From NCBI GenBank assembly GCA_021780815.1, contig JAJXYC010000003.1, positions 1 to 64,000 of the forward strand: a stretch of 64,000 nt of DNA. The letters run 5' to 3'. How positions within the stretch are numbered: the first letter of the stretch is position 1; every line of letters starts with the position of its first letter. The position numbers were made by a program, and so were the translations under genes. The DNA comes from Bacteroidota bacterium. GTDB taxonomy: Bacteria > Bacteroidota > Ignavibacteria > Kapaibacteriales > UBA2268. This document shows, piece after piece, positions 1 through 64,000 of the stretch. The notes beneath the pieces were generated by a model, which was given only the letters and a program-made list of their open reading frames with translations, was not told the origin of the DNA and did no database searches.

Positions 1-394
1 AAGAGTTGCTTTTGAAAATCTATGTACAGGCACATATACTTTAAATATTACAAAAGATGGTTATAAAAGCATAGAAATTCATCAAGAAGTTAGTTGCCAT
101 ACTTCAAAAGGATTAACAGAATTTTTGGTAAGTAATGCTCCTTGTTGTGATAATAAGATTATCATTTATGCGAAAGATTCTACTTCTAATGCAGCTTTGA
201 CAGATGCAACAGTAAGATTATCTCAAAATGGTCAAACAATTACTACTAAAACAACTGATGCAAATGGAAGAGTTGCTTTTGAAAATCTATGTACAGGCAC
301 ATATACTTTAAATATTACAAAAGATGGTTATAAAAGCATAGAAATTCATCAAGAAGTTAGTTGCCATACTTCAAAAGGATTAACAGAATTTTTG
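1..394 (+). repeat. Perfect 127-bp direct repeat, period 267 bp
   Basis: Bases 1-127 and 268-394 are identical when read side by side, and both copies diverge sharply right after the TTG codon at their ends. The 267-bp offset is 89 codons, so the repeat is an in-frame domain duplication inside the partial gene. The first copy is cut by the window edge, so the array may be longer. Confidence 0.92.
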
Positions 395-673
395 ACAAAA
401 ACACCTTGCCACACGGCAACATTAAAATTCCAGACAAAAGATTATGATTCAGGCGAAATATTAGCTAATGTGAAAGTAGTAGTTAGTTTAAATGGGTCAG
501 TTATATTTGATGGTTATACCAATAGTGAAGGGAATATTGTAATAGACGGGTTAACAGCACCCGATGTTTATGAAGCAACATTTACAACAGATGGCTATCA
601 GACAAGAACAATTGAGATGACTTTTGTTGAGTGTAATGTTTTAACAGAAACAGCTAAGCTGAAAAAGAATTAA
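1..673 (+). CDS. Repeat-domain surface protein, 3' end (carboxypeptidase-regulatory-like domains)
   Basis: The frame is open from the first bases of the window, so the gene starts upstream; about 223 residues are visible. They form beta-sandwich units of about 89 residues resembling the carboxypeptidase regulatory (CarboxypepD_reg) fold, with the recurring pattern of a variable strand, TDANGRVAFENL, Y-T-L, and DGYKS. The end of one unit and the whole next unit are visible, followed by a diverged third unit that ends in LKKN. A TTG at 125 is inside the repeat and is not a real start. Such domains act as spacers or adhesive modules in exported FCB-group proteins; no enzyme domain is visible here. 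A strong hairpin terminator follows. The family call is by pattern only. Confidence 0.7.
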   Translation, partial: RVAFENLCTGTYTLNITKDGYKSIEIHQEVSCHTSKGLTEFLVSNAPCCDNKIIIYAKDSTSNAALTDATVRLSQNGQTITTKTTDANGRVAFENLCTGTYTLNITKDGYKSIEIHQEVSCHTSKGLTEFLTKTPCHTATLKFQTKDYDSGEILANVKVVVSLNGSVIFDGYTNSEGNIVIDGLTAPDVYEATFTTDGYQTRTIEMTFVECNVLTETAKLKKN

Positions 674-715
674 AGAAGGATATTCTTGTTGAGAAAACAA
701 TGGTATAAAACTCCA

Positions 716-752
716 CAAAAAAAAGGCTGTCCAACAAAGGCAGCCTTTTTTT
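716..752. terminator. Bidirectional terminator between convergent genes
   Basis: An A-run followed by AAGGCTG, a T bulge, CC, a short loop, GG and CAGCCTT running into T7. It is flanked by A and T tracts on both sides, so it can end the plus-strand repeat-protein gene and the minus-strand RNA-binding-protein gene. The core CTGTCC recurs in three other hairpins of this window. Confidence 0.8.
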
Positions 753-771
753 CGTAAATGCGGAAACTTCT

Positions 772-1080
772 CTAATTTCTATGAGAACTTCTATTGTATC
801 CACCGCCACGATTTCCACCTTTTTCAAAGGAATTTTCAGTTCTTGGTTTAGCTTCGTTAACAACGAGTGCTTTCCCCATAAAATCTGAACCATTAAGAGT
901 TTCAATTGCCTTTTTTGCTTCAGTTTCGTCAGTCATTTCAACAAAACCGAAACCACGACTTCTTTGAGTGAATTTGTCAGTTATTATTCTTGCTGAATCA
1001 ACTGAACCAAATTCTTGAAATAATCCCTTAAGCTCTTCTTCAGAAGCTTTAAAAGGGATGTTTGCAACATAGATGTTCAT
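772..1080 (-). CDS. RRM-type RNA-binding protein
   Basis: A 102-residue single RNA recognition motif protein. RNP2 (IYVANI) is at residues 3-8 and RNP1 (RGFGFVEM) at 42-49, with the usual beta-alpha-beta spacing. A Gly/Arg-rich tail (residues about 88-102) resembles the RGG-like tails of cyanobacterial and Bacteroidota Rbp proteins. Such proteins bind single-stranded RNA in the cytoplasm and are often linked to cold or stress adaptation; that role here is inferred from the family. The ATG has no obvious Shine-Dalgarno site, as is common in this group. It stands alone: a terminator lies downstream and 123 bases separate it from purA upstream. Confidence 0.9.
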   Translation of the reverse strand: MNIYVANIPFKASEEELKGLFQEFGSVDSARIITDKFTQRSRGFGFVEMTDETEAKKAIETLNGSDFMGKALVVNEAKPRTENSFEKGGNRGGGYNRSSHRN

Positions 1081-1203
1081 AAAATACTACTATAAAAATG
1101 AATAAAATGATTTTCTCTTTATTGAGAAAACCTTAATACAAAATTATGCAAATAATTTCAATAAACAATACATTAATACAAAATATTTTTTATTTTACGG
1201 AAA

Positions 1204-2553
<1,350 letters not shown>

Positions 2554-2597
2554 TTATAAAAAATAGAAAAATTATAAGGAAATATTAAAAAGAAAAA

Positions 2598-2942
2598 TTA
2601 TAATTGAGAGATATCCTGAATTATTGTTAAGATGTTTTCAAGATGAGTGATTCTGAAAAGTTTTAGAATTTTTTCAGAAGGATTAAGTAAGAAGAGTTTT
2701 ATATTTTTTTGAGATAAAGTGCGATGAACTGAAACAAGTGAACCTAATCCAGAGCTATTCATCATAACAACTTTAGATAAATCAATAATAAGTGAATGAA
2801 AATCTTGTTGTTTTAAATCATTAACTTGTTTTGAAAGATTTAGAGCTTCCTCTCCGCCTAATAAATTATCAGGGGCTTGCAAATAAGCAATCCCCTGATA
2901 GTTATCTAATTGTTTAATTTTGCTAAATTCAGAATTGTTCAT
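2598..2942 (-). CDS. STAS-domain anti-anti-sigma-factor-like protein
   Basis: 114 residues forming a single STAS domain of the SpoIIAA type. The signature MMNSSGLGSLV at residues 60-70 carries the Ser63-Ser64 pair where partner-switching proteins are phosphorylated by an anti-sigma kinase. Such proteins release sigma factors or control signalling phosphatases. No cognate kinase or phosphatase is visible in the window, so the partner is unknown. It starts 31 bases after secF on the same strand and precedes purA, so it may be co-transcribed with secDF. Confidence 0.85.
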   Translation of the reverse strand: MNNSEFSKIKQLDNYQGIAYLQAPDNLLGGEEALNLSKQVNDLKQQDFHSLIIDLSKVVMMNSSGLGSLVSVHRTLSQKNIKLFLLNPSEKILKLFRITHLENILTIIQDISQL

Positions 2943-2973
2943 TTTTAATTCCGATAAAACTTAATAAAATACA

Positions 2974-3930
2974 TTATGCTGTTTTAATAGCTTTCGCAGA
3001 TTTTTCTTTTTCTGCTTTCCAACCACTTTCTAGATCAATCTTTTGAACTTTTTCTTGGTACCAAATAACGAAGTTAGTTGCAATGAATACAGAAGAATAA
3101 GTACCTGTTAAAATACCAATAAGCATTGTAAAGGCAAATCCTTCAAGCACAGGACCACCAAAAGCAAGTAATACAACCAAAGTAATTACTACGGTTGCAA
3201 CTGTATTTATAGTCCTACTCAAAGTTTCATTAATACTTAAATTCGCAAGTTTCAAGAAGTTCATACCTTTGTGCAAATCTTGGTTCTCACGGATACGGTC
3301 AAAGATAATAACGGTATCGTTTACAGAATAACCAACAACGGTCAATACTGCGGCAAGGATTTGCTGGTTAATTTCCAAATCCATAATCCCAAGTGCGTTG
3401 AACACAAGCACAAAAGTTATAACCACAAAAACGTCGTGAACTAATGCGATAATTGCACCAAGGCCAAAAGTAAATTCAAAACGGAAACCGATGTAAATTA
3501 ACATTGCTATAATTGCGAGCAATACAGCAATAAAGGCTTGAAATCTAAGTTCGGAACCTATTTTTGCACCAATTTTATCTACTTTTAAAATTGTAAATGT
3601 ATTATTTGAAATTCCTTGCAAAGCTGTTTGAATTTTAGATTGAGCATCGCCAAGGTCTTGAACACGAATCAAAAATTGGTTTGTTTCACCAAATGATTTA
3701 ATTTCAGAATTTTTATATCCTACTTTATTAACAGCATTACGAATTTGGTCGGTATTAATATTATTTTTAAAAGCAACAGCTATTTCAGAACCACCGGTGT
3801 AATCAATACCAAATTTTGGTGGGAAAATAAAAGCCGTTAAAAATCCAACCAATATAATACTTACTGAAAAAATAACCCAAGCGTTTCTTCTGGTTACAAA
3901 ATCTATATTCGTTTTTTCAAAAAATTGCAT
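2974..3930 (-). CDS. secF: Protein translocase subunit SecF
   Basis: 318 residues. With SecD it forms the proton-driven inner-membrane complex that assists the late stage of Sec export. A first membrane segment lies at about 17-36, followed by the family motif GIDYTGGSEI at 41-50, a periplasmic domain to about 125, and five further hydrophobic segments including the LTVVGYSVNDTVIIFDRIREN stretch typical of the SecD/SecF export domain. It is separated from secD by 17 bases, with an upstream GGAG-like ribosome site, so the two are co-transcribed as a split secD-secF rather than a fused secDF. Confidence 0.96.
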   Translation of the reverse strand: MQFFEKTNIDFVTRRNAWVIFSVSIILVGFLTAFIFPPKFGIDYTGGSEIAVAFKNNINTDQIRNAVNKVGYKNSEIKSFGETNQFLIRVQDLGDAQSKIQTALQGISNNTFTILKVDKIGAKIGSELRFQAFIAVLLAIIAMLIYIGFRFEFTFGLGAIIALVHDVFVVITFVLVFNALGIMDLEINQQILAAVLTVVGYSVNDTVIIFDRIRENQDLHKGMNFLKLANLSINETLSRTINTVATVVITLVVLLAFGGPVLEGFAFTMLIGILTGTYSSVFIATNFVIWYQEKVQKIDLESGWKAEKEKSAKAIKTA

Positions 3931-3947
3931 AATAAATATCTCCTAAA

Positions 3948-6095
3948 TTATTTAATTGTATCAAGTTTCTTTTGTCCAAAACCAAAGTGAGAAGCACCGT
4001 TTGAAATAATCATTTCAATAATTGAACGTGAAATCAAAATTGCTGTAAACAGTGTCATAATAATACCGATCATTAAAGTAAGTGCAAAACCTTGAATTGG
4101 TCCGCTTCCAAAGTAGTATAAAATAAGTCCAGTGATGAAAGTTGTGATATTAGAGTCCATAATAGCACTTAAAGCTTTACTAAATCCCTCATCAATAGCA
4201 GATTTAAGACTTCTCCCTTTCTTTAATTCTTCACGAATTCTTTCGTAAATCAGCACGTTGGCATCAACCGCCATACCGAGAGTCAATATAATACCGGCAA
4301 TACCGGGCAAAGATAAAGTACCTCCCAGAGATGCAAGTATTCCAAGCATAAGGACGATGTTTAAAATTACGGCGAAGTCAGCAACTAAACCACCAACACT
4401 ATAATATATAAACATAAAGAGAACAACAGCCAAAGCGGCGATAATACTTGCAGTAACACCATTTCTAATTGAGTCTTCCCCGAGTGAAGGACCAACTATT
4501 CTTTCTTCGATGATTTGTACTGGAGCTTTCAAAGCACCTGCTTTTAAAACTATTTCAAGCAAACGTGCTTCTTCGGCATTTGCCATACCTGTAATTTGAG
4601 AGTTGCCACCTGATATTTTACTTTGAACAACAGGAGCGGAATATACTCTATCATCTAATACAATTGCAATACGTTTTTGCAAGTTAGCACCTGTAATTTT
4701 TGCCCAACGTTCAGCACCATCAGAATTCATTGCCATTGTAACCATAGGAGCATTGTTAGTAGGGTCATAAGTTGCCAATGCGTCTGTAATCACATCACCT
4801 GTTAGTTCAGGTTCTTTTTTTAAGGAATAAAAGTCAAATACTTTTACATTTTGTTTTAAAAATCTTTGGTCAGGTTTAGCATCAATAGCAATTTGTAAAT
4901 CAGCAGGCATCATAGCTTTGATTTCTGGTCTATTTAAAATTTCATTGAACTTCGGGATAGAATCTTCCAAAATTTTAAACATATATTCGCCTTCTGGGAA
5001 CTGCGAACTTGTGTAGTAAATTGGTACTATCTTTGCATTTTTTTGTTGTGGTGCATAATAAGTTGTAAACAATCTTGTAAACGGATGGTCTTCAAGATAT
5101 TTACGTGCTGCTTCTTCTTTTGGTAAACCAGCGTAAGGGTCAGTTGAATCTTTTGTCTTTGTTGAATCTTTAACTAAAACAGTAGAATCTTTGGCAATAG
5201 AATCTTTTTCAAGTTTTTCAGTTTTTTTCTCTAATTTAGTTTCGGCAGTTTTTTTATTTTCAGATTTTGCAATATCTGCATTTTGAACTGTTGCTTTTGT
5301 TGTATCCTGAACATTATTAGTTTCTGGAATACCTGCTTTTCTATCGTGCAAGAACTTATCAATACGAGCGAAAAATTCAACAATTTGCTTGTTATTTTTA
5401 ACTAATTTGAATTCCAAGCGAGCAGTAGTTTGCAACAAACTACGCATTTCAGTAACATTAGAAACACCCGGTAATTCCATCAAGATACGGTTTGTACCTT
5501 GTTTTTGGATATTAGGTTCAGCAACACCATATTGGTCAATTCTTTGGCGAAGAACTTCAAGTGCTTGGTCTATTGCTTGCTTTTGGTCTTCTCTAAGTTT
5601 GTCTATAATTTTATCATCAGATAAATCACGTACATTACCAAAGTCAAAATAAGAGATTAATGATTTACCTTTTGGACGTGCTATTGCATTAAAATTCTTT
5701 AAAAAGATGTCAATAACATCTTGATCAGTATTTTTTGCTTCTTCTTTTGTCTTTGCAATAACTTGTTCAAAAGTTTCATCAATTTGTTCTTTTGATGCAG
5801 TTTCTTCAATCAATTTTGCAACATCAACTTCAAGAGTAACATACATACCGCCCCGTAAATCTAACCCAAGTTTTAATTGGGAATTTTTTGCCTTCAACAA
5901 CGCTTCTCCATATTGCTTTTTAAAAGATTCCATAATTGCAAGTGAATCAGCTGGACTTTTTGCCGATTTCGCACGTTGCAAATATCCCTTTTGAATACTT
6001 TCCAAGTTGTAGGCTCTAAATGTTGGATATAACATTGCTATCGCTGCAATTACCGTAACTCCAACTAAAATTATTTTGCCAAGTACCTTCTTCAA
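3948..6095 (-). CDS. secD: Protein translocase subunit SecD, with a charged insert
   Basis: 715 residues. An N-terminal membrane segment (about 5-25), the LGLDLRGG motif at 76-83, the P1 periplasmic region with the conserved LRQRIDQYGVAEPNI block at 182-196, and a C-terminal membrane bundle with GMAVDANVLIYERIREE identify SecD. The protein is longer than most SecD proteins, partly because of a low-complexity insert at about 255-322, rich in Lys, Asp, Ser and Thr with several KDST/KDSI units. It must lie in the periplasmic loop. The first gene of the secD-secF pair; a very AT-rich 182-base gap separates it from murE. Confidence 0.96.
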   Translation of the reverse strand: MKKVLGKIILVGVTVIAAIAMLYPTFRAYNLESIQKGYLQRAKSAKSPADSLAIMESFKKQYGEALLKAKNSQLKLGLDLRGGMYVTLEVDVAKLIEETASKEQIDETFEQVIAKTKEEAKNTDQDVIDIFLKNFNAIARPKGKSLISYFDFGNVRDLSDDKIIDKLREDQKQAIDQALEVLRQRIDQYGVAEPNIQKQGTNRILMELPGVSNVTEMRSLLQTTARLEFKLVKNNKQIVEFFARIDKFLHDRKAGIPETNNVQDTTKATVQNADIAKSENKKTAETKLEKKTEKLEKDSIAKDSTVLVKDSTKTKDSTDPYAGLPKEEAARKYLEDHPFTRLFTTYYAPQQKNAKIVPIYYTSSQFPEGEYMFKILEDSIPKFNEILNRPEIKAMMPADLQIAIDAKPDQRFLKQNVKVFDFYSLKKEPELTGDVITDALATYDPTNNAPMVTMAMNSDGAERWAKITGANLQKRIAIVLDDRVYSAPVVQSKISGGNSQITGMANAEEARLLEIVLKAGALKAPVQIIEERIVGPSLGEDSIRNGVTASIIAALAVVLFMFIYYSVGGLVADFAVILNIVLMLGILASLGGTLSLPGIAGIILTLGMAVDANVLIYERIREELKKGRSLKSAIDEGFSKALSAIMDSNITTFITGLILYYFGSGPIQGFALTLMIGIIMTLFTAILISRSIIEMIISNGASHFGFGQKKLDTIK

Positions 6096-6277
6096 AGATA
6101 ACCTCCGATATTAGCCTAAAAATTTTTCAAATTAAAAAAAATAGAATTACAAATTTAACTTATTTTTTCCAAAAAACAATTAATTATTTGATAGTTATAT
6201 TATTTTTTTTATTTTATTTATAATTTTCTATATTTTTCTATATTTTTGATATAATAATTTAATTTAATAATTACTTT

Positions 6278-7792
6278 TTATTTGATTTTATTTAGTATTT
6301 CAAAATCATCAAAATTTATTTTTGACGAGCCGATTATTTGATATTTTTCATGCCCTTTGCCTGCAATTATAATATAATCATTTTTACGGGAAATTTCGTA
6401 GGCAGTAAGAATAGCATCATATCTAGATTCTATTGTTTGAACTTTATTTCTCAAATTAGATGGAACTCCTTTTAAAATTTCTTTTATAATTTGGCTCGGT
6501 TCTTCATTTCTTGGATTATCCGAAGTAATAATCACATAATCAGAATAATTTACTGCAATATTTCCCATTTCAGGTCTTTTCTCTTTGTCTCTGTCGCCTC
6601 CACAACCAAATACACAAATAATTTTAGATAAGATGTTATCTTGTTCTTTGATTGCATTCAAATTTTGCAAAACTTTCATCAACGCATCAGGTGTATGAGC
6701 ATAATCTACGATACCTATTGCTTCATTTGGTAGTTTCACCAATTGCATTCGACCAGGAGGGGCTTGTATTTGCTTCGCAGAACTTATCAATTCTTCCAAA
6801 TTAAAACCTAATGAATACAAACAAATTATAGAAAATGCCAGATTTTCTATATTGAATTTCCCAATTAGATTTGATTTTACTTTATAATAATAATTATTAT
6901 TATTAATGCCAGTAGCAATATTGTTGCCAATATGATCATTTAATTCTAAATCAAATGAAATTGAACTAATTGAAGTATTTTCGTTTAATATTTTAATTAA
7001 AGAATTGTCGTATTTGCCAATTGTGTAAATGTGTTTTGTCCCACAATCTTGGACAATTAAATCAGAATATTTATCATCTTGATTGATAATAGCGGAAGAA
7101 TTTTGCCCTAAACTTTTAAATAATATTTGTTTGGCTTGAGCATAATTTCTCATAGTTTTATGAAAATCAAGATGGTCATGCGATAAATTAGTAAAAATTG
7201 CAGAGATAAAATTAATTCCAAAAACTCTATGTTGAACAAGGGAGTGAGATGAAACTTCCATAACGGCATACTCTACATGTTTACTACGAAAATAAGCAAA
7301 TAGTTCAAATAATTCTAATGATTCAGGGGTGGTATGGGTTGTAGGAATATTTTCTTCATTTAAATAAATGCCTGTCGTCCCAATTATAGCAACATTTCTG
7401 TGGAAATTTTTAAGTAAAGAAGCAATCAAAAAAGTAATGGTAGTCTTACCGTTTGTTCCAGTAACACCAATTATTTTAATATCTTTTGCAGGGAAATCAA
7501 ACCAAACGTTTGAAAGTTGAGCCAAAGCGAGTCTTGAGTCAGCAACTAAAATATAAGAAATATCTTGCATTATTTTATCAGGCAATCTTTCGCAAATAAT
7601 GGCAACAGCACCATTTTGAATTGCTTGATTAATGAAATTATGCCCATCTGTTGTATTTCCCGATATTGCTACAAAAAGTGAATTAGATGAAATTTTGTTT
7701 GAATTATAAGCAATATTATCAATAAATATTTCTTTATCTCCTATGATTTGCAAATAATTTAAAAAAGGGAGTAACTGATTTAGGTTTTTCAT
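6278..7792 (-). CDS. murE: UDP-MurNAc-tripeptide synthetase MurE (meso-DAP type)
   Basis: 504 residues in the Mur ligase three-domain order. The ATP loop GTNGKTT is at 112-118, the Lys that is carbamylated in the family is Lys221 in QAKQILF, and the substrate-specificity motif DNPR is at 425-428, which in this family selects meso-diaminopimelate rather than lysine. The enzyme adds the third residue of the peptidoglycan stem peptide in the cytoplasm. It is transcribed alone on the minus strand and is divergent from the GT5-like gene, with 123 bases between starts. No other mur or division genes are adjacent. Confidence 0.95.
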   Translation of the reverse strand: MKNLNQLLPFLNYLQIIGDKEIFIDNIAYNSNKISSNSLFVAISGNTTDGHNFINQAIQNGAVAIICERLPDKIMQDISYILVADSRLALAQLSNVWFDFPAKDIKIIGVTGTNGKTTITFLIASLLKNFHRNVAIIGTTGIYLNEENIPTTHTTPESLELFELFAYFRSKHVEYAVMEVSSHSLVQHRVFGINFISAIFTNLSHDHLDFHKTMRNYAQAKQILFKSLGQNSSAIINQDDKYSDLIVQDCGTKHIYTIGKYDNSLIKILNENTSISSISFDLELNDHIGNNIATGINNNNYYYKVKSNLIGKFNIENLAFSIICLYSLGFNLEELISSAKQIQAPPGRMQLVKLPNEAIGIVDYAHTPDALMKVLQNLNAIKEQDNILSKIICVFGCGGDRDKEKRPEMGNIAVNYSDYVIITSDNPRNEEPSQIIKEILKGVPSNLRNKVQTIESRYDAILTAYEISRKNDYIIIAGKGHEKYQIIGSSKINFDDFEILNKIK

Positions 7793-7878
7793 TATTAAAG
7801 ATTAAAATTAAAAGATTACAAATTTATTAAAAATATAAATAAAGTCGTTTAAATTAAACAAAATTATGAAAATATTCG

Positions 7879-7886
7879 TAATTTTG
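7879..7886 (+). promoter_or_regulatory. Candidate Bacteroidota-type -7 box
   Basis: TAATTTTG matches the TAnnTTTG -7 consensus known for Bacteroidota sigma factors, 29 bases before the ATG of the GT5-like gene. No clear TTTG -33 box is seen at the expected distance, so support is weak. Confidence 0.4.
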
Positions 7887-7915
7887 CAATTTTAAAATTA
7901 AACAAAACAAAAATA

Positions 7916-9400
7916 ATGGCTTCCAGACCAATTAATGTGTTATATGTAACCAGTGAATCATTGCCATATATAAGAATACAATCGCTCGGAGATATATCGT
8001 ATTCTTTTGTTATGGCGATGAGAGAACAGGGAGTAGATATAAGGTTAGCAATGCCCCGCTACGGAATAATATCTGAACGTCGGCACCAAATTCATTATAT
8101 TAAAAGGCTAACTGATTTACCGATTCCTATTGGTAAGGAAAGTTATCCATCATCAATCAAATCATCTTCAATGAACTCTCCAAGAACAAAAGTACAAGCT
8201 TATATTACAACTAATGAATATTACTTTACTTCGAGGAAAGGGGTTTATAGAGATGCTAAAACATTAGAACTTTATCCTGATAATAACGAAAGATTCTTGT
8301 ATTTTTGTCGTTCTATTGTTGAAATGTGTAATCTAACTGAATGGGTGCCTGACATTATTCACTGTGTCGATGGTGAAACTGCCTTAATTCCAGCACTGTT
8401 TAAATTAACTTATCCTGAAAAATTTGAAAAAACTAAATTTGTTCTTTCAATTCATACTTTTGAAGAGCAATATATTTCTGGAAAAAGTTTTTTTGAAAAA
8501 ACATCTTTGCCAAAAGAATATAAAGATTATTTTATACACCAAAATAAATTTAATTTTTTGAAAGCAGGAATTGAATTTGCTGATACAGTTGTGTTTTCAA
8601 ATAGAAATTATTATGAAACAAACCTGGCAAATCCAGATATTAGTGGTGGGTTAATGGGCTTATTGGCAAGCAAAGATGTGCAAGTTTTGCCTAATGGAAT
8701 TGACCCTTGGTCTTGGGATATGCGAAAGGATAAACAGATTTGTTCAAAGTATGAAAATGATTTAGAAGAATTTAAATATAATAATAAAGTTAGTTTATCT
8801 CAAAAATTTGAATTAGATTATGACCCAAGTATACCTATTTTGGGATTAATTTTAGATGTTAATGAATACGAAGCAATTGAATATTTCATTGAAAATGCCC
8901 CTGCAATCTTTAAAGATGAAAATATTATGATATTAGCTTTGGCACGAGTAGAAACCAGATACAAAAATACATTAAACTTATTAGCAAAGAAATATAAAAA
9001 ATCATTTAGAGTACAATTTACCACTGATTTATCTTTATTCCATCAACTGTTTGCTGGCTCGGATTTTTACTTGTCTTTGGATAATCACGACCCAACAAAT
9101 ATGAATTTGGCATTTGCAGCCCGTTACGGGGCTATACCTGTTGCAAATGATTTTTATGTTGATAAAACTCTTTTTAAGTCGATAGATGAAAAGAAAGGTT
9201 TTGCTATACTTTTTGAGAAAAAGAAAGTTGAAGAGTTCCATAAAGCAATTGAAAAAGCAGTTAAAATATTTAATAATAAAGAAACGTTCAATACAATAAT
9301 TGAAAGTGCAGTTGCACAAAAGTTTAGTTGGGATAATTCCGCTAAAGAATTTAAAACTATTTATACAAAACTTTTAAAAGGCGCAAAACTTGAAAAGTAA
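7916..9400 (+). CDS. Glycogen/starch synthase-like protein (GT5 fold), probably not catalytic
   Basis: 494 residues that follow the layout of GlgA. The N-terminal half begins INVLYVTSESLPYIRIQSLGD where GlgA has the KTGGL/DV loop. The second half has LPNGIDPWSWD at the GlgA NGID-WD position and a GSDFYLSLDNHDPTNMNLA stretch aligned to GlgA FEPCGLNQ. The ADP-glucose-binding Lys of KTGG, the Arg/Lys of the SR-QKG loop, and the Glu and STGG-type loop near the C-terminus all appear to be lost. I infer a pseudoenzyme or a strongly changed donor specificity. It is followed by a lipoprotein gene that overlaps its last 11 bases and then by a barrel gene. Confidence 0.7.
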   Translation: MASRPINVLYVTSESLPYIRIQSLGDISYSFVMAMREQGVDIRLAMPRYGIISERRHQIHYIKRLTDLPIPIGKESYPSSIKSSSMNSPRTKVQAYITTNEYYFTSRKGVYRDAKTLELYPDNNERFLYFCRSIVEMCNLTEWVPDIIHCVDGETALIPALFKLTYPEKFEKTKFVLSIHTFEEQYISGKSFFEKTSLPKEYKDYFIHQNKFNFLKAGIEFADTVVFSNRNYYETNLANPDISGGLMGLLASKDVQVLPNGIDPWSWDMRKDKQICSKYENDLEEFKYNNKVSLSQKFELDYDPSIPILGLILDVNEYEAIEYFIENAPAIFKDENIMILALARVETRYKNTLNLLAKKYKKSFRVQFTTDLSLFHQLFAGSDFYLSLDNHDPTNMNLAFAARYGAIPVANDFYVDKTLFKSIDEKKGFAILFEKKKVEEFHKAIEKAVKIFNNKETFNTIIESAVAQKFSWDNSAKEFKTIYTKLLKGAKLEK

Positions 9401-10613
9401 TTTTAATATAAAAATTTTATTGTATTCGTTTTTTTTATATAGTATATCTTTTTTAATTTCTTGTAATGAAGCTCCCACAGATACAGGATACAATCTTATT
9501 AACGATACAATTTCCGTAAACGTTGTAACATCTGATACTACCCAGTTGATATATAAAACAGATACAAAAAGTTTCTCCCCTTGTGTAGCAAATGCAAATG
9601 TCTTATTTTGCGGGAAGTCGGATAATATCCAAGCCGCTTCAATCATTAGATTTGCGTATCTACCCGATTCACTCTCTTACTTGAAGGAAAGCGATATTGT
9701 CTCTGCCAAACTTACATTATTCCCTAATAGATATGCTTTAGGCGATACAAATAATGCGAATTTTAGTTTCACTTTAAAAAAAGTTGAAAATTATTGGAGT
9801 GTTAATGCAAACTGGGACTCAATTTCAGTACCTGGATTTATGAGTAGAGATGTGGGTATCTATTCAGGGAAAATTTTACTGCAAGACACTATACCTGCAA
9901 TTACAATTGATATTGACAAGAAATTAATAACTGAATGGTTCCAACTTAAAACCGATACATTAGCTGCTGTTGTAAATTGGGGAGTTGCATTAATTCCCGC
10001 ACAAAGTTCAAATGTAATTTACAGCTTTGGTGGTGAAGGTATTAGTCAAACCACAGACAAAATACCAACGTTACAAATAATATACAACGATAGCACAGCT
10101 CATTTGGATACTTTATACCTTTATGCAGGTTTAAATGCAGCTTTTTTAAATTCAACTTCAAACAATAATGATGATATTGTTATTCAAGGAGGGTTCGATA
10201 TACGGACTAATCTTTATTTTAATATAAATCAAATTCCCCCTTTTGCTAATATTAGTAAAATGGAATTAGACCTTACTTTAAATAAAGAAAAATCCCTTAT
10301 TGGAAATGATACATTAAAAACTTTGTTTAGAATTGATTTTGTAAGTGATACAACAAAAAGTATGTATGGTAATTATTATTATTATGCAGTAAAATCTGAT
10401 TCACTTAGTGATGTTTATAGTTGTGTAAGTGTTACATCTGCCGCACAAGTTTGGAATAGATTTGATGGTAAAGGTATTTTGCAAATTGGTGCTGCCGATT
10501 TCGCTTCGCAATATCAAGTACTGGATAAATTAGTCTTTTACGGTATTAATGACCCTGACCCAGCAAAAAGACCAAAAGTAAGAATAGTTTATACAAAACA
10601 ATCAAAAAGATAA
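9390..10613 (+). CDS. Predicted lipoprotein with DNRLRE-like repeats, TTG start
   Basis: 407 residues. A hydrophobic signal (about 9-25) ends in the lipobox LISC, so the protein is probably lipidated and envelope-bound. The body is beta-rich and Asp/Thr/Ser-rich, with segments such as IIRFAYLPDSL and DIVSAKLTLFPN that resemble DNRLRE-type or DUF4270-like surface proteins; I do not recognise a precise family. No ATG lies before the signal peptide. The TTG at 9390 sits inside the end of the upstream gene and has AAAAGG eight bases before it, so translation is probably coupled. An outer-membrane barrel gene follows after 26 bases. Confidence 0.7.
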   Translation: MKSNFNIKILLYSFFLYSISFLISCNEAPTDTGYNLINDTISVNVVTSDTTQLIYKTDTKSFSPCVANANVLFCGKSDNIQAASIIRFAYLPDSLSYLKESDIVSAKLTLFPNRYALGDTNNANFSFTLKKVENYWSVNANWDSISVPGFMSRDVGIYSGKILLQDTIPAITIDIDKKLITEWFQLKTDTLAAVVNWGVALIPAQSSNVIYSFGGEGISQTTDKIPTLQIIYNDSTAHLDTLYLYAGLNAAFLNSTSNNNDDIVIQGGFDIRTNLYFNINQIPPFANISKMELDLTLNKEKSLIGNDTLKTLFRIDFVSDTTKSMYGNYYYYAVKSDSLSDVYSCVSVTSAAQVWNRFDGKGILQIGAADFASQYQVLDKLVFYGINDPDPAKRPKVRIVYTKQSKR

Positions 10614-10639
10614 TTATTTAATTTATAAAATTATAATAA

Positions 10640-11884
10640 ATGAATATTAAAAAAAACATAACTTTAACATTGTTTTATTTCAGTCTAATGCTTGTATTTA
10701 CTAAAACAAGTTTTTCGCAAGGTGGCTCAAATTATTCAATATTAGGATTCGGAGATATTAACCAAGTTATTTCAGCAAGTTATGAAGGTCTTGCTGGGAC
10801 TGCAATTGCTATCCCAAGTTCTAACTCAATAAATATAATAAATCCTGCACTCATTTCACTTGTAACAGATACACGTTTGCAAGTAGGTTACAATTTTAAT
10901 CAAAATATTGTTACAACTGCAAATTCTAATTTATGGCAAAATAATGGCGGTGTGAATGGTATTAATGCCTTATTTGCGTTGGATACCACAGCCAAAGTTT
11001 CTGTTGCATTAGGATTAATTCCCGCTTCAAAAGTTAATTATTTAGTTGCTAAATCTTTTGTTGTCCCTTATAATAATGGTGAGTTGCATGGTAAATCTCT
11101 TTATAAAGGTTCGGGGGGATTATCTTCCCTTTATTTAGCTTTGGGAGCTAATGTTGTTGATAATTTATATCTTGGGGCAAATGTCTTCGGTAATTTTGGC
11201 TCTATCAATTACAATAATACTATATCTTACCTGGAAGATTATACTTTTACTAATACTTTTAATCAACAAGATTATTTTTCTGGTTTTGGCTATAAATTCG
11301 GGCTTTTTTACCAATTCCCATCTAATTTTAATATTGGTGCTTATTATTCAAACTATGGTTCAATTAAGATAGATAGAGTAAAATCTTATTCATCAGATTT
11401 ATTAAAAGATACTACTTTTACGGAATCTTTAAATGTTAATCCCCCAAGTTCCTTTGGTGTTGGAATTTCGTATCAAACAGGCAAATTTTTAATTGGCGCA
11501 GATTGGAAAGTTTTAAATATTTCAAATTTGAACTATGGTTTTTCATTGGATAATAAATTTAAAAATTCTACCGAAACATCAATTGGAGTAATTAGATTTG
11601 GCAATACTATGCCTGGTACAAATTATGCTGATAGAATTACTTATAGGTTTGGTGCAGGGTATAATGCTTTATATTATGAAATTGCAAATACAAATATTAA
11701 CGAAATAAATTTGTCCGTTGGGGCTTCTTTCCCGATTGGTTATAGCGGGCTATTAGATGTTGCGGCTATTTTTGGGCAAAGAGGGACAACTAACAATGGG
11801 TTATTAAATGAATATTACGGCAAGTTAATGATTGATTTTAGCATTGGAGAAGGTTGGTTCCATCCGTATAAACGTGAATATTAA
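10640..11884 (+). CDS. Outer-membrane beta-barrel protein
   Basis: 414 residues. The signal peptide ends about residue 26 (TSFSQ, Gln-ending as is usual in this group). The rest alternates aromatic and small polar residues (GFGYKFGLFYQF, NIGAYYSNYGSI, GVGISYQTGKFLIGADW), which is typical of a transmembrane barrel. The early segment YEGLAGTAIAIPSSNSINIINPAL resembles the start of FadL/PorV-like barrels. The function is unknown. It is probably the third gene of an operon with the GT5-like protein and the lipoprotein; hslV starts 20 bases downstream. Confidence 0.7.
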   Translation: MNIKKNITLTLFYFSLMLVFTKTSFSQGGSNYSILGFGDINQVISASYEGLAGTAIAIPSSNSINIINPALISLVTDTRLQVGYNFNQNIVTTANSNLWQNNGGVNGINALFALDTTAKVSVALGLIPASKVNYLVAKSFVVPYNNGELHGKSLYKGSGGLSSLYLALGANVVDNLYLGANVFGNFGSINYNNTISYLEDYTFTNTFNQQDYFSGFGYKFGLFYQFPSNFNIGAYYSNYGSIKIDRVKSYSSDLLKDTTFTESLNVNPPSSFGVGISYQTGKFLIGADWKVLNISNLNYGFSLDNKFKNSTETSIGVIRFGNTMPGTNYADRITYRFGAGYNALYYEIANTNINEINLSVGASFPIGYSGLLDVAAIFGQRGTTNNGLLNEYYGKLMIDFSIGEGWFHPYKREY

Positions 11885-11904
11885 TTTATAATTTAATTTA
11901 GAAA

Positions 11905-12465
11905 ATGAAAATGAAAACAAATAAAGATTTTTATCCCGAAGTCCGTTCTACAACTGTTATAGGTGTTTTAAAAGATGGGCATTCTGTTCTGGGTGCTGAT
12001 GGGCAAGTTACTTTCGGAAATACCGTGATGAAAGGTAATGCAAAAAAAGTTCGGACATTATACGATGGACAAGTTTTAGCAGGTTTTGCAGGAGCAACCG
12101 CTGATGCTTTTACTTTGTTGCAAAAATTTGAAGAGAAACTTGAAACTCATCGTGGTAATTTACAGCGTGCTTCTATTGAACTTGCCAAAGATTGGCGAAC
12201 AGATAGATTTTTACGTAAATTAGAAGCTATGCTTATTGTAATGAATAAATCTAATATCTTCTTAATAAGTGGTACAGGCGACGTTGTAGAACCAGAAGAA
12301 AATGTGATTGCTATTGGCTCGGGTGGCAATTTTGCGTATGCTGCTGCTTCTGCTTTAATCCAACATTCTAATTTATCTGCTCGTGAAATCGTAGAAGAAA
12401 GCTTGAAAATTGCATCGAAAATTTGTATTTACACTAATTCAAATTTTGTAATAGAAGAACTGTAA
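11905..12465 (+). CDS. hslV: ATP-dependent protease proteolytic subunit HslV
   Basis: 186 residues with the Ntn-hydrolase signature. The mature protein should start at Thr16 or Thr17 after a short propeptide, reading [20 protein letters not shown]; the N-terminal Thr is the catalytic nucleophile. The [14 protein letters not shown] segment matches the HslV core. HslV works as a dodecamer capped by the HslU ATPase; hslU is not next to it here and must be elsewhere if the system is complete. The first two Met codons are three codons apart, so the exact start is open. A perfect hairpin terminator follows. Confidence 0.95.
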
Positions 12466-12507
12466 ATAAAATTTCTTCACAATAAACAATATTTATACTA
12501 AATGTTT

Positions 12508-12543
12508 TAATACTCAATCATCACTGATTGAGTATTATTTTTT
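12508..12543 (+). terminator. Intrinsic terminator after hslV
   Basis: A perfect 13-bp stem (TAATACTCAATCA with its complement), a four-base loop TCAC, then T6. It closes the 7916-12465 transcription block. Confidence 0.9.
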
Positions 12544-12791
12544 CAAATTCCTCCAATAAAAGGGGAAAGTTATACAAAACATACATAGTCCCTCTATGAT
12601 ATCTCCAAGATGTTGGTCCCTTAAAATAAAAATATAAGAAAAAACTTTTAAATTGTAAAAAAAATATAGGAATCGTTCTTTTTTGTAATTTTGCAATATA
12701 CCAATTGAGATGTATGTAAAGAAACGAATTGGGTATTATAAACGCAGAAAGCATTTAATTACTTATTGTTAAACATAAAAATATATTATTT
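12544..12791. other. Intergenic region before the accessory insert, with a candidate promoter
   Basis: No convincing gene on either strand. TAATTTTG at 12686-12693 matches the TAnnTTTG -7 consensus and would serve the FkbM gene at 12792, but the long distance leaves a leader of nearly 100 bases. A minus-strand open frame here was rejected. Confidence 0.4.
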
Positions 12792-13511
12792 ATGAGTATC
12801 AAAAATATGATTAGGGAAATTCTGATCTTTTTTCATTTAGATATAACTAAAAATCTTAAATATGATAGATTAACATATCAAATAATGAAGAAGATTCTCA
12901 AAAAAGGGGATAATTGCATTGATGTTGGCTGCCATAAAGGAACAATGTTAAATTTAATGCTTAAATATTCACCAGAAGGCAGGCATTACGCTTTTGAACC
13001 TATTCCCTACTTATTTAAAGAATTAGAAACACATTACAAAAATAAAGCTGAAATCTTTCCTTATGCACTTTCAGATAGCGACGGGGAAACTACTTTCCAA
13101 CTTGTTAAAAATGCTCCTGCTTATAGTGGCATCAAAAGGAGACATTACGATATTCCAAACCCAGAAATTGAAGAAATAAAAGTCGAAATGAGAACTTTAG
13201 ATGGGATTATTCCTTTAAGCGAGAAAATTAATTTTGTAAAAATTGATGTAGAAGGCGGAGAATACGGTGTAATTAAGGGTGCAAAAAATTTATTAAAAAA
13301 GAATAAGCCTGTTGTTTTGTTTGAATGTGGAATAGGAGGTAGTGATTATTACGGGACAAATCCACTTTATTTATTCAATTTTATTTCAAATGAAATAGGT
13401 TTAAAAATATATACTTTGGAAGCATATATTAAAGGTAAAAGTCCGATGAGTGCCACTGAATTTGAAAAATACTTTAATACTAATGAAGAATACTATTTTG
13501 TAGCAAGTTAA
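12792..13511 (+). CDS. FkbM-family methyltransferase
   Basis: 239 residues. The SAM-binding motif IDVGCHKG is at 43-50, followed by the family features YAFEPIP (acidic loop after motif I), ALSDSDGE, and KIDVEGGEYGVIKGA. FkbM-type enzymes methylate hydroxyl groups, often on sugars or natural products. No glycan or polyketide genes are nearby, so the substrate is unknown. It stands between the hslV terminator and the restriction-modification operon, with gaps on both sides, and probably belongs to the same horizontally variable stretch. Confidence 0.88.
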   Translation: MSIKNMIREILIFFHLDITKNLKYDRLTYQIMKKILKKGDNCIDVGCHKGTMLNLMLKYSPEGRHYAFEPIPYLFKELETHYKNKAEIFPYALSDSDGETTFQLVKNAPAYSGIKRRHYDIPNPEIEEIKVEMRTLDGIIPLSEKINFVKIDVEGGEYGVIKGAKNLLKKNKPVVLFECGIGGSDYYGTNPLYLFNFISNEIGLKIYTLEAYIKGKSPMSATEFEKYFNTNEEYYFVAS

Positions 13512-13647
13512 GACATATGCAATAAAGTTCTTTTGCTGATTTTGTGTATTCTTAACTATATGGGATAGTGAATAATTAAAAAATTGATGAATATTTTTTA
13601 TTTTTGAAATTAATTTAATTAAACAAAATATGATTAACAATAAATAA

Positions 13648-15225
13648 ATGACTGAATTACTGACAATAAAACAAGCAAGCGATTGGGCAACCGAATATTT
13701 GAAAAAAAATATAACAACTTCAAATATTTCGTATTTGGTTAACTATGGACGAATTAAAAAACTCGGTGATAATGGTTCAACATTAATCGATAAAAATGAG
13801 CTAATTACTTATTATAAATCATTTTATGGTAATAGAGAACTTGACTGGAAAGACCAATTAGGAGATGATCTAAATTGGTCATTGTCTTTTGATTGGCTTA
13901 AAGAGAAAGATACAACAAAACATGTACATAGATTACACCCATACAAAGGGAAATTTATTCCACAACTTGTTGAGTATTTTTTAGATAGTCATACAGATAA
14001 TTTTAAAAAGCAGGTATATTTCCAAAAAGGTGATATCGTTCTAGACCCATTTTGTGGTAGTGGAACAACTTTGGTGCAAGCCAATGAATTGGGAATAAAC
14101 GCCATTGGAATTGATATTTCAGCATTTAACGCATTTATTAGCAATGTAAAATTAGCAAAATGTGATTATGTGGACTTAAACAATGAAATAAAAAAAATAA
14201 CACATGCTTTAAAAAACTTTATTGCACAAACTAATCATTTAACATTTGAAAACGAATTACTTGCAGAATTGAATGAATACAATAAACAATATTTTCCATC
14301 ACCTGAATTTAAAATTAAAGTTCGTCAGAAACAGATAAATGAATTAGAATATACTAACGAAAAAGTTAATAATTTTATGCCAACTTTTGAAAAATTGGTA
14401 AAAAAATACAACTTGAAAATCGTCCAGGAAAATACAGATAATTTTTTAGGTAAGTGGTATTTACAAACTGTTAAAGATGAAATAGATTTAGTTTTTTCAA
14501 TGGTAAAACAAATAAAAAATATTACGACAAAAAAAATTCTAAGTGTTATATTAAGCAGAACAATTCGTTCTTGCAGAGCAACAACACATGCCGATTTGGC
14601 AACCTTAATTGACCCTGTAACTTCAATTTATTATTGTGCAAAACACGGTAAAATTTGTAAACCTGTATTTTCAATGCTTCCGTGGTTTGAAAGATACAGT
14701 AAAGACACAATTCAAAGATACGCTGAATATGAAAAACTTAAAACAAAAACTTTCCAATATTGCTTAACAGGAGACAGTAGAAATATTGACATTTTTGCAG
14801 AAATTGAAAATAAAAATCCACAATTTGCAGAAATAGTTAAAAATCATAAAATAAAAGGTATCTTCAGCAGTCCGCCTTATGTTGGATTAATTGACTATCA
14901 CGAACAACACGCTTACGCATACGATTTGTTTGGTTTCGAACGAAACGACAATTTGGAAATTGGAGCAATGCAACAAGGACAAAGCAAACAAGCAAAAGAA
15001 AATTATGTGCAAGGAATTGCAGATGTTTTGAATAATACAAAACGTTTTTTGGCAAACGATTACGATATATTTTTAGTCGCAAATGATAAAAATAATTTGT
15101 ATCCGAGAATAGCAGAATTAGCAGGAATGCAAATTGTTAATCAACATAAAAGACCTGTTTTAAACAGAACTGAAAAAGATAAAACAGCATATTCGGAAAT
15201 AATATTTCATTTAAAATCAAAATAA
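13648..15225 (+). CDS. Type II DNA methyltransferase (probable N4-cytosine) with N-terminal helix-turn-helix
   Basis: 525 residues. The N-terminal 60 residues (LTIKQASDW ... LVNYGRIKKLGDNG ... LIDKNELITYY) read like an excisionase/MerR-type helix-turn-helix. The conserved HPYKGKF is at 97-103, SAM motif I DPFCGSGTT at 133-141, and the catalytic SPPY motif at 408-411, which favours N4-cytosine (or N6-adenine) methylation. About 270 residues between motif I and SPPY probably hold the target-recognition part. It heads a three-gene operon: the next gene starts four bases after its stop and the nuclease follows. It should protect the genome from that nuclease; the HTH could make it autorepressing. 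Confidence 0.88.
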   Translation: MTELLTIKQASDWATEYLKKNITTSNISYLVNYGRIKKLGDNGSTLIDKNELITYYKSFYGNRELDWKDQLGDDLNWSLSFDWLKEKDTTKHVHRLHPYKGKFIPQLVEYFLDSHTDNFKKQVYFQKGDIVLDPFCGSGTTLVQANELGINAIGIDISAFNAFISNVKLAKCDYVDLNNEIKKITHALKNFIAQTNHLTFENELLAELNEYNKQYFPSPEFKIKVRQKQINELEYTNEKVNNFMPTFEKLVKKYNLKIVQENTDNFLGKWYLQTVKDEIDLVFSMVKQIKNITTKKILSVILSRTIRSCRATTHADLATLIDPVTSIYYCAKHGKICKPVFSMLPWFERYSKDTIQRYAEYEKLKTKTFQYCLTGDSRNIDIFAEIENKNPQFAEIVKNHKIKGIFSSPPYVGLIDYHEQHAYAYDLFGFERNDNLEIGAMQQGQSKQAKENYVQGIADVLNNTKRFLANDYDIFLVANDKNNLYPRIAELAGMQIVNQHKRPVLNRTEKDKTAYSEIIFHLKSK

Positions 15226-15229
15226 ATTT

Positions 15230-15511
15230 ATGAAAACTTTTGAGATACAATACATTAGCAGGTATTATGATGAAAAGAATTACAATTCGGAAACTATTAA
15301 AGCAAAAACTGAAGAAGATGTATTAAAAAAGTTCGCGAAATTATTTGGAATTAAAAATTTCAAACAATTATTTGAACCAATGTATATGTGGGAAGATGGT
15401 CAATGGATGTCGTCTTTTAAATATATAAATGAAGTTGAAGAAATAGTTTGTGAACATTGTAATGGAAGTGGGAAAATTCAAATAAATAAGAAAAAAAATG
15501 GCTCTAAATAA
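15230..15511 (+). CDS. Small CxxCxGxG protein between methyltransferase and nuclease genes
   Basis: 93 residues, starting four bases after the methyltransferase stop and overlapping the nuclease start by 14 bases, so it is tightly coupled to the restriction-modification operon. The N-terminal part (about 1-60) is acidic/basic alpha-beta with aromatic residues. Near the C-terminus it has CEHCNGSGK, a single CxxCxGxG knuckle as found in DnaJ zinc-binding repeats; one knuckle alone gives only two ligands, so zinc binding would need dimerisation or other ligands. I do not recognise a family. It has no similarity by eye to controller (C) proteins or Vsr nucleases. Confidence 0.8.
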   Translation: MKTFEIQYISRYYDEKNYNSETIKAKTEEDVLKKFAKLFGIKNFKQLFEPMYMWEDGQWMSSFKYINEVEEIVCEHCNGSGKIQINKKKNGSK

Positions 15512-16283
15512 AGAACAAATACAATCAATTGAAAATGTTTTACGAAACAGTTTAAGACATAAATTTCAGAATTATAAACCAGAACCTGCCTCAATGCCTT
15601 TTCATACCAGATTGTTGGGCAAAGATATAATGGCATTATTTTCATTTATTCATTCGTTGAATACTAATTTTGGAACAAGTATTTTTGAACCTGTTGCACT
15701 TGCTTTGGCAAGTTCTAAATTTAAAGTTGCTAAAAGTCAATCACAAGCAGGAACTCAAATGAGTGAAAATGCTCAATTTGAAATACAGCAAATAATGGAC
15801 GAATTGACAGCCGCAAACGTAAAACCTGATAAAATTAAAGAAACAGAAACAATTAGAAAAGTTTGTCAAACAGGAACTTTAAGAAAAGTTAAACCAACAT
15901 TGGTTGATATTTGGCTCGAAAGTCATGACGGAGAATATTTTTTATTTGACATTAAAACTGCAAAACCAAACAAAGGCGGTTTCAAAGAATTTAAAAGAAC
16001 TTTGTTAGAATGGACAGCAGCAATTTTGGCAGAAAATCCAAATGCAAAAGTAAATACGATAATTGCAATTCCTTACAATCCTTATGAACCCAAACCTTAC
16101 AGTCGTTGGACAATGGCAGGAATGTTAGATTTGGAAAATGAATTAAAAGTAGCAGACGAATTTTGGGATTTTCTTGGTGGTCAGGGAACTTACAAAGATT
16201 TATTGGATTGTTTTGAACGTGTTGGAATTGAACTTCGCAAGGAAATTGATGATTACTTTGAAAAATACCAAAGAATATTATGA
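15498..16283 (+). CDS. Type II restriction endonuclease, TdeIII/MjaII-like
   Basis: 261 residues. The central stretch has a PD-(D/E)xK-type core: VKPTLVDIWL with Asp137, then LFDIKTAKPNKGGFKEFKR with Asp151 and Lys153. The layout and the KTAKPNKGGFKEFKRTLLEW block resemble the TdeIII/MjaII family, whose members cut GGNCC; both the assignment and the specificity come from memory of that family. The nuclease is the third gene of the operon with the N4-cytosine-type methyltransferase, which fits a GC-rich target. The ATG follows A8 with no clear ribosome site; translation is probably coupled to the overlapping small gene. Confidence 0.78.
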   Translation: MALNKEQIQSIENVLRNSLRHKFQNYKPEPASMPFHTRLLGKDIMALFSFIHSLNTNFGTSIFEPVALALASSKFKVAKSQSQAGTQMSENAQFEIQQIMDELTAANVKPDKIKETETIRKVCQTGTLRKVKPTLVDIWLESHDGEYFLFDIKTAKPNKGGFKEFKRTLLEWTAAILAENPNAKVNTIIAIPYNPYEPKPYSRWTMAGMLDLENELKVADEFWDFLGGQGTYKDLLDCFERVGIELRKEIDDYFEKYQRIL

Positions 16284-16343
16284 TAAAGATGGAAGAATAG
16301 ATATCAATGAAATATCTATAAAAATTTGTCTTAAATAAAATAG

Positions 16344-16383
16344 CACAACCCTTAACTATATAGTAAGTTAAAGGTTGTGTTTC
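16344..16383. terminator. Hairpin between nuclease gene and greA
   Basis: CACAACCCTTAAC pairs with GTTAAAGGTTGTG with one mismatch across a 10-base loop, then TTTC. It lies between convergent genes and can serve both. Confidence 0.7.
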
Positions 16384-16405
16384 AAGAAAGAATTAATGAG
16401 AAATA

Positions 16406-16882
16406 TTAAGATTTGCTTATTTCAACTATTTCATAATTTAAAGTACCAGCAGGCACTTTGACAGAAATTTTTTCACCCAAAGTCTTTCCTAATAAAGCTT
16501 TGCCAACCAAAGAAGTAACAGAAATTTTATTTTCTAAAAAGTCAGCTTCTTCGGCAGAGACAATTGTATATTCTACAAATTCATTTCTATCTAAATCTTT
16601 AAGTTTTACTTTGGATAAAATATAAATTTTATCGTCGGGGAATTGACCTGCCTTGATAATTTGAGCTTTAGAAAGCATAAAATTAATTTTTTGAATTTTT
16701 AATTCAAGCAAGCCTTGTTCTTCTTTAGCGGCATCATAATCAGCATTTTCTGATAGATCGCCGTGAGAACGAGCATCAGCAATTTTTTGGGCAATTTCAA
16801 TTCTTTTTGTCGTAGTCAAATATTCCAATTCTTTTTCAAGTTCTACCATTTTTTGTTTGGTTAAATATACTGTATCACTCAT
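16406..16882 (-). CDS. greA: Transcription elongation factor GreA
   Basis: 158 residues from the chosen ATG. The N-terminal coiled coil carries the acidic tip DARSHGDLSENADYDAA; the C-terminal FKBP-like domain ends YEIVEIS. GreA stimulates RNA cleavage by backtracked RNA polymerase. A longer frame begins at 16903, but AGGAG at 16888-16892 lies five bases before the ATG at 16882, inside that extension, which decides the start. It is 29 bases downstream of ribBA on the same strand and is probably co-transcribed with it. Confidence 0.96.
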   Translation of the reverse strand: MSDTVYLTKQKMVELEKELEYLTTTKRIEIAQKIADARSHGDLSENADYDAAKEEQGLLELKIQKINFMLSKAQIIKAGQFPDDKIYILSKVKLKDLDRNEFVEYTIVSAEEADFLENKISVTSLVGKALLGKTLGEKISVKVPAGTLNYEIVEISKS

Positions 16883-16887
16883 AAATA

Positions 16888-16892
16888 CTCCT
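16888..16892 (-). promoter_or_regulatory. Ribosome binding site of greA
   Basis: AGGAG on the minus strand with a five-base spacer to the ATG at 16882. It decides against the longer reading from 16903. Confidence 0.75.
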
Positions 16893-16911
16893 AAATTTTT
16901 CAAATTATAAA

Positions 16912-18108
16912 TTAAATATGTCTGAAAATATGTCCCATCTTTTCTTTTTTTGTTTGAAGATAACCAATATTAATAGGATTAGGTTGAATTTCGAGTGGAA
17001 CAGTTTCTACAACTTCTAATCCATAACTTTCAATACCAACACGTTTAGTAGGATTATTTGAAATAAGTTTCATTTTTTTCACTCCTAATGCTACTAAAAT
17101 TTGAGCACCTATTCCGTAATCACGAGCATCAGCTGGGAAGCCGAGTGCTAAATTAGCTTCAACAGTATCTAATCCGCCTTCTTGCAATTTATAAGCTTTA
17201 AGTTTATTAACTAACCCAATTCCTCGTCCTTCCTGTCTCATATAAAGGACAACTCCTTTTCCTTCTTTTTCAATCATCTCCATAGATTTATGTAATTGAG
17301 GACCACAATCACATCGCAGAGAACCAAATACATCCCCTGTTAAACATTCTGAATGTACCCGAACAAGTATAGGTTCATTTTCTGTCCAAGTTCCTTTGAC
17401 TAATGCGGTGTGTTCCGCACCATCAACAAGGCTAACAAAAACTTTTATGTCAAAGTCGCCATGTTCAGTAGGTAATTTAGCAGATGCAACTTCTTGCACA
17501 AGATTAGTGTTTTTAAATAGGTAAGAAATTAAATCTTTAATTGTAGCAATCTTAAGATTAAACTTCTTAGCAAATAATTTTAAATTATCTAAACGAGCCA
17601 TAGTTCCATCTTCGTTCATAATTTCGCAAAGGACACCAGATTGCTTCAATCCAGCAAGTTTCATTAAATCAACAACTGCTTCTGTATGTCCTGCACGTCG
17701 TAAAACACCACCATTACGAGCAATCAGCGGGAAGATATGACCAGGTCTCAATAAATCTTCGGCTTTAGTATCTTTATTTGCAATTGCACGAACAGTTGCC
17801 GCTCTATCAAAAGCTGAAATTCCCGATGAAGTTCCATAAGCATAATCTACAGAAACTGTGAAACGAGTTCCATGAAATGCTGAGTTGTCCTTAACCATAG
17901 TTTCTAGTTCTAATTCTTTTGCCCTTTCTTCCGTTAAAGCGACACAAATTAAGCCCCGTGCATTTTGCGACATAAAGTTAATTGTATCAGCTGTACATAA
18001 TTCGGCAGATGCAATTACATCACCTTCGTTTTCACGGTCTTCATCGTCCATTATTATTACCATCTTCCCTTGTAAGAGGTCTTCGATTACTTCTGGTATT
18101 GTATTCAT
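16912..18108 (-). CDS. ribBA: Bifunctional DHBP synthase / GTP cyclohydrolase II
   Basis: 398 residues. The N-terminal RibB domain has the metal-binding [10 protein letters not shown] at 21-30 and the GHTEA block; it makes 3,4-dihydroxy-2-butanone 4-phosphate from ribulose 5-phosphate. The C-terminal RibA domain has [18 protein letters not shown] (the three zinc Cys) near residue 255 and RQEGRGIGL; it opens GTP. Both domains look complete, so the protein supplies both riboflavin precursors. Other rib genes are not nearby. The upstream region is short (84 bases to yajC) and contains a terminator-like hairpin rather than an FMN riboswitch. Confidence 0.96.
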
Positions 18109-18130
18109 TCTATTACATTTTTATTAATTT

Positions 18131-18170
18131 CAAAATAAAAAAGAAATCTTTTGCTTACGGCAAAAGATTT
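18131..18170 (-). terminator. Terminator after yajC (or attenuator before ribBA)
   Basis: AAATCTTTTGC and GCAAAAGATTT form a perfect 11-bp stem with a five-base loop. On the minus strand it is followed by a T-rich run. Its place between yajC and ribBA could end the upstream transcript or attenuate read-through. Confidence 0.75.
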
Positions 18171-18192
18171 TCAGTGCTATTTATTATTTCAA

Positions 18193-18510
18193 CTAGATCT
18201 TTGTTGAAACAGCAACTCTTTCAAATTTCACTTTCGTGTTCTCACCAATTTGTAATGTGATAGTTTTATCGTCTAATTCAACGACAGTGCCATGCATTCC
18301 CGAAGTTGTGATAACTCTATCACCCTTTTTAATACTTTCTAACATTTTTTTATGTTCACTTTGTCTTTTTTGTTGAGGTCTTATCATCAAAAAATACATT
18401 ATCAAAATTACAGCACCAAACATAACTAATGTTGAAATCAAAGAGCCGCCGCCTCCTTGTTGTCCATTAGGAGGTGCCATTGCATACGCTTGTTGTAAGT
18501 CAAAAAACAT
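18193..18510 (-). CDS. yajC: Preprotein translocase subunit YajC
   Basis: 105 residues. One membrane helix (about 25-42, ISTLVMFGAVILIMYFLMI), then the family motif RPQQKRQSEHKK and a small cytoplasmic domain with IKKGDRVITTSGMHGTV. A Gly/Gln-rich N-terminal segment precedes the helix. YajC associates with SecDF; here secD and secF are about 12 kb away rather than adjacent. It lies 88 bases downstream of purH on the same strand. Confidence 0.95.
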   Translation of the reverse strand: MFFDLQQAYAMAPPNGQQGGGGSLISTLVMFGAVILIMYFLMIRPQQKRQSEHKKMLESIKKGDRVITTSGMHGTVVELDDKTITLQIGENTKVKFERVAVSTKI

Positions 18511-18598
18511 AATTATCTTATTTTATAAAAAAAACAAAATTACGAATTATTTTTAAATAACAATAAATTCTTAAACATTAAAAATTTACAATAAAAAA

Positions 18599-20152
18599 TT
18601 AATGTTTAAAATGCCTCATCCCAGTAAAAATCATTGCAATATTATTGGCATCAGCGGCGGCAATCACTTCTTCATCGTGAATAGAACCGCCAGGTTGAAT
18701 TGCGGCAGTAGCACCTGCTTCAGTTGCTTTTAATAAAGCATCGGCAAACGGGAAAAATGCATCACTTGCGACAGTTGAACCGCTTAACTTTAACCCCATT
18801 AATTTTGCCTTTTCAACTGCTATGCGTGAAGAATCTACTCTGGACATTTGACCGGCACCTACTGCTAATGTTCGGTCAAATTTAGTATAAACAATTGAAT
18901 TTGATTTTACGTGTTTTGCAACTTTCCAGCCAAAAAGCAAACTTTTTATTTCGTCGTCGGTTGGTTGTCTTTTAGTTACAACTTTCATCATAGATTCATC
19001 ATATAATTCTTTATCTGTGGATTGAACAAGAACTCCACCAGCAACAGATTTTATTTCAATATTGCGATTCTCCGCAAATTTTTTAAAATTTACAGTTAAT
19101 AATCTACGGTTTTTCTTTTTCATTAAAAGTTCCAATGCTGCTTTTTCAAAAGCAGGAGCAATTAAAACTTCTGTGAAGATTGCGTCAATTTCTCGAGCAA
19201 GTTCCAAAGTTAAAGTATCGTTCATTGCAATAATGCCACCATAAGGAGATTCCTTATCTGTTTCAAAAGCTTTCTGCCAAGCATCAAGCAAATTATTTGC
19301 TGTACCTACACCACAAGGATTAGTATGCTTAATAATCGCAACTGTCGGTTCAGTAAATTCATTGATTAAATCTACCGCTCCATTAATATCAACTATATTA
19401 TTATAAGAAAGTTCTTTGCCGTGTAATTGTTTGAAAATATTAGTAAAGTTCCCATACAAAGCCGCTTCTTGATGTGGATTTTCTCCATAACGTAAATTCT
19501 GGTCTAATTTCAAAGCTAAGGTAAATTTTTCTGGCGTGTGAATCTTGTTATAAGATTTGAAATAATCAGAAACCAAGCTATCGTAATAAGAAGTTTCTTG
19601 GAATACTTCGCCGGCAAGTTCTAATCGTAAATTCAAAGGTATTGTTGTGTTATTTGCTTTTAAAGTTTCAATAATTTGATTGTACCGTACTGGATTAATA
19701 ACAGGTACCGTCCATAAATAATTTTTTGCGGCTGAACGCAACATTGTCGGACCACCAATATCAATATTTTCAATTAATTCTTCGTGTGAAATTTCTTCTT
19801 GTGAAAGTTTGTTTTCAAATGGATAAAGATTCACAACGAGTAAATCAATAGATTGATAATTGAAATCTTGCAATTGTTTTATATGCTCTGGATTATCTAA
19901 TTGAGCAAGCAACCCTGAATGAATAGCAGGGTGCAAAGTCTTGACTCTACCGCCAAAACATTCAGGAAAATTTGTGAGTTCTGTAACACTTTTTACTGGC
20001 AAGCCTGCTTCCTTCAAAGATTTCTCTGTTCCACCTGTGGAATAAATTACAATTCCTAATTTTAATAATTCTTGTGCAAATTCAATTATTCCATCTTTTT
20101 TTGAAACGGATATTAGTGCTGTTTTAATTTGATAATTGTTTGTTGAATTCAT
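18599..20152 (-). CDS. purH: Bifunctional AICAR transformylase / IMP cyclohydrolase
   Basis: 517 residues, the usual length. The N-terminal IMP cyclohydrolase domain starts TALISVSKKDGIIEFA and has the STGGTEKSL loop; the C-terminal transformylase has KHTNPCGVG, SPYGGIIAMN, and the AVGAGQMSRVDS and SDAFFPFADA segments. It catalyses the last two steps of IMP synthesis. The gene lies between rsmB (86 bases upstream) and yajC in a same-strand block; purA, which takes IMP to the AMP branch, is about 16 kb away. Confidence 0.97.
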   Translation of the reverse strand: MNSTNNYQIKTALISVSKKDGIIEFAQELLKLGIVIYSTGGTEKSLKEAGLPVKSVTELTNFPECFGGRVKTLHPAIHSGLLAQLDNPEHIKQLQDFNYQSIDLLVVNLYPFENKLSQEEISHEELIENIDIGGPTMLRSAAKNYLWTVPVINPVRYNQIIETLKANNTTIPLNLRLELAGEVFQETSYYDSLVSDYFKSYNKIHTPEKFTLALKLDQNLRYGENPHQEAALYGNFTNIFKQLHGKELSYNNIVDINGAVDLINEFTEPTVAIIKHTNPCGVGTANNLLDAWQKAFETDKESPYGGIIAMNDTLTLELAREIDAIFTEVLIAPAFEKAALELLMKKKNRRLLTVNFKKFAENRNIEIKSVAGGVLVQSTDKELYDESMMKVVTKRQPTDDEIKSLLFGWKVAKHVKSNSIVYTKFDRTLAVGAGQMSRVDSSRIAVEKAKLMGLKLSGSTVASDAFFPFADALLKATEAGATAAIQPGGSIHDEEVIAAADANNIAMIFTGMRHFKH

Positions 20153-20238
20153 ATTTTATATAATCTATTGTGAATAAAAATCAATTTAGTAAAATTCAAA
20201 ATTAAGTGAAAATTACAATTTATTCAATATTTAATATT

Positions 20239-21750
20239 TTATACTAATCTTTTAATTAAACGTGCAGCAAAAGCACCATCACAGCTATGTCTATGAGGGA
20301 AGGTTTGCATCATCCCTTTTGAACATACCTTTTCGGGCAAATACTTTTCGGCAGGGTCAAGTTGGAATTCAGGATGTTTTTGCAAAAAAGTTTCAATAAC
20401 AATAAAGTTTTCTGATGGTTCAATTGTGCAAGTTGAATAAACAATTACTCCCCCGGGCTTAACTTGTTCAGCAGCATTTTCCAAAATATTATCTTGGATT
20501 TTGTTTAATTTAATAATATCTTCCACTTCTCTTTTCCACTTAATATCAGGCTTTTTAGAAATTGTACCTAACCCAGTGCAAGGGACATCAGCAAGCACTA
20601 AATCAAAAGGTTCATCAAAATCTATATCTGTCGCATCACCATTCATTACTGTTATATTGGTAATCCCAAGCCTTGCAGCGCCTTCCGAAATAAAACGTAG
20701 TTTAGATTCGTATTTATCAATAGCAAAAATCTCCCCTGTATTATTCATTAATTCAGCCAAATAAAAGGACTTCCCTCCTGGCGCGGCACATAAATCTAAA
20801 ACACGCCAATTTATTTGAGGATTGGCTAACTGAATTACCAAAGAAGCACTTGGGTCTTGTATTGCTACTTCTCCGTTTTTGAAAAAAGAAGTTTCAAAAA
20901 AATTTATTTTAGGATTAAATATCATAAATGTATCGTCGTGGTACGAGTAATTCTTGTATATTACTTCGTTTTCATCTAAAAATTTCCTAAATTCTTCTTT
21001 TTTGTTTTTTAATTTATTGATTCTTGCCGGTATATAAGGTCGTTTATTCATTGCTACAAGAAGTTTTTCAGTTTCTTCATAACCAAATTGTTCAATCCAT
21101 CTTTTTACTAACCACTTTGGAAATGAGTATAAAACTGCTAAATAATAATTAGGGTCTTCATCTTTTTCGGGATAACGTACATTCTCCATATTTCTTAAGA
21201 TGTTCCTTAATACACCATTTACAATACCAGCAGTTTTTTCGCCTTGAATATTTTTAGTGATTTCAACAGTTTCATAAATTGCGATTGGTGGGGGGATTTT
21301 TGTTAAAAACATTAACTGATAAAGACCTACACGCATTGCATTTTTTACCCAATTTAAATTTTTTTGAAAATCTCCGTGATAAAATCCCGTTAAGATCCAA
21401 TCTAATTTACCTCTCCAGCGTATTACTCCATTTACTATTTCGGTTAATAATGCTTTATCAAATTTATTAAAATCCTCTTTTTGGTATTCAGCATTTAGAA
21501 GCTTATCAATATAAGAATCGCTCCTATCATACCTGTTTAATATTTTAACTGCCGCAAAACGAACATTATAATTACGTTTATGGGTTTCTTGATTTATATT
21601 TTCATTATGTTGTTCTTCAGAATTTGCGTCTTCTTGAAAAATTTTTTCATTATTATGTAACTTTTCGTTAGAAAAATTGTTATTATTTATAATATTCTCA
21701 TTATTTTCATTATTTTTGTTATAAAGAGAAGATGAATTTTGTTCGTTCAT
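20239..21750 (-). CDS. rsmB: 16S rRNA m5C967 methyltransferase RsmB with Asn-rich extension
   Basis: 503 residues. Residues about 1-60 are low-complexity, rich in Asn, Glu and His. A NusB-like RNA-binding domain follows (from NYNVRFAAVKIL to about residue 200). The SAM-binding motif DLCAAPGGKSF is near 330; the two RsmB cysteines lie in DVPCTGLGT (about 391) and YSTCTIEPSENF (about 440). The enzyme methylates C967 of 16S rRNA. No Met separates the extension from the NusB domain, so the extension is probably translated unless a non-ATG start is used. It is divergent from the barrel gene at 21794 with only 43 bases between. Confidence 0.94.
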   Translation of the reverse strand: MNEQNSSSLYNKNNENNENIINNNNFSNEKLHNNEKIFQEDANSEEQHNENINQETHKRNYNVRFAAVKILNRYDRSDSYIDKLLNAEYQKEDFNKFDKALLTEIVNGVIRWRGKLDWILTGFYHGDFQKNLNWVKNAMRVGLYQLMFLTKIPPPIAIYETVEITKNIQGEKTAGIVNGVLRNILRNMENVRYPEKDEDPNYYLAVLYSFPKWLVKRWIEQFGYEETEKLLVAMNKRPYIPARINKLKNKKEEFRKFLDENEVIYKNYSYHDDTFMIFNPKINFFETSFFKNGEVAIQDPSASLVIQLANPQINWRVLDLCAAPGGKSFYLAELMNNTGEIFAIDKYESKLRFISEGAARLGITNITVMNGDATDIDFDEPFDLVLADVPCTGLGTISKKPDIKWKREVEDIIKLNKIQDNILENAAEQVKPGGVIVYSTCTIEPSENFIVIETFLQKHPEFQLDPAEKYLPEKVCSKGMMQTFPHRHSCDGAFAARLIKRLV

Positions 21751-21793
21751 AAACTGATAAAAATTTTTTTAATAAATATTAAAAGTTAATACG

Positions 21794-22645
21794 ATGAAAA
21801 TAGGTAAGTTATTGTTTTTGGGTCTAATTTTTTGTTTCGCTGTTCAAGCTAGTAAATCTCAAAAGATTGAATCCCCTATAATGCCAGAAGAAAATGTTGT
21901 GCATGACTGGGAACTTGGGGGTTTTATAGGTATTGGCAGCAATTTCAATAGCGGAACATATACGGCAGAATGCCCTGAATGCTTATTTGACGATGCTTCA
22001 AAATTTGGTTTTTCCATTGGTGTAAAAATGGATTACGAAATTTTAAGATGGTTCTATATAGGGGCAAATCTGATCTATGATAATGAAAGTGTTGACGGTG
22101 CTTTTCGCAGAGTAGAATCTATACCTTTAAAACGTGGAGATGGTTCTATTATGGATGTCCCAGTTGAATTTAGGCATGTGATGAATTTAAAATTAAATTC
22201 CTTCACACTCGCTCCTAATGCAATTTTTCGCATAGATGATTGGTTGGATATTAGGCTTGGCTTTTATACTGATTTTCTCTTTGGCTCAAATATAACTCAT
22301 ACAAAAGAATTGTTAACAAAGACCGCTGTTTTGCCTGATGGCGAAAAAGTAAATGTTACAATCCCAAATACCAAGAACAATATTGTTGAACTAGAAAATC
22401 ATGCTATTCCCGGACTTTCAAGCACAGTATTTGGTCTTTTCCCACAAATGAACATAAATATACCAATATCTGATGGTAGTGATTTTATTATTGGTTCATA
22501 CCTGAAAATTCCATTTTCTACGATTTCTTCTCAACAAAGTAATTTTAAAATTGATGTTTGGAGATTTTTCCTCGGATTATCCTTTGATTTGAATGATGCA
22601 ACTGCGTATCGGGCAAAAGTAGATGCAATGAAAAACAAAAAATAA
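21794..22645 (+). CDS. Outer-membrane beta-barrel protein
   Basis: 283 residues. The signal peptide ends about residue 23 (SKSQ). The mature part has alternating hydrophobic strands (WELGGFIGIGSNF, GFSIGVKMDYEIL, FYIGANLIYDNE, DIRLGFYTDFLFG, WRFFLGLSFDLN), typical of an 8-12-strand barrel of the OMP_b-brl/PorT-like kind. A CPECLFD motif near residue 53 has two Cys. The function is unknown. It is followed after about 180 bases by a PD40/OmpA protein gene, a possible partner anchored to peptidoglycan. Confidence 0.72.
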   Translation: MKIGKLLFLGLIFCFAVQASKSQKIESPIMPEENVVHDWELGGFIGIGSNFNSGTYTAECPECLFDDASKFGFSIGVKMDYEILRWFYIGANLIYDNESVDGAFRRVESIPLKRGDGSIMDVPVEFRHVMNLKLNSFTLAPNAIFRIDDWLDIRLGFYTDFLFGSNITHTKELLTKTAVLPDGEKVNVTIPNTKNNIVELENHAIPGLSSTVFGLFPQMNINIPISDGSDFIIGSYLKIPFSTISSQQSNFKIDVWRFFLGLSFDLNDATAYRAKVDAMKNKK

Positions 22646-22828
22646 AAAAAATGTAGTAATAAAAATGACAATAAAAACCAGTTTAACATATTTTTTTGTA
22701 ACAATCTGTAATTTTATTATGGTTTTATAAAAAAAATTTGTTAATTTAAAATTCAGAAATTGTTAAAAACAAAAAAACAACAAATTCTTTGAAAAATATT
22801 GATAACAAAACAAATCGGTGAGTTGTAT

Positions 22829-25504
22829 ATGTTGAAAAAGTTTTTATACTTACTATTGCTTGTAGTAACTCTATCAAGTAGTTTGTCATATTCACAAGAG
22901 CCAAAAATTAAAGAGGCAACACCAGTAAAAATTGACAAACAAGAAAATGACGACTTCTTATTGATGGCAGCCGTAATTACAAATGGACAAAATGAAAAGC
23001 CATCACAAGTCAAAGAAGAAGGAACAATCTTAACCAAAAAGATTAAGATAATTAATTTAGGACCTGTCGTAAACTGGAAGGGTTTGGATTATGCCCCAAC
23101 GATTTCCGCAGATGGAAAAACATTGTTTTTTGTTTCCAATAGGCCAGGTAGCATAAAGACAAAAGATGGGGATTTTAGCCACGACTTTTGGGCAGCGAAG
23201 AAGAAAGACCGATTAGATACAATATTCTCACCTCCATATAATATTGATACAACATATCAATGGGGTGACTTAGGTGTAAACACCAGATTAAATGAAGGAG
23301 CGGCATCAATTGCAGCTGACGGACAAACACTTTATTTTACAGGTTGTAATCGTGAAGATGGTTTCGGTAGCTGTGATATTTATAAAACAACTATTGAAGG
23401 TGACCACTGGGGAAGACCAGTTAATTTAGGTCCTAATGTAAATAGTGATAAATTTGATTCGCAACCTTCTATTGCACCTGACCAAAGTAGATTATATTTT
23501 GTTTCTACTCGTCCAGGCCCAAATAGTGATGGCGGTAATTATCCCAAAAACTTTGATATTTGGTATTCCGATTGGGATTCAGATTTAGAAGAATGGAAAC
23601 CAGCGAAAAATTTAGAAGCAATTAACACTCCCGGTCGTGATGAATCACCTTTTATTGCTGCCGACGGTGTTACATTATTCTTTGCTTCAGATGGTTGGAA
23701 ACCTAATTTTGGAGGATTAGATTTTTATGTCACTCGTTACGACCCTGATGCAAAAACTTGGTCAAAACCGGAAAACCTTGGTGAACCAATTAACACACCA
23801 GAAGATGAACAATTTATTACTTTACCTGCATCAGGCGATATTATTTATTTTTCATCTCGTAGAAAAGATTTACCTAACTATCAAGGTGATTATGACATCT
23901 TTATGGCGTTTGTGCCTACTTATTTCCGTTCCAAAGTTGTTAAAATCACTGTATTAGATGAATGTACTGGTGAGTTTATTCCATCGGAAGTTGATATTTA
24001 TAATCCTGTAACTAAGAAAACAATTGTTGATAGTGTTACGATGAACAAAAAGGAAATTTCTTTAATTGTTTCTAATGTCGAGTATGGAAATCCAAAAGAT
24101 TCAATTAAAGCAATAGATTTTGAAATTACAGCAAAGAACCCAAGCTATGCATCAAAGAAACTTGTTACTCGTGTTGTAAAACCAGAGAAAACTGAAGATC
24201 CAAAAGAATCTGAAAAATCGGCAGAAGAAATTAACGTTACTGTTACACTTGGTGAACGTCCAGTTCTTACTCCAAAAATTGATGAAGCCGATTATATCCG
24301 CCGTACTAAAAAATATGAACCAAAACTTGCAAACTTTAATGGTCTTGTGATGGAGCAAATTCAAACTTGGGATTTGTATCCACTTTTGAACTATGTGTTC
24401 TTTGATTTAGGTAGTTCAAAGATTCCTGATAGATATATTTTGTTCAAAAATAAAGAGCAAACTAAATATTTTGCTGATACTTCAATTGCAGGTGGAACAC
24501 TTAATAAATATTATCATATCCTTAATATTTATGGGTTCAGATTAAACCGTTATCCAGATACAAAAATTGAAATTGTCGGAACAACTGATGGAACAACACC
24601 AGAGGAAAAACGTCCCGGACTTTCAGAAGAAAGAGCCAAAGCTGTATTTAATTATTTGAAAGATATTTGGGGAATTAGCCCTGATAGAATGAAATTGACT
24701 TATTTAACGAAACCAAAAGTTGTTTCTAATTTGAAAGATTCTCTCGGTATTGTTGAAAATCGTAGAACTGAAATCTTGTGCGATGATTGGCGTATTATGC
24801 AACCTGTATTCGATAAAGACCCTAAGACTTTCCCTGAACCAGAAACAATGAAATGGGTTTTGAAAAATGGTATTGAAGATAAAATTGTGAAAAGCCGTAG
24901 AATTGAAATCACTCGTGATGGTAAACCTTGGAAAACAATTAATGATGTACCTTTAAGTAAAGATACTATTACTTGGGATTGGACAGATGAAGATGGCAAC
25001 TATCCTAAAAATGATATAAGTTACACAGCACAAATGTTTATTAGAACAATAAATGATAAAGAATGCAAATCTGACCCTGTCGTAATTCCTGTAATGCAAG
25101 TATCAACAGAACAAAAGAAAGTTCAAATCGGTGGTGATAGTACACTTGAAAGATATAACTTAATTCTTTTCCCATTTGACCGTTCTGATGCTGGTCCAAT
25201 CAATGAAAGAATTATGAAAGAATATGTTTATGACCGTGTTAAACCATCTTCTTGGGTTGAAGTTGTTGGACATACTGACGTTGTTGGACTTTACGACCAC
25301 AATCAAAAGCTTTCGGATAGAAGAGCTACAACTGTCCGTGATGGAATTAACAAACAAACAGGCGGCAAATACGGTGTTCTCCTCGTTCGTGGTGTTGGTG
25401 AAGATGAACCTCTTTACACAAATGAATTGCCAGAAGGACGTTTCTATAATAGAACAGTTCAAGTAATTATTAGAACTCCGGTAAGCGAATACGAGAAAAA
25501 ATAA
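22829..25504 (+). CDS. PD40 / double OmpA-domain envelope protein (PorE-like)
   Basis: 891 residues from the ATG at 22829, which puts a clean signal peptide (to SYSQ, about residue 23) at the N-terminus; a TTG frame from 22799 was not used. Five PD40 blades follow (for example APTISADGKTLFFVSNRPG and PSIAPDQSRLYFVSTRPG), then a carboxypeptidase-regulatory-like segment from VLDECTGEFIPSEVDIY. Next come an OmpA-like domain (IEIVGTTDGTTPEEKR, LSEERAKAV) and a second, C-terminal one (VEVVGHTDVVGLYD, LSDRRATTV) with the Asp and Arg that bind peptidoglycan. The order resembles PorE of T9SS, but without the N-terminal TPR and with a doubled OmpA part. A role in anchoring an envelope complex is inferred. 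Confidence 0.85.
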   Translation: MLKKFLYLLLLVVTLSSSLSYSQEPKIKEATPVKIDKQENDDFLLMAAVITNGQNEKPSQVKEEGTILTKKIKIINLGPVVNWKGLDYAPTISADGKTLFFVSNRPGSIKTKDGDFSHDFWAAKKKDRLDTIFSPPYNIDTTYQWGDLGVNTRLNEGAASIAADGQTLYFTGCNREDGFGSCDIYKTTIEGDHWGRPVNLGPNVNSDKFDSQPSIAPDQSRLYFVSTRPGPNSDGGNYPKNFDIWYSDWDSDLEEWKPAKNLEAINTPGRDESPFIAADGVTLFFASDGWKPNFGGLDFYVTRYDPDAKTWSKPENLGEPINTPEDEQFITLPASGDIIYFSSRRKDLPNYQGDYDIFMAFVPTYFRSKVVKITVLDECTGEFIPSEVDIYNPVTKKTIVDSVTMNKKEISLIVSNVEYGNPKDSIKAIDFEITAKNPSYASKKLVTRVVKPEKTEDPKESEKSAEEINVTVTLGERPVLTPKIDEADYIRRTKKYEPKLANFNGLVMEQIQTWDLYPLLNYVFFDLGSSKIPDRYILFKNKEQTKYFADTSIAGGTLNKYYHILNIYGFRLNRYPDTKIEIVGTTDGTTPEEKRPGLSEERAKAVFNYLKDIWGISPDRMKLTYLTKPKVVSNLKDSLGIVENRRTEILCDDWRIMQPVFDKDPKTFPEPETMKWVLKNGIEDKIVKSRRIEITRDGKPWKTINDVPLSKDTITWDWTDEDGNYPKNDISYTAQMFIRTINDKECKSDPVVIPVMQVSTEQKKVQIGGDSTLERYNLILFPFDRSDAGPINERIMKEYVYDRVKPSSWVEVVGHTDVVGLYDHNQKLSDRRATTVRDGINKQTGGKYGVLLVRGVGEDEPLYTNELPEGRFYNRTVQVIIRTPVSEYEKK

Positions 25505-25536
25505 GAATATTGTAAATACAATATTTGAAATTATTG

Positions 25537-25568
25537 AAGGCTGTCCCGAAAGGACAGCCTTGTTTTTT
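25537..25568 (+). terminator. Intrinsic terminator after the PD40/OmpA gene
   Basis: AAGGCTGTCC and GGACAGCCTT form a perfect 10-bp stem with a five-base loop, followed by G and T6. It is the cleanest member of the CTGTCC hairpin family. Confidence 0.92.
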
Positions 25569-25682
25569 ATGTTTAGCAGTTTATTAAAAATAAATATTGA
25601 ATTTTTTTTCATTATAAGTGTAACTTTTCCCCTAAAAAATACTCTTATATATTTATACACGAAATTATATCGAAGGAGAAAA

Positions 25683-26216
25683 ATGCTTAAACATTTACTT
25701 TTTATTTTACTTTTTTCTATCTCGTTTACAAAGGTATTCCCACAATCAAATTCAATGACTAATTGCGATTGTAGAAAGATATTGATAGATATGCCCTCAA
25801 TAGCCTTCCAACTTTTTGATAGTTGCCAAGTTGCAATTGAATATAGGAGTGGTGATTGCAATGGATATTGCTCAGTTTCAATTGAAAAAGTAACTTTATC
25901 TAATCCTAAATATAAAGATTCAATAAGTCTGTCGGCATTAATTGGGAAATCAATTAAAAAAGTTTTAGAAGAACTTGAGAAAAATACAATATGTTCTGTA
26001 ACAAATGAATCTGTGAGTTCTTATGATTTTTATTTTGCAAGTTGTGTCCACTGGGCAAATGGTGGAGTTGAACCTTGCAATACCGAGCAATGTTGTATAG
26101 CAAGGTATTTAGTTCAATTCCAAGGAAGTGGCAAAACGTGGAAAATTACAACAGTTGATTTAGGAAATTATACAAGGTGCGATAATCCACCTGATTGCTT
26201 TTCAATTTGCCAATAA
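25683..26216 (+). CDS. Cysteine-rich secreted protein, unknown
   Basis: 177 residues from the ATG at 25683, chosen because AAGGAG lies at 25673-25678 and a signal peptide (ending KVFPQ, about residue 21) follows at once. The mature part has 13 Cys, including NCDC, QCC and a C-terminal CDNPPDCFSICQ, plus aromatic residues, so several disulfides are likely in the periplasm or outside the cell. I do not recognise a family. The next gene, a T9SS cargo, starts 14 bases downstream, so the two are probably co-expressed. Confidence 0.78.
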   Translation: MLKHLLFILLFSISFTKVFPQSNSMTNCDCRKILIDMPSIAFQLFDSCQVAIEYRSGDCNGYCSVSIEKVTLSNPKYKDSISLSALIGKSIKKVLEELEKNTICSVTNESVSSYDFYFASCVHWANGGVEPCNTEQCCIARYLVQFQGSGKTWKITTVDLGNYTRCDNPPDCFSICQ

Positions 26217-26229
26217 TTCGGAGAAAACT

Positions 26230-28404
26230 ATGAATAAAAAATTTCCTTATATATTTATTTTTCTTTTTGCAGTTAGCAATTTATTCTCTCAGCAAGTGTT
26301 TGATTATATTGAATTGAGCAATGAAAAATTCTTCGGCGAGAATATTGCTCCGCAATATTTAAATATAAACATAATTAAAAATGCTTTTATTACCACTTCT
26401 GGGAAAATTGATTACCATAAAATGGCTCGTTTAACTTTAAATTCCGATTTCAATAATGATAATTTCAATAGTTTCAATTATTATCTGCAAACATCAAATA
26501 ATATGGGAATTTCGTGGGATAACGTTGATACAATTCCTCTTGTTTCTACGGATACTTCGTATTTTTTTAGGGATTTATCTTTGCTTTTCCCTGACGAGAA
26601 CACAATTGTTCTATCTGCTCGTGATACAACTCCGTTTATATTAGTTTCAAATAAGAACAATGAATTATGGTCAACACAAATAAAAATAAGGCTAAGCCGA
26701 GACTATTATATACCAAATATTGTTATGTTAAATTCCAAAGAAGGCTTTGGGATTTTGTTGTCTTATGTTTCAAATCATATTTTTTATTCAATAATTCATA
26801 CAAAAGATTGTTGGAACACTTTTGAATATGTTTATGTAAAGCCATATACGGTATCAGATCCAAATATTGAAATTTATAATTTAAAGGTACTATTAAAATC
26901 AAATGGAGATTATTTTATTGCTTTTACCAAAAAAAGTACAAATAAGTTAATATATATTACCGACCACTTCACAAAAGTTCAAGAAGTTGATTTTATCAAT
27001 GATGAAAGAATTGTACAACTTGAAATATTTTCGGATAAGATTTTTTATACAATGTCTGAATATTATAATGGTAGTAATTTAGTAGGTAACCCCAAAATCC
27101 ATAAAACAACTGATGGTGGCAAAACTTGGCAAATAATATACGAAATACCAACACAAGACAAAAATCAAATTCAACAATTTAAATTACTTGACACAAATAA
27201 CATAACTTTAGTTGGTAAATTGTATGATTCAAACGGGCATTGCTTTAATTTCAAAAGAACAATTGATGGAGGTAAAACTTGGAACTATTTTTACGAAGAT
27301 CAAGAAGTTCTTGATAGATTTGCTTTTAAATCTGAGTTAAGGAAATTTAAGGTTTCAAATATAGATTGTGCTGAATACACAACACAAAATGAGCTGTTCT
27401 TTGCCGCTGAAAGTTATTTGACTTTTTACAACTACAATTGGCAATTAAAATTAAATCAACCATATTCGGTGAGGTGTAAAAATTTCACTTTATCCAACAT
27501 TGCAATGGATTTCGGAATAAAGTATTGTTTAACACATAAAGAATTAAAAGCAATTGCACCCGTCATCCATATCAATGATACTTCACAAAGCAATAATACT
27601 GTTATTTACTGGAATAGTCAAAACGGGATAGTATTTTATTATATTGATGTATTTAAAGTAACTCCATATTCATTGCAACAAATTATATATAATCAATATA
27701 CAACAAAAGATACGTTTTTCATTTTGCCATCTTGTGAAAAAAATGTTGAATACTTGATTGAATTAGCTTATTTTGATAAAAACAACCAAAAGAATGTTCC
27801 TTATTTTATTACTTATCAAAATAATAATGGGACAACATTAAAAGCCCCGACCATTTTTTACCCAATCCCAGAAATTAATATGAAAACTTATTCTGCCGGA
27901 GACATTACTTTAAAATGGGAAAAAATTGATAGTGCAGAAAGTTATAATATCAAATTAATTGAGTTGAAAGATGCTTTTTATGAAGAGCCCAGCCAGAAAT
28001 TAAAATATTATTTGACCTATAAAATTGTTGAAGAAAATTATCCAAATACGGAATTAAAATTTTCAGGTTTAAATAAAAATTGTAAATATGTACTTTACGT
28101 ACAAGCAAAAAATTCAGCAGGTGTTAGTAATAATGCCTATATTTCTTTTAGAACAAATGATTTATTGCAAATTCAAGAAAACAAAGAGGAAACACAATAT
28201 GTTTTTCCTAATCCAACAACAGGTTATTTATATTTAAAGGATTTTCAATTAAATTGCAATGTTTCCCTTTTTAATATTTTGGGAGAAAAATTACAGGAAA
28301 TATGTATAACAAATAATTTGCAAGGTATAGATTTACAAAATTATCCATCAGGTGTATATTTATTAAAAAACAACAACAAAACAGAAAAAATCATAAAGCT
28401 ATAA
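26230..28404 (+). CDS. T9SS cargo protein with BNR-like repeats and FN3-like domain
   Basis: 724 residues. Signal peptide to about residue 20 (NLFSQ). BNR/sialidase-type Asp-box-like motifs appear in HKTTDGGKTWQI and RTIDGGKTWNYF, suggesting a beta-propeller. A fibronectin-III-like segment follows about residues 555-650 (AESYNIKLIELKDAF ... KYVLYVQAKNSAGVSNNAYI). The C-terminal 70 residues (VFPNPTTGYLYL ... NILGEKLQE ... YPSGVYLL ... TEKIIKL) match the type A T9SS sorting domain, so the protein should be exported by T9SS and attached to the surface. No catalytic residues were identified. Confidence 0.88.
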   Translation: MNKKFPYIFIFLFAVSNLFSQQVFDYIELSNEKFFGENIAPQYLNINIIKNAFITTSGKIDYHKMARLTLNSDFNNDNFNSFNYYLQTSNNMGISWDNVDTIPLVSTDTSYFFRDLSLLFPDENTIVLSARDTTPFILVSNKNNELWSTQIKIRLSRDYYIPNIVMLNSKEGFGILLSYVSNHIFYSIIHTKDCWNTFEYVYVKPYTVSDPNIEIYNLKVLLKSNGDYFIAFTKKSTNKLIYITDHFTKVQEVDFINDERIVQLEIFSDKIFYTMSEYYNGSNLVGNPKIHKTTDGGKTWQIIYEIPTQDKNQIQQFKLLDTNNITLVGKLYDSNGHCFNFKRTIDGGKTWNYFYEDQEVLDRFAFKSELRKFKVSNIDCAEYTTQNELFFAAESYLTFYNYNWQLKLNQPYSVRCKNFTLSNIAMDFGIKYCLTHKELKAIAPVIHINDTSQSNNTVIYWNSQNGIVFYYIDVFKVTPYSLQQIIYNQYTTKDTFFILPSCEKNVEYLIELAYFDKNNQKNVPYFITYQNNNGTTLKAPTIFYPIPEINMKTYSAGDITLKWEKIDSAESYNIKLIELKDAFYEEPSQKLKYYLTYKIVEENYPNTELKFSGLNKNCKYVLYVQAKNSAGVSNNAYISFRTNDLLQIQENKEETQYVFPNPTTGYLYLKDFQLNCNVSLFNILGEKLQEICITNNLQGIDLQNYPSGVYLLKNNNKTEKIIKL

Positions 28405-28466
28405 CTTACAAAATATATATTTGTTTTATAAACTTAACAAGGACTTATTACATCGAGAAGAACAAA

Positions 28467-29948
28467 TTAATAATTATCAATTTGGGCTCTTTGCAATTTA
28501 TCAGAAAAATCGATATAAACAGTTTTCCATTCAGTAAAAATGTCAAAGACAGTCCAACCACCTTCACGGTGTCCGTTACCAGTACCTTTTACTCCACCAA
28601 AGGGCATATGCGCTTCGGCGCCAATTGTTGGTGCATTAATATAAGTTATTCCAGATTCAATAGCATTAATTGCTTGAAAAGCATAATTAACATTACGAGT
28701 ATAAATTGAAGAAGATAAACCATAATCAACAGCATTAGCAAGTTCAATAGCATGTTCGAAAGATTCTGCTTTTGCAACAGCAAGAACAGGACCAAATACT
28801 TCTTCTTTAAATAATCGCATGTTTTCTGTAACATCAGCAAAAATAGTTGGTTCAAAGAAATAGCCTTTCGCTAAATCGCCATTTGTTGCACGGTGACCAC
28901 CAATAACAAGTCTTGCCCCTTCGTTTAAAGCAATATCGCAATATTCAATACAAGTATTTAATTGTGCTTCATGAATAACTGGTCCAACTTGTGTTTGTGG
29001 GTCTAATCCACTCCCTAATTTTAATTGAGAAGCCTTATTCGCTAACATTGAAATAAATTCATCGTAAATATCTTTATGGATAATCAAGCGGGAAGTTGCT
29101 GTGCAACGTTGACCAGTAGTGCCAAAAGCACCCCAAAGAACCCCATCAAGAGCTAATTCCATATTTGCATCAGGCATAACAATTTGTGGATTTTTACCAC
29201 CCATTTCTAATGAAATCCTTTTATTCAATCGACCGCCAATTTCACCAAGTTTGACGCCTACATTTGTTGAACCTGTAAAACCAATGACTTTAACATCAGG
29301 ATGTTCTACTATCATATTTCCCATATATCCTTTTCCGAGCACAACATTAAAAACACCTTTTGGGATACCGGCTTCTTCCATAACTTCTGCAAACATCACA
29401 CCAGCATGAGGAACATCTTTTGAAGGTTTGTAAACAACAGTATTTCCAGCAGCTATTGCTGGTAATATTTTCCAAGATGGAACTGCGATTGGGAAATTAA
29501 AAGCAGTAATCACCCCAACAACTCCAATAGGAGTTCTGAAAGACATATTCATTTTATTTGATAACTCACTCGGTGCATTATATCCGAAAAGCCGCCTTGT
29601 TTCTGATGCCGCATAATAAGCAGTATCAATTGCTTCTTGAATATCTCCTTTGGTTTCAAAAACAGGTTTCCCCATCTCCCTTGTCATAATTTTGGCAATT
29701 TCATCTTTCCTCCGGGCAAAAATATCTCCGACTTTACGTATTATATCACCTCTTTTTGGGGCAGGAACTTTTTTCCATTCTGCAAATGCCTCTTTGGCGG
29801 CGGCAACTGCATAATTTACATCTTCTTGCCCTGACTCTGGAAATTCTCCTATTACATCTTCAATGTTTGCAGGATTAATATTCTTAAAATACTTGTCTGA
29901 CTTTGGTTCTACCCATTCTCCATTAATATAATTTTTAAAGCGTTCCAT
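28467..29948 (-). CDS. NAD(P)-dependent aldehyde dehydrogenase
   Basis: 493 residues from the ATG at 29948, preceded by GGAG with a six-base spacer that overlaps a longer TTG frame. Family marks are FNFPIAVPSWK, GFTGSTNVG (cofactor loop), LEMGGKNPQIV with the general-base Glu, and GQRCTATSR with the catalytic Cys282. It oxidises an aldehyde to the acid; the exact substrate cannot be fixed, and by eye it is nearer to ALDH types used for semialdehydes than to class 1/2. It stands alone between a convergent T9SS gene and the divergent mtgA-mutS pair. Confidence 0.92.
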   Translation of the reverse strand: MERFKNYINGEWVEPKSDKYFKNINPANIEDVIGEFPESGQEDVNYAVAAAKEAFAEWKKVPAPKRGDIIRKVGDIFARRKDEIAKIMTREMGKPVFETKGDIQEAIDTAYYAASETRRLFGYNAPSELSNKMNMSFRTPIGVVGVITAFNFPIAVPSWKILPAIAAGNTVVYKPSKDVPHAGVMFAEVMEEAGIPKGVFNVVLGKGYMGNMIVEHPDVKVIGFTGSTNVGVKLGEIGGRLNKRISLEMGGKNPQIVMPDANMELALDGVLWGAFGTTGQRCTATSRLIIHKDIYDEFISMLANKASQLKLGSGLDPQTQVGPVIHEAQLNTCIEYCDIALNEGARLVIGGHRATNGDLAKGYFFEPTIFADVTENMRLFKEEVFGPVLAVAKAESFEHAIELANAVDYGLSSSIYTRNVNYAFQAINAIESGITYINAPTIGAEAHMPFGGVKGTGNGHREGGWTVFDIFTEWKTVYIDFSDKLQRAQIDNY

Positions 29949-30164
29949 TTGAAACTCCAATTTTTATAATTCAAAAAAAAGCAAAATTAACTCTTAATTT
30001 GATTTAAAAAAAATATTTAAAAATTTCTTGCCATTTTTATAGATTATCAAATTTTTATTGTCTAATTTTATTTAATTGAATGAATTTTACCAATTTTGTA
30101 AATTACAAAGAATCAATTATTGAAATTAAAGTAACTTTATAACCAATTTTGGCGTTTTTAAATT

Positions 30165-30854
30165 ATGATAAAGAAAATATTTTCCATACTATTTAAATTA
30201 GCAGTTTACTTTTTTGTATTCTCTATCTTAACAGTTGTAATATATAAGGTAATTAATCCACCAATTACTCCATTAATGGTGATAAGGTCAGTTGAGTATT
30301 TATTTTCAGGGGAACCAGTAAAAATAGATAAAGAATGGGTCTCATATGATGAAATAAGTCCGAAAGTATTTAAAGCATTAATTGCGGCAGAGGATGCCCG
30401 ATTTATGTTTCATAAAGGCTTTGATTGGAAAGCAATTCAAGCGGCAGAAAGATATAATGAACGGATGGATGGAGAAAAATTACGAGGAGCCTCAACGATA
30501 TCTCAACAAACAGCTAAAAATACGTTCCTTTGGTTAGGCAGAAATTATATAAGGAAAGGTCTAGAAGCATATTTCACAGTATTAATTGAAGCAATTTGGG
30601 GAAAGCAACGTATTTTAGAAGTATATGCTAATGTAATTGAATGGGGTTGGGGAATATATGGTATACAAGCGGCATCACAACATTATTTTGGCAAAGATGC
30701 TAAAAATTTGACAACGCAAGAAGCGGCATTTTTAGCAGCGGTTATACCAAATCCAAGACGCTGGATAGCCAATCAGCCTTCGTCTTATATTAGACAAAGG
30801 GCAAATTGGATTATGGGAAGAATGAATTCTGTTGCAATTCCAAGGAAAAAATAA
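30165..30854 (+). CDS. mtgA: Monofunctional peptidoglycan glycosyltransferase
   Basis: 229 residues. One N-terminal membrane helix (about 9-30), then the GT51 domain: AAEDARFMFHKGFDW with the catalytic Glu76, RGASTISQQTAKN at 107-119, and KQRILEVYANVIEWG. It polymerises lipid II into glycan strands at the outer face of the inner membrane; there is no transpeptidase domain. Its stop overlaps the start of mutS (TAATG), so the two are translationally coupled. Confidence 0.95.
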   Translation: MIKKIFSILFKLAVYFFVFSILTVVIYKVINPPITPLMVIRSVEYLFSGEPVKIDKEWVSYDEISPKVFKALIAAEDARFMFHKGFDWKAIQAAERYNERMDGEKLRGASTISQQTAKNTFLWLGRNYIRKGLEAYFTVLIEAIWGKQRILEVYANVIEWGWGIYGIQAASQHYFGKDAKNLTTQEAAFLAAVIPNPRRWIANQPSSYIRQRANWIMGRMNSVAIPRKK

Positions 30855-33493
30855 TGAAAGAAAATTTAACTCCACTTACTAAACAATACAATCAAATCAA
30901 AGCAAAATATCCTGATTCAATTTTGCTCTTTCGGTTAGGAGACTTTTTCGAAACATTTAATGACGATGCAGTCATATCCTCAAAAGTTTGTGGACTTACA
31001 TTAACTAAACGAAATAACGGTGCCTCTGGTTCTATACCACTTGCAGGCTTCCCTTTTCACCAACTTGATAATTATTTACCCAAATTAGTCAAAGCCGGCT
31101 ATCGTGTCGCTGTTTGCGACCAATTGGAAGACCCTAAATTTGCTCGTGGAATTGTTAAACGAGGTGTTACAGAAGTTATTACCCCGGGAATTGCCATTTC
31201 AGACAAACTTTTGGAAACTAAAGAAAATAATTTCATTTTAAGTTTATTCTATATTAATAAAAAACAATATGTCAGTTATGGATTGGCTTTTGCTGATGCT
31301 TCAACCGGCGAATTTTTAAGTGGAGAAGTTTCTTCTAATGTGATTATTGATGTATTAGAAAACCTTGCCCCAAAAGAAATCTTAATTGCTAAAGCTCAAA
31401 AAGAAATTTTATTCGCTATTATTGAAAAATTAAAAATTAAACCTGCTATTACAAAATTAGAAGATTGGTTCTTTGAAAAGACTTTTTCTCTTGAAATTCT
31501 TTTGAAACATTTTCATACACAATCTTTAAAAGGTTTTGGGATTGAAGAGTTTAATGAAGGTATTATTGCCGCCGGTAGTTTGCTACATTATATTAAAGAG
31601 ACACAACAAGGTCAAAGTGAGCAAATTCAAAATATTGCAGTTTATAATCCAAATGATTTTATTTTGCTTGACCACACAACCCGTAAAAATTTAGAAATAT
31701 TGTTTTCTATTGATGAAACGCAACAAGGGAATACATTATTGAAAGTATTGGATAAAACAATAACTCCAATGGGCGGCAGATTGTTAAAAAGATGGCTCAT
31801 TCAACCTTTATTGAATGTAGAGAAAATAAATCGTCGACTTGAAATTGTCAATGATTTGTTTCATAATAATGACTTAAGAGAAAAAATTAAAGACAATATC
31901 ACAGGAATTGGAGATTTAGAAAGGTTAATGTCTAAAGTATCTTTCGGCAAAGCTAATCCAAGAGATTATGTAAATTTAAAAAATAGTTTAAAAATAATCT
32001 CAAAGTTAAAAGCACTAATCAATATAATTAGAAGTGAGAATTTAAAGAATATCTTTAATGAATTAATCCAATTAGATGAATTTATAGAAGAGTTAGAGCG
32101 TACATTTTTAGATGAACCCTCAGTCAATATAGGAATTGGGCGAATATTCAAAAGCAATTATAGCGATGAATTGGACGAATATGTTCAATTGAAATATTCA
32201 GGAAAAGAATGGGTGTCTAATTTTCAAGAAAGAGAGCGACTCCGTACAAATATCCAATCGTTGAAAGTCGGATACAATAGTGTATTTGGTTATTATATTG
32301 AAGTTAGTAAAGCTAATACAAGTAAAGTTCCGGCGGATTATGAACGGCGACAAACTTTAACTAATGCTGAAAGATATATTACCCCCGAATTAAAAGAATT
32401 CGAAATTAAAATACTACAAACCGAAGATGCCTTGCTGAAAATAGAACAAGATTTAATGGAAAAAATTCGTAATATTACGATAAGCAAAATCAATGAAATT
32501 CAGCAAAACTCCCAACTGATAGCTCAACTTGATTGCTATTTAAACTTTGCTACGGTTGCAATAGAGAATAATTATGTTAGACCTGAAATTAATGATTCCG
32601 ATGTGGTAGAAATAATAGAAGGTCGCCATCCAGTTATAGAGAAATCTCTCAAAATCGGTCAAACATACACATCTAATTCCACGATTATGAATGGAGAAGA
32701 AGAATTAATCCATATTATAACGGGACCAAATATGTCTGGTAAATCAAGTTATTTGCGACAAGTTGGATTAATTGTATTACTTGGTCAAATCGGCAGTTTT
32801 GTGCCTGCTAAAAGAGCAAAATTTGGGTATGTAGATAAAATTTTTACTCGGGTTGGTGCTTCCGATAATATCATAGGTGGTGAAAGCACCTTTATGGTTG
32901 AAATGCAAGAAGCAGCAAATATTTTGAATAATGCCACAAAAAGAAGTTTAATTCTTCTTGACGAGGTCGGACGTGGCACTGCAACTTCTGACGGCATTTC
33001 AATTGCTTGGGCTATTGCTGAATATATTCACAATAATATTAAAGCAAAAACTATTTTTGCTACGCATTACCATGAATTACAAGAACTTGAAAATATTTAT
33101 CAAAAAATTAAAAATTATCAAATTGAAGTGATTGAAACGGGCAAAGATGTTATTTTTACTCATAAACTTGCTCGTGGTGGTAGTGATAACTCTTTCGGAA
33201 TTTATGTTGCTAAACTTGCCGGCATGCCAAAGGAATTAACAGATAGAGCCGAAGAAATTCTTTCGACCATCTCTGTGCCTGATGTCCCTACAGATAATAA
33301 TAAGGAATTTAAAATTAACAAAGCTAACACGAAGTCTATTATCTCTAAAAAAAGAGTCCCAGAACAACTTTCTATCTTTGAGTTTCGTGATGATGAATTA
33401 AGACAAAAATTACGTTCTATTAATCCTGAAAATTTATCGCCGTTAGATGCTTTACAGATTCTTTACGAACTTAAAAAAATAACAATTGTGTAA
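30854..33493 (+). CDS. mutS: DNA mismatch repair protein MutS
   Basis: 879 residues from the ATG at 30854, which overlaps the mtgA stop; a longer frame from 30806 lies inside mtgA and is not used. The mismatch-reading motif is GDFFETF with Phe31 and Glu33. The ATPase has GPNMSGKSSYLRQ (Walker A), the STFMVEMQEA signature and LLDEVGRGTATSDG (Walker B and D-loop), and a C-terminal tail ending in the LSPLDALQILYELK helix typical of MutS1. It recognises mispairs after replication; mutL is not in the window. Confidence 0.97.
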   Translation: MKENLTPLTKQYNQIKAKYPDSILLFRLGDFFETFNDDAVISSKVCGLTLTKRNNGASGSIPLAGFPFHQLDNYLPKLVKAGYRVAVCDQLEDPKFARGIVKRGVTEVITPGIAISDKLLETKENNFILSLFYINKKQYVSYGLAFADASTGEFLSGEVSSNVIIDVLENLAPKEILIAKAQKEILFAIIEKLKIKPAITKLEDWFFEKTFSLEILLKHFHTQSLKGFGIEEFNEGIIAAGSLLHYIKETQQGQSEQIQNIAVYNPNDFILLDHTTRKNLEILFSIDETQQGNTLLKVLDKTITPMGGRLLKRWLIQPLLNVEKINRRLEIVNDLFHNNDLREKIKDNITGIGDLERLMSKVSFGKANPRDYVNLKNSLKIISKLKALINIIRSENLKNIFNELIQLDEFIEELERTFLDEPSVNIGIGRIFKSNYSDELDEYVQLKYSGKEWVSNFQERERLRTNIQSLKVGYNSVFGYYIEVSKANTSKVPADYERRQTLTNAERYITPELKEFEIKILQTEDALLKIEQDLMEKIRNITISKINEIQQNSQLIAQLDCYLNFATVAIENNYVRPEINDSDVVEIIEGRHPVIEKSLKIGQTYTSNSTIMNGEEELIHIITGPNMSGKSSYLRQVGLIVLLGQIGSFVPAKRAKFGYVDKIFTRVGASDNIIGGESTFMVEMQEAANILNNATKRSLILLDEVGRGTATSDGISIAWAIAEYIHNNIKAKTIFATHYHELQELENIYQKIKNYQIEVIETGKDVIFTHKLARGGSDNSFGIYVAKLAGMPKELTDRAEEILSTISVPDVPTDNNKEFKINKANTKSIISKKRVPEQLSIFEFRDDELRQKLRSINPENLSPLDALQILYELKKITIV

Positions 33494-33512
33494 AATTAAT
33501 TTTTGTGCTATT

Positions 33513-34433
33513 ATGTCAAAAAATACTATTAAAACAACTTTTCTTTTATTTATCTTTTTTGCATCTTTGCTTTCAATGAATGCAAGAGAAAATAAAGTTG
33601 CCAAATTTCACAACTTTGAAATTGGAATATCTTACGATGCTTTTAATGCATCAAGTTATTACAATTTAAATGATTCTTTAATCACTACATTGCAAGATGT
33701 AGTAAGAAATTATGATTCAACAACCGATACAACTGTAAGTTATACTTTTGATTTTACAAAAACAACAATAACTTTAGGTGGAGATTACTATTTAGATAAA
33801 AACTCTTATTTTGGAATATCATTACCTCTAAGCTTTTATAAACTACACGAAGAATATTTAAGTGACCAAAACGGCAATAGATTTGATAGACAGAACTATT
33901 CCTTAACAAGATTTGATTATTTAGAATTACATAGTACTTATGGAAGTGAAATCGGCAATGTTTATGGTGGTTTAATTGGCAAAGTCCAGATACCTACTGG
34001 TTTTGAGCAAGGTTTGTATAATCATCCTGATTTTCCTTTTTTAAGCGATGGTGCATTAGAAATATTTGCAGGCTCGTACTTTGGAGCAAGAGTCAATAAA
34101 GTAAGCTTTGACAATGAAATTTATTATAATTATAGAGCAGAAGATTTCAAAAATCAATTACTTATTAATTCTGGGATTAGTATTTCAACTGTTCCTAACA
34201 CGGAATTGAAACTTTATGCTTCTATGATATTATCGCTTGCTTCATTTAATAATGCTATTCCTTTAAATATTACCCAGACTGTAAGTCAAGAAAACAACTA
34301 CGCTTTTGGTGCTTATTTCAAAATTTTATTGAGTGATAATTTAGTCGCTTATTTAAAATATAGAGTTACACTTGCCGGAAGAAATACCTGGAGCAATACT
34401 AATTTTACTTGTTACTTAGGTTATCGTCTTTAA
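33513..34433 (+). CDS. Putative outer-membrane protein, unknown
   Basis: 306 residues from the ATG at 33513, which begins a signal peptide (MSKNTIKTTFLLFIFFASLL, ending near SMNA); an upstream TTG frame at 33486 was not used. The body has amphipathic strands and aromatic-ended segments (YLDKNSYFGISLPLSFY, GSYFGARVNKVSFDNEIYY, AYGFGAYFKIL-like) and ends in Leu after CYLGYR. I infer a barrel; there is no family match I can name. It begins 20 bases after mutS and may be transcribed with it. Confidence 0.62.
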   Translation: MSKNTIKTTFLLFIFFASLLSMNARENKVAKFHNFEIGISYDAFNASSYYNLNDSLITTLQDVVRNYDSTTDTTVSYTFDFTKTTITLGGDYYLDKNSYFGISLPLSFYKLHEEYLSDQNGNRFDRQNYSLTRFDYLELHSTYGSEIGNVYGGLIGKVQIPTGFEQGLYNHPDFPFLSDGALEIFAGSYFGARVNKVSFDNEIYYNYRAEDFKNQLLINSGISISTVPNTELKLYASMILSLASFNNAIPLNITQTVSQENNYAFGAYFKILLSDNLVAYLKYRVTLAGRNTWSNTNFTCYLGYRL

Positions 34434-34464
34434 TTCCGGATTTTGAAATAATTAATTTTATTAA

Positions 34465-34510
34465 AATTGGAAAAAGTAGTAAATCTAAATATTTATTACT
34501 TTTTTCAATT
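34465..34510. terminator. Hairpin between convergent genes
   Basis: AATTGGAAAAAGTAGTAAA can pair with TTTATTACTTTTTCAATT (one bulged G, one G-T pair) across an eight-base loop. It is A- and T-rich on both sides and sits between a plus and a minus gene end. Confidence 0.5.
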
Positions 34511-34540
34511 AGAACTTTATACTAAATAAAAAATAAATCC

Positions 34541-35242
34541 TTATAAATCTCCGCCTTGCGGTCTGATGACAATATCCTCAACCATCATCTCTGAATGCTG
34601 ACTTAATAAAATTAACGAATATATAGCATCTGCAACTTGTGTTGGCTTAATCATACGTTCACCAAATTCTTTGCGAGATTGAGAATCCCAAATTTTAGTA
34701 TTTGTAGCACCCAAAAATACATTTGTAATTTTAATATTTTGACTTCTTACTTCTTCTCTTATACTACTAAAAAGACCTACAGAAGCACTTTTGGTGGCAG
34801 AATAAATTGAAGCAAATTCAAATGGTTTTAAACTTGCAACTGATAATATATTTATAATTGTTCCTTGTTTTCTTTGTACCATCAAAGGTAAGAAGTATTT
34901 TGTAATTAAAAAATTTGAATAAAAATTCACTTTTACTTGTTCTGTTAAATCTTGAAATTTAGATTCAATGAATGGTGAAAATAATGCAATCCCTGCATTA
35001 TTTATTAATACATCAATATCATCGGGAATTTTATTAAGAACAGAAGTTATATTTTTGTCTCCCTCTATTTTTGTGAAGTCTAATTCAATTACATTATTTA
35101 TATTTATAATATTTGCTGGCAATGATTTTGAAAGTTTTGCGAGATTTTTTGTAGTGCCGTAACATTCATAATTCTTTGATAATTTATGAATAATGGCTTT
35201 GCCTATCCCCGAAGAAATTCCTGTGATGAATATTTTTTTCAT
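34541..35242 (-). CDS. Short-chain dehydrogenase/reductase
   Basis: 233 residues, classical SDR length. The nucleotide-binding TGISSGIG is at 7-14, NNAG at 81-84, and the catalytic Ser134, Tyr147 and Lys151 (YSATK) are all present. It should reduce or oxidise a carbonyl/alcohol with NAD(P)(H) in the cytoplasm; the substrate is not predictable. It is a single gene between a convergent barrel gene and the SusC leader region. Confidence 0.93.
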   Translation of the reverse strand: MKKIFITGISSGIGKAIIHKLSKNYECYGTTKNLAKLSKSLPANIININNVIELDFTKIEGDKNITSVLNKIPDDIDVLINNAGIALFSPFIESKFQDLTEQVKVNFYSNFLITKYFLPLMVQRKQGTIINILSVASLKPFEFASIYSATKSASVGLFSSIREEVRSQNIKITNVFLGATNTKIWDSQSRKEFGERMIKPTQVADAIYSLILLSQHSEMMVEDIVIRPQGGDL

Positions 35243-35700
35243 AAAAGTTTCAATTTAAAAACTTAAATTAAAAAATAATATTTAATTATTTATACATTTT
35301 TGAAAAAATAAATAATATTATAAAAATAAAATCAATTTTTATGTTGATTTGATTACGATAAATTGTTAAAATTAAACAACTTGAAAATTCAAACAATTAA
35401 AACAATGAATATTAGTTCATAAAAAAAACAATTCAGAAAAATTAATGAATTAAATTCAGCAATTATAACATTTATAAAAGAATGTAATTAAAATAACATA
35501 GTAAAGCAAATTATTTAAATAATTTATCAAGTAGAATAAAAAAATTTTTTCAAAAATATTGACAAATGAGTTTTTTTTTGTAATTTAATAATTGGGAGAT
35601 TTTCCTATTTAAAAAATGTGTTAAATAGTGTTAATAAAAGTAAATTAGTTTAGTTCTTTTTATAATTAACATAATTTTATTAATAAACACAGGACTTGTT
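35243..35700 (+). promoter_or_regulatory. SusC upstream region with a candidate promoter
   Basis: 458 bases without a gene, extremely AT-rich. TTGACA at 35559-35564 and TAATTT at 35581-35586, spaced by 16 bases, look like a sigma-70-type pair about 115 bases before the SusC ATG. No TAnnTTTG box and no ECF-type motif were recognised, so the promoter call is tentative. Confidence 0.35.
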
Positions 35701-38700
35701 ATGGCAAGTAACTCTACCTTTTATTCAAAGTCTTCATTTAATTTGAAGACGAAAAGCATTAGAAGTTCAGTGTTTGCAATCCTATTAGCATTTTTGCTAA
35801 GCGGTTTGCAATTACTCGCACAAAGTGGCACATTTGTTACAGGAAAAGTAACAGATGCAGAAACCGGAAAACCATTAATTGGTGCTTCGGTAGCAATACT
35901 TGATATACGTGTCGGTGGTGTAACCGACAAAGATGGCACTTTCAAATTTAGAGCCCCCGAAGGTAAATATACTATTGAAGTAAAGTATATCGGATACCAA
36001 GCAGTAACGAAGGCAATAGCAATAAGAGCTGGTGAGACTACAACAGTTAATTTTAAGCTTTCACAAGGTTCTATCAAAACAAACGAAATTGTAGTTGTAG
36101 GTTTGTCAGGCGAAGTTGATAAAAATCAACTTGGCAATACAATTGCAACTGTTGGAAGTGAAGCAGTAAATAACGTGGTATCATCATCGGCAATTGACGC
36201 ATTGAGTGGGCGTGTCCTTGGTGCCGAAGTTACTCGTAATTCAGGTACACCAGGCGCTGGGACTTACATTACATTGCGTGGTCGTAAAACACTTGAAGGT
36301 TCATCAGAACCTTTATATATTGTTGATGGTATTGTTATTGACAACTCATCATTATACGACCCAAGTGGACGAGTTCAACTTTCAAACCGTGCAACAGATA
36401 TTAACCCTGATGATATTGAATCAATTCAAATTTTAAAGGGTGCTTCTGCCGCAGCTATATATGGGGCAAAAGCTGGTAATGGTGTTATCATAATTACTAC
36501 GAAACGAGGCAAATTTACAAGTTCCGACAAACCTGCTCGTATTAGTTTTTCATCTTCAATAGAGATGGATAAAAAAACTGATAAAATTGATTTGCAAACT
36601 ACATTCGGGCAACGTGTACCGTATAAACCTTATAAACCAGGTTCATCCGATTCTTGGACTACTACTCCACTTCCAGCAGGAACTCCTGTTTATGACCATC
36701 AAGAAGATGTTTTCAGAACTGCATATACGACTGAAAACTCTTTAACAATTAGTGGAGGTGTACCACAATTTGATTATTCGATTAATGGCACTTATCTTGA
36801 CCAACAAGGTTATGTTATTGGTTCTGATTTAAGCAGAGCTTCTGTTCGTGCAAATATCGGAGCTTCGCTCCTTCCTAAATTAACTTTACAAAGCAATACT
36901 AACTATATTGCAACAAATAACGATTTGCCGCAAGATGGTTCAAATACTTCTGGTATTTTGTTGGGTTCTTTACGTACTCCTCCTGAATTTAACAACCAAA
37001 ATTATTTGGAAAGCGACGGTGTTACTGAAAGAAGATTTGCTTCTTATGATAACCCAATTTGGACACAACATTTTAATACATATAATCAAAAAATCAATAG
37101 AATATTACATAGCACAGAACTTAAATGGATGCCTATTGATTGGTTAAGCTTTACATTACGCTATGGACTTGACTGGTATGCTTATGATTACGGTCAAAGA
37201 TTAGCAGTACAAAGTGCATCTTCACCAAGCAGGTTAGGTTCAATTAGCTATTCAACTATATCAAATACTCAACAAAATCTTGATTTTACATTTAACTTAA
37301 ATCAATCAACTCTTGATGGCGATTTGACCTTTGATTTAGTTGGCGGAACTCAATCAATTTGGTATGATAATACAACTATTGGAGCAAGTTCAACAAATAC
37401 CTTATCTTTCTTTGACCAAATTGCCGCCGGTTCAGCAAAAGATGCTACAAGTACATTGACCACATCAGAAATTCAAGGTATTTTCGGTCAATTGACTTCA
37501 TCTTATTTAGATAAATATTCTTTAACATTAGGTATTCGTCGTGATGGTAGTTCAACCTTTGGTGCATCAGAGCAATTCCATACATATCCTAAAGTTGGCT
37601 TATCTTATTCAGTTTCAAAAGAACCTTTCTTTGAAGGTCTAAAAGACATTATTAGCAATTTCCGTATACGTGGTTCTTGGGGTGAAGCTGGTTCACCAAA
37701 CTTACCTTACCCTTACGCTACAAACTTTATTTATGTAACTACTGGTAACTTTGACCCTTGGGTTGAAACTTCTACTTCAAATCGTGGCGGTTTCAATGGT
37801 ATTAGAAGTTATGAAATTGCCGGCGCAACTGATATTAATCCTGAATTATCAATTGAACGTGAAATAGGTTTTGATTTGAGTTTCTTGAATGATAAGTTAT
37901 CTTTTGAATTTACTTTTTATCATTCAGATGTATTTGATTTAATAATGTCATTACCTGCACCACCTTCAACAGGTTACACAAATATGTTACAAAATGCAGG
38001 TTCAATGTGGAACGAAGGTGTTGAATTAGGAATTACAGCAAATCCTATTAATATACCTAACTTTAATTGGACAACTCAATTAAATTATTCAAGGAACTAT
38101 AATTTAGTAACAAGTTTGAAAGCTGCATTCTATACATTGACAGGTGGATTTGTTGGTGCAGTAAACTCTGCATCAGTAGGTCGCCCACTTGGTGTCTTCC
38201 AAACTTATGGTTGGTTACGCTATGATGCCGCCAAAGCTGCAAATGCAAAACCTGGTGATTTAGATTATGTTTCTCCTACTGAAATGGCAGCATACAACTA
38301 TAAGAATGGTGATATTCGCTATTCTTACTGGGATGCCTCATCAGGACAAGTAGTAGGCGATGACTATGGCGAAAATTTAGTTGGCACACCTCGTCAAAAT
38401 CCTAACTTGTTATTTATGGGCAATCCAAATCCATCTTATATGATTTCTTGGAGAAATGATTTTACTATTCTTGATAATATTACATTCAGTTTCTTATTTG
38501 ATGGTGTGTTCGGATTCGATGTATGGAACGGAACACGTGGTGCATTGTATAACTTCGGAACAGCAGGCGATACAAAAGATAGACTTGACCCTTGGGTTGA
38601 AAATGGTCATCCTGTAATGGATTATTCAAACCCTGCAAATCCAGTTCAAGCTCCGAAAGTGGAAAAATATTGGACTTATTATAATGGTTTCAATATTAAC

Positions 38701-38955
38701 GAACCATTCTTTGAAGACGGCTCATTTGTAAAATTAAGAGAAGTCAGGATTGATTATCGCTGGAAAGGTTTGGAAGATTGGAATATTAATTCAATAGTAT
38801 TCTCACTTTCAGCACGCAACTTATTGACAATTACTAAATACAAAGGCTACGACCCAGAAGTTAATACATTTTCACTTGCAGAAGGTCGTGGAATTGATTA
38901 CTTTACATTACCACAAGTTACTTCTGTTCGTTTTGGTATAACAATTAACTATTAA
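35701..38955 (+). CDS. SusC/RagA-type TonB-dependent outer-membrane transporter
   Basis: 1084 residues. A long N-region precedes the signal helix (SSVFAILLAFLLSGLQLLAQ). A carboxypeptidase-regulatory-like domain follows (GTFVTGKVTDAETGKPLIGA to about 125), then the TonB plug with NEIVVVG, LSGRVLGAEVTRNSG, YIVDGIVID, DDIESIQILKGASAAAIYGAKAGNGVI and IITTKRG, and a 22-strand barrel to the C-terminus (VTSVRFGITINY). Paired with SusD 11 bases downstream, it imports bulky oligomers (glycans or peptides) with TonB energy. No glycoside hydrolase or extracytoplasmic sigma/anti-sigma genes are adjacent. Confidence 0.97.
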   Translation: MASNSTFYSKSSFNLKTKSIRSSVFAILLAFLLSGLQLLAQSGTFVTGKVTDAETGKPLIGASVAILDIRVGGVTDKDGTFKFRAPEGKYTIEVKYIGYQAVTKAIAIRAGETTTVNFKLSQGSIKTNEIVVVGLSGEVDKNQLGNTIATVGSEAVNNVVSSSAIDALSGRVLGAEVTRNSGTPGAGTYITLRGRKTLEGSSEPLYIVDGIVIDNSSLYDPSGRVQLSNRATDINPDDIESIQILKGASAAAIYGAKAGNGVIIITTKRGKFTSSDKPARISFSSSIEMDKKTDKIDLQTTFGQRVPYKPYKPGSSDSWTTTPLPAGTPVYDHQEDVFRTAYTTENSLTISGGVPQFDYSINGTYLDQQGYVIGSDLSRASVRANIGASLLPKLTLQSNTNYIATNNDLPQDGSNTSGILLGSLRTPPEFNNQNYLESDGVTERRFASYDNPIWTQHFNTYNQKINRILHSTELKWMPIDWLSFTLRYGLDWYAYDYGQRLAVQSASSPSRLGSISYSTISNTQQNLDFTFNLNQSTLDGDLTFDLVGGTQSIWYDNTTIGASSTNTLSFFDQIAAGSAKDATSTLTTSEIQGIFGQLTSSYLDKYSLTLGIRRDGSSTFGASEQFHTYPKVGLSYSVSKEPFFEGLKDIISNFRIRGSWGEAGSPNLPYPYATNFIYVTTGNFDPWVETSTSNRGGFNGIRSYEIAGATDINPELSIEREIGFDLSFLNDKLSFEFTFYHSDVFDLIMSLPAPPSTGYTNMLQNAGSMWNEGVELGITANPINIPNFNWTTQLNYSRNYNLVTSLKAAFYTLTGGFVGAVNSASVGRPLGVFQTYGWLRYDAAKAANAKPGDLDYVSPTEMAAYNYKNGDIRYSYWDASSGQVVGDDYGENLVGTPRQNPNLLFMGNPNPSYMISWRNDFTILDNITFSFLFDGVFGFDVWNGTRGALYNFGTAGDTKDRLDPWVENGHPVMDYSNPANPVQAPKVEKYWTYYNGFNINEPFFEDGSFVKLREVRIDYRWKGLEDWNINSIVFSLSARNLLTITKYKGYDPEVNTFSLAEGRGIDYFTLPQVTSVRFGITINY

Positions 38956-38966
38956 GGAGACTGAAA

Positions 38967-40388
38967 ATGAGAAATTATAAATTAATATTAAATAAAGTAA
39001 AATTTGCTTTGTTGTTTGTTCTTTTAATGGGTTTTGTTTTATCATCTTGCCAGATAGATAAAAGTATTAATACTGACCCAAATAATATTGCAGAATCAAA
39101 AGTAAAGTCAGTTGATGGTGTCAACGCTTTGTTAGTAGGATTGCAAGTTAATGTAGGTGAAACATATTCAAGAGACCGCTCAAGAATATTTAGTATATGG
39201 ACTTGGCAAATGTGCGCTCCTCCTGGTATTGGTCGGGCACAACCTGTTGCGTGGAATAATTATTTTATGAATGTTGATGGTCCAACTGATGATTATTGGA
39301 TTATTACTTATCGTGGTATGAAAATTTGCAATGATATTATCTCGTTTGTGCCTGATGTATTTGTTGATGTAAATGCACCAACTGGCAATACGATTAAGGC
39401 TATTGCTTATACTTACAAAGCATTTCTTTTAGGGGAAGCTGCTGCTACTTGGGGAAGTATTCCAATTCAAATTTCAGGGACAGAACCTCCTGATTTTGTA
39501 GAACAAAACGTTGCATATCAAGCTGTTCAAAAAATATTAGATTCTGCATTAGCTACTATCAATGCAGGAACAGCATCAGTAAGTCGTGATTTGAACTTTG
39601 CGGGCGATGCTAATAAGTGGACTGCTGTTATTCATTCATTAAAAGCCCGCTATTACCTCCATGTTGGGGATTATGCTAATGCATTAGCAGAATCTAAACT
39701 TGGTATTGCTGATGCTACTGGTTCGGTTTATTCATTCTTCTCCGATACTCCAGGAGAGCATTCATCTTGGGGGCAATGGGTTCAAGATGAAGGCGAAACT
39801 ATTCGTCCTGAAAAATATTATGTTGATTTGTTCAAAACTGAACCTACTGACACAAGAATTGCTGCATATTTCTACCCAAACGCTAATGGTCAATTTTTTG
39901 GATATGCCGCTCATGCTTCAAAAGAAAACTTATATCAAACACCTATCGATACAAACGAACTTTCTGTTGCTAATTGTGTTACAATGAAGAAATATAGCAC
40001 TTATTCGGAAAGCTTCCCTCTTATTCGTTATGAAGAAAATGTGCTAATTCAAGCAGAGTGTGAAGCAAAAGTTGGTTCTCCCGCTAATGCTGTAAGTTTA
40101 GTAAATATCGTTCGTACTAATGCTGGTTTACCGAATTTCTCTTCGTCAGACCCAACTGCAATAGTTACTGAAGTATTGAAGCAAAAGTTCCTAGAATTGT
40201 ACTTAGAAGGTCAATGCTACCACGATATGAGACGGACAGGAACGTTAGTTGATCCAGTGGCTGGTTCTAATCTTCGCTTTATCTATGGACAAAGCGAAAG
40301 AAATGCTAATACAAAAGTTCCTACTGACAATGATCAATTAAATAAGTATATTTTAAATACTAAATATGGTGGTTTAATTAGCAATTAG
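38967..40388 (+). CDS. SusD/RagB-family surface lipoprotein
   Basis: 473 residues. The signal peptide ends in the lipobox VLSSC (Cys28). SusD marks are INTDPNN near the N-terminus, TPR-like helices (KALAYTYKAFLLGEAA-like and KWTAVIHSLKARYYLHVGDY), and the C-terminal FLELYLEGQCYHDMRRTG segment. As the lid of the SusC barrel it captures the ligand outside the cell. GGAG eleven bases after the SusC stop region gives translation from 38967. A terminator closes the pair. The ligand is unknown. Confidence 0.95.
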   Translation: MRNYKLILNKVKFALLFVLLMGFVLSSCQIDKSINTDPNNIAESKVKSVDGVNALLVGLQVNVGETYSRDRSRIFSIWTWQMCAPPGIGRAQPVAWNNYFMNVDGPTDDYWIITYRGMKICNDIISFVPDVFVDVNAPTGNTIKAIAYTYKAFLLGEAAATWGSIPIQISGTEPPDFVEQNVAYQAVQKILDSALATINAGTASVSRDLNFAGDANKWTAVIHSLKARYYLHVGDYANALAESKLGIADATGSVYSFFSDTPGEHSSWGQWVQDEGETIRPEKYYVDLFKTEPTDTRIAAYFYPNANGQFFGYAAHASKENLYQTPIDTNELSVANCVTMKKYSTYSESFPLIRYEENVLIQAECEAKVGSPANAVSLVNIVRTNAGLPNFSSSDPTAIVTEVLKQKFLELYLEGQCYHDMRRTGTLVDPVAGSNLRFIYGQSERNANTKVPTDNDQLNKYILNTKYGGLISN

Positions 40389-40410
40389 TTTAAAAATCTT
40401 TTGTTTAATT

Positions 40411-40455
40411 AAAAAGACTGTCCTGTATTAATTAATATAGGGCAGTCTTTTTTTT
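40411..40455 (+). terminator. Terminator after the SusCD pair
   Basis: AAAAAGACTGTCC pairs with GGGCAGTCTTTTT (one G-T pair) across an AT-rich loop, running into T8. It shares the CTGTCC core. Confidence 0.9.
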
Positions 40456-40634
40456 GCATGCCTATTGCCTATTTGCATAATTAATGTCCATCAAATAAAT
40501 GCTAAAGCAGAAAAGCAATTTAAATTATATCTTTTTATTATAATAGATAATTTTGTCCTATCCTTATTATTAATTTGCGAATTAAATAAAAAATAGATTG
40601 ATTTCAATTAACAAATTAGAACCTTCGAATTTGT

Positions 40635-40642
40635 TAATTTTG
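40635..40642 (+). promoter_or_regulatory. Candidate -7 box upstream of prolyl oligopeptidase gene
   Basis: TAATTTTG matches TAnnTTTG, 23 bases before the ATG at 40665; an AAAAGGAG ribosome site follows at 40652-40659. No clear -33 box. Confidence 0.45.
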
Positions 40643-40664
40643 TTGATTATTAAAAGGAGAATTT

Positions 40665-42749
40665 ATGAAATTTATTTTGAAAATACTATTAACAATAACA
40701 ATATTAACAATTAATACAGCTATGAGCCAAAATTTTAATCCACCGAGAGCAAAAAAAATCCCCGTAGTGGATACTTTACATAACTTTGTTTTTACAGATA
40801 ATTATAGGTGGCTTGAGAATAAAAACGACCCAGCAACTCTCGAATGGACAAAAGCATCGCATAATTATACTGTAAATTATATAAAGAATAATTTCCCGGA
40901 AATAAAAGATTTAAAAGATGAAATCAGCAGATATTTAGACCGTGATTATCGTTCTGCACCCTTTTTTAAGGCTGGTCGTGAATTTTTTTGGGCTCGCAAA
41001 AAAGGTGAGCAACAAAATAAGCTGTATACAGTAATAAAGGGTAAAGAAATTCTTATATTTGACCCAATGCAATTTGATGCTTCTGGAAAATCTTCCCCTG
41101 CTGGTCCCGTCTTAAACAAAGATGCCTCAAAAGCTGCTATGGGTCTGCAATACAAAGGTAATGAAATTTATACTTATAGAATTATTGATACTAAAAATGG
41201 AAAAGTTCTGAGCAAACCAATGGAAAATATTGATAATTTTGCTTGGACCAATGATGAAAAATCTGCTTATATCACAATACGCAGTAAAGAAATTATTGAG
41301 AAGCAAATTCCATTGCCAACTTATTTACATAAACTATCAGATGAAGATAATTTTAAAAATGATATTTTTATTGGTGCACCGAAAGATGCAAAAGATTTCT
41401 TTTCTATTTGGGACGATGATGAAAGCGATTTAACAATTTTTTCTTCGGGCGATTTTTATTCCAATACTCTGAAAATTAGAAAACAAGGTACAAACGATAC
41501 TCCAAAAGAAATTTTTGCAAGTGATAAATACAATTGTAATGTTCAAATAAAAAACAACAAAATTTTCTTTTATACAAATGATCAAGATCCAAATTTCAAA
41601 TTGATGTATACTGATTTATCTGACCCATATTACCAAGACGCAAAACCTTTTTTTCTAGAAAATAAAGATTTAGTTTTAGAAGGAGTTGTGCTAACAGATA
41701 AATATGTTATTTTAGAATTGAAAAAAGATGTAATTACTTTTTTGCAATTATATGATTATTCCGGCAAGTTTATTCAAGATTTGCAAGCACCTGAATTTGG
41801 CGATATTGCAGACGTAAGTTATGATAAATTTGGTAAAAATATTTATATTTCGCTATCTACTTTTCAAAATCCAACAAAGACTTACAAAGTAGCTGAAAAT
41901 ACATTAAAATGGGAATTTATATATCAAGATAATCCCCCTGTTGATACCAAAGACTTTGAATCAAAGATGGTTTTCTATAAATCTAAAGATAGCACACGTG
42001 TGCCATTGTTTTTAATTTATAAAAAAGGTGTTAAACTAGATGGGAATAATCCAACATTACTTTATGGATATGGTGGTTTTAATATAAGTATGAAACCCGG
42101 TTTTATTGGTACAACTGCCTCTTTTATTAAGCGTGGAGGAGTTTATGCAATAGCCTGTTTACGTGGAGGAGATGAATACGGTGAAAATTGGCATAGAGCA
42201 GGCATGTTGGACAAGAAACAAAATGTGTTCGATGATTTTATTGCGGCAGCCGAATATTTAATTAAAGAAAAATATACAAATCCTCAAAAATTAGTAATCC
42301 GTGGTGGAAGTAATGGCGGATTACTTATGGGCGCCGTTACAATGCAACGACCTGATTTGTTTAAAGCTGTTGTTTGTGCTGTGCCTTTATTGGATATGCT
42401 CCGATACCAGAAGTTCCTTATTGCAAGATATTGGATTCCTGAATATGGAGACCCTGAAAAACAAAAAGATTTTGAGTATATCGTAAAATATTCACCTTAC
42501 CAAAATATAAGAGTTGGATACAATTATCCTTCCATGTTAATTAAAGCCGGCGAAAATGATGCCAGAGTTGACCCATTGCATGCTAAAAAATTTGCTGCTG
42601 CTTTGCAAAATTTAGAAAGTCAATATAATCCTATTCTTTTGTTCGTCGATTTTAATAGCGGACATGGTTCCGGACAATCTATTGAACAAATGATTGACAA
42701 TACTGAACTGGAATGGAGATATATTATGGGTGAATTAAATTTAAAGTAA
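40665..42749 (+). CDS. Prolyl oligopeptidase (S9A family), secreted
   Basis: 694 residues. A signal peptide ends at about residue 21 (NTAMSQ), so it acts in the periplasm or outside. An N-terminal propeller domain (to about 410) is followed by the alpha/beta-hydrolase: GGSNGGLL with nucleophile Ser549, AGENDARVDPLHAKKF with Asp632, and SGHGSG with His667. The enzyme cuts short peptides after proline. It lies 276 bases downstream of the SusCD terminator, with its own promoter-like box, so any link between SusCD and peptide uptake is only suggestive. Confidence 0.95.
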   Translation: MKFILKILLTITILTINTAMSQNFNPPRAKKIPVVDTLHNFVFTDNYRWLENKNDPATLEWTKASHNYTVNYIKNNFPEIKDLKDEISRYLDRDYRSAPFFKAGREFFWARKKGEQQNKLYTVIKGKEILIFDPMQFDASGKSSPAGPVLNKDASKAAMGLQYKGNEIYTYRIIDTKNGKVLSKPMENIDNFAWTNDEKSAYITIRSKEIIEKQIPLPTYLHKLSDEDNFKNDIFIGAPKDAKDFFSIWDDDESDLTIFSSGDFYSNTLKIRKQGTNDTPKEIFASDKYNCNVQIKNNKIFFYTNDQDPNFKLMYTDLSDPYYQDAKPFFLENKDLVLEGVVLTDKYVILELKKDVITFLQLYDYSGKFIQDLQAPEFGDIADVSYDKFGKNIYISLSTFQNPTKTYKVAENTLKWEFIYQDNPPVDTKDFESKMVFYKSKDSTRVPLFLIYKKGVKLDGNNPTLLYGYGGFNISMKPGFIGTTASFIKRGGVYAIACLRGGDEYGENWHRAGMLDKKQNVFDDFIAAAEYLIKEKYTNPQKLVIRGGSNGGLLMGAVTMQRPDLFKAVVCAVPLLDMLRYQKFLIARYWIPEYGDPEKQKDFEYIVKYSPYQNIRVGYNYPSMLIKAGENDARVDPLHAKKFAAALQNLESQYNPILLFVDFNSGHGSGQSIEQMIDNTELEWRYIMGELNLK

Positions 42750-43127
42750 ATCCTTTTGTAATATAAATTTATTGCTGTTGAAAAATATAGATTTGATTTG
42801 AATTCATAATAAACTTCAATCTTTTATTGTAAGATAGGCATAAAAGCAATATTAAGTTTTGCAATACTTATTATAATTTAATTCTACTAATATATTTATT
42901 AGTTATTTCAAATACATTAACTATAAAATGTTTGAATATCTGTTTTTTTATTAATCTTTGGTTTATTAAGTTGTAAATATAAAATGATTTGCTTTAATTA
43001 ATCATTTAAAAACTAATGATTAAAATAGACACAAAATTAATAAGATTAAAAATATTTATATTTTCTTAACGTTTTTAAGTAATTGTAATTTAATAGAGTG
43101 TAACAAAAAAATAAAAGAAGGCAAAAT
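42750..43127. other. Intergenic, no gene seen
   Basis: 378 AT-rich bases between the peptidase and transaldolase genes. No open frame, RNA gene or strong hairpin is recognised. A weak AAGAAGG ribosome site precedes the ATG at 43128. Confidence 0.6.
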
Positions 43128-43814
43128 ATGCAATTATATTTAGATTCTGCAAATATTGGTCAAATTAAGGAAGCGGCAAGTTGGGGAATATTATCAGGAG
43201 TAACAACAAATCCATCTTTATTAGCTAAAGAAGACCCAAATGTTGATGTAAAACAAAGAATTTTGGAAATACATAAATTAGTAGGAGGACATTTGTCCGT
43301 TGAAGTAATTTCAACAGATACTACCGGAATGTTGAGAGAAGCAGACGAAATCATTAGTTGGTTTCCAGAAGCAACTATAAAAATTCCGATGCTACCACAA
43401 GGACTTGCGGCTGTAAAAGAATTATCTAAAAAAAATATTCCAACTAACGTAACTTTGATTTTTAACCCAATACAAGCATTAGCCGCTGCTAATGCAGGGG
43501 CAACTTATGTTTCTGTTTTTCTTGGTCGTCTCGATGATATTGGAATGAATAGCGTAAGTGTGCTTGAAGAAATTACAAATATTTGGTTTGTGCATAATAT
43601 GGATGCCCAAATTATTGCGGCATCAATTCGTAATCCTTTACATATTATTCAATCTGCAAAAGCTGGCGCTCATATTGCTACCATTCCTTATAGTGTATTG
43701 AAACAATCTTTGAACCATCCTTTGACTGATGCTGGTATTCAACAATTTTTGAAAGATTACGATAAGATGCAGACAGAAATTCAAAAAATTATGGTTGATG
43801 ATACTGATAAGTAA
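43128..43814 (+). CDS. Transaldolase, TalC/FSA-like
   Basis: 228 residues, the compact transaldolase/fructose-6-phosphate aldolase size. YLDSANIGQIKEA at the start, GVTTNPSLLAKE, the Schiff-base Lys85 in TIKIPM, and FLGRLDDIGM identify the family. The short form includes both transaldolases (type 3) and F6P aldolases; sequence by eye does not separate them. It transfers dihydroxyacetone units in the pentose-phosphate pathway or cleaves F6P. aat follows 20 bases downstream in the same direction. Confidence 0.94.
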   Translation: MQLYLDSANIGQIKEAASWGILSGVTTNPSLLAKEDPNVDVKQRILEIHKLVGGHLSVEVISTDTTGMLREADEIISWFPEATIKIPMLPQGLAAVKELSKKNIPTNVTLIFNPIQALAAANAGATYVSVFLGRLDDIGMNSVSVLEEITNIWFVHNMDAQIIAASIRNPLHIIQSAKAGAHIATIPYSVLKQSLNHPLTDAGIQQFLKDYDKMQTEIQKIMVDDTDK

Positions 43815-43834
43815 TTTTAAATGCTTTATTAACA

Positions 43835-44473
43835 GTGCACAGTAAAGAAAAGAAAGATGTAAACCAGGTTACCCCTGAATTTGTGCTATTAACTTATGCG
43901 TATGGGTTATTTCCTATGGGGGAAATTAATTCAGACGAACTTTATTGGCATTTCCCAGATAGGAGAGCGATCTTCGATATTTACGATACAAAAATCGCTA
44001 AATCTGTCAAGCAATTAATAAGAAAAAATATTTACAACTTCGATATTGATAAAAATTTTGATGACGTTATCGAAATTTGTAGTCAGCGAAGCATAACTTG
44101 GATAAATGAGCCTATAAAAAAAATTTACAAAGAAATTTTTAAATTGGGAAATGCTCACAGTATTGAAGTATATAGAGAAAATCAGATGGTTGGTGGTTTA
44201 TACGGCGTAACTATTGGGGCAGCTTTCTTTGGCGAATCTATGTTTAATTTAGAGCCAAATACTTCTAAACTTGCTTTTGCTTATTTATTAGAAGTTCTAA
44301 AATATAATAATTTCGTTTTACTTGATTCTCAATATATTAATCATTTTACGGAGCAATTAGGAGCTTTTGAGGTGTCAAGTTTTGAATATATCCGTATGTT
44401 ACAAAAAGCAATAAGTAAAACAAGGAAATTCGAAATTCCAAGCAATACTTTTAAAAATATTATTTCAAAATAA
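43835..44473 (+). CDS. aat: Leucyl/phenylalanyl-tRNA--protein transferase
   Basis: 212 residues with a GTG start; the only nearby ATG is followed at once by a stop. The family blocks are LLTYAYGLFPMGE, YWHFPDRRAIFDI, GGLYGVTIGAAFFGESMF and LLDSQYINHFTEQLGA. Aat attaches Leu or Phe to N-terminal Arg/Lys of proteins and feeds the N-degron pathway; the ClpS/ClpAP parts are not in the window. The gene is probably co-transcribed with the transaldolase gene. Confidence 0.93.
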   Translation: MHSKEKKDVNQVTPEFVLLTYAYGLFPMGEINSDELYWHFPDRRAIFDIYDTKIAKSVKQLIRKNIYNFDIDKNFDDVIEICSQRSITWINEPIKKIYKEIFKLGNAHSIEVYRENQMVGGLYGVTIGAAFFGESMFNLEPNTSKLAFAYLLEVLKYNNFVLLDSQYINHFTEQLGAFEVSSFEYIRMLQKAISKTRKFEIPSNTFKNIISK

Positions 44474-44497
44474 TTATAATATTTAATAAAAATTTGT

Positions 44498-44505
44498 TAT
44501 TTTTG
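44498..44505 (+). promoter_or_regulatory. Candidate -7 box of tRNA-Ser
   Basis: TATTTTTG fits TAnnTTTG and ends 31 bases before the tRNA. A -33 box is not clear. Confidence 0.35.
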
Positions 44506-44536
44506 TAGTTCAAAAAAATGTAAGAACGCATTTTTT

Positions 44537-44625
44537 GGAGAGGTGGCCGAGTGGCTTAAGGCAACGGTTTGCTAAACCGTCGTAGGGGTAACACTCTACC
44601 GGGGGTTCGAATCCCCCCTTCTCCG
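44537..44625 (+). tRNA. tRNA-Ser(GCU)
   Basis: A complete type II tRNA of 89 bases without CCA. Acceptor GGAGAGG pairs with CTTCTCC (one G-T), D-stem GCC/GGC, anticodon stem ACGGT/ACCGT with loop TTGCTAA (anticodon GCT at 44571-44573), a long variable arm, and T-stem GGGGG/CCCCC with loop TTCGAAT. The discriminator is G, as required for serine. Confidence 0.97.
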
Positions 44626-44852
44626 CTCAATGTTCTATGTTTACGTCCTATATTCCCCTTCCCACGACCGCTATTACATCAGGTAAACTCAAGATATAGA
44701 TAGAAGAATAATAAGACATAACACAGGTCAAGTAAAATCGACCAAACCATACAGTCCGTAGGAAATAATTTGCATCTCTTCGATTTATATATTTTGTTCC
44801 TTCACCTAATTTTTTCCCGAAAGTTAAAACGCATTGCTTCGAAACCTATTTT
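44626..44852. other. Non-coding stretch downstream of tRNA-Ser
   Basis: About 227 bases with a locally higher G+C patch (around 44650-44680) than the surroundings. No confident gene; a 66-codon open frame on the minus strand has no start context or recognisable content. No copy of the tRNA 3' end was seen here or farther on, so an integration site is not demonstrated. Confidence 0.5.
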
Positions 44853-44948
44853 TTATTTTTCAGGCATTTCTTGATAAATCTTTCCTTCGAGCAGGTTGCT
44901 GGATAGTTTTTTAGCACTATTGTATGAAGGTGTAAGAATGATGTTCAT
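44853..44948 (-). CDS. Possible 31-residue small protein
   Basis: An ATG at 44948 has AGGAG at 44954-44958 with a five-base spacer, unusually good for this genome. The 31 codons read MNIILTPSYNSAKKLSSNLL and end EMPEK. It lies 11 bases after the stop of the small membrane-protein gene, so it could be the second gene of a two-gene operon. It may also be debris of the decayed region. No similarity is recognised. Confidence 0.4.
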   Translation of the reverse strand: MNIILTPSYNSAKKLSSNLLEGKIYQEMPEK

Positions 44949-44959
44949 TTCTACTCCTA

Positions 44960-45550
44960 CTATTTTATTTCCCTTTCATAAACTCCAGTTTGATTAATCA
45001 TTGGTCTGTTAAGGAAAAAGGGGTTAAGGCTTCTAAGATCAATATCCTTGGTTTTAAATAATATTTCCTTTGATTTATTATGAAAATTATTTAAGGTTAA
45101 TTTTATTTCTTGAAGATCAAAATCAGAAATTTTTACTTTATCTTCTCCTTCAATCAAAAATTGTAAAATACACATTGTTGATTGCGCTTTTTTTAGAACA
45201 TTAATTTTTGAAATTGAATCATATTTGAACTCGTTTGAATTCACAGAATGTATATAGTAATCAATAACTTCTTTAAATTCATATTCTTTCCCTTCCTTAA
45301 TTTCGATTTTATAATCTTTTATATGGAAATCTGAATAATAAGTGTTGAGTGATATTAATACGCAATAACCATAACCAGAATATCTTTTATAATCTTCTTT
45401 TAAATTTATTGGTAAAGATGCATCTGAATGAAAATTACAAAAAATCCCGAAAATTTTCCCATAAATTTTTGCATCTCTTAGGTAATTGAAATAAAATGAT
45501 AATCCTGAAATAATCAATGCAATTATTGATATGACAACTGATATTTCCAT
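44960..45550 (-). CDS. Small membrane-anchored protein, unknown
   Basis: 196 residues from the ATG at 45550, which has AGGAG at 45556-45560 with a five-base spacer. A single N-terminal membrane helix (about 3-24, ISVVISIIALIISGLSFYF) is followed by a soluble part of about 170 residues, rich in charged and aromatic residues (HIKDYKIEIKEGKEYEFKEV), probably cytoplasmic because positive residues follow the helix. The frame stays open upstream to 45718, but that extension reads as the C-terminal tail of a type IIG restriction enzyme, so it is annotated apart. The function is unknown; the position in a decayed restriction locus hints at an accessory or defence role, which is speculation. Confidence 0.68.
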   Translation of the reverse strand: MEISVVISIIALIISGLSFYFNYLRDAKIYGKIFGIFCNFHSDASLPINLKEDYKRYSGYGYCVLISLNTYYSDFHIKDYKIEIKEGKEYEFKEVIDYYIHSVNSNEFKYDSISKINVLKKAQSTMCILQFLIEGEDKVKISDFDLQEIKLTLNNFHNKSKEILFKTKDIDLRSLNPFFLNRPMINQTGVYEREIK

Positions 45551-45718
45551 CACTTCTCCTTCTTCAATATTTTTTATTTCTTCTTCGGTTAATTCATATA
45601 ATTTATACACCATCATATCAATTTCTCGCTCTTTGACGGTGGTGTCTTTGTTATTCACTTTCTGTTTCAGAATAATATTTATTAATTCAATGATGGTGAC
45701 ATATTTTTCCTGCTTTAT
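45551..45718 (-). pseudogene. C-terminal remnant of a type IIG (Eco57I-like) restriction-methylation enzyme
   Basis: The minus-strand frame between the stop at 45719-45721 and the membrane-protein ATG reads IKQEKYVTIIELINIILKQK, then KDTTVKEREIDMMVYKLYEL and TEEEIKNIEEGEV. The pattern (D-T-T, a-E-x-E-I-D-x-x-V-Y-x-L-Y-x-L-T-x-E-E-I) matches the very C-terminus of many Eco57I/N6-methylase-type single-chain restriction enzymes. The rest of such a gene (about 800 or more residues) is absent. The remnant is in frame with the membrane protein. Confidence 0.7.
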
Positions 45719-45901
45719 TTAAATTGTATTACCCATCTTCACTATTGCAATATTGCTTGGACCGCTTGTTTCATTGTTTTTTCTTGCTTTTACAACATAT
45801 TGGATTCCTATTCCTATATTCGGACCTATGTGAACATAACTCGTTCTGGTAACTACATCAAGTAATTTCCAGTCTTGTGGGATAATATGTTTCTGCCATT
45901 T
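45719..45901 (-). pseudogene. FN3-like fragment
   Basis: An open frame of 60 codons after a TAG at 45902-45904 and ending at the TAA 45719-45721, without a usable start. It reads WKLLDVVTRTSYVHIGP, then IGIQYVVKARKNNETSGPSN and IAIV, which resembles the last strands of a fibronectin type III domain (Y-x-V-x-A-R ... G-x-S-x-P-S-N). It shares its frame with the type IIG remnant that follows the stop. Probably a gene fragment; the family call is by eye. Confidence 0.4.
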
Positions 45902-46043
45902 CTATACTTCTTTTTTAGTGATAAATATTTTAATTAATATTTTCTTCTAAATTAATAATAATATTGGTATAATTACTAATTTTACTTTTTGAATTTTATT
46001 TTTTACTGGTAAAATTTTATTTTTTATCAATAAAATATTAATT
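45902..46043. other. AT-rich non-coding stretch within the decayed region
   Basis: No gene. It contains two close copies of TTTTATTTTTTA-like sequence (about 45990 and 46017) in AT-rich DNA. Confidence 0.5.
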
Positions 46044-46202
46044 TTAATTATCCTCATCATTAGTTCTAAATTTTAAATCATAATTTATAATAAAATTAAT
46101 TTCTTCATCACTTAAATTATATGCTTCCTGAATGGCTAAATCTATTTTATTAATGATATGTTTTGATTTACGAGCATAATATTCACGATATTCAGTGATA
46201 AA
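46044..46202 (-). pseudogene. Second, different C-terminal remnant of a type IIG/N6-methylase enzyme
   Basis: The minus-strand frame reads EYREYYARKSKHIINKIDLA, then IQEAYNLSDEEINFIINYDL and KFRTNDEDN before TAA at 46044-46046. The pattern (Y-Y-x-x-K-S-K-x-I-I-x-x-I-D ... L-x-D-E-E-x-x-F-I-I-N-Y-D-x-K-x-R) is the C-terminal signature of another Eco57I-like methylase-restriction subgroup. An in-frame TGA at 46203-46205 lies in an 11-base tandem duplication; removing one copy would extend the frame by about ten codons. The rest of the gene is missing. Confidence 0.72.
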
Positions 46203-46351
46203 TCAGTGATAAGGGAATTAATAAAATTTTGTGATTAAAATTTAAAGTCTAGTTTGATTTCTTTAATCGCTTAAAAATAGGTGTTATTCAATTTTACTCA
46301 TCAAGAGGGACCTAATTATGCAAATTTCGTAATGAAAAATGAGTAGTAAAC

Positions 46352-47107
46352 CTATTTGAGCAAATTAGGTTTTTCTAATACAACAACAATTTGCCAAGCC
46401 AAAAATTTCATAAACGGAATCTTTTTAAAAAGGTATTCATCCAATTTATCGAATGTCCTTTTTAATGATGAATAAAATCGAAGGTTACGAAAAGGCAAAG
46501 TAAAAAGTGAAAAGAAGTTAAAATATTTACATTCTACTTTATTAAAATACTTTTCCATTATGTGTATATCTCGTAAAATTAAAGGATGTTCGTCTTTTGT
46601 TCTAATGTGTGGTGTAAGTTTTCTAAATAAGTTAATAAACGGATTATATCCCATTGGCTCAATAAAAATTGCTTTACCATTAGAATTTAGAACTCGGTTT
46701 AGCTCGCTTGATGCTTTTTCAATATTCAGATGATGCAAAATTCCTGAGCCACAAACTAAATCAAAGCTTCTATTTTCGAAGTGCATTGCTTCGGCGTCCA
46801 TTATAAAAAAATCAACATTTTTCAAATTTTCATTTTGAGCTTTTTCTTTAGACATTTTAATTGCAACTTCGGATATATCTATGCCTATCACTTCTGTCCC
46901 GTATTTAGATAAAGTAAAAGCATAAGAGCCTGTTCCGCAACCATATTCAAGAATCTTTTTCTTGGAACAATTTGCTAAAAGTATATTTTCATAATATTTT
47001 CCACTACTATTCTCAACTCCGTATAATTTAGAAACGGATTTTCGTGCTTCTGCTTCATACGAATAATCAAAGAAATTTTTTTCTTGTTCTTTTTGAGTTT
47101 CGTCCAT
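46352..47107 (-). CDS. Class I SAM-dependent methyltransferase
   Basis: 251 residues. SAM motif I ILEYGCGTG is at 52-60, GIDIS follows at the end of strand 2, and FDLVCGSGILHHL marks the Methyltransf_11-type core. A 90-residue C-terminal extension (FRKLTPHIRTKDEHPL, then aromatic/basic helices) may bind the substrate or the membrane. The substrate is unknown. It lies beside the decayed restriction region with no clear operon partner. Confidence 0.88.
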   Translation of the reverse strand: MDETQKEQEKNFFDYSYEAEARKSVSKLYGVENSSGKYYENILLANCSKKKILEYGCGTGSYAFTLSKYGTEVIGIDISEVAIKMSKEKAQNENLKNVDFFIMDAEAMHFENRSFDLVCGSGILHHLNIEKASSELNRVLNSNGKAIFIEPMGYNPFINLFRKLTPHIRTKDEHPLILRDIHIMEKYFNKVECKYFNFFSLFTLPFRNLRFYSSLKRTFDKLDEYLFKKIPFMKFLAWQIVVVLEKPNLLK

Positions 47108-47234
47108 TATTGTTTTATTATTTTTATTAAAAAACGATATCTATTTATCAATATTTTAATAATTTATAAATATTTTAATCTTTTTTATAAAACGTTATGA
47201 TAGCAAGGAATTAATTTTCTTTATGAGCAAAAAC

Positions 47235-47265
47235 AATAGAGACTGCTTTTTGGACAGCCTCTATT
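47235..47265 (-). terminator. Terminator after icd
   Basis: On the minus strand AATAGAGGCTGTCC, a short A-rich loop, then GCAGTCTCTATT (one G-T pair) and a GTTTTTG run. It shares the CTGTCC core with three other terminators here. Confidence 0.85.
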
Positions 47266-47312
47266 ATTTAGAAATTATATAAAAATGTAATAGATAATAG
47301 ATTACTTTATTA

Positions 47313-49541
47313 TTATAAAGCATCAATAATAGCATTGAAAGTTGGACTTGGTCTCATAACTTTTGCAGTTAATTCTTGGTCAGGGAAGTAATACCCACCA
47401 ATATCAACAGGGTGTCCTTGTGCCGCCAACAATTCCGCATTAATTTTTGCTTCATTCTCTACCAATTGTTTTGCAACAGAAATAAAACGTGCTTTTAACG
47501 CTTCATCTTTTGTTTGTTCTGCTAATGCTTGCGCCCAGTACATAGCTAAATAAAAAGAACTGCCCCGATTATCTATTTCTCCTACTTTACGGGAAGGCAT
47601 TTTGCCATTTTCTAAATATTTTTCTACTGCTTTATCCAAAGTTTCAGCAAGAACAGCAATTTGTTTATCGCCCGTTTTTTCTACGATTAATTCAAAAGAA
47701 GGAATTAATGCGCAATATTCTCCTAACGAATCCCAACGAAGATGACCTTCTTTTAAGAATTGTTGAACGTGTTTAGGTGCAGAACCGCCAGCACCTGTTT
47801 CAAATAATCCACCCCCTGCAAGTAATGGAACAATTGAAAGCATACGTGCACTTGTCCCTAATTCTAATATTGGGAATAAATCGGTAAGATAATCACGAAG
47901 AACATTTCCGGTAACAGAAATTGTATCTAACCCTTTACGCACTCTTGACAATGTATATTTCATAGCTTGACGTGGTTCTAATATTTGAATATCAAGTCCT
48001 GTTGTGTCAAATTCTTGTAAATAAGTTTTTATTTTCTTTATGATTTCTCTGTCGTGGGCACGATTTTCGTCTAACCAAAATATAGCAGGCGAATTTGTCG
48101 CTTTTGCTCTACGAATTGCTAATTTTATCCAATCTTTAATAGCAACATCTTTTGCTTGGCACATTCTAAAGATGTCGCCTTTTTCGACATCTTGTTTTAA
48201 CAATACATTCCCTACAAAATCTACAACACAAATTGAACCATTATCGTGTGCTTCAAAAGTTTTGTCGTGAGAACCATATTCTTCTGCTTTTTGAGCCATC
48301 AAACCGACATTGGAAACATTGCCCATAGTTGTTGGATTAAATTGTCCGTTCTTCTTTGCATCTTCAATAATTTCTGCGTACATAGTTGCATAAGAGCGGT
48401 CGGGTATCATAGCAATAGTATCTTCTAATTCATCTTTACGGTTCCACATTTTGCCACCATCACGTACTACAACAGGCATAGAAGCATCAATTATTATATT
48501 GTTAGGCACATGCAAATTTGTTATTCCATAACGAGAATCTACCATTGCCAATTCAGGTTGTGTCTCATAGCATTTATTTATATCTGCAATTATTTCATTT
48601 TTCTTTTCAATTGGTAATTTTTCCAATTTATCTAGAATATCTTGTAAACCATTATTTACATTTGCCCCAATTTCTTTTAAAACATCTTTATGTTTATCTA
48701 ATGCGTCTTTATAATAAACAGAAACGGCATGTCCAAACATAATTGGGTCAGATACTTTCATCATGGTGGCTTTTAAATGTAAAGAAAGTAAAACATTCTC
48801 TTTTTTAGCTTCTTCAATAGTATCTGCATAAAATTTTCTAAGTGCGGCAACATTCATTACTGTGCTGTCAATTACTTCCCCTTCGAGCAAAGATAATTTT
48901 TCTTTTAATACTTTTGTGGTTCCGTCATTACCAACAAATTCAATTTTTACATCGGTAGGTTTGGTTAAAGTCATAGAAGTTTCATTACCAAAGAAATCTT
49001 TTTCTTGCATATAAGCAACACGTGTTTTTGAACCACCTTCGGGCCAAGGTTTCATCATCTTATGGGGATTTTTCATTGCAAATTTTTTAACTGAAGCGGC
49101 TGGTCTGCGGTCTGAATTACCTTCACGTATTACTGGATTTACTGCGGAACCAAGGTTTTTAGCAAATCTTTCTTGCAATTTCTTTTCTTCTTCATTAGTA
49201 GGAACTTCGGGATAATCTGGAATATCATAACCTTTATCTTGCAATTCTTTTATTGCGGCTTGCAATTGTGGAATTGTGGCACTTATATTTGGTAATTTTA
49301 TTACATTCGCATCTGGTTGTTTTACGATTTCACCTAATTCTGCTAAATAATCAAGCATCTTTTGATTTGACTTCAATCTCTCCGGAAAGTTCGAGATTAT
49401 TCTACCTGCAAGTGAAATGTCTTTTGTTTCAATTTCTACTTTTGTGCCTTTAACGTATGCTTTAATAATTGGGAGCAGACTAAAACTTGCTAATTCAGGT
49501 GCTTCATCAATTTTTGTCCATAAAATTTTGTAATTATTCAT
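47313..49541 (-). CDS. icd: Isocitrate dehydrogenase (NADP+), monomeric type
   Basis: 742 residues, the length of the monomeric 80-kDa class, which is unrelated in length to the dimeric 45-kDa enzymes. It opens [20 protein letters not shown] and has [20 protein letters not shown], the metal/isocitrate-binding region ([15 protein letters not shown]), and [13 protein letters not shown] near the C-terminus, all typical of the family. It converts isocitrate to 2-oxoglutarate in the TCA cycle, making NADPH. It is a single gene with its own terminator. Confidence 0.97.
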
Positions 49542-49705
49542 AAAATTATAATCCGTTAGTTTTAAAAAATATTAATTTAAATTCGTTTAATAAAAAGTAA
49601 AAATTTCAATCTTCAAAATTAAAAAAAATAAATGACATTCTTACATTTTAGTGCTCTTAAAAAATTGCTGTAAAAAAATGGATAAAAAACAGTAAAAAAG
49701 AATTA

Positions 49706-49747
49706 AAAAAGGGGAATAAATATTTCTTCTTGAATACTATCCCCCTT
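49706..49747 (-). terminator. Hairpin after the large T9SS gene
   Basis: On the minus strand AAGGGGGATA pairs imperfectly with TATTCCCCTT across an about 20-base loop, followed by T6. It lies 39 bases after the stop at 49786. Confidence 0.6.
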
Positions 49748-49785
49748 GAATTATATTTTAAATACTTTGATACAATGAAAAGAGT

Positions 49786-52785
49786 TTATAATTTAATAAT
49801 CTTAAATACAGCAGAGCCGTAATCTGTATTAATTTTAATAAAGTAAACACTACTTTGTAAATCATCAATTTGGAAAATCTTTTCTGATTTACCAGATGGA
49901 ATAACCCCCATATATAATTCCTTGCGTTTAGTGCCAAATTCATCAAATAAAGAAACTGAAACTTGTGCATTAAAGGCAGCATTAAAATCAAATTGCACAA
50001 TACCATTAGAAATGGAATTTTTCAAAGATACTTCTAATGAAGTGGGAATTGAATCGGTTGTAAATTTTAATGGAACTTGGCATTTTGAAGTTCCCGATAC
50101 ATCAAATACATCAGGAGTACCTTGTAAGTAAACAAACTGGTCAATACAATTCATTGAAATTTGCAAAGTATCATAATCAGTAATATTATTTGAAGACGTT
50201 GGTTTATAAACAACAATTAAAGGTTTTGTTTCAGAAGATGCAATTACAAATGGAAATTGTGATTGAGGTATAGAGAACAAACTATTTTGAAAAATTTTAA
50301 TTGAATTTAATGTAATTGTGTATTGTCCGTAATTTTTTACCCAAAGAGTATCGCTATGTCTTGAACCAATAACTTTATCTCCAAAATTCAATACATTACT
50401 ATCCAAAGGATTAATAGATTGTGTCTGGAATGATAAAGTAAAGCCGGGTATTATTTCTTCATAATCTTTTTCGTTCCCAGCCGAATCAATTACTTTAAAT
50501 TTATAAGAAGCATCTTCCCTTGGGTCAATTACATTAAATGTGAAAGTTAAAACCGAATCGGTTTGCTTTGTAATTTGAATTTTCCCATTTTCTTCTTTTT
50601 CAATAACAAAATCTTCAATTCCTGTATCTGTTTTAGAAATTTCAGTAATTGAAATATTATAAACAGAGTTGCAAGGGTCTTTTTTCATTTGAATATCAGG
50701 CGCTTTAGTATCTTTAAATGAATATATTTGGAAGTTAGCAATAGTTCTACTGGTGCAAGTATCTTCTATTATTAAATCAAAGTTATAAGAGCCTGTATCA
50801 GCAAATGTTTTGCAAATTGATAAAGTTTTAATTTCGCTATTATTTAATGTAAGCGGTATATATGTAAACAAGGTATCGTTTGAATTTTGGAATTTAAGAT
50901 AAATATTTCGTAAAGTATGGCTGAACTTACCATAGTTTTCTAAATCAATATTATAACAAACTTCCTTACCCGCAGGAATAGTATCAATAATTTGATAAGG
51001 ATTAATATTTTCTTTTAAATCTTTGACAGCGATAGTAAAGCCTGGTATATCATATTGCAAAGAATTTGATAAGCCAACCGAATCGATAGCTTTGACTTTG
51101 AAACTTCCATCAAGATAAATGTTGCTTAATGTTGCCGAAAAATATGCTACTCCAGTAGGAAAAACATTATTCGCTGTAATATTAACATTGTTTAAATCGT
51201 TAGCAGGAAAATCTAACGTAGATAAATGAGAATCCGTTGAAGTAGAATCGCTTGCAACGCCATTAATTGTATAACACGAGCTATTAGCAAACAGCTTTGG
51301 TGGGGTATAATCATATCTGACCAAATTCATGCCGCCATAATAACCATAAGAATTTGCCCAACCATAGCCATACACAATTAATCCAAATCCTGTCGGAGCA
51401 ATTAATTCGTGTGTACCTTGTTGAACTTGCAAAAAACAATATGAATATTGTGTATTAGGCACTTTCTTAAAAAATGAAGGATTGATAAAATTCCCATCAA
51501 TTTTAATTTTATTAGTGGAAGAATCTTGAATAACAATACCAACATAATGTTCTGAATAAACAGGATCTAAGTTGCCTGTATAATCATTTTCTTCGTAAGC
51601 TTGTATATTAGCAATACGATAGAAATTGCCGTATTGCTCAATTGGTGGCATAATCATCATTAAAGGATCGCCAATACCGTTTTCTTGTGTTGAACTAGAT
51701 TGTGAACTTTTTTTGTATTGTGCTACTAAAATTGGTCCACTTCCTTCAATATAGTGAGGTTCTGTAAGGTCCATCTCATACATTTCGGATTGATTAAGTG
51801 TAGTGGCTTGAATACCATCGATTGTAATAATATTATTATCAGAGGCAGATAAAATCCTAAATTTATCACTACCTGAGGAATAAGTGTATTTTGATTGAGC
51901 AAAGGGAATTACAATTGCATTATGTCCCCAAGCACTAATGGGAGGCAACTCTTCAAGTAAACAATCCCGAGAAACAGCATCTTCACCAATAGGTAAATGT
52001 GTCCTTTGATGACCTGAAATTAAGGCTATTGGTTTATTGGAACTTACTCTTGTACCTGTTAAATCTCCGTTTAAATTGCCTGTTGTAATTTGGGCTTGAA
52101 CCAAGTAAACATCGCCTGTATTTAATTTAACTGTTTGTGGAATAAGACCATTTGCTCTCGTTGGCGTTGAAGGGTTAATTGTAATAGTTGTTGAATCTTG
52201 TGTTGCAACAACGGCAAATTGAGATGGGGTGCTTTGACCATTAATCCCAAAACCATCAGTAGAACCATCACTATTGTACGTTAAGACCAAATACTCAGTA
52301 CCTAAAGCATCAGTCGGAATACAAGTCATCGATTCGCTTGTTGTTACTGCTTGCTCATGGGCATATATAGTTATATCACTTGTTGCAACTATATGAAATG
52401 ATTGTGGTGCTATTTGCTCACACTGATTATTTTGTCCAAAGCTAATGACTCCACTACTATTATAACCTCGTAACTCAAAATTATAGTAAGGTATAGCAAA
52501 AGAATAAATCTGCTTTGGGTCGTTTATAATAAAATTTTTATTGTAACTTTTACTATTGCGATCCTTATAAAATATTGTCCCACTACAAGTGTCTGTTGCT
52601 ACAATAAAAATATATAAAGTATCTGTGTAATTAGATGTAGGAGAAGATTCTATATTGTGGAAATTTGGTGGAAAAGCAAGCCAAAAATCTTTACCTTTTG
52701 TGTCAATTAATTCTTGCGAATATATTTTGGTTATTCCAAAAAGTAGAATAAGCAAAAACGTTATTAATAAAGTAGATTTTTTCAT
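49786..52785 (-). CDS. Large T9SS cargo protein with IgGFc-binding-like domain
   Basis: 999 residues. Signal peptide to about residue 23 (KIYSQ). The N-terminal half (GKDFWLAFPPNF; GTEYLVLTY; FAVVATQDSTTITINPSTP; LNTGDVYLVQAQ; GTRVSSNKPIALISGH; LEELPPISAWG) follows the IgGFc-binding N-terminal domain pattern. Ig-like and choice-of-anchor-like segments occupy about residues 500-890. The C-terminus (NAQVSVSLFDEFG ... IPSGKSEKIFQIDDL ... SVYFIKI ... AVFKIIKL) matches a T9SS type A sorting domain. It should be surface-attached, with an adhesive role inferred. It is divergent from the ATPase gene, 117 bases away. Confidence 0.85.
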   Translation of the reverse strand: MKKSTLLITFLLILLFGITKIYSQELIDTKGKDFWLAFPPNFHNIESSPTSNYTDTLYIFIVATDTCSGTIFYKDRNSKSYNKNFIINDPKQIYSFAIPYYNFELRGYNSSGVISFGQNNQCEQIAPQSFHIVATSDITIYAHEQAVTTSESMTCIPTDALGTEYLVLTYNSDGSTDGFGINGQSTPSQFAVVATQDSTTITINPSTPTRANGLIPQTVKLNTGDVYLVQAQITTGNLNGDLTGTRVSSNKPIALISGHQRTHLPIGEDAVSRDCLLEELPPISAWGHNAIVIPFAQSKYTYSSGSDKFRILSASDNNIITIDGIQATTLNQSEMYEMDLTEPHYIEGSGPILVAQYKKSSQSSSTQENGIGDPLMMIMPPIEQYGNFYRIANIQAYEENDYTGNLDPVYSEHYVGIVIQDSSTNKIKIDGNFINPSFFKKVPNTQYSYCFLQVQQGTHELIAPTGFGLIVYGYGWANSYGYYGGMNLVRYDYTPPKLFANSSCYTINGVASDSTSTDSHLSTLDFPANDLNNVNITANNVFPTGVAYFSATLSNIYLDGSFKVKAIDSVGLSNSLQYDIPGFTIAVKDLKENINPYQIIDTIPAGKEVCYNIDLENYGKFSHTLRNIYLKFQNSNDTLFTYIPLTLNNSEIKTLSICKTFADTGSYNFDLIIEDTCTSRTIANFQIYSFKDTKAPDIQMKKDPCNSVYNISITEISKTDTGIEDFVIEKEENGKIQITKQTDSVLTFTFNVIDPREDASYKFKVIDSAGNEKDYEEIIPGFTLSFQTQSINPLDSNVLNFGDKVIGSRHSDTLWVKNYGQYTITLNSIKIFQNSLFSIPQSQFPFVIASSETKPLIVVYKPTSSNNITDYDTLQISMNCIDQFVYLQGTPDVFDVSGTSKCQVPLKFTTDSIPTSLEVSLKNSISNGIVQFDFNAAFNAQVSVSLFDEFGTKRKELYMGVIPSGKSEKIFQIDDLQSSVYFIKINTDYGSAVFKIIKL

Positions 52786-52902
52786 AACTTTTTTATTTAA
52801 TTTCTAAAATTGTTTTAAATTTACATTTTATAGTTTTAATATAAGATAAAAATATTTATTATTACTTTATAAGACAATTTAATTTCTAAAAAGTTACAAT
52901 TT

Positions 52903-54975
52903 ATGGAAAATATTTTTTTAAACAACGAAAATATTATTAAAAAATTTAAAGAAAAAATATTCCTACTTGACCAAGATAAAGGGAGCATAATTTTTATTGA
53001 TGGGGCTCGGGGTTTAGGCAAAACACATATCTTAAAAAAACTTAATAGAATTATTGAACATGATAAAATAGTAAGCTCTTATGTAAAAATAAATCCTCCC
53101 TTAGCTAATTATGCTATTAGTAATTTATCTCCGTATTACCCATTCACAAAAGCAATTGATGAACTTTCAGCACAACGAAATATAGACCCTACCAAAAAAT
53201 TAGCAATGAATGTTGGACTTACTTTGTTGGCAAGTTTACCAATTGCTGGCGATTTCTTTTATGCCGCAAAAGAAATTCGTAGAGATTTGAAAGATTTCAG
53301 AAAAGACCAGATTGCAAAAAGCTCTTCAACAGCAAGTTCCTTCTTAGAAATTTTTACGACTTATAGTAAAAAACAAAAATTTGTTTTATTCTTTGATGAT
53401 TTTCATTTTGCAGATATTCAATCTTTTGAATTGTTAAAGATGTTGATGCAAAAAATAAATGATATTTCTGCGATTTTTATTTTTACTTTCGATTCATCAA
53501 ATACTTCCCGACAATTCTTTAGCTTTGGGAATTTCTTTAAGTTTTACAAAGAAAATGAATCTCTTGCTGATTATTTCAAATTGGAGCCATTCAATAAAGA
53601 TTTAATCATAGAAGCAATTTCGCACATATTCCCCCGCTCCAAAGTTAATGATGAATTTGTTAGTTGGCTACTGCTGAAATCCTTTGGTACTCCACTTGCT
53701 ATTTTCGAATATTTAAAGTATTTTAAAGAAAATAATATCAATATTACTAATATTGATATTGCAGATATTGATTCTTTAGTGCCACAATCGTTACAGTCAA
53801 TATTTTTATCTGAAATTGAAAAATTAACAGAAGAAGAAAAAAATATTTTATCTATTTGTGCTTCCGAAGGAAAAGAATTTTCTGTTTTCATTGTCTCGCA
53901 ATTGTTGAACACCGATGTTTTAAATACAATTAGAAAATTAAGAGCAATCCAAAATAAATCGGGAATTATTTCAAGCCTTGGAGTAAAAAATCGTTATGGT
54001 GAAAAAACGACGGTATACCAATTTAACCAAATTGCTTTTCATACAGTTTTTGAAAATTATCTAGAATATGAAGAATACAAATCTTTGCATACAATCATTG
54101 CTTCTATCTTGCAAAAGAACTTTGAACAAAGCAAAGATATTGCCATCAAAAATGAACTTTTGCCTTTTATTGTTTCTCATAGCAGTATTTCCGGTGATGA
54201 AGAATTGATTAAAAAAGTTTTGAAAGAACAGGCAATTGTGGCAGAAGAATATCACGATACCGCATATATCAATGGAATTACTCACTTTTTAAAAGAAATT
54301 AATACTCCTCAAAATGATGAGAGAGATTCTTCTCAAATTGCTAATAATTCTCTTTCCGGATATTTTGAGGAGTCTTCTGATAATACTTTCGATTTTGTTG
54401 AAAAAAATAATAGTGAAGCAAATGAAAATCTAATAAATTCACACATTAATCCAGAAAATATTTTGGTACATAGCAATTTACAAAACTTCGATGAAATTAT
54501 TGATTTAACTTTAAATAAAAATAGCGATGAATCAATTAATATAATCGAACAATTTGCTAATCTTTCTGGTAATGAATATGAAAAAATTAAAGCAAATTTG
54601 TTATTAGTAAAGCTTTATTCAGAAAAGGACAAATTAAACGATGCAGTTGAACTATTAAATAAAATCAATTTCAAAGTTAATGAAATAGACCCATGCGAAC
54701 TTGATGTTTTGTATTTAAATACTGTCGCCATTATTAATTTTAAAAAAGGCGAGGTTGAAACAGCAATTGAACAACTCAAAAAAGCCAGCAAATTTGCCTT
54801 AAAATTGGATATAACTTATAAATTACTAACTGTTTCAAATATCAGTATCTTATTAAAAGAATTTGATTACAATATGGCAAGCCAATACAAATCAACCGTT
54901 ACAAAATTAGCAAGTGATTTAAACTATAATAAATTTTTAGAAGATTATTTAGAAAAATTTGACAACAAAATTTAA
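52903..54975 (+). CDS. P-loop ATPase of the AAA_16/STAND type with TPR-like C-terminus
   Basis: 690 residues. Walker A GARGLGKTH at 34-42 and Walker B LFFDDFHFAD near 162-171, then a winged-helix-like part (about 290-370). The C-terminal third is helical with TPR-like helices (AVELLNKIN, NTVAIINFKKGEVETAIEQL) after an acidic low-complexity linker (about 465-540, rich in Ser, Asn and Glu). This resembles the regulatory ATPase core of MalT/adenylate-cyclase-type proteins, but no DNA-binding, cyclase or other effector domain is visible. Role unknown. Its stop is the first unit of a tandem 15-base repeat. Confidence 0.8.
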   Translation: MENIFLNNENIIKKFKEKIFLLDQDKGSIIFIDGARGLGKTHILKKLNRIIEHDKIVSSYVKINPPLANYAISNLSPYYPFTKAIDELSAQRNIDPTKKLAMNVGLTLLASLPIAGDFFYAAKEIRRDLKDFRKDQIAKSSSTASSFLEIFTTYSKKQKFVLFFDDFHFADIQSFELLKMLMQKINDISAIFIFTFDSSNTSRQFFSFGNFFKFYKENESLADYFKLEPFNKDLIIEAISHIFPRSKVNDEFVSWLLLKSFGTPLAIFEYLKYFKENNINITNIDIADIDSLVPQSLQSIFLSEIEKLTEEEKNILSICASEGKEFSVFIVSQLLNTDVLNTIRKLRAIQNKSGIISSLGVKNRYGEKTTVYQFNQIAFHTVFENYLEYEEYKSLHTIIASILQKNFEQSKDIAIKNELLPFIVSHSSISGDEELIKKVLKEQAIVAEEYHDTAYINGITHFLKEINTPQNDERDSSQIANNSLSGYFEESSDNTFDFVEKNNSEANENLINSHINPENILVHSNLQNFDEIIDLTLNKNSDESINIIEQFANLSGNEYEKIKANLLLVKLYSEKDKLNDAVELLNKINFKVNEIDPCELDVLYLNTVAIINFKKGEVETAIEQLKKASKFALKLDITYKLLTVSNISILLKEFDYNMASQYKSTVTKLASDLNYNKFLEDYLEKFDNKI

Positions 54976-55050
54976 ATCAACAAAATTTAAATCAACAAAA
55001 TTTAAATCAACAAAATTTAAATCAACAAAGTTTAAATCAACAAAGTTTAA
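54961..55050. repeat. 15-bp tandem repeat at a convergent gene junction
   Basis: Six units of ATCAACAAAATTTAA; the first begins GACAAC, and the last two have AAAG for AAAA. The plus gene stops in the first unit (54973-54975) and the minus gene in the last (55037-55039). Every unit carries TAA in the plus frame and TGA in the minus frame. Confidence 0.95.
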
Positions 55051-56032
55051 CAATAGTTCTTTTAGACAATTCACCTTTCAACATCTTGTTAAGATGTTCA
55101 GGAACTTGCTCTAATTGGATTTCATTAAAAAGTAATTCAAAGTTATTGACTTTCCAATTATTAGCAAGTTTAGACCAAATTTCTTTACGTAAATTCATTT
55201 CAGTTTCGGCGGATTCAATGCCAAGCAAGGCTATCCCCCGTAAGATAAAAGGATAAATAGGTAGTTCAATTTTATCACCTGTAACATTACCAATAATTGC
55301 TACGGCACCTCCTTTTTCTACTGAACGAGCAACAGAAGAAAGAGTGAGACCTCCTACATTTTCAATTACTCCTTTCCAACGTCGTGGTAAAAGCGGTCGA
55401 GTTGAATTATCAATTATATCCTGTCTTGTAACTACTTCATCTGCTCCTAATGATTTCAAGAAATCCACCATATTGCTTTTCCCTGTTGAAGCAATTACTT
55501 CGTAGCCTTGTTTATTTAATAATGCGATAACCAAAGTCCCAACCGCTCCTGTTGCTCCCGTAACTAAAATTTTACCTGTTCCAGGCATAATTCCATTTTT
55601 TTGAAAACGATGAATTGCTAAAGCCGCAGTAAATCCAGCAGTCCCATATATCATCGCTGTTTTTAAATTTAAATTTTCAGGAATTCGTACCACCCAATCT
55701 TTTGGCACACAGGCATATTCTTGGAAACCGCCCGGTGTGTTCATGCCTAAATCATATCCGGTTACTAATACTTCTTCTCCAACAGAAAATTCTTTGGTAT
55801 TACTTTCAACTATTGTCCCTGATAAATCAATCCCAGGTGTATGTGGATATTGCTTGGTAATGCCTTTATGACCTTTGCTGGAAAGCGCATCTTTGAAATT
55901 TAAACCTGAGTATGCTACTTTAATTAATACCTTGTCCGGTGGTAATTTATCAAAAATTTTTTCTTCAATCTTTGGAATAAATTGATTTTCAATCTCTTCT
56001 ATAACCAAACTTCTAAATTTAATGTTGCTCAT
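55037..56032 (-). CDS. YhdH/AcuI-type NADPH-dependent oxidoreductase
   Basis: 331 residues, zinc-free medium-chain reductase. The GroES-like N-domain has SGLNFKDALSSKGHKG and PHTPGIDLSGTI; the Rossmann part has TGATGAVGTLVIALL and ENVGGLTLSS. YhdH/AcuI enzymes reduce acryloyl-CoA or quinones; the exact substrate is not fixed. It is divergent from a 3-hydroxyacyl-CoA dehydrogenase gene (138 bases between starts), which is compatible with a short-chain acyl-CoA pathway. Its stop is supplied by the 15-base tandem repeat. Confidence 0.9.
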   Translation of the reverse strand: MSNIKFRSLVIEEIENQFIPKIEEKIFDKLPPDKVLIKVAYSGLNFKDALSSKGHKGITKQYPHTPGIDLSGTIVESNTKEFSVGEEVLVTGYDLGMNTPGGFQEYACVPKDWVVRIPENLNLKTAMIYGTAGFTAALAIHRFQKNGIMPGTGKILVTGATGAVGTLVIALLNKQGYEVIASTGKSNMVDFLKSLGADEVVTRQDIIDNSTRPLLPRRWKGVIENVGGLTLSSVARSVEKGGAVAIIGNVTGDKIELPIYPFILRGIALLGIESAETEMNLRKEIWSKLANNWKVNNFELLFNEIQLEQVPEHLNKMLKGELSKRTIVKLC

Positions 56033-56170
56033 TATACTTCCCTTAAAATTTTGAAAAAAATAAATAAAAAAGTAACTAAAATAAATATAAATTTGTTAAT
56101 TTTAAAAAATCAAAAATTAAAAATTCACAAAATATAAATTAATAAAAATTAAAAAATTATTGAGGTAAAA

Positions 56171-57058
56171 ATGGGAATTAAAGAAGTATTTGTAATTGGT
56201 GCAGGAACAATGGGGAACGGCATTGCCCACACTTTTGCACAATTTGGCTATAAAACTACCATAATGGACGTTTCAGAAGAAATTTTGAATAAAGCAATTT
56301 CTACAATATCGAAGAATTTAGACAGACAAGTAAAAAAGGGTTCATTAACAGAAGAAGTAAAAAATGCGACGTTAAGCAATTTAAACACTACAACTAAAAT
56401 TGAAGATTGCAAGAATGCTGATTTGGTAATAGAAGCGGCAACTGAGAATAAGGAATTAAAATTCAAGATATTCCAACAAATAGATACATTTAGCAAAGCA
56501 GAAGCAATATTGGCATCCAACACATCAACTATTTCCATTACAGAAATTGCGGCTAAAACAAAGAAAGCAGACAAAGTGATAGGTATGCACTTTATGAATC
56601 CAGTTCCGATGATGAAATTAGTTGAAATTATCAGAGGAATTGCAACAAGCGAAGAAACTTATAAAATAGTAGATGATTTAGCAATAAAATTATCAAAAAT
56701 ACCTGTATTAGCAAATGATTTTCCTGGATTTATTGCTAACCGTATTTTAATGCCTCTTTTAAACGAAGCAATGTTCGCTTTAATGGAAGGTGTCGGAACA
56801 ATTGAAGGAATAGACCAAGTCGCAAAACTTGGTTTTGCACATCCGATGGGACCACTTACTCTTGCCGATTTAATCGGATTAGACACAACTTTGGCAATTA
56901 TGGAAGTATTGCATAAAGATATTGGCGACCCCCGTTTTAGACCTTGTCCTCTTTTGAAAAAACTTGTTAATGCTGGTTTTTATGGAAGGAAGTCCGGGAA
57001 AGGATTTTATGACTATGCTTTTGAAACTCCAAAGCCAATTAATTTAAATATCTTTTAG
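56171..57058 (+). CDS. 3-hydroxyacyl-CoA (3-hydroxybutyryl-CoA) dehydrogenase
   Basis: 295 residues. NAD-binding GAGTMG is at 10-15; [29 protein letters not shown] with the catalytic His, and the C-terminal [15 protein letters not shown] are all present and complete. It interconverts 3-hydroxybutyryl-CoA and acetoacetyl-CoA. A GAGG ribosome site at 56162-56165 precedes the ATG. A TPR gene starts six bases after its stop, so they are co-transcribed. Confidence 0.95.
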
Positions 57059-57064
57059 GGAGCT

Positions 57065-57769
57065 ATGATGGAGGATTTCCAATCGGTTCGTTACGATTCT
57101 GATAATGAATTTTTATTAAAAGCTTATAAACTTGAAGCAGAAGGCAAGTATTTAGAAGCGATAAACCAATATAAGAAAGCATTAGAAGATGACCCGGCAT
57201 TAGTAATTGTTTATAAACATATTGGTAATATTTATTATCGTATGGGAAATTTGAAAAAATCGGAAGAATTTTTGCGTAAAGCCGTAGAAGCAATGCCATA
57301 TTTCCCAACTCCCCTATTTGAATTAGGGTTAGCTCTTTATCGACAAGCTCAAATTAAAAAAGCAATTGAATGTTTAGAAAAAGTAATTGCTATGGATAAT
57401 ACCTTTTTAATTGCTCATTATTGGCTTGGTATTTTATATTATCATTATGGATTACCTTGCAAAGCAAGAGAACGCTACAGGCATGTGATAAGTGTAAACC
57501 CTGAATTTACTATTGCTTATTATCATCTGGGAGTTGCTAATTTGCGTATGGGTAATTTTGATGAAGCCATTAGTAATTTTACTAAATTAACGCAAGTAAA
57601 TCCTGATAGCCCAACTGCTCACTCTTTATTAGGGGAGGCATATTTGAATCTTGATAAGAAGATTGAAGCAAGAAAGCATTTCAAAATTGCTTTGGAATTA
57701 GACCCAGAAGACAAAAAAGCAAAGAATGGGTTGTTCCTTGCTTCTGATGTTTCTGAAAATGTAATGTAG
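57065..57769 (+). CDS. TPR-repeat protein
   Basis: 234 residues made of about six tandem TPR units (for example KYLEAINQYKKALEDDPAL, NLKKSEEFLRKAVEAMPYF, KIEARKHFKIALELDPEDKK). No signal peptide or membrane helix, so it is probably a cytoplasmic scaffold. An AGGGAG site just before the ATG and a six-base gap couple it to the dehydrogenase gene. Partner unknown. Confidence 0.88.
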   Translation: MMEDFQSVRYDSDNEFLLKAYKLEAEGKYLEAINQYKKALEDDPALVIVYKHIGNIYYRMGNLKKSEEFLRKAVEAMPYFPTPLFELGLALYRQAQIKKAIECLEKVIAMDNTFLIAHYWLGILYYHYGLPCKARERYRHVISVNPEFTIAYYHLGVANLRMGNFDEAISNFTKLTQVNPDSPTAHSLLGEAYLNLDKKIEARKHFKIALELDPEDKKAKNGLFLASDVSENVM

Positions 57770-57799
57770 TATAAATATCTATTTTAAAAATATAAATTT

Positions 57800-57845
57800 G
57801 CTATTCTTTGTCCTAATTGTTTTAAAACAAAGAATAGCATTTTTT
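57800..57845. terminator. Terminator between convergent genes
   Basis: GCTATTCTTTG and CAAAGAATAGC form a perfect 11-bp stem with a 17-base loop, then T6 on the plus side and A-rich DNA on the other. It can serve both the TPR gene and ppk2. Confidence 0.85.
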
Positions 57846-57855
57846 AATAATTTGT

Positions 57856-58764
57856 TTAATAGATTTCTGGTATCCAAGTTGTTTCATCAATAGGCGGTCT
57901 CACATAATCTTCTACGATTTTTCGTGGTGGGAAATCAAATGGAGGAGGAATAACATTTTGGTACGGGATAATTGATAAAAGATGAGCAATGGTGTTTAAC
58001 CTTGCTCTTTTTTTATCTTCCGAATTCACATTATACCAAGGACATTGCTTTGTGTCGGTATATTTCATCATAGCATCTTTGGCTTTTGAATAATCCACCC
58101 ACTTATCCCAAGATTTTAAATCCATTTCAGAAAGTTTCCATCTTTTTTCCGGATGAGCGGCTCTGTCTTTTAATCTCCTTTCTTGCTCTTCATCGCTAAC
58201 ACTAATCCAGTATTTAAAAAGAAAAATACCAGAACGAACTAACGTTTTTTCAAATTCGGGGCAAGAACGCAGGAATTCTTCGTACTCTTCGTCTGTACAA
58301 AATCCCATAACACGTTCAACACCAGCACGGTTATACCAGCTTCGGTCAAAAATCACAATTTCACCAGCTGATGGCAAATGCGAAATATATCGCTGAAAAT
58401 ACCATTGCGTACTTTCTTTATCACTGGGCTTCTCTAATGCAACTACTCGTAACCCACGTGGATTTAACGGCTCTGTAATCCTTTGGATAATACCCCCTTT
58501 GCCTGCAGCATCTCGCCCTTCAAAAAGAATAACTACTTTTAATCCTTTTTGTTTAATCCAATATTGCCAAATTACAAGTTCTTGCTGTAATTTGGCAATT
58601 TCTTGATTGTAAAAATTTTTGCTTATTTTGCCGTGTTTGTTGAACTTTTGTATTTGCTCTGTGTCTTCTGTGTTATCGGTATCTTCCGATTTTTTTAAAT
58701 CTTCTTCTAAATTGGTATTTGCATTTTTTGGTTCTTTGTCTTTTTTCTTATTTTTATGTCCCAT
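57856..58764 (-). CDS. ppk2: Polyphosphate kinase 2
   Basis: 302 residues from the ATG at 58764, preceded by AGAGGG with a short spacer; a TTG frame from 58788 was not used. After a charged Lys/Glu/Asp-rich leader (about 50 residues) come the P-loop GRDAAGKGG, the lid/active segment DRSWYNRAGVERVMGF, and KFWISVSDEEQERR-like and LKSWDKWVDYSKAKDAMM stretches typical of class I PPK2. It phosphorylates NDPs with polyphosphate. The gene is convergent with the TPR gene and divergent from the lipoprotein gene at 58888. Confidence 0.95.
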   Translation of the reverse strand: MGHKNKKKDKEPKNANTNLEEDLKKSEDTDNTEDTEQIQKFNKHGKISKNFYNQEIAKLQQELVIWQYWIKQKGLKVVILFEGRDAAGKGGIIQRITEPLNPRGLRVVALEKPSDKESTQWYFQRYISHLPSAGEIVIFDRSWYNRAGVERVMGFCTDEEYEEFLRSCPEFEKTLVRSGIFLFKYWISVSDEEQERRLKDRAAHPEKRWKLSEMDLKSWDKWVDYSKAKDAMMKYTDTKQCPWYNVNSEDKKRARLNTIAHLLSIIPYQNVIPPPFDFPPRKIVEDYVRPPIDETTWIPEIY

Positions 58765-58887
58765 CAAACCCTCTTTTTTTAAATTCAAAAATATAAAAGT
58801 TTTATCAAAATTTGTAAAATTTCATTAAAATTTATTAAATTATATTTTTTTTTATTTCATTTTGATTTATTTGAATACGAAAATATT

Positions 58888-60552
58888 ATGCCAAAATACT
58901 TAAATATATTCTTATTTTTAATATCTTTAATTTTTATTTCTTGCTCTAACTCCAAAGACACTTCAAGAAGTAGCAATAGTAATGAATTTGATAATTTTAT
59001 TCGCAAGGTACAAGATACTTTGATTAGCGATAATAACGCTGATAAAAGTGAAATTGCACAAGACCATTTTATTAAAGGTTTGAATTACTATAATAACAAA
59101 GATTATGCAAATGCTATTATAGAATACCAAGATGCTTTAATGTATGAAAAATCTCCGACTGTATATTTGTCATTGGCTGATGCGTATATTCAAGTTAAAA
59201 ATTTATATGGTGCTTTGAATGCGGCAATAAATGCTTATTTACTAGACAATAAAAATGAAAAAGCATTAGAAATGATATTTTCTTTATTTGTTTATAAAGG
59301 AGATATCAAGTCAGCAGACAAAGTAATTACTGAAATATATTCCCGAGACCCTTCTTTTGATAATTTCTTAATTATGACCGACTTTTATCAAATTGTTAAC
59401 CCGACAAAAGCCATTAGTATGTATGAAAACTATTTAAAAACAAATCAAAACGAAGAAGTTGAAATTAATTTAGTTAAAGCATATTTACATAATCAAGATA
59501 CAATAAAGGCAATGAATACTTTGTTTGCAGTTGTTAAAAATGACCCTGATTCAAGCAATTGCTTTGATTTAATTGAAACTTCAATTGGATTCCAGAAATA
59601 TTCTTTTTTATCTGATTTTGTCAATCAAATTTATCCGATGCTAAGTATAGACAGTAAAAATAAAATTTTCAATAAATTAATACATGAATTACAAAGCAAA
59701 AGAAAGCAATGGTTTAAAAACACAGATTTGCTTGCTCAAGTATTGCAGAAAACACAAGACAATACAAACGATAATTGTGTTACAAACTTTTTTGCGGCCG
59801 ATTTATCAGCAATAGCAAACGATACAAATTTAACAGTACATTATATTAATAAAAGTTTAGAAAATATAGATACTTTATCGGAAATACCAATTTATTGTGC
59901 AAATTTGTTGGAAGTAGTTGGACAAAAGAAGCAAGCACTTGAAGTACTGACAAAATATCGAGAGAAATTCCCTGACAATCATAAATATATCACTTCAATT
60001 GGCTTTTATTATTACTTGGAAGGCGATTTCCAAAAAGCTTTGACTTATTTCCAAGAATACACCCAAAAAGAATCTCTTGATGTAGAAGGATTTATTAATT
60101 TAGCAGATTGTTACGATCGTTTAAACAACCAAAAAGATGCAGAAAGTAATTACTTGAAAGCGATAAAGTTAGAGCCTGACAACGCCACAGCAAATAACAA
60201 TTATGCTTATTATTTATCAAAATACGACGATAAATTAAATGATGCTTTAACACTATCTCAAAAAGCTATTGATAAAGAAAGCAATAATGCAGCTTTTATT
60301 GATACTTATGGCTGGATTTTATTCAAATTAGGCAAATATGAAGAGTCGCAAAAGTATTTAGAAAAAGCTATTAATCTTGACTCGACAAAATATGATATTT
60401 ACGAACATTTAGGTGATTTGTATGTAAAATTAGGATTAACAAAAAAAGCAAGGGATAGTTACCAAAAAGCATTAGAGTTATATCCAGACAATAAAGATTT
60501 AAAAAACAAATATCAAAAAATTGAAAATACATTAAATATCAAAAAAGATTAA
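58888..60552 (+). CDS. TPR-repeat lipoprotein
   Basis: 554 residues. A signal segment ends in the lipobox IFISC (Cys19). Many TPR units follow from about residue 50 to the end (NKDYANAIIEYQDALMYEKS, NQKDAESNYLKAIKLEPDN, KYEESQKYLEKAINLDS, LTKKARDSYQKALELYPDN). A large helical scaffold anchored to an envelope membrane. It is 22 bases upstream of motA and transcribed in the same direction, so it may be part of the motAB unit; the role is unknown. Confidence 0.85.
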   Translation: MPKYLNIFLFLISLIFISCSNSKDTSRSSNSNEFDNFIRKVQDTLISDNNADKSEIAQDHFIKGLNYYNNKDYANAIIEYQDALMYEKSPTVYLSLADAYIQVKNLYGALNAAINAYLLDNKNEKALEMIFSLFVYKGDIKSADKVITEIYSRDPSFDNFLIMTDFYQIVNPTKAISMYENYLKTNQNEEVEINLVKAYLHNQDTIKAMNTLFAVVKNDPDSSNCFDLIETSIGFQKYSFLSDFVNQIYPMLSIDSKNKIFNKLIHELQSKRKQWFKNTDLLAQVLQKTQDNTNDNCVTNFFAADLSAIANDTNLTVHYINKSLENIDTLSEIPIYCANLLEVVGQKKQALEVLTKYREKFPDNHKYITSIGFYYYLEGDFQKALTYFQEYTQKESLDVEGFINLADCYDRLNNQKDAESNYLKAIKLEPDNATANNNYAYYLSKYDDKLNDALTLSQKAIDKESNNAAFIDTYGWILFKLGKYEESQKYLEKAINLDSTKYDIYEHLGDLYVKLGLTKKARDSYQKALELYPDNKDLKNKYQKIENTLNIKKD

Positions 60553-60573
60553 ATAACAAAAAAAAGGTAAAAT

Positions 60574-61425
60574 ATGTTTGTCATAATTGGACTTGTAGTT
60601 GTACTTGGCGCATTGATGGGTGGTTTCATTATAGCGGGAGGTAACCCAGCTACTTTGATTGTAATTCCTGAATACATAATTATTCTTGGGGCAGCAATCG
60701 GTTCATTATTAATTGCAAATCCGTTACCTGTATTAATTAAAATTATTAACGGGATATTATCTACGTTAAAAGGACCAAAAGTAAATAAGCAAGCTTATTT
60801 GGATTTGATGAAGTTAATGTATGAAATATTTCAATTTGCAAAGCGAGAAGGCTTAATTGCGCTTGAACAACATGTAGAAAATCCAGAGCAGAGTTCAATT
60901 ATCTCAAAATACCCATCATTTTTAAGTAATCACCATGCCGTAGAGTTCTTTTGTGATACATTAAAAGTAGTTTTAAGTGGTGGTGTCCCTGCACACGATT
61001 TGGAAGACCTTATGGATTTAGATCTTGAAGCAATTGAACAAGAAGAAGAAGTTCCACCGGCATCTTTACAAGTTATGGCAGATGCTTTTCCTGGACTTGG
61101 TATTGTTGCGGCAGTAATAGGTATTATTATCACTATGGGCGCTATATCTGAAGGTTCAGAAGCAGTTGGACATCACGTAGCTTCTGCTCTTGTGGGAACA
61201 TTTCTTGGAGTATTGATGTCTTATGGTGTTTTTGGACCTATTGCTTCAAGTATGGCAAAAATGACAGCAAAAGAATCTAAATATTTGCTTGCTATTAAAT
61301 CAGGTTTGCTTTCTTTTGCAAAAGGAGCCCCTGCTATGGTTGCGATAGAATACGCACGACGTTCAATAGACCCAGAGAACAGACCATCATTTAAAGAAAC
61401 AGAAGATGCCGTAAAGAAAAGCTAA
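60574..61425 (+). CDS. motA: Flagellar motor stator protein MotA
   Basis: 283 residues. Two N-terminal membrane helices (LVVVLGALMGGFIIAG; PEYIIILGAAIGSLLIA), a cytoplasmic domain with charged residues, and two more helices: FPGLGIVAAVIGIIITMG and HHVASALVGTFLGVLMSYGVFGP. These carry the two conserved prolines of the MotA family. With MotB it forms the proton-driven stator. No other flagellar genes are in the window. It is 22 bases after the TPR lipoprotein and 33 before motB. Confidence 0.95.
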   Translation: MFVIIGLVVVLGALMGGFIIAGGNPATLIVIPEYIIILGAAIGSLLIANPLPVLIKIINGILSTLKGPKVNKQAYLDLMKLMYEIFQFAKREGLIALEQHVENPEQSSIISKYPSFLSNHHAVEFFCDTLKVVLSGGVPAHDLEDLMDLDLEAIEQEEEVPPASLQVMADAFPGLGIVAAVIGIIITMGAISEGSEAVGHHVASALVGTFLGVLMSYGVFGPIASSMAKMTAKESKYLLAIKSGLLSFAKGAPAMVAIEYARRSIDPENRPSFKETEDAVKKS

Positions 61426-61458
61426 TGTCACATTAGTTAATTAATTTGGAGGAATACA

Positions 61459-62418
61459 ATGGCAGACCAACAAGGCACTGAACAGCACAGTAAAGAGCAA
61501 CCTATAATAATAAAAAAAATAAAGAAGGGTGGACATCACGGCGCCCACGGTGGTGCTTGGAAAGTTGCTTATGCTGATTTTGTTACAGCGATGATGGCTT
61601 TTTTTATTGTAATGTGGATTCTTGCTTCTAGCGAACAAGTTAAACAAGCTGTTACCGCTTATTTTAAAGACCCAGGTGCTTTTAGCTTTATTAATGGTAA
61701 AAGAACTATTCCTGTTGATTTACACTTACAACCTGAATCTGGAAAAGGAAAGAATGAAGGGGATACAGAAGGAAAAGGAAAAGGAAAAAATGAATTTGTA
61801 ATTTCATTTAATCAAGATATGCGGGATTCTGTTGTCCAAAAACTTATAGATAAAGCAAAAGAAGACAGTACCCAAGCAGCACAACGTGTTGAACGTGTGG
61901 CTGGTGAAGTTCAACAATTCCTAAAACAATTAGTTGCTGAAAAACCTGAATTACAAAAAATTTTAGATGATATAAAGATTGAAATTACAGATGAAGGCTT
62001 AAGAATTGAATTAATAGAAAAAACTGACAATGTATTTTTTGCTGTTGGAAGTTCCAAACTTACACCACAAGCTATCGATATTCTTAAAGTATTAGGAAAC
62101 GAAATTGGGAAATTGCCTAATAATGTTGTTCTTGAAGGACATACTGATAGTAGAAAATATTCAAATGATGCGGGATATACAAACTGGGAATTATCGTCCG
62201 ATAGGGCTAATGCCGCCCGACGTGCTTTAATGCAATATGGTCTGTGGAACGGACAAATTACTGAAGTTGTTGGTTATGCAGATAGACGGCTTAGCAATCC
62301 ACAAAATCCTTTTGATGTTTCTAATCGTAGGATTAGTATTTTAATTAAACAGATGTCTGTAAATCAATTTTTACCTAAATCAGAAAATTTATCAAAGCAA
62401 GGAACACACAATGAATAA
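61459..62418 (+). CDS. motB: Flagellar motor stator protein MotB
   Basis: 319 residues. HGGAWKVAYADFVTAMMAFF contains the ion-binding Asp40 in the single membrane helix. The C-terminal OmpA-like peptidoglycan-binding domain has LEGHTDSRKYSNDAG, LSSDRANAARRAL and NRRISILI. A short EGKGKGKNE-type low-complexity linker follows the plug region. Complete. The response-regulator gene starts eight bases before its stop, so the two are translationally coupled. Confidence 0.96.
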   Translation: MADQQGTEQHSKEQPIIIKKIKKGGHHGAHGGAWKVAYADFVTAMMAFFIVMWILASSEQVKQAVTAYFKDPGAFSFINGKRTIPVDLHLQPESGKGKNEGDTEGKGKGKNEFVISFNQDMRDSVVQKLIDKAKEDSTQAAQRVERVAGEVQQFLKQLVAEKPELQKILDDIKIEITDEGLRIELIEKTDNVFFAVGSSKLTPQAIDILKVLGNEIGKLPNNVVLEGHTDSRKYSNDAGYTNWELSSDRANAARRALMQYGLWNGQITEVVGYADRRLSNPQNPFDVSNRRISILIKQMSVNQFLPKSENLSKQGTHNE

Positions 62419-63613
62419 ATCATATAAAATTTTAATCATTGATACAGATTCTGCTAATATTATCACTCTTGAACGGCTAATTAAGCAAGAAGTTGATAAA
62501 GTTGAAGTATTTTATGCTCAGATTGGTGAAGCAGGGTTAAAACTTGCAAAAGAGAAAACCCCTGATATAATAATTTGTGATGCAAGAATGCCCGGATTGA
62601 TGGGCTTGCAAATTCTTTCCGAATTACGCTCAATTAAGCAAAACGAAGATATACACTTTATTCTAATGGGAGCAGAAACAGACCGAGCAATGCTTTTTGA
62701 TGCTTTAGAAAAAGGTGCTGATGATTTTTTATATAAACCTGTTCATTCTGATAGCTTATTAGGCAGATTAAAAATTGCTATTAAAATAGTAAATTTAAAA
62801 TTGCAAAAGCGTGAAGAGTATAATTTATTACTTGCATTAGCGCACGAAATAGAAGATTATGCCCAAGATACTATTAAACTTGCTGTAAAATTTATGGAAG
62901 CAAGAATACCCGCTTCTTACCATACTTTGAAAGTTATTGCAGAAGCTTCGCTGTGGGTTGCTCAATATTTTGATGAATTAAAAAATGACCATGATAGATT
63001 AAAAGATTTAGAAACTGCGGCATTTTTAAGTTTTGCAGGTAGATTATCTTTGCCTGACCATTTGCTTGAAAAGCCTGTTTTAATTGATGGAAAACCAAGC
63101 GATAATTTAATGAATCAAGTACCAATTGCAGCAAAAAATATTGTTTCGGAAATTCCAAGATTTGAAACGGTCGGTAAAATTTTATACCATTTGTATGAAA
63201 ATCAAGATGGGAGTGGTTTCCCAGATAGACTACAATCATGGCAAATTCCATTAGAAAGTAGAATAATTCGTGCGGTTGTTGATTTTTATGATATGGTAAG
63301 ATTTTTCAAACTTCGTCCAAAAGATGCTATTGATAAGTTAAGACAAAATTTAAATAGATTGTATGACCATCGTGTAATCACACTTTTAGAGCAATTCGTC
63401 TTATCTATTTTGCAGTTAGAAGGACCTACAAACGAAAAGCCTGTTTTATTAAGTGAATTAGTCCCAGGAATGATTCTATCTCGTGATATATATTCAACTA
63501 ATGGTTTGAAAATACTTACAGCAGGGGCTGTTTTGAAGGATTCTACCATTGAAAAAATTATTTCTATTAACACGAGTGACCCCATTTTAGGAAATATTCT
63601 CGTTAAAATATAA
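62411..63613 (+). CDS. Response regulator with degenerate HD-GYP-like domain
   Basis: 400 residues. The receiver domain has the phospho-acceptor Asp57 (IIICDARMPGL) and the conserved Lys109 (FLYKP). The second part aligns with HD-GYP phosphodiesterases: His171 begins the domain, but the HD pair of LLHDIGK is replaced by LSFAGR (206-211) and the HHE before DGSGFPDR (266-273) is LYE, so metal ligands appear to be lost. About 80 further residues follow. It probably binds rather than cleaves a cyclic dinucleotide, or acts as a scaffold. Its overlap with motB suggests motor control. Confidence 0.8.
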   Translation: MNKSYKILIIDTDSANIITLERLIKQEVDKVEVFYAQIGEAGLKLAKEKTPDIIICDARMPGLMGLQILSELRSIKQNEDIHFILMGAETDRAMLFDALEKGADDFLYKPVHSDSLLGRLKIAIKIVNLKLQKREEYNLLLALAHEIEDYAQDTIKLAVKFMEARIPASYHTLKVIAEASLWVAQYFDELKNDHDRLKDLETAAFLSFAGRLSLPDHLLEKPVLIDGKPSDNLMNQVPIAAKNIVSEIPRFETVGKILYHLYENQDGSGFPDRLQSWQIPLESRIIRAVVDFYDMVRFFKLRPKDAIDKLRQNLNRLYDHRVITLLEQFVLSILQLEGPTNEKPVLLSELVPGMILSRDIYSTNGLKILTAGAVLKDSTIEKIISINTSDPILGNILVKI

Positions 63614-63628
63614 ATTATAGATTTAAAT

Positions 63629-63650
63629 TTTGCTTATTTAAAGCAATTTT
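63629..63650 (+). terminator. Weak hairpin after the response-regulator gene
   Basis: TTGCTT pairs with AAGCAA across an AT-rich loop, then TTTT. Only six base pairs, so termination is uncertain. Confidence 0.35.
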
Positions 63651-63895
63651 ACTGCTTTTATCAAGCAATTTTATCAAATAAATCAAAAAAAAAGCCTGTT
63701 TGATGAACAAACATTCATAAAACTTAAAAAAAATAAAAAAAAATTGTTTTTTTGTAAAAAAAATTTGTTTTTTTCAAAAATTTTACTTAAATTGCTTATT
63801 AGAAAAGTGTTTAATTGAAAAACTTGATTTAGTAATAAATTTTGGTATCTTTTCAATAAATCATTAACCAAAAATTTATTTTATGTTAAACCAAT
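63651..63895. other. Homopolymer-rich leader before the HU-like gene
   Basis: No gene. Bases about 63727-63780 are alternating runs of A and T of seven to nine bases. The runs are likely to bend or stiffen DNA; no clear promoter box is recognised. Confidence 0.5.
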
Positions 63896-63903
63896 AAAGG
63901 AGG
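63896..63903 (+). promoter_or_regulatory. Strong ribosome binding site of the HU-like gene
   Basis: AAAGGAGG with a four-base spacer to the ATG at 63908. It is a much stronger site than most in this window. Confidence 0.85.
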
Positions 63904-63907
63904 TTTT

Positions 63908-64000
63908 ATGCCATTAAACAAAACAACGTTAATCAATGCAGTTGCAGAAGCAACAGAAATGAAAAAAGTTGATGCTGAAAAAGCAATTAAAGCAACAATC
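63908..64000 (+). CDS. HU-like nucleoid DNA-binding protein, 5' end
   Basis: The first 31 codons read MPLNKTTLINAVAEATEMKK and then VDAEKAIKATI, which matches the helical N-terminus of HU/IHF proteins (x-K-x-x-L-I-x-A-V-A ... K-x-D-A-x-x-A-I). The gene runs off the window edge. HU compacts and bends DNA as a dimer. A strong ribosome site and an AT-rich leader precede it, consistent with high expression. Confidence 0.85.
   Translation, partial: MPLNKTTLINAVAEATEMKKVDAEKAIKATI

Follow-up and report, generated by a model that had tools for sequence, protein, structure and literature searches.

The window analysed here, a stretch of 64,000 nucleotides, carries on its forward strand a compact run of four genes that opens with the frame of a glycogen-synthase-fold protein of 494 amino acids (7916..9400), referred to below as GT5L, in which the donor site has been replaced. 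It is followed by bamH (9390..10613), coding for an outer-membrane lipoprotein with a lipobox-like FLISC motif; by bamG (10640..11884), coding for the FadL-like outer-membrane barrel subunit of the Bacteroidota BAM; and by an hslV-like gene for a proteasome-family protease subunit (11905..12465; PF00227, E 4e-28), the last of the run. The genes are tightly packed, with bamH overlapping the end of GT5L, stop codon included, by 11 bases and with gaps of 26 and 20 bases at the next two junctions. A hairpin with 13 pairs and a T run behind it, resembling a terminator, lies 3' of hslV (12508..12537, forward strand), and at the other end of the operon a candidate promoter element of the Bacteroidota -7 type, TAATTTTG (7879..7886, forward strand), was read by eye against TAnnTTTG, which we take to be the consensus.

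The barrel matches the NCBIfam BamG equivalog NF053685 at 226.1 bits (E 7.5e-67), below the cut-off of 250 bits, and, since the match covers nearly the whole model, we regard it as a clear BamG homologue and not as a certified equivalog. The same model is matched by 29/29 members of the barrel family, the one in the window included, and residues 15-408 align with the PDB chain 9n2d_B, named 'Bam G' (E 8.5e-24). For the lipoprotein, sequence searches with the window protein against the PDB and against the DUF4270 and NCBIfam BamH profiles gave no match, and a profile of its family found only unrelated weak matches in the PDB, with no BamH among them; of its 45 relatives, four match DUF4270 (best 3.3e-10), two match BamH_bt and one BamH_fj, the last two models weakly. 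Its assignment as a BamH homologue therefore comes from fold comparison: the predicted structure (pLDDT 88.6) finds the BamH chains 9hjm_G (E 3.0e-13) and 9n2d_C (E 1.1e-11) with Foldseek, and the three top matches of VIA-align are BamH chains (9hjm_G, Z 20.9; 9n2d_C, Z 20.4; 9his_G, Z 17.6). After these chains, the neighbours of the model are carbohydrate-binding modules and prodomains of the TGF-beta family, with Z up to 13.5. According to the available passages of two reports published in 2025, BamG and BamH are core subunits of the Bacteroidota BAM, and in Flavobacterium johnsoniae their genes carry distant locus tags, Fjoh_1412 and Fjoh_0823, whereas those of the window are adjacent (PMC12611786, PMC12578637).

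GT5L is recognised by the GT5 catalytic-domain profile PF08323 at 156.6 bits, well above its cut-off of 22.7, and a sequence search of the PDB returns GlgA and the starch synthases as the best relatives. Against the NCBIfam glgA model TIGR02095 it scores 263.8 bits, below the cut-off of 328.45, and its top NCBIfam model is the 'starch synthase' PRK14098 (NF010698), presumably of chlorobial origin, at 271.9 bits, with a model cut-off (754) far above this value. The AlphaFold2 model, built on an alignment of 58 sequences, has a mean pLDDT of 93 and superposes on E. coli GlgA (2qzs) with Z 43.8 and rmsd 2.1 over 463 residues, showing the full two-domain GT-B fold and the same order of motifs; the GlgA layout recognised in the initial annotation is thus borne out by profile and by structure. 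The nearest named relative found is a protein of a Candidatus Kapaibacterium MAG (63% identity; L093, in our numbering of loci). Among the fold matches there is also VldE (PDB 4f97), a pseudo-glycosyltransferase of another GT family (Foldseek E 1.5e-13, 11% identity), in which a GT-B fold serves a changed chemistry; VldE is a working enzyme.

In GlgA, ADP-glucose binding and catalysis depend on K15, R300, K305 and E377. The phmmer and MAFFT alignments place R20, D314, E319 and D392 of GT5L at these positions, so that none of the four residues of an active GlgA is present. The changes lie in four regions of the forward strand, namely the former KTGGL loop (7973..7990; residues 20-25, RIQSLG, with K15 replaced by R20), the former diphosphate loop of R300 and K305 (8855..8878; residues 314-321, DVNEYEAI, fixed in a clade of five sequences that includes the window), the former E377 loop, FEPCG in GlgA (9083..9106; residues 390-397, NHDPTNMN), and the region of the former TGG loop (9146..9172; residues 411-419, NDFYVDKTL). 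These alignments agree with the loop readings of the initial annotation (RIQSL, LDVNEYE, HDPTN and NDFYVDK). Its statement that all known ADP-glucose contacts appear changed is too strong: charge is preserved in K15R and E377D, and D26, H180 and N260 of GT5L correspond to D21, H161 and N246 of GlgA without substitution; what stands is the replacement of the four residues named above. An ordinary glycogen synthase misread by eye was considered and rejected, as the alignments pair R300 with D and K305 with E and the model fits GlgA from end to end. The His-Asn pair of GlgA reads His-Thr in GT5L; a passage of PMC6086201 gives this pair as strictly conserved and KxGGLGDV as the donor motif. With the basic diphosphate-binding residues now acidic, the glycine loops gone and the frame open under apparent purifying selection, the data support the initial suggestion of either a GT5 pseudoenzyme or a protein of new activity, and, judged from its residues, GT5L very probably does not transfer glucose from ADP-glucose.

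Phylogenetic trees were calculated after the removal of 21 near-duplicate GT5 sequences, with L171 out of both and with L164 and sequences of 420 amino acids or less out of the full-length tree. The latter unites 115/115 GT5L proteins in a clade that excludes 14 canonical GlgA, with a modest support of 0.676; the tree of the N-domain, short forms included, places 142/146 in one GlgA-free clade, again with modest support (0.87), and the four outside are deep full-length sequences (L168, L169, L170 and L172). Among the 115 full-length proteins, all four catalytic residues are kept in 83, three in 12, two in nine, one in five and none in six; in one of the 12 (L120), K15 is missing merely because the N-terminus is cut. 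As most orthologues hold all four residues, the ancestral GT5L was probably an enzyme. The loss is not confined to a single sequence: the copies of five genomes share it, reading RDED in the window, L033, L034 and L036 and RDEE in L035. Both basic residues are lost at five places of the tree, and, as two of these lie within one family, this amounts to at least four lineages, namely the window clade, L052, the family f2 and the Chlorobiaceae. All four residues have changed in a different way in L062 and L125 (N, K, Q, P), and the Chlorobiaceae proteins read R, S or H, Q and E. The Chlorobiaceae copies of PRK14098 fall inside the GT5L clade and have likewise lost R300 and K305, but differ from the copy of the window in having no adjoining bamH. 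Given that relatives carry intact orthologues in the same operon, catalysis has been lost recently and more than once, and its loss does not define the family. The genome of the window also holds a second GT5, otherwise a canonical GlgA (L086; genome G000, contig C16, 194997-196445, reverse strand), which has a Thr at the K15 position (IATAGGLGD); L088, of the same genus, has the normal Lys.

In 53 GT5L loci besides that of the window, taken from the genomes of 60 relatives, bamH lies directly downstream on the same strand in 46, and bamG comes next in 42 of the 43 loci able to show it. The view of the initial annotation that the locus is unlike glycogen metabolism is supported, its lipoprotein and barrel being BamH and BamG homologues in conserved synteny. 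The surroundings behave differently: murE is kept upstream in 3/44 loci, a control that rules out an accidental neighbourhood, and hslV is found downstream in 16 of the 42 comparable loci. GT5L, bamH and bamG form a conserved unit, while the genes upstream and downstream of it change. No bamH or bamG was seen near canonical GlgA in the seven GlgA loci examined. In a set of named genomes with 80 GT5L loci, a BamH relative is present in 62 and a BamG relative in 50. The seven loci in which bamH does not follow directly comprise one near a contig end (L083) and six with bamH elsewhere in the genome; the six genomes with the two genes apart belong to the Kapabacteria order. GT5L is absent in G002 and G004 and reduced to a fragment in G017, and, as these genomes also lack bamH and a genuine bamG (G002 has a weak barrel match of 25 bits only), these are probable assembly gaps.

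A further form of the protein occurs in Bacteroidia. In 30 of 34 genomes of the phylum, chosen and not drawn at random, we found a short GT5L of 247-296 amino acids (roughly 270) that ends before the donor domain. BamH lies directly downstream in 21 of the 30 when DUF4270 and a lipoprotein profile are used as independent searches; the count rises to 25 with DUF4270 and an iterated lipoprotein profile, a figure that is partly circular because this profile was seeded with the adjacent reading frames. In three of the 30 (G066, G061 and G198) the two genes are apart. A common order in Bacteroidia is a divergent panC/panD-like pair, named by eye, GT5L, bamH and a reading frame of 611-615 amino acids, one of which is glmS by profile. 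The GT5L profile finds matches of any length, at E 1e-20 or better, in 211 of 218 genomes drawn from one Bacteroidia order; the draw holds no reduced symbiont genome below 1.4 Mb. This short orthologue is very probably the 'GlgA-GT5 fragment' of Bacteroidetes, from which the protein of the window differs in being full length; the fragment is mentioned in a 2024 review (PMC11046441), in a passage that is silent on BAM and on bamH. The available text of the Nature 2025 paper on BAM places bamH of F. johnsoniae at fjoh_0823 and describes, for one depletion system, an inducible promoter derived from the 100 bp that precede fjoh_0824, a use of the neighbouring gene that fits a shared operon.

Several lines of evidence indicate that what has been kept is the protein, and in particular its N-domain. 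Four relatives have the frame at an identity of 62-65%, and its dN is only a small fraction of dS, so that chance can be dismissed as its origin. The copies of the window clade are 60-84% identical with their frames open, and in the decayed pair L034/L035 the dN of GT5L is 0.087 against a dS of about 2.3, which is near saturation, so that their ratio is rough and holds to an order of magnitude; dN is 0.206 for bamH and 0.190 for bamG in the same pair. By this measure, the decayed frames, which stay open, are under purifying selection. Column identity in the C-domain is 0.475 in decayed forms against 0.588 in intact ones, and in the N-domain 0.631 against 0.638. The former donor positions have, in addition, become conserved anew: within the five sequences of the window clade their conservation reaches 0.70, compared with 0.57 over the remaining C-domain (3% of random draws are as high), and the family f2 has a fixed replacement of its own where the window clade has DVNEYEAI, which looks like reuse rather than drift. 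The N-domain bears a signature, R43, G50, E54, R55, R64, L65, K82, Q94 and W143 (most of it, residues 43-94, at 8042..8197 of the forward strand, with W143 beyond), conserved across intact (83), decayed (20) and short (30) forms and for the most part lacking in the 14 canonical GlgA; the count leaves out L120, L164 and L171, and its decayed set is made of low scorers and nine hand-chosen loci. Nothing else hints so strongly at a constant function of the family that would reside in the N-domain and be other than ADP-glucose chemistry.

The occurrence of GT5L next to bamH across much of the Bacteroidota suggests a retired sugar enzyme that has been kept for the building of the outer membrane. 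We propose that GT5L is a cytosolic, non-catalytic descendant of the GT5 enzymes, whose N-domain has a job tied to outer-membrane biogenesis, a reading to which, as a whole, we give a probability of about 0.42. Within it, the link to BAM is rather likely to be real and not a mere relic of gene order. No signal peptide is evident by eye, which makes GT5L unlikely as a direct part of the outer-membrane complex, and no GT5-like protein is named for the BAM purifications in the available parts of PMC12611786 and PMC12578637, which agrees with a cytosolic protein but also counts against the link to BAM.

That GT5L might still be an enzyme, one that transfers another ADP-sugar, such as ADP-heptose, or acts on an envelope acceptor, with the copy of the window representing a pocket rewritten for a different donor, is an unlikely but serious alternative. 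It draws on the 83 full-length proteins with an intact site, on donor positions conserved anew instead of drifting, and on the neighbourhood. In Ignavibacteria-type loci a GmhB-like phosphatase gene stands between GT5L and bamH, and in Chlorobiaceae it comes after GT5L. GmhB-like heptose-bisphosphate phosphatases follow GT5L in L142, L133, L150, L160, L262 and L264, which are loci of the Ignavibacteria type, Kryptonia, Thermochlorobacter and Chlorobiaceae, with a BamH relative further on except in Chlorobiaceae. A GlgC scoring over the NCBIfam cut-off was found in none of 13 genomes of Kapabacteria, Chlorobiaceae and Bacteroidia, most of which have GlgA-type genes; a supply of ADP-glucose is therefore doubtful in these genomes, and, given the GmhB-like neighbour, a donor of the ADP-heptose kind is attractive. 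However, a diphosphate-binding site whose two basic residues have become acidic is ill suited to a nucleotide-diphosphate donor, and Bacteroidia have dispensed with the whole donor domain while retaining the N-domain.

A second explanation, which we consider doubtful, sees in the arrangement an old gene order, with GT5L doing an unrelated cytosolic job and hosting the promoter of the operon but not working jointly with the product of bamH. The linkage is not obligatory, as the nine genomes with the two genes apart (the six of the Kapabacteria order and the three with short forms) testify, and two Chlorobiaceae genomes hold GT5L and a GmhB-like gene with no bamH match and a weak barrel match only, so that GT5L can persist without BamH and BamG. 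The available text of the Nature 2025 BAM paper states that Chlorobiota lack both subunits; in contrast, Thermochlorobacter/Chlorobiales MAGs (L151, L159, L160 and L163) have weak BamH relatives near GT5L, at 118-166 bits. In KSB1/Calditrichota (L157, L162 and L165), an intact GT5L precedes genes that by eye are STAS-like, polysaccharide-export-like and chain-length-regulator-like; the place of GT5L beside polysaccharide-export-like genes would be in keeping with an old order, and the BAM link may thus be a later one. Against this stands a linkage that spans Kapabacteria, Ignavibacteria and Bacteroidia though the flanking genes change, and a promoter alone is no explanation, since the protein sequence of GT5L is itself strongly selected.

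It is improbable that GT5L still works as a glycogen synthase by virtue of an active site that tolerates the substitutions. The conservative nature of K15R and E377D and the kept equivalents of H161, D21 and N246 would be compatible with it, as would the Chlorobiaceae, whose protein (R, S or H, Q, E) is accompanied by no second full-length GT5 in the two genomes listed in full; yet R300D and K305E together reverse the charge of the diphosphate site, two glycine loops are gone, and none of the four Chlorobiaceae genomes tested has a GlgC over the cut-off. Least of all do we believe in a decaying pseudogene, with GT5L a superfluous second copy of glycogen synthase in the course of being lost. 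The other GT5 on contig C16 and the loss of the active site in several lineages might be invoked for it, but the frames are open, identity remains at 60-84%, dN (0.087, against a dS of about 2.3 in L034/L035) is lower than in bamH and bamG, and conservation of the N-domain is undiminished in the decayed forms.

Returning to a non-catalytic GT5L tied to the outer membrane, its mode of action can be sketched tentatively. In GT-B enzymes the N-domain is the acceptor side. A candidate basic and polar site of this domain, specific to the family (R43, E54, R55, H60, R64, K82, Q94 and W143) could bind a conserved anionic ligand or a partner protein, the ligand being perhaps a phosphorylated envelope precursor. 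Binding would then tune the production of BamH and BamG, or their handling before export, to envelope supply. The donor half of GT5L would be dispensable for such a role; depending on the lineage it is intact or rewritten, and Bacteroidia have lost it. A ligand-sensing or regulatory mode of this kind is conceivable and somewhat less than an even bet. Its most explicit form, in which GT5L serves BAM as a dedicated partner in the cytosol, retired repeatedly and cut down to the acceptor domain in Bacteroidia, which senses an envelope precursor and sets the amount of BamH and BamG made or delivered, is speculative and, as a complete account, unlikely.

BamG, BamH and the fragment were each known separately, and a search of open-licence PMC papers found none that ties the 'GlgA-GT5 fragment' gene to BAM; what is new within that search is the recognition of the fragment as a gene of the bamH operon, together with its full-length orthologues, intact and decayed, and its signature. 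Nor did the available passages of the literature yield a description of how production of BamG and BamH is matched to that of the rest of the envelope. The Bacteroidota include major gut commensals and oral pathogens, and a widespread gene directly upstream of bamH, labelled so far as a glycogen synthase or GlgA fragment, offers a testable handle on BamH and BamG production in these bacteria. From the point of view of protein evolution, GT5L provides a natural series of enzyme retirement, with intact, partly decayed, rewritten and domain-deleted forms in the same operon, and it shows which part of a protein is retained once catalysis is lost.

Follow-up and report, generated by a model that had tools for sequence, protein, structure and literature searches.

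Integron gene-cassette arrays hold single genes in a row, many of them of toxin or defence type, with a recurring short element between them, and accessory defence genes are known to occur within or behind restriction-modification (R-M) operons. In the current work, a locus in a stretch of 64,000 nucleotides from a Bacteroidota bacterium (contig JAJXYC010000003.1; this whole stretch is referred to as the window) was compared with loci of related genomes, and the resulting picture shares features with both of these systems. As in integron arrays, single toxin- or defence-type genes are split by a recurring short element, here the 3' end (“tail”) of a type IIG R-M gene, but no integrase (tyrosine recombinase IntI) was recognised among the ORFs scanned in the arrays examined, no attC structure was recognised and the limits of the element are variable. 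As in R-M operons with accessory defence genes, RhuM, AbiD, ApeA, TIR and DUF3800 genes adjoin R-M genes, the difference being their link to duplicated or orphaned IIG tails, which did not turn up in the literature searched.

Specificity genes of type I and type IIG are known to undergo domain movement (DoMo), or target-recognition-domain swapping (PMC3077401, PMC3983042), and it is established that their recognition domains are swapped via conserved flanks, among them a C-terminal conserved sequence (PMC3077401). The IIG swaps reported below are of the same kind, in that specificity is exchanged, between loci as well, by recombination in conserved stretches next to the recognition domain; unlike in DoMo, the C-terminal segment here also bounds the exchange of unrelated downstream genes and persists in the form of free-standing tails. 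In homology-facilitated illegitimate recombination, described for experimental transformation and conjugation, one end is joined by homology and the other without it, and the insertion is accompanied by deletions of similar size (PMC3240628 and references therein). The blocks described here are likewise anchored at one end, in the tail, and have an unrelated far end, but the process is read from junctions alone and its anchor is the 3' end of a gene family.

The family of the IIG tails, the swapping of recognition domains and the occurrence of accessory genes close to R-M systems are already known, and the tail-boundary pattern is put forward as a lead; the literature searched, which was covered in part, yielded no account in which IIG 3' ends recur as borders of defence genes that can be exchanged. 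The window locus is one instance of this wider pattern. We read it, with a probability of roughly 0.6, as a scar locus (44960-46202) from recombination at conserved gene 3' ends, with the tails serving as a hinge for swaps of recognition domains and of downstream genes (“cargo”).

Organisation of the locus

The locus occupies a 1.7-kb AT-rich stretch (26% GC, versus 31% for the window) between a tRNA-Ser(GCT) and a class I methyltransferase gene, and comprises the following features:

44537..44626, plus strand: tRNA-Ser(GCT), found by ARAGORN and Rfam; neighbour only
44960..45550, minus strand: 196-aa ORF, candidate cargo gene, with an N-terminal hydrophobic helix and in frame with tail A
45554..45718, minus strand: tail A, C-terminus of a group A IIG enzyme (..EREIDMMVYKLYELTEEEIKNIEEGE), from PADLOC PDLC03612 and 63% identity to an intact IIG
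45719..45901, minus strand: third orphan C-terminus, end of a ~212-aa multicopy protein, unrelated to the IIG tails
46044..46202, minus strand: tail B, C-terminus of a group B IIG enzyme (FITEYREYYARKSKHIINKIDLAIQEAYNLSDEEINFIINYDLKFRTNDEDN, followed by the stop), from PADLOC PDLC03628 and 76-80% identity to intact IIGs
46192..46212, minus strand: TTATCACTGA in two copies separated by 1 base, where tail B has its upstream edge; seen in the sequence itself
46352-47107: class I methyltransferase gene, far border of the AT-rich stretch

On the minus strand, tail B (46202-46044) is followed by the third orphan C-terminus (45901-45719), tail A (45718-45554) and the 196-aa ORF (45550-44960). The stop codon of the third C-terminus abuts the start of tail A, which itself lacks a stop codon. 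The first-pass annotation of this DNA had given 45551-45718 as a minus-strand frame, and this needs correction: the frame is not closed, and from stop to stop it spans 44960-45718, leading without a change of frame into the 196-aa ORF, the ATG of which (45550) is preceded a few bases upstream by GGAG. The paired copies of TTATCACTGA at the edge of tail B may be an end-joining scar. Between 44627 and 46351 no ORF with an NPPY-motif nuclease/methylase body adjoins the tails, and none of the frames upstream of tail B holds a body, so that no functional IIG is present there, in agreement with the earlier statement that neither tail retains its catalytic body.

The neighbouring tRNA-Ser, to which the locus had been linked, is indeed present, but a role for it is not borne out: no second copy of its 3' end was detected in the window when up to 4 mismatches in 24 were allowed, and a tRNA-integrated genomic island, or tRNA-driven integration, was rejected on this basis. 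The isocitrate dehydrogenase neighbourhood shows no synteny in four same-genus genomes, and aat together with tRNA-Ser is retained in only one same-genus genome, where the contig ends at that point. Elsewhere in the window (13648-16280), an intact TdeIII-type restriction enzyme is encoded with an N6_N4 methylase; this R-M pair at 13.6-16.3 kb, some 30 kb from the tails, had been brought into connection with them, a connection that finds no support since the enzyme is of the unrelated TdeIII type and not a IIG.

Identity of the tails

Tails A and B are, well beyond chance, the final ~50 codons of type IIG enzymes, a different enzyme in each case. Using hmmscan against PADLOC, both match the extreme ends of distinct REase_MTase_IIG models, tail A covering positions 1198-1247 of 1247 of PDLC03612 (E 1.6e-9) and tail B positions 1055-1095 of 1100 of PDLC03628 (E 3.8e-8), while tail A also matches two more IIG models; Pfam gave no significant match for either tail. 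The first-pass assignment of the two minus-strand stretches to C-termini of different IIG groups is thereby confirmed. The PADLOC IIG models cover most of the length of the intact tail relatives examined. In the same genome, a 1290-aa intact IIG gene on contig C7, with the domains DUF7149-DUF7814-Eco57I-TaqI_C, has an end (G000:C7:342732-342896) that is 63% identical to tail A, and intact IIG genes of 1047-1210 aa in four other genera (G016, G017, G025 and G046) have ends 76-80% identical to tail B. The parent of tail A (L076) carries DUF7149, DUF7814, Eco57I and TaqI_C, and the parents of tail B (L068 and L079) carry DUF7149, DUF7814 and Eco57I. Tail A had no match in plasmids, and a tail mini-ORF none in phages.

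The count of two IIG tails stands, though the third orphan C-terminus located between them had been overlooked. This piece is 51-65% identical to the C-termini of ~150-280-aa frames in G013, G019, G022, G035, G046 and G002, and its family is multicopy in relatives, with 9 matches in G013; it has no Pfam, NCBIfam or PADLOC match, and by eye its end resembles a fibronectin-III-type domain. Shortened copies of the family are also found in the window's own genome (L092 and L093), where two short ORFs (G000:C2:66519-66590 and G000:C7:296789-296869) seemingly fuse its start and its end, the middle being missing.

Orphaning is specific to the 3' end

A profile of the group-A tail (A3) was searched in 54 genomes of the family, and a control profile of the catalytic motif IV region (A4), representing one central region only, was searched in the same genomes. 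Tail matches were located in frames of <100 aa in 46 of 122 cases, versus 0 of 100 for motif IV, where the smallest frame was 286 aa (Fisher p 1e-14, with shared ancestry uncorrected, counts that depend on the threshold and genomes that are mostly draft assemblies). Contig ends and degradation are expected to act equally on both profiles, and orphaning is therefore specific to the 3' end. In a broader set of 294 genomes of the class, orphan tails are also present in other families, often at a distance of 0.2-3 kb downstream of an intact IIG gene, examples being G345:C92, G268:C32, G262:C1, G248:C15 and G158:C3.

These counts agree with the earlier proposal that breakpoints lie near gene tails. 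The accompanying idea, that the tails are leftovers of whole systems decaying at one spot, is incomplete, because tails bound single defence or toxin genes, also without a neighbouring IIG body, and because one of the window tails leads straight into a candidate cargo gene. Plain decay, according to which IIG systems came and went here, random deletions left only their 3' ends and the 196-aa gene is a bystander, appears rather unlikely. It would fit with three unrelated tails standing consecutively in an AT-rich stretch without other genes, and with the many orphan tails elsewhere that have no following gene, but it should leave central pieces too, as opposed to the complete lack of orphaned motif IV regions; furthermore, the sole homolog of the 196-aa gene also sits between tail remnants, and a tail with AbiD adjoins a carboxylase gene at a place that in sister species lacks an IIG gene (see below). 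Since orphan tails recur as junction marks of swapped defence and toxin genes, they look like traces of gene shuffling and not random debris.

Genes adjoining the tails

Some 100 loci were mapped. They include compact rows of the order gene-tail-gene-tail, in which the tails often begin 0-80 bases past the preceding stop, and the following arrangements:

Orphan tail behind an intact IIG with cargo between: AbiD (L070), RhuM (L072), RAYT (L103), KilA-N-like (L069)
Intact IIG with a pair of small ORFs behind it, followed by a DUF4258 gene that has two tails: L140
Gene flanked by a tail on either side: NYN (L141), MazF (L143), RhuM (L071), the family of the window's 196-aa ORF (L107)
Genes adjoining or between tails: AbiD (L070, L084), RhuM (L071, L072, L105, L141), KilA-N (L069, L142), MazF/PemK (L143), NYN (L141), DUF4258 (L140), CAP12-like TIR protein (L106), ApeA-like protein (L075), PADLOC candidate PDC-M36A (L085), PD-(D/E)XK_3 (L158), DUF3800 (L154, L225), Y1/RAYT transposases (L074, L076, L103)

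Most of the listed cargo families are characteristic of defence and toxin genes, and many further tail-adjoining genes are unassigned. At L068, an intact group-B IIG overlaps a group-A tail, behind which comes another gene, and this reproduces the B-then-A order of the window.

The 196-aa ORF has a sole homolog among 295 genomes, in G034 (Ignavibacteria bacterium UBA5771; 51% identity), which is preceded by a mini-ORF ending in DLTTEEKIKEGGRK and has an IIG tail on its other side. This mini-ORF looks like an eroded IIG tail. Both known members of the family thus adjoin IIG tails. The protein matched no family and nothing significant among solved structures, its structure model is unreliable (mean pLDDT 47.5), and the gene was found in none of the plasmids; it is regarded as a candidate membrane-anchored cargo gene, putatively a single-gene defence.

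Signs of exchange at the tail

G035 has two copies of a 4711-bp block on separate contigs, with zero mismatches between them: one stands directly behind the tail of an IIG of 1036 aa, the other behind that of a 530-aa Methylase_S protein. The block encodes Cas6, a RAMP protein, a protein of 230 aa and two further proteins. The tails in front of it show 4 differences over 68 bases and are themselves preceded by unrelated sequences. Its far end lies within the C-terminal sequence of an opposite-strand gene, complete at one site and reduced to an orphan fragment at the other. The block has a homologous junction in the tail and unrelated far flanks. A second unit, of 1091 bp, consists of a tail and AbiD and is 98% identical between G048, where it stands behind an IIG, and the sister species G041, where the IIG body is absent; tail and AbiD adjoin a carboxylase gene at a site where sister species have no IIG gene. 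A clean empty site for tail-cargo units was not found, the sister loci of L084 being wholly different past the shared gene.

The end of the duplicated Cas6/RAMP block (L219 about 6847-6917, L220 about 8205-8275) carries the C-terminal sequence ..PKGVYFVRTENGLIKFVK, which resembles a sorting tail for type IX secretion. In its second copy this end is a bare fragment, and the 3' ends of other gene families may therefore be hinges as well. The Cas6, RAMP and unassigned genes behind the R-M genes of L219 and L220 are possibly a reduced CRISPR-like module.

Orthologous IIG loci within one genus (L221 versus L222, and L223, L224 and L225) have a conserved body and a swapped recognition domain. The final 180-360 bp up to the stop are 92-95% identical, the next gene is wholly different, and the downstream flank is conserved again in L221/L222 and L223/L224. 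As the 3' end is conserved while the recognition domain and the next gene are exchanged, the 3' end constitutes a hinge between two swapped parts. Recognition-domain swapping of the DoMo type is accordingly shown for the loci of relatives.

Proposed mechanism

We infer the recombination route and the order of events in the window as follows. In these bacteria, a conserved segment made up of the last 25-120 codons of IIG genes separates two parts that change fast: on its upstream side the target recognition domain, and right behind the stop a single small defence or toxin gene or a few of them. Recombination anchored in this conserved 3' segment would exchange either of these parts, including cases in which the R-M genes involved are not orthologous. 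If homology is available at one end alone and the joining at the other is illegitimate, the IIG body would be lost or displaced, and a bare tail would be left beside the cargo. In the window, tail A would be a hinge attached to the 196-aa membrane-anchored cargo gene, and tail B and the third tail would be scars of further events. Recognition-domain swapping and homology-facilitated illegitimate recombination may together explain cargo exchange, loss of the IIG body and bare tails. Where cargo follows, the tail would often supply the ribosome-binding site and an overlapping start of the cargo, and its retention would be favoured in this way.

If IIG 3' ends are hinges, R-M genes would be active landing pads for other defences and not mere neighbours of them, orphan tails would become readable marks of past exchanges, and recognition-domain swapping would be extended to the genes behind the enzyme. 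Genes positioned right behind IIG tails would then offer a sequence probe for new single-gene defences, the 196-aa gene of the window being one candidate. A bolder and rather improbable reading is that IIG tails are the joint of a class-wide cassette system, acting both as exchange point and as translation start for interchangeable single-gene defences; if true, any R-M gene with this tail could acquire, stack and drop accessory defence genes.

Possible translation coupling and site-specific alternatives

Cargo starts overlap or abut tail stops at a number of loci (L074, L076, L083, L085, L102, L104, L140, L188, L193, L198, L210 and L213). In addition, the Glu of the closing [IV]EG is encoded by GAG in 41 of 60 cases (GAG:GAA 41:19), versus 337 of 1642 (337:1305) elsewhere in IIG frames, and yields a GGAGG-like sequence at the tail end; this bias, uncorrected for ancestry, suggests coupling. 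In one genus, a conserved ~200-bp block ending in a tail mini-ORF precedes differing cargo (L081, L082, L083, L085, L102, L106 and L158). All of this, together with the GGAG ahead of ATG 45550 in the window, would be expected if the tail were a translational leader, with cargo behind IIG genes coupled to the IIG stop codon, selection keeping the last codons to drive the cargo after deletion of the body, and movement playing a minor part. Such an account is nonetheless improbable, as tails that end an array have nothing to lead and identical cargo behind different R-M genes is left unexplained; nor is a leader role general, because 24 of the 46 orphan tails have no same-strand gene of at least 70 aa within 120 bases downstream.

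A site-specific cassette system that uses the tail as its attachment site, whether it resembles an integron or relies on RAYT/Y1 transposases, is very improbable. The gene-tail-gene-tail arrays with their short spacing, the Y1/RAYT-type genes that adjoin tails in L074, L076 and L103, and a small inverted repeat (ATAGAC..GTCTAT) in some tails are what such a system would produce, yet at their 5' side orphan tails are limited at points spread over tens of codons, no sequence is common to the far ends of units, and most units are not accompanied by a recombinase. A site-specific enzyme is less likely on account of these variable limits and far ends.

An integron cassette array would have IntI and attC sites at fixed positions, as opposed to the variable tail limits found here and to the arrays examined, where no integrase was recognised among the ORFs scanned. 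A hairpin or attC-like structure of the tail comes down to a 6-base inverted repeat that is partly a consequence of codons. RAYT transposases, present at few loci, do not qualify as a general driver; a Y1 transposase domain was observed inside a 1547-aa IIG open frame of a same-genus genome (L104, 1292-5932).

Functional mini-proteins, for instance decoys for IIG assembly or regulators, would account for the orphan tails of one genus that start with an ATG of their own and keep a conserved form of 48-50 aa, but have next to no probability as a general explanation, given that many orphan tails are without a start codon or contain stops and that another gene is fused to tail A in the window.

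Repeats near IIG genes and cargo

At L223 and L224 (G041:C15 and G028:C32), a ~104-bp repeat is located ~80 bases upstream of the IIG start and again directly past the IIG stop (in L224 at 1150-1255 and 4148-4251). The copy behind the stop stands ~76 bases from the next gene, like a duplicated leader, and the repeat is seen once more behind cargo in a sister species. Repeats common to several of the loci with the ~200-bp block (L081, L082, L083, L085, L102, L106 and L158) also stand behind the cargo.
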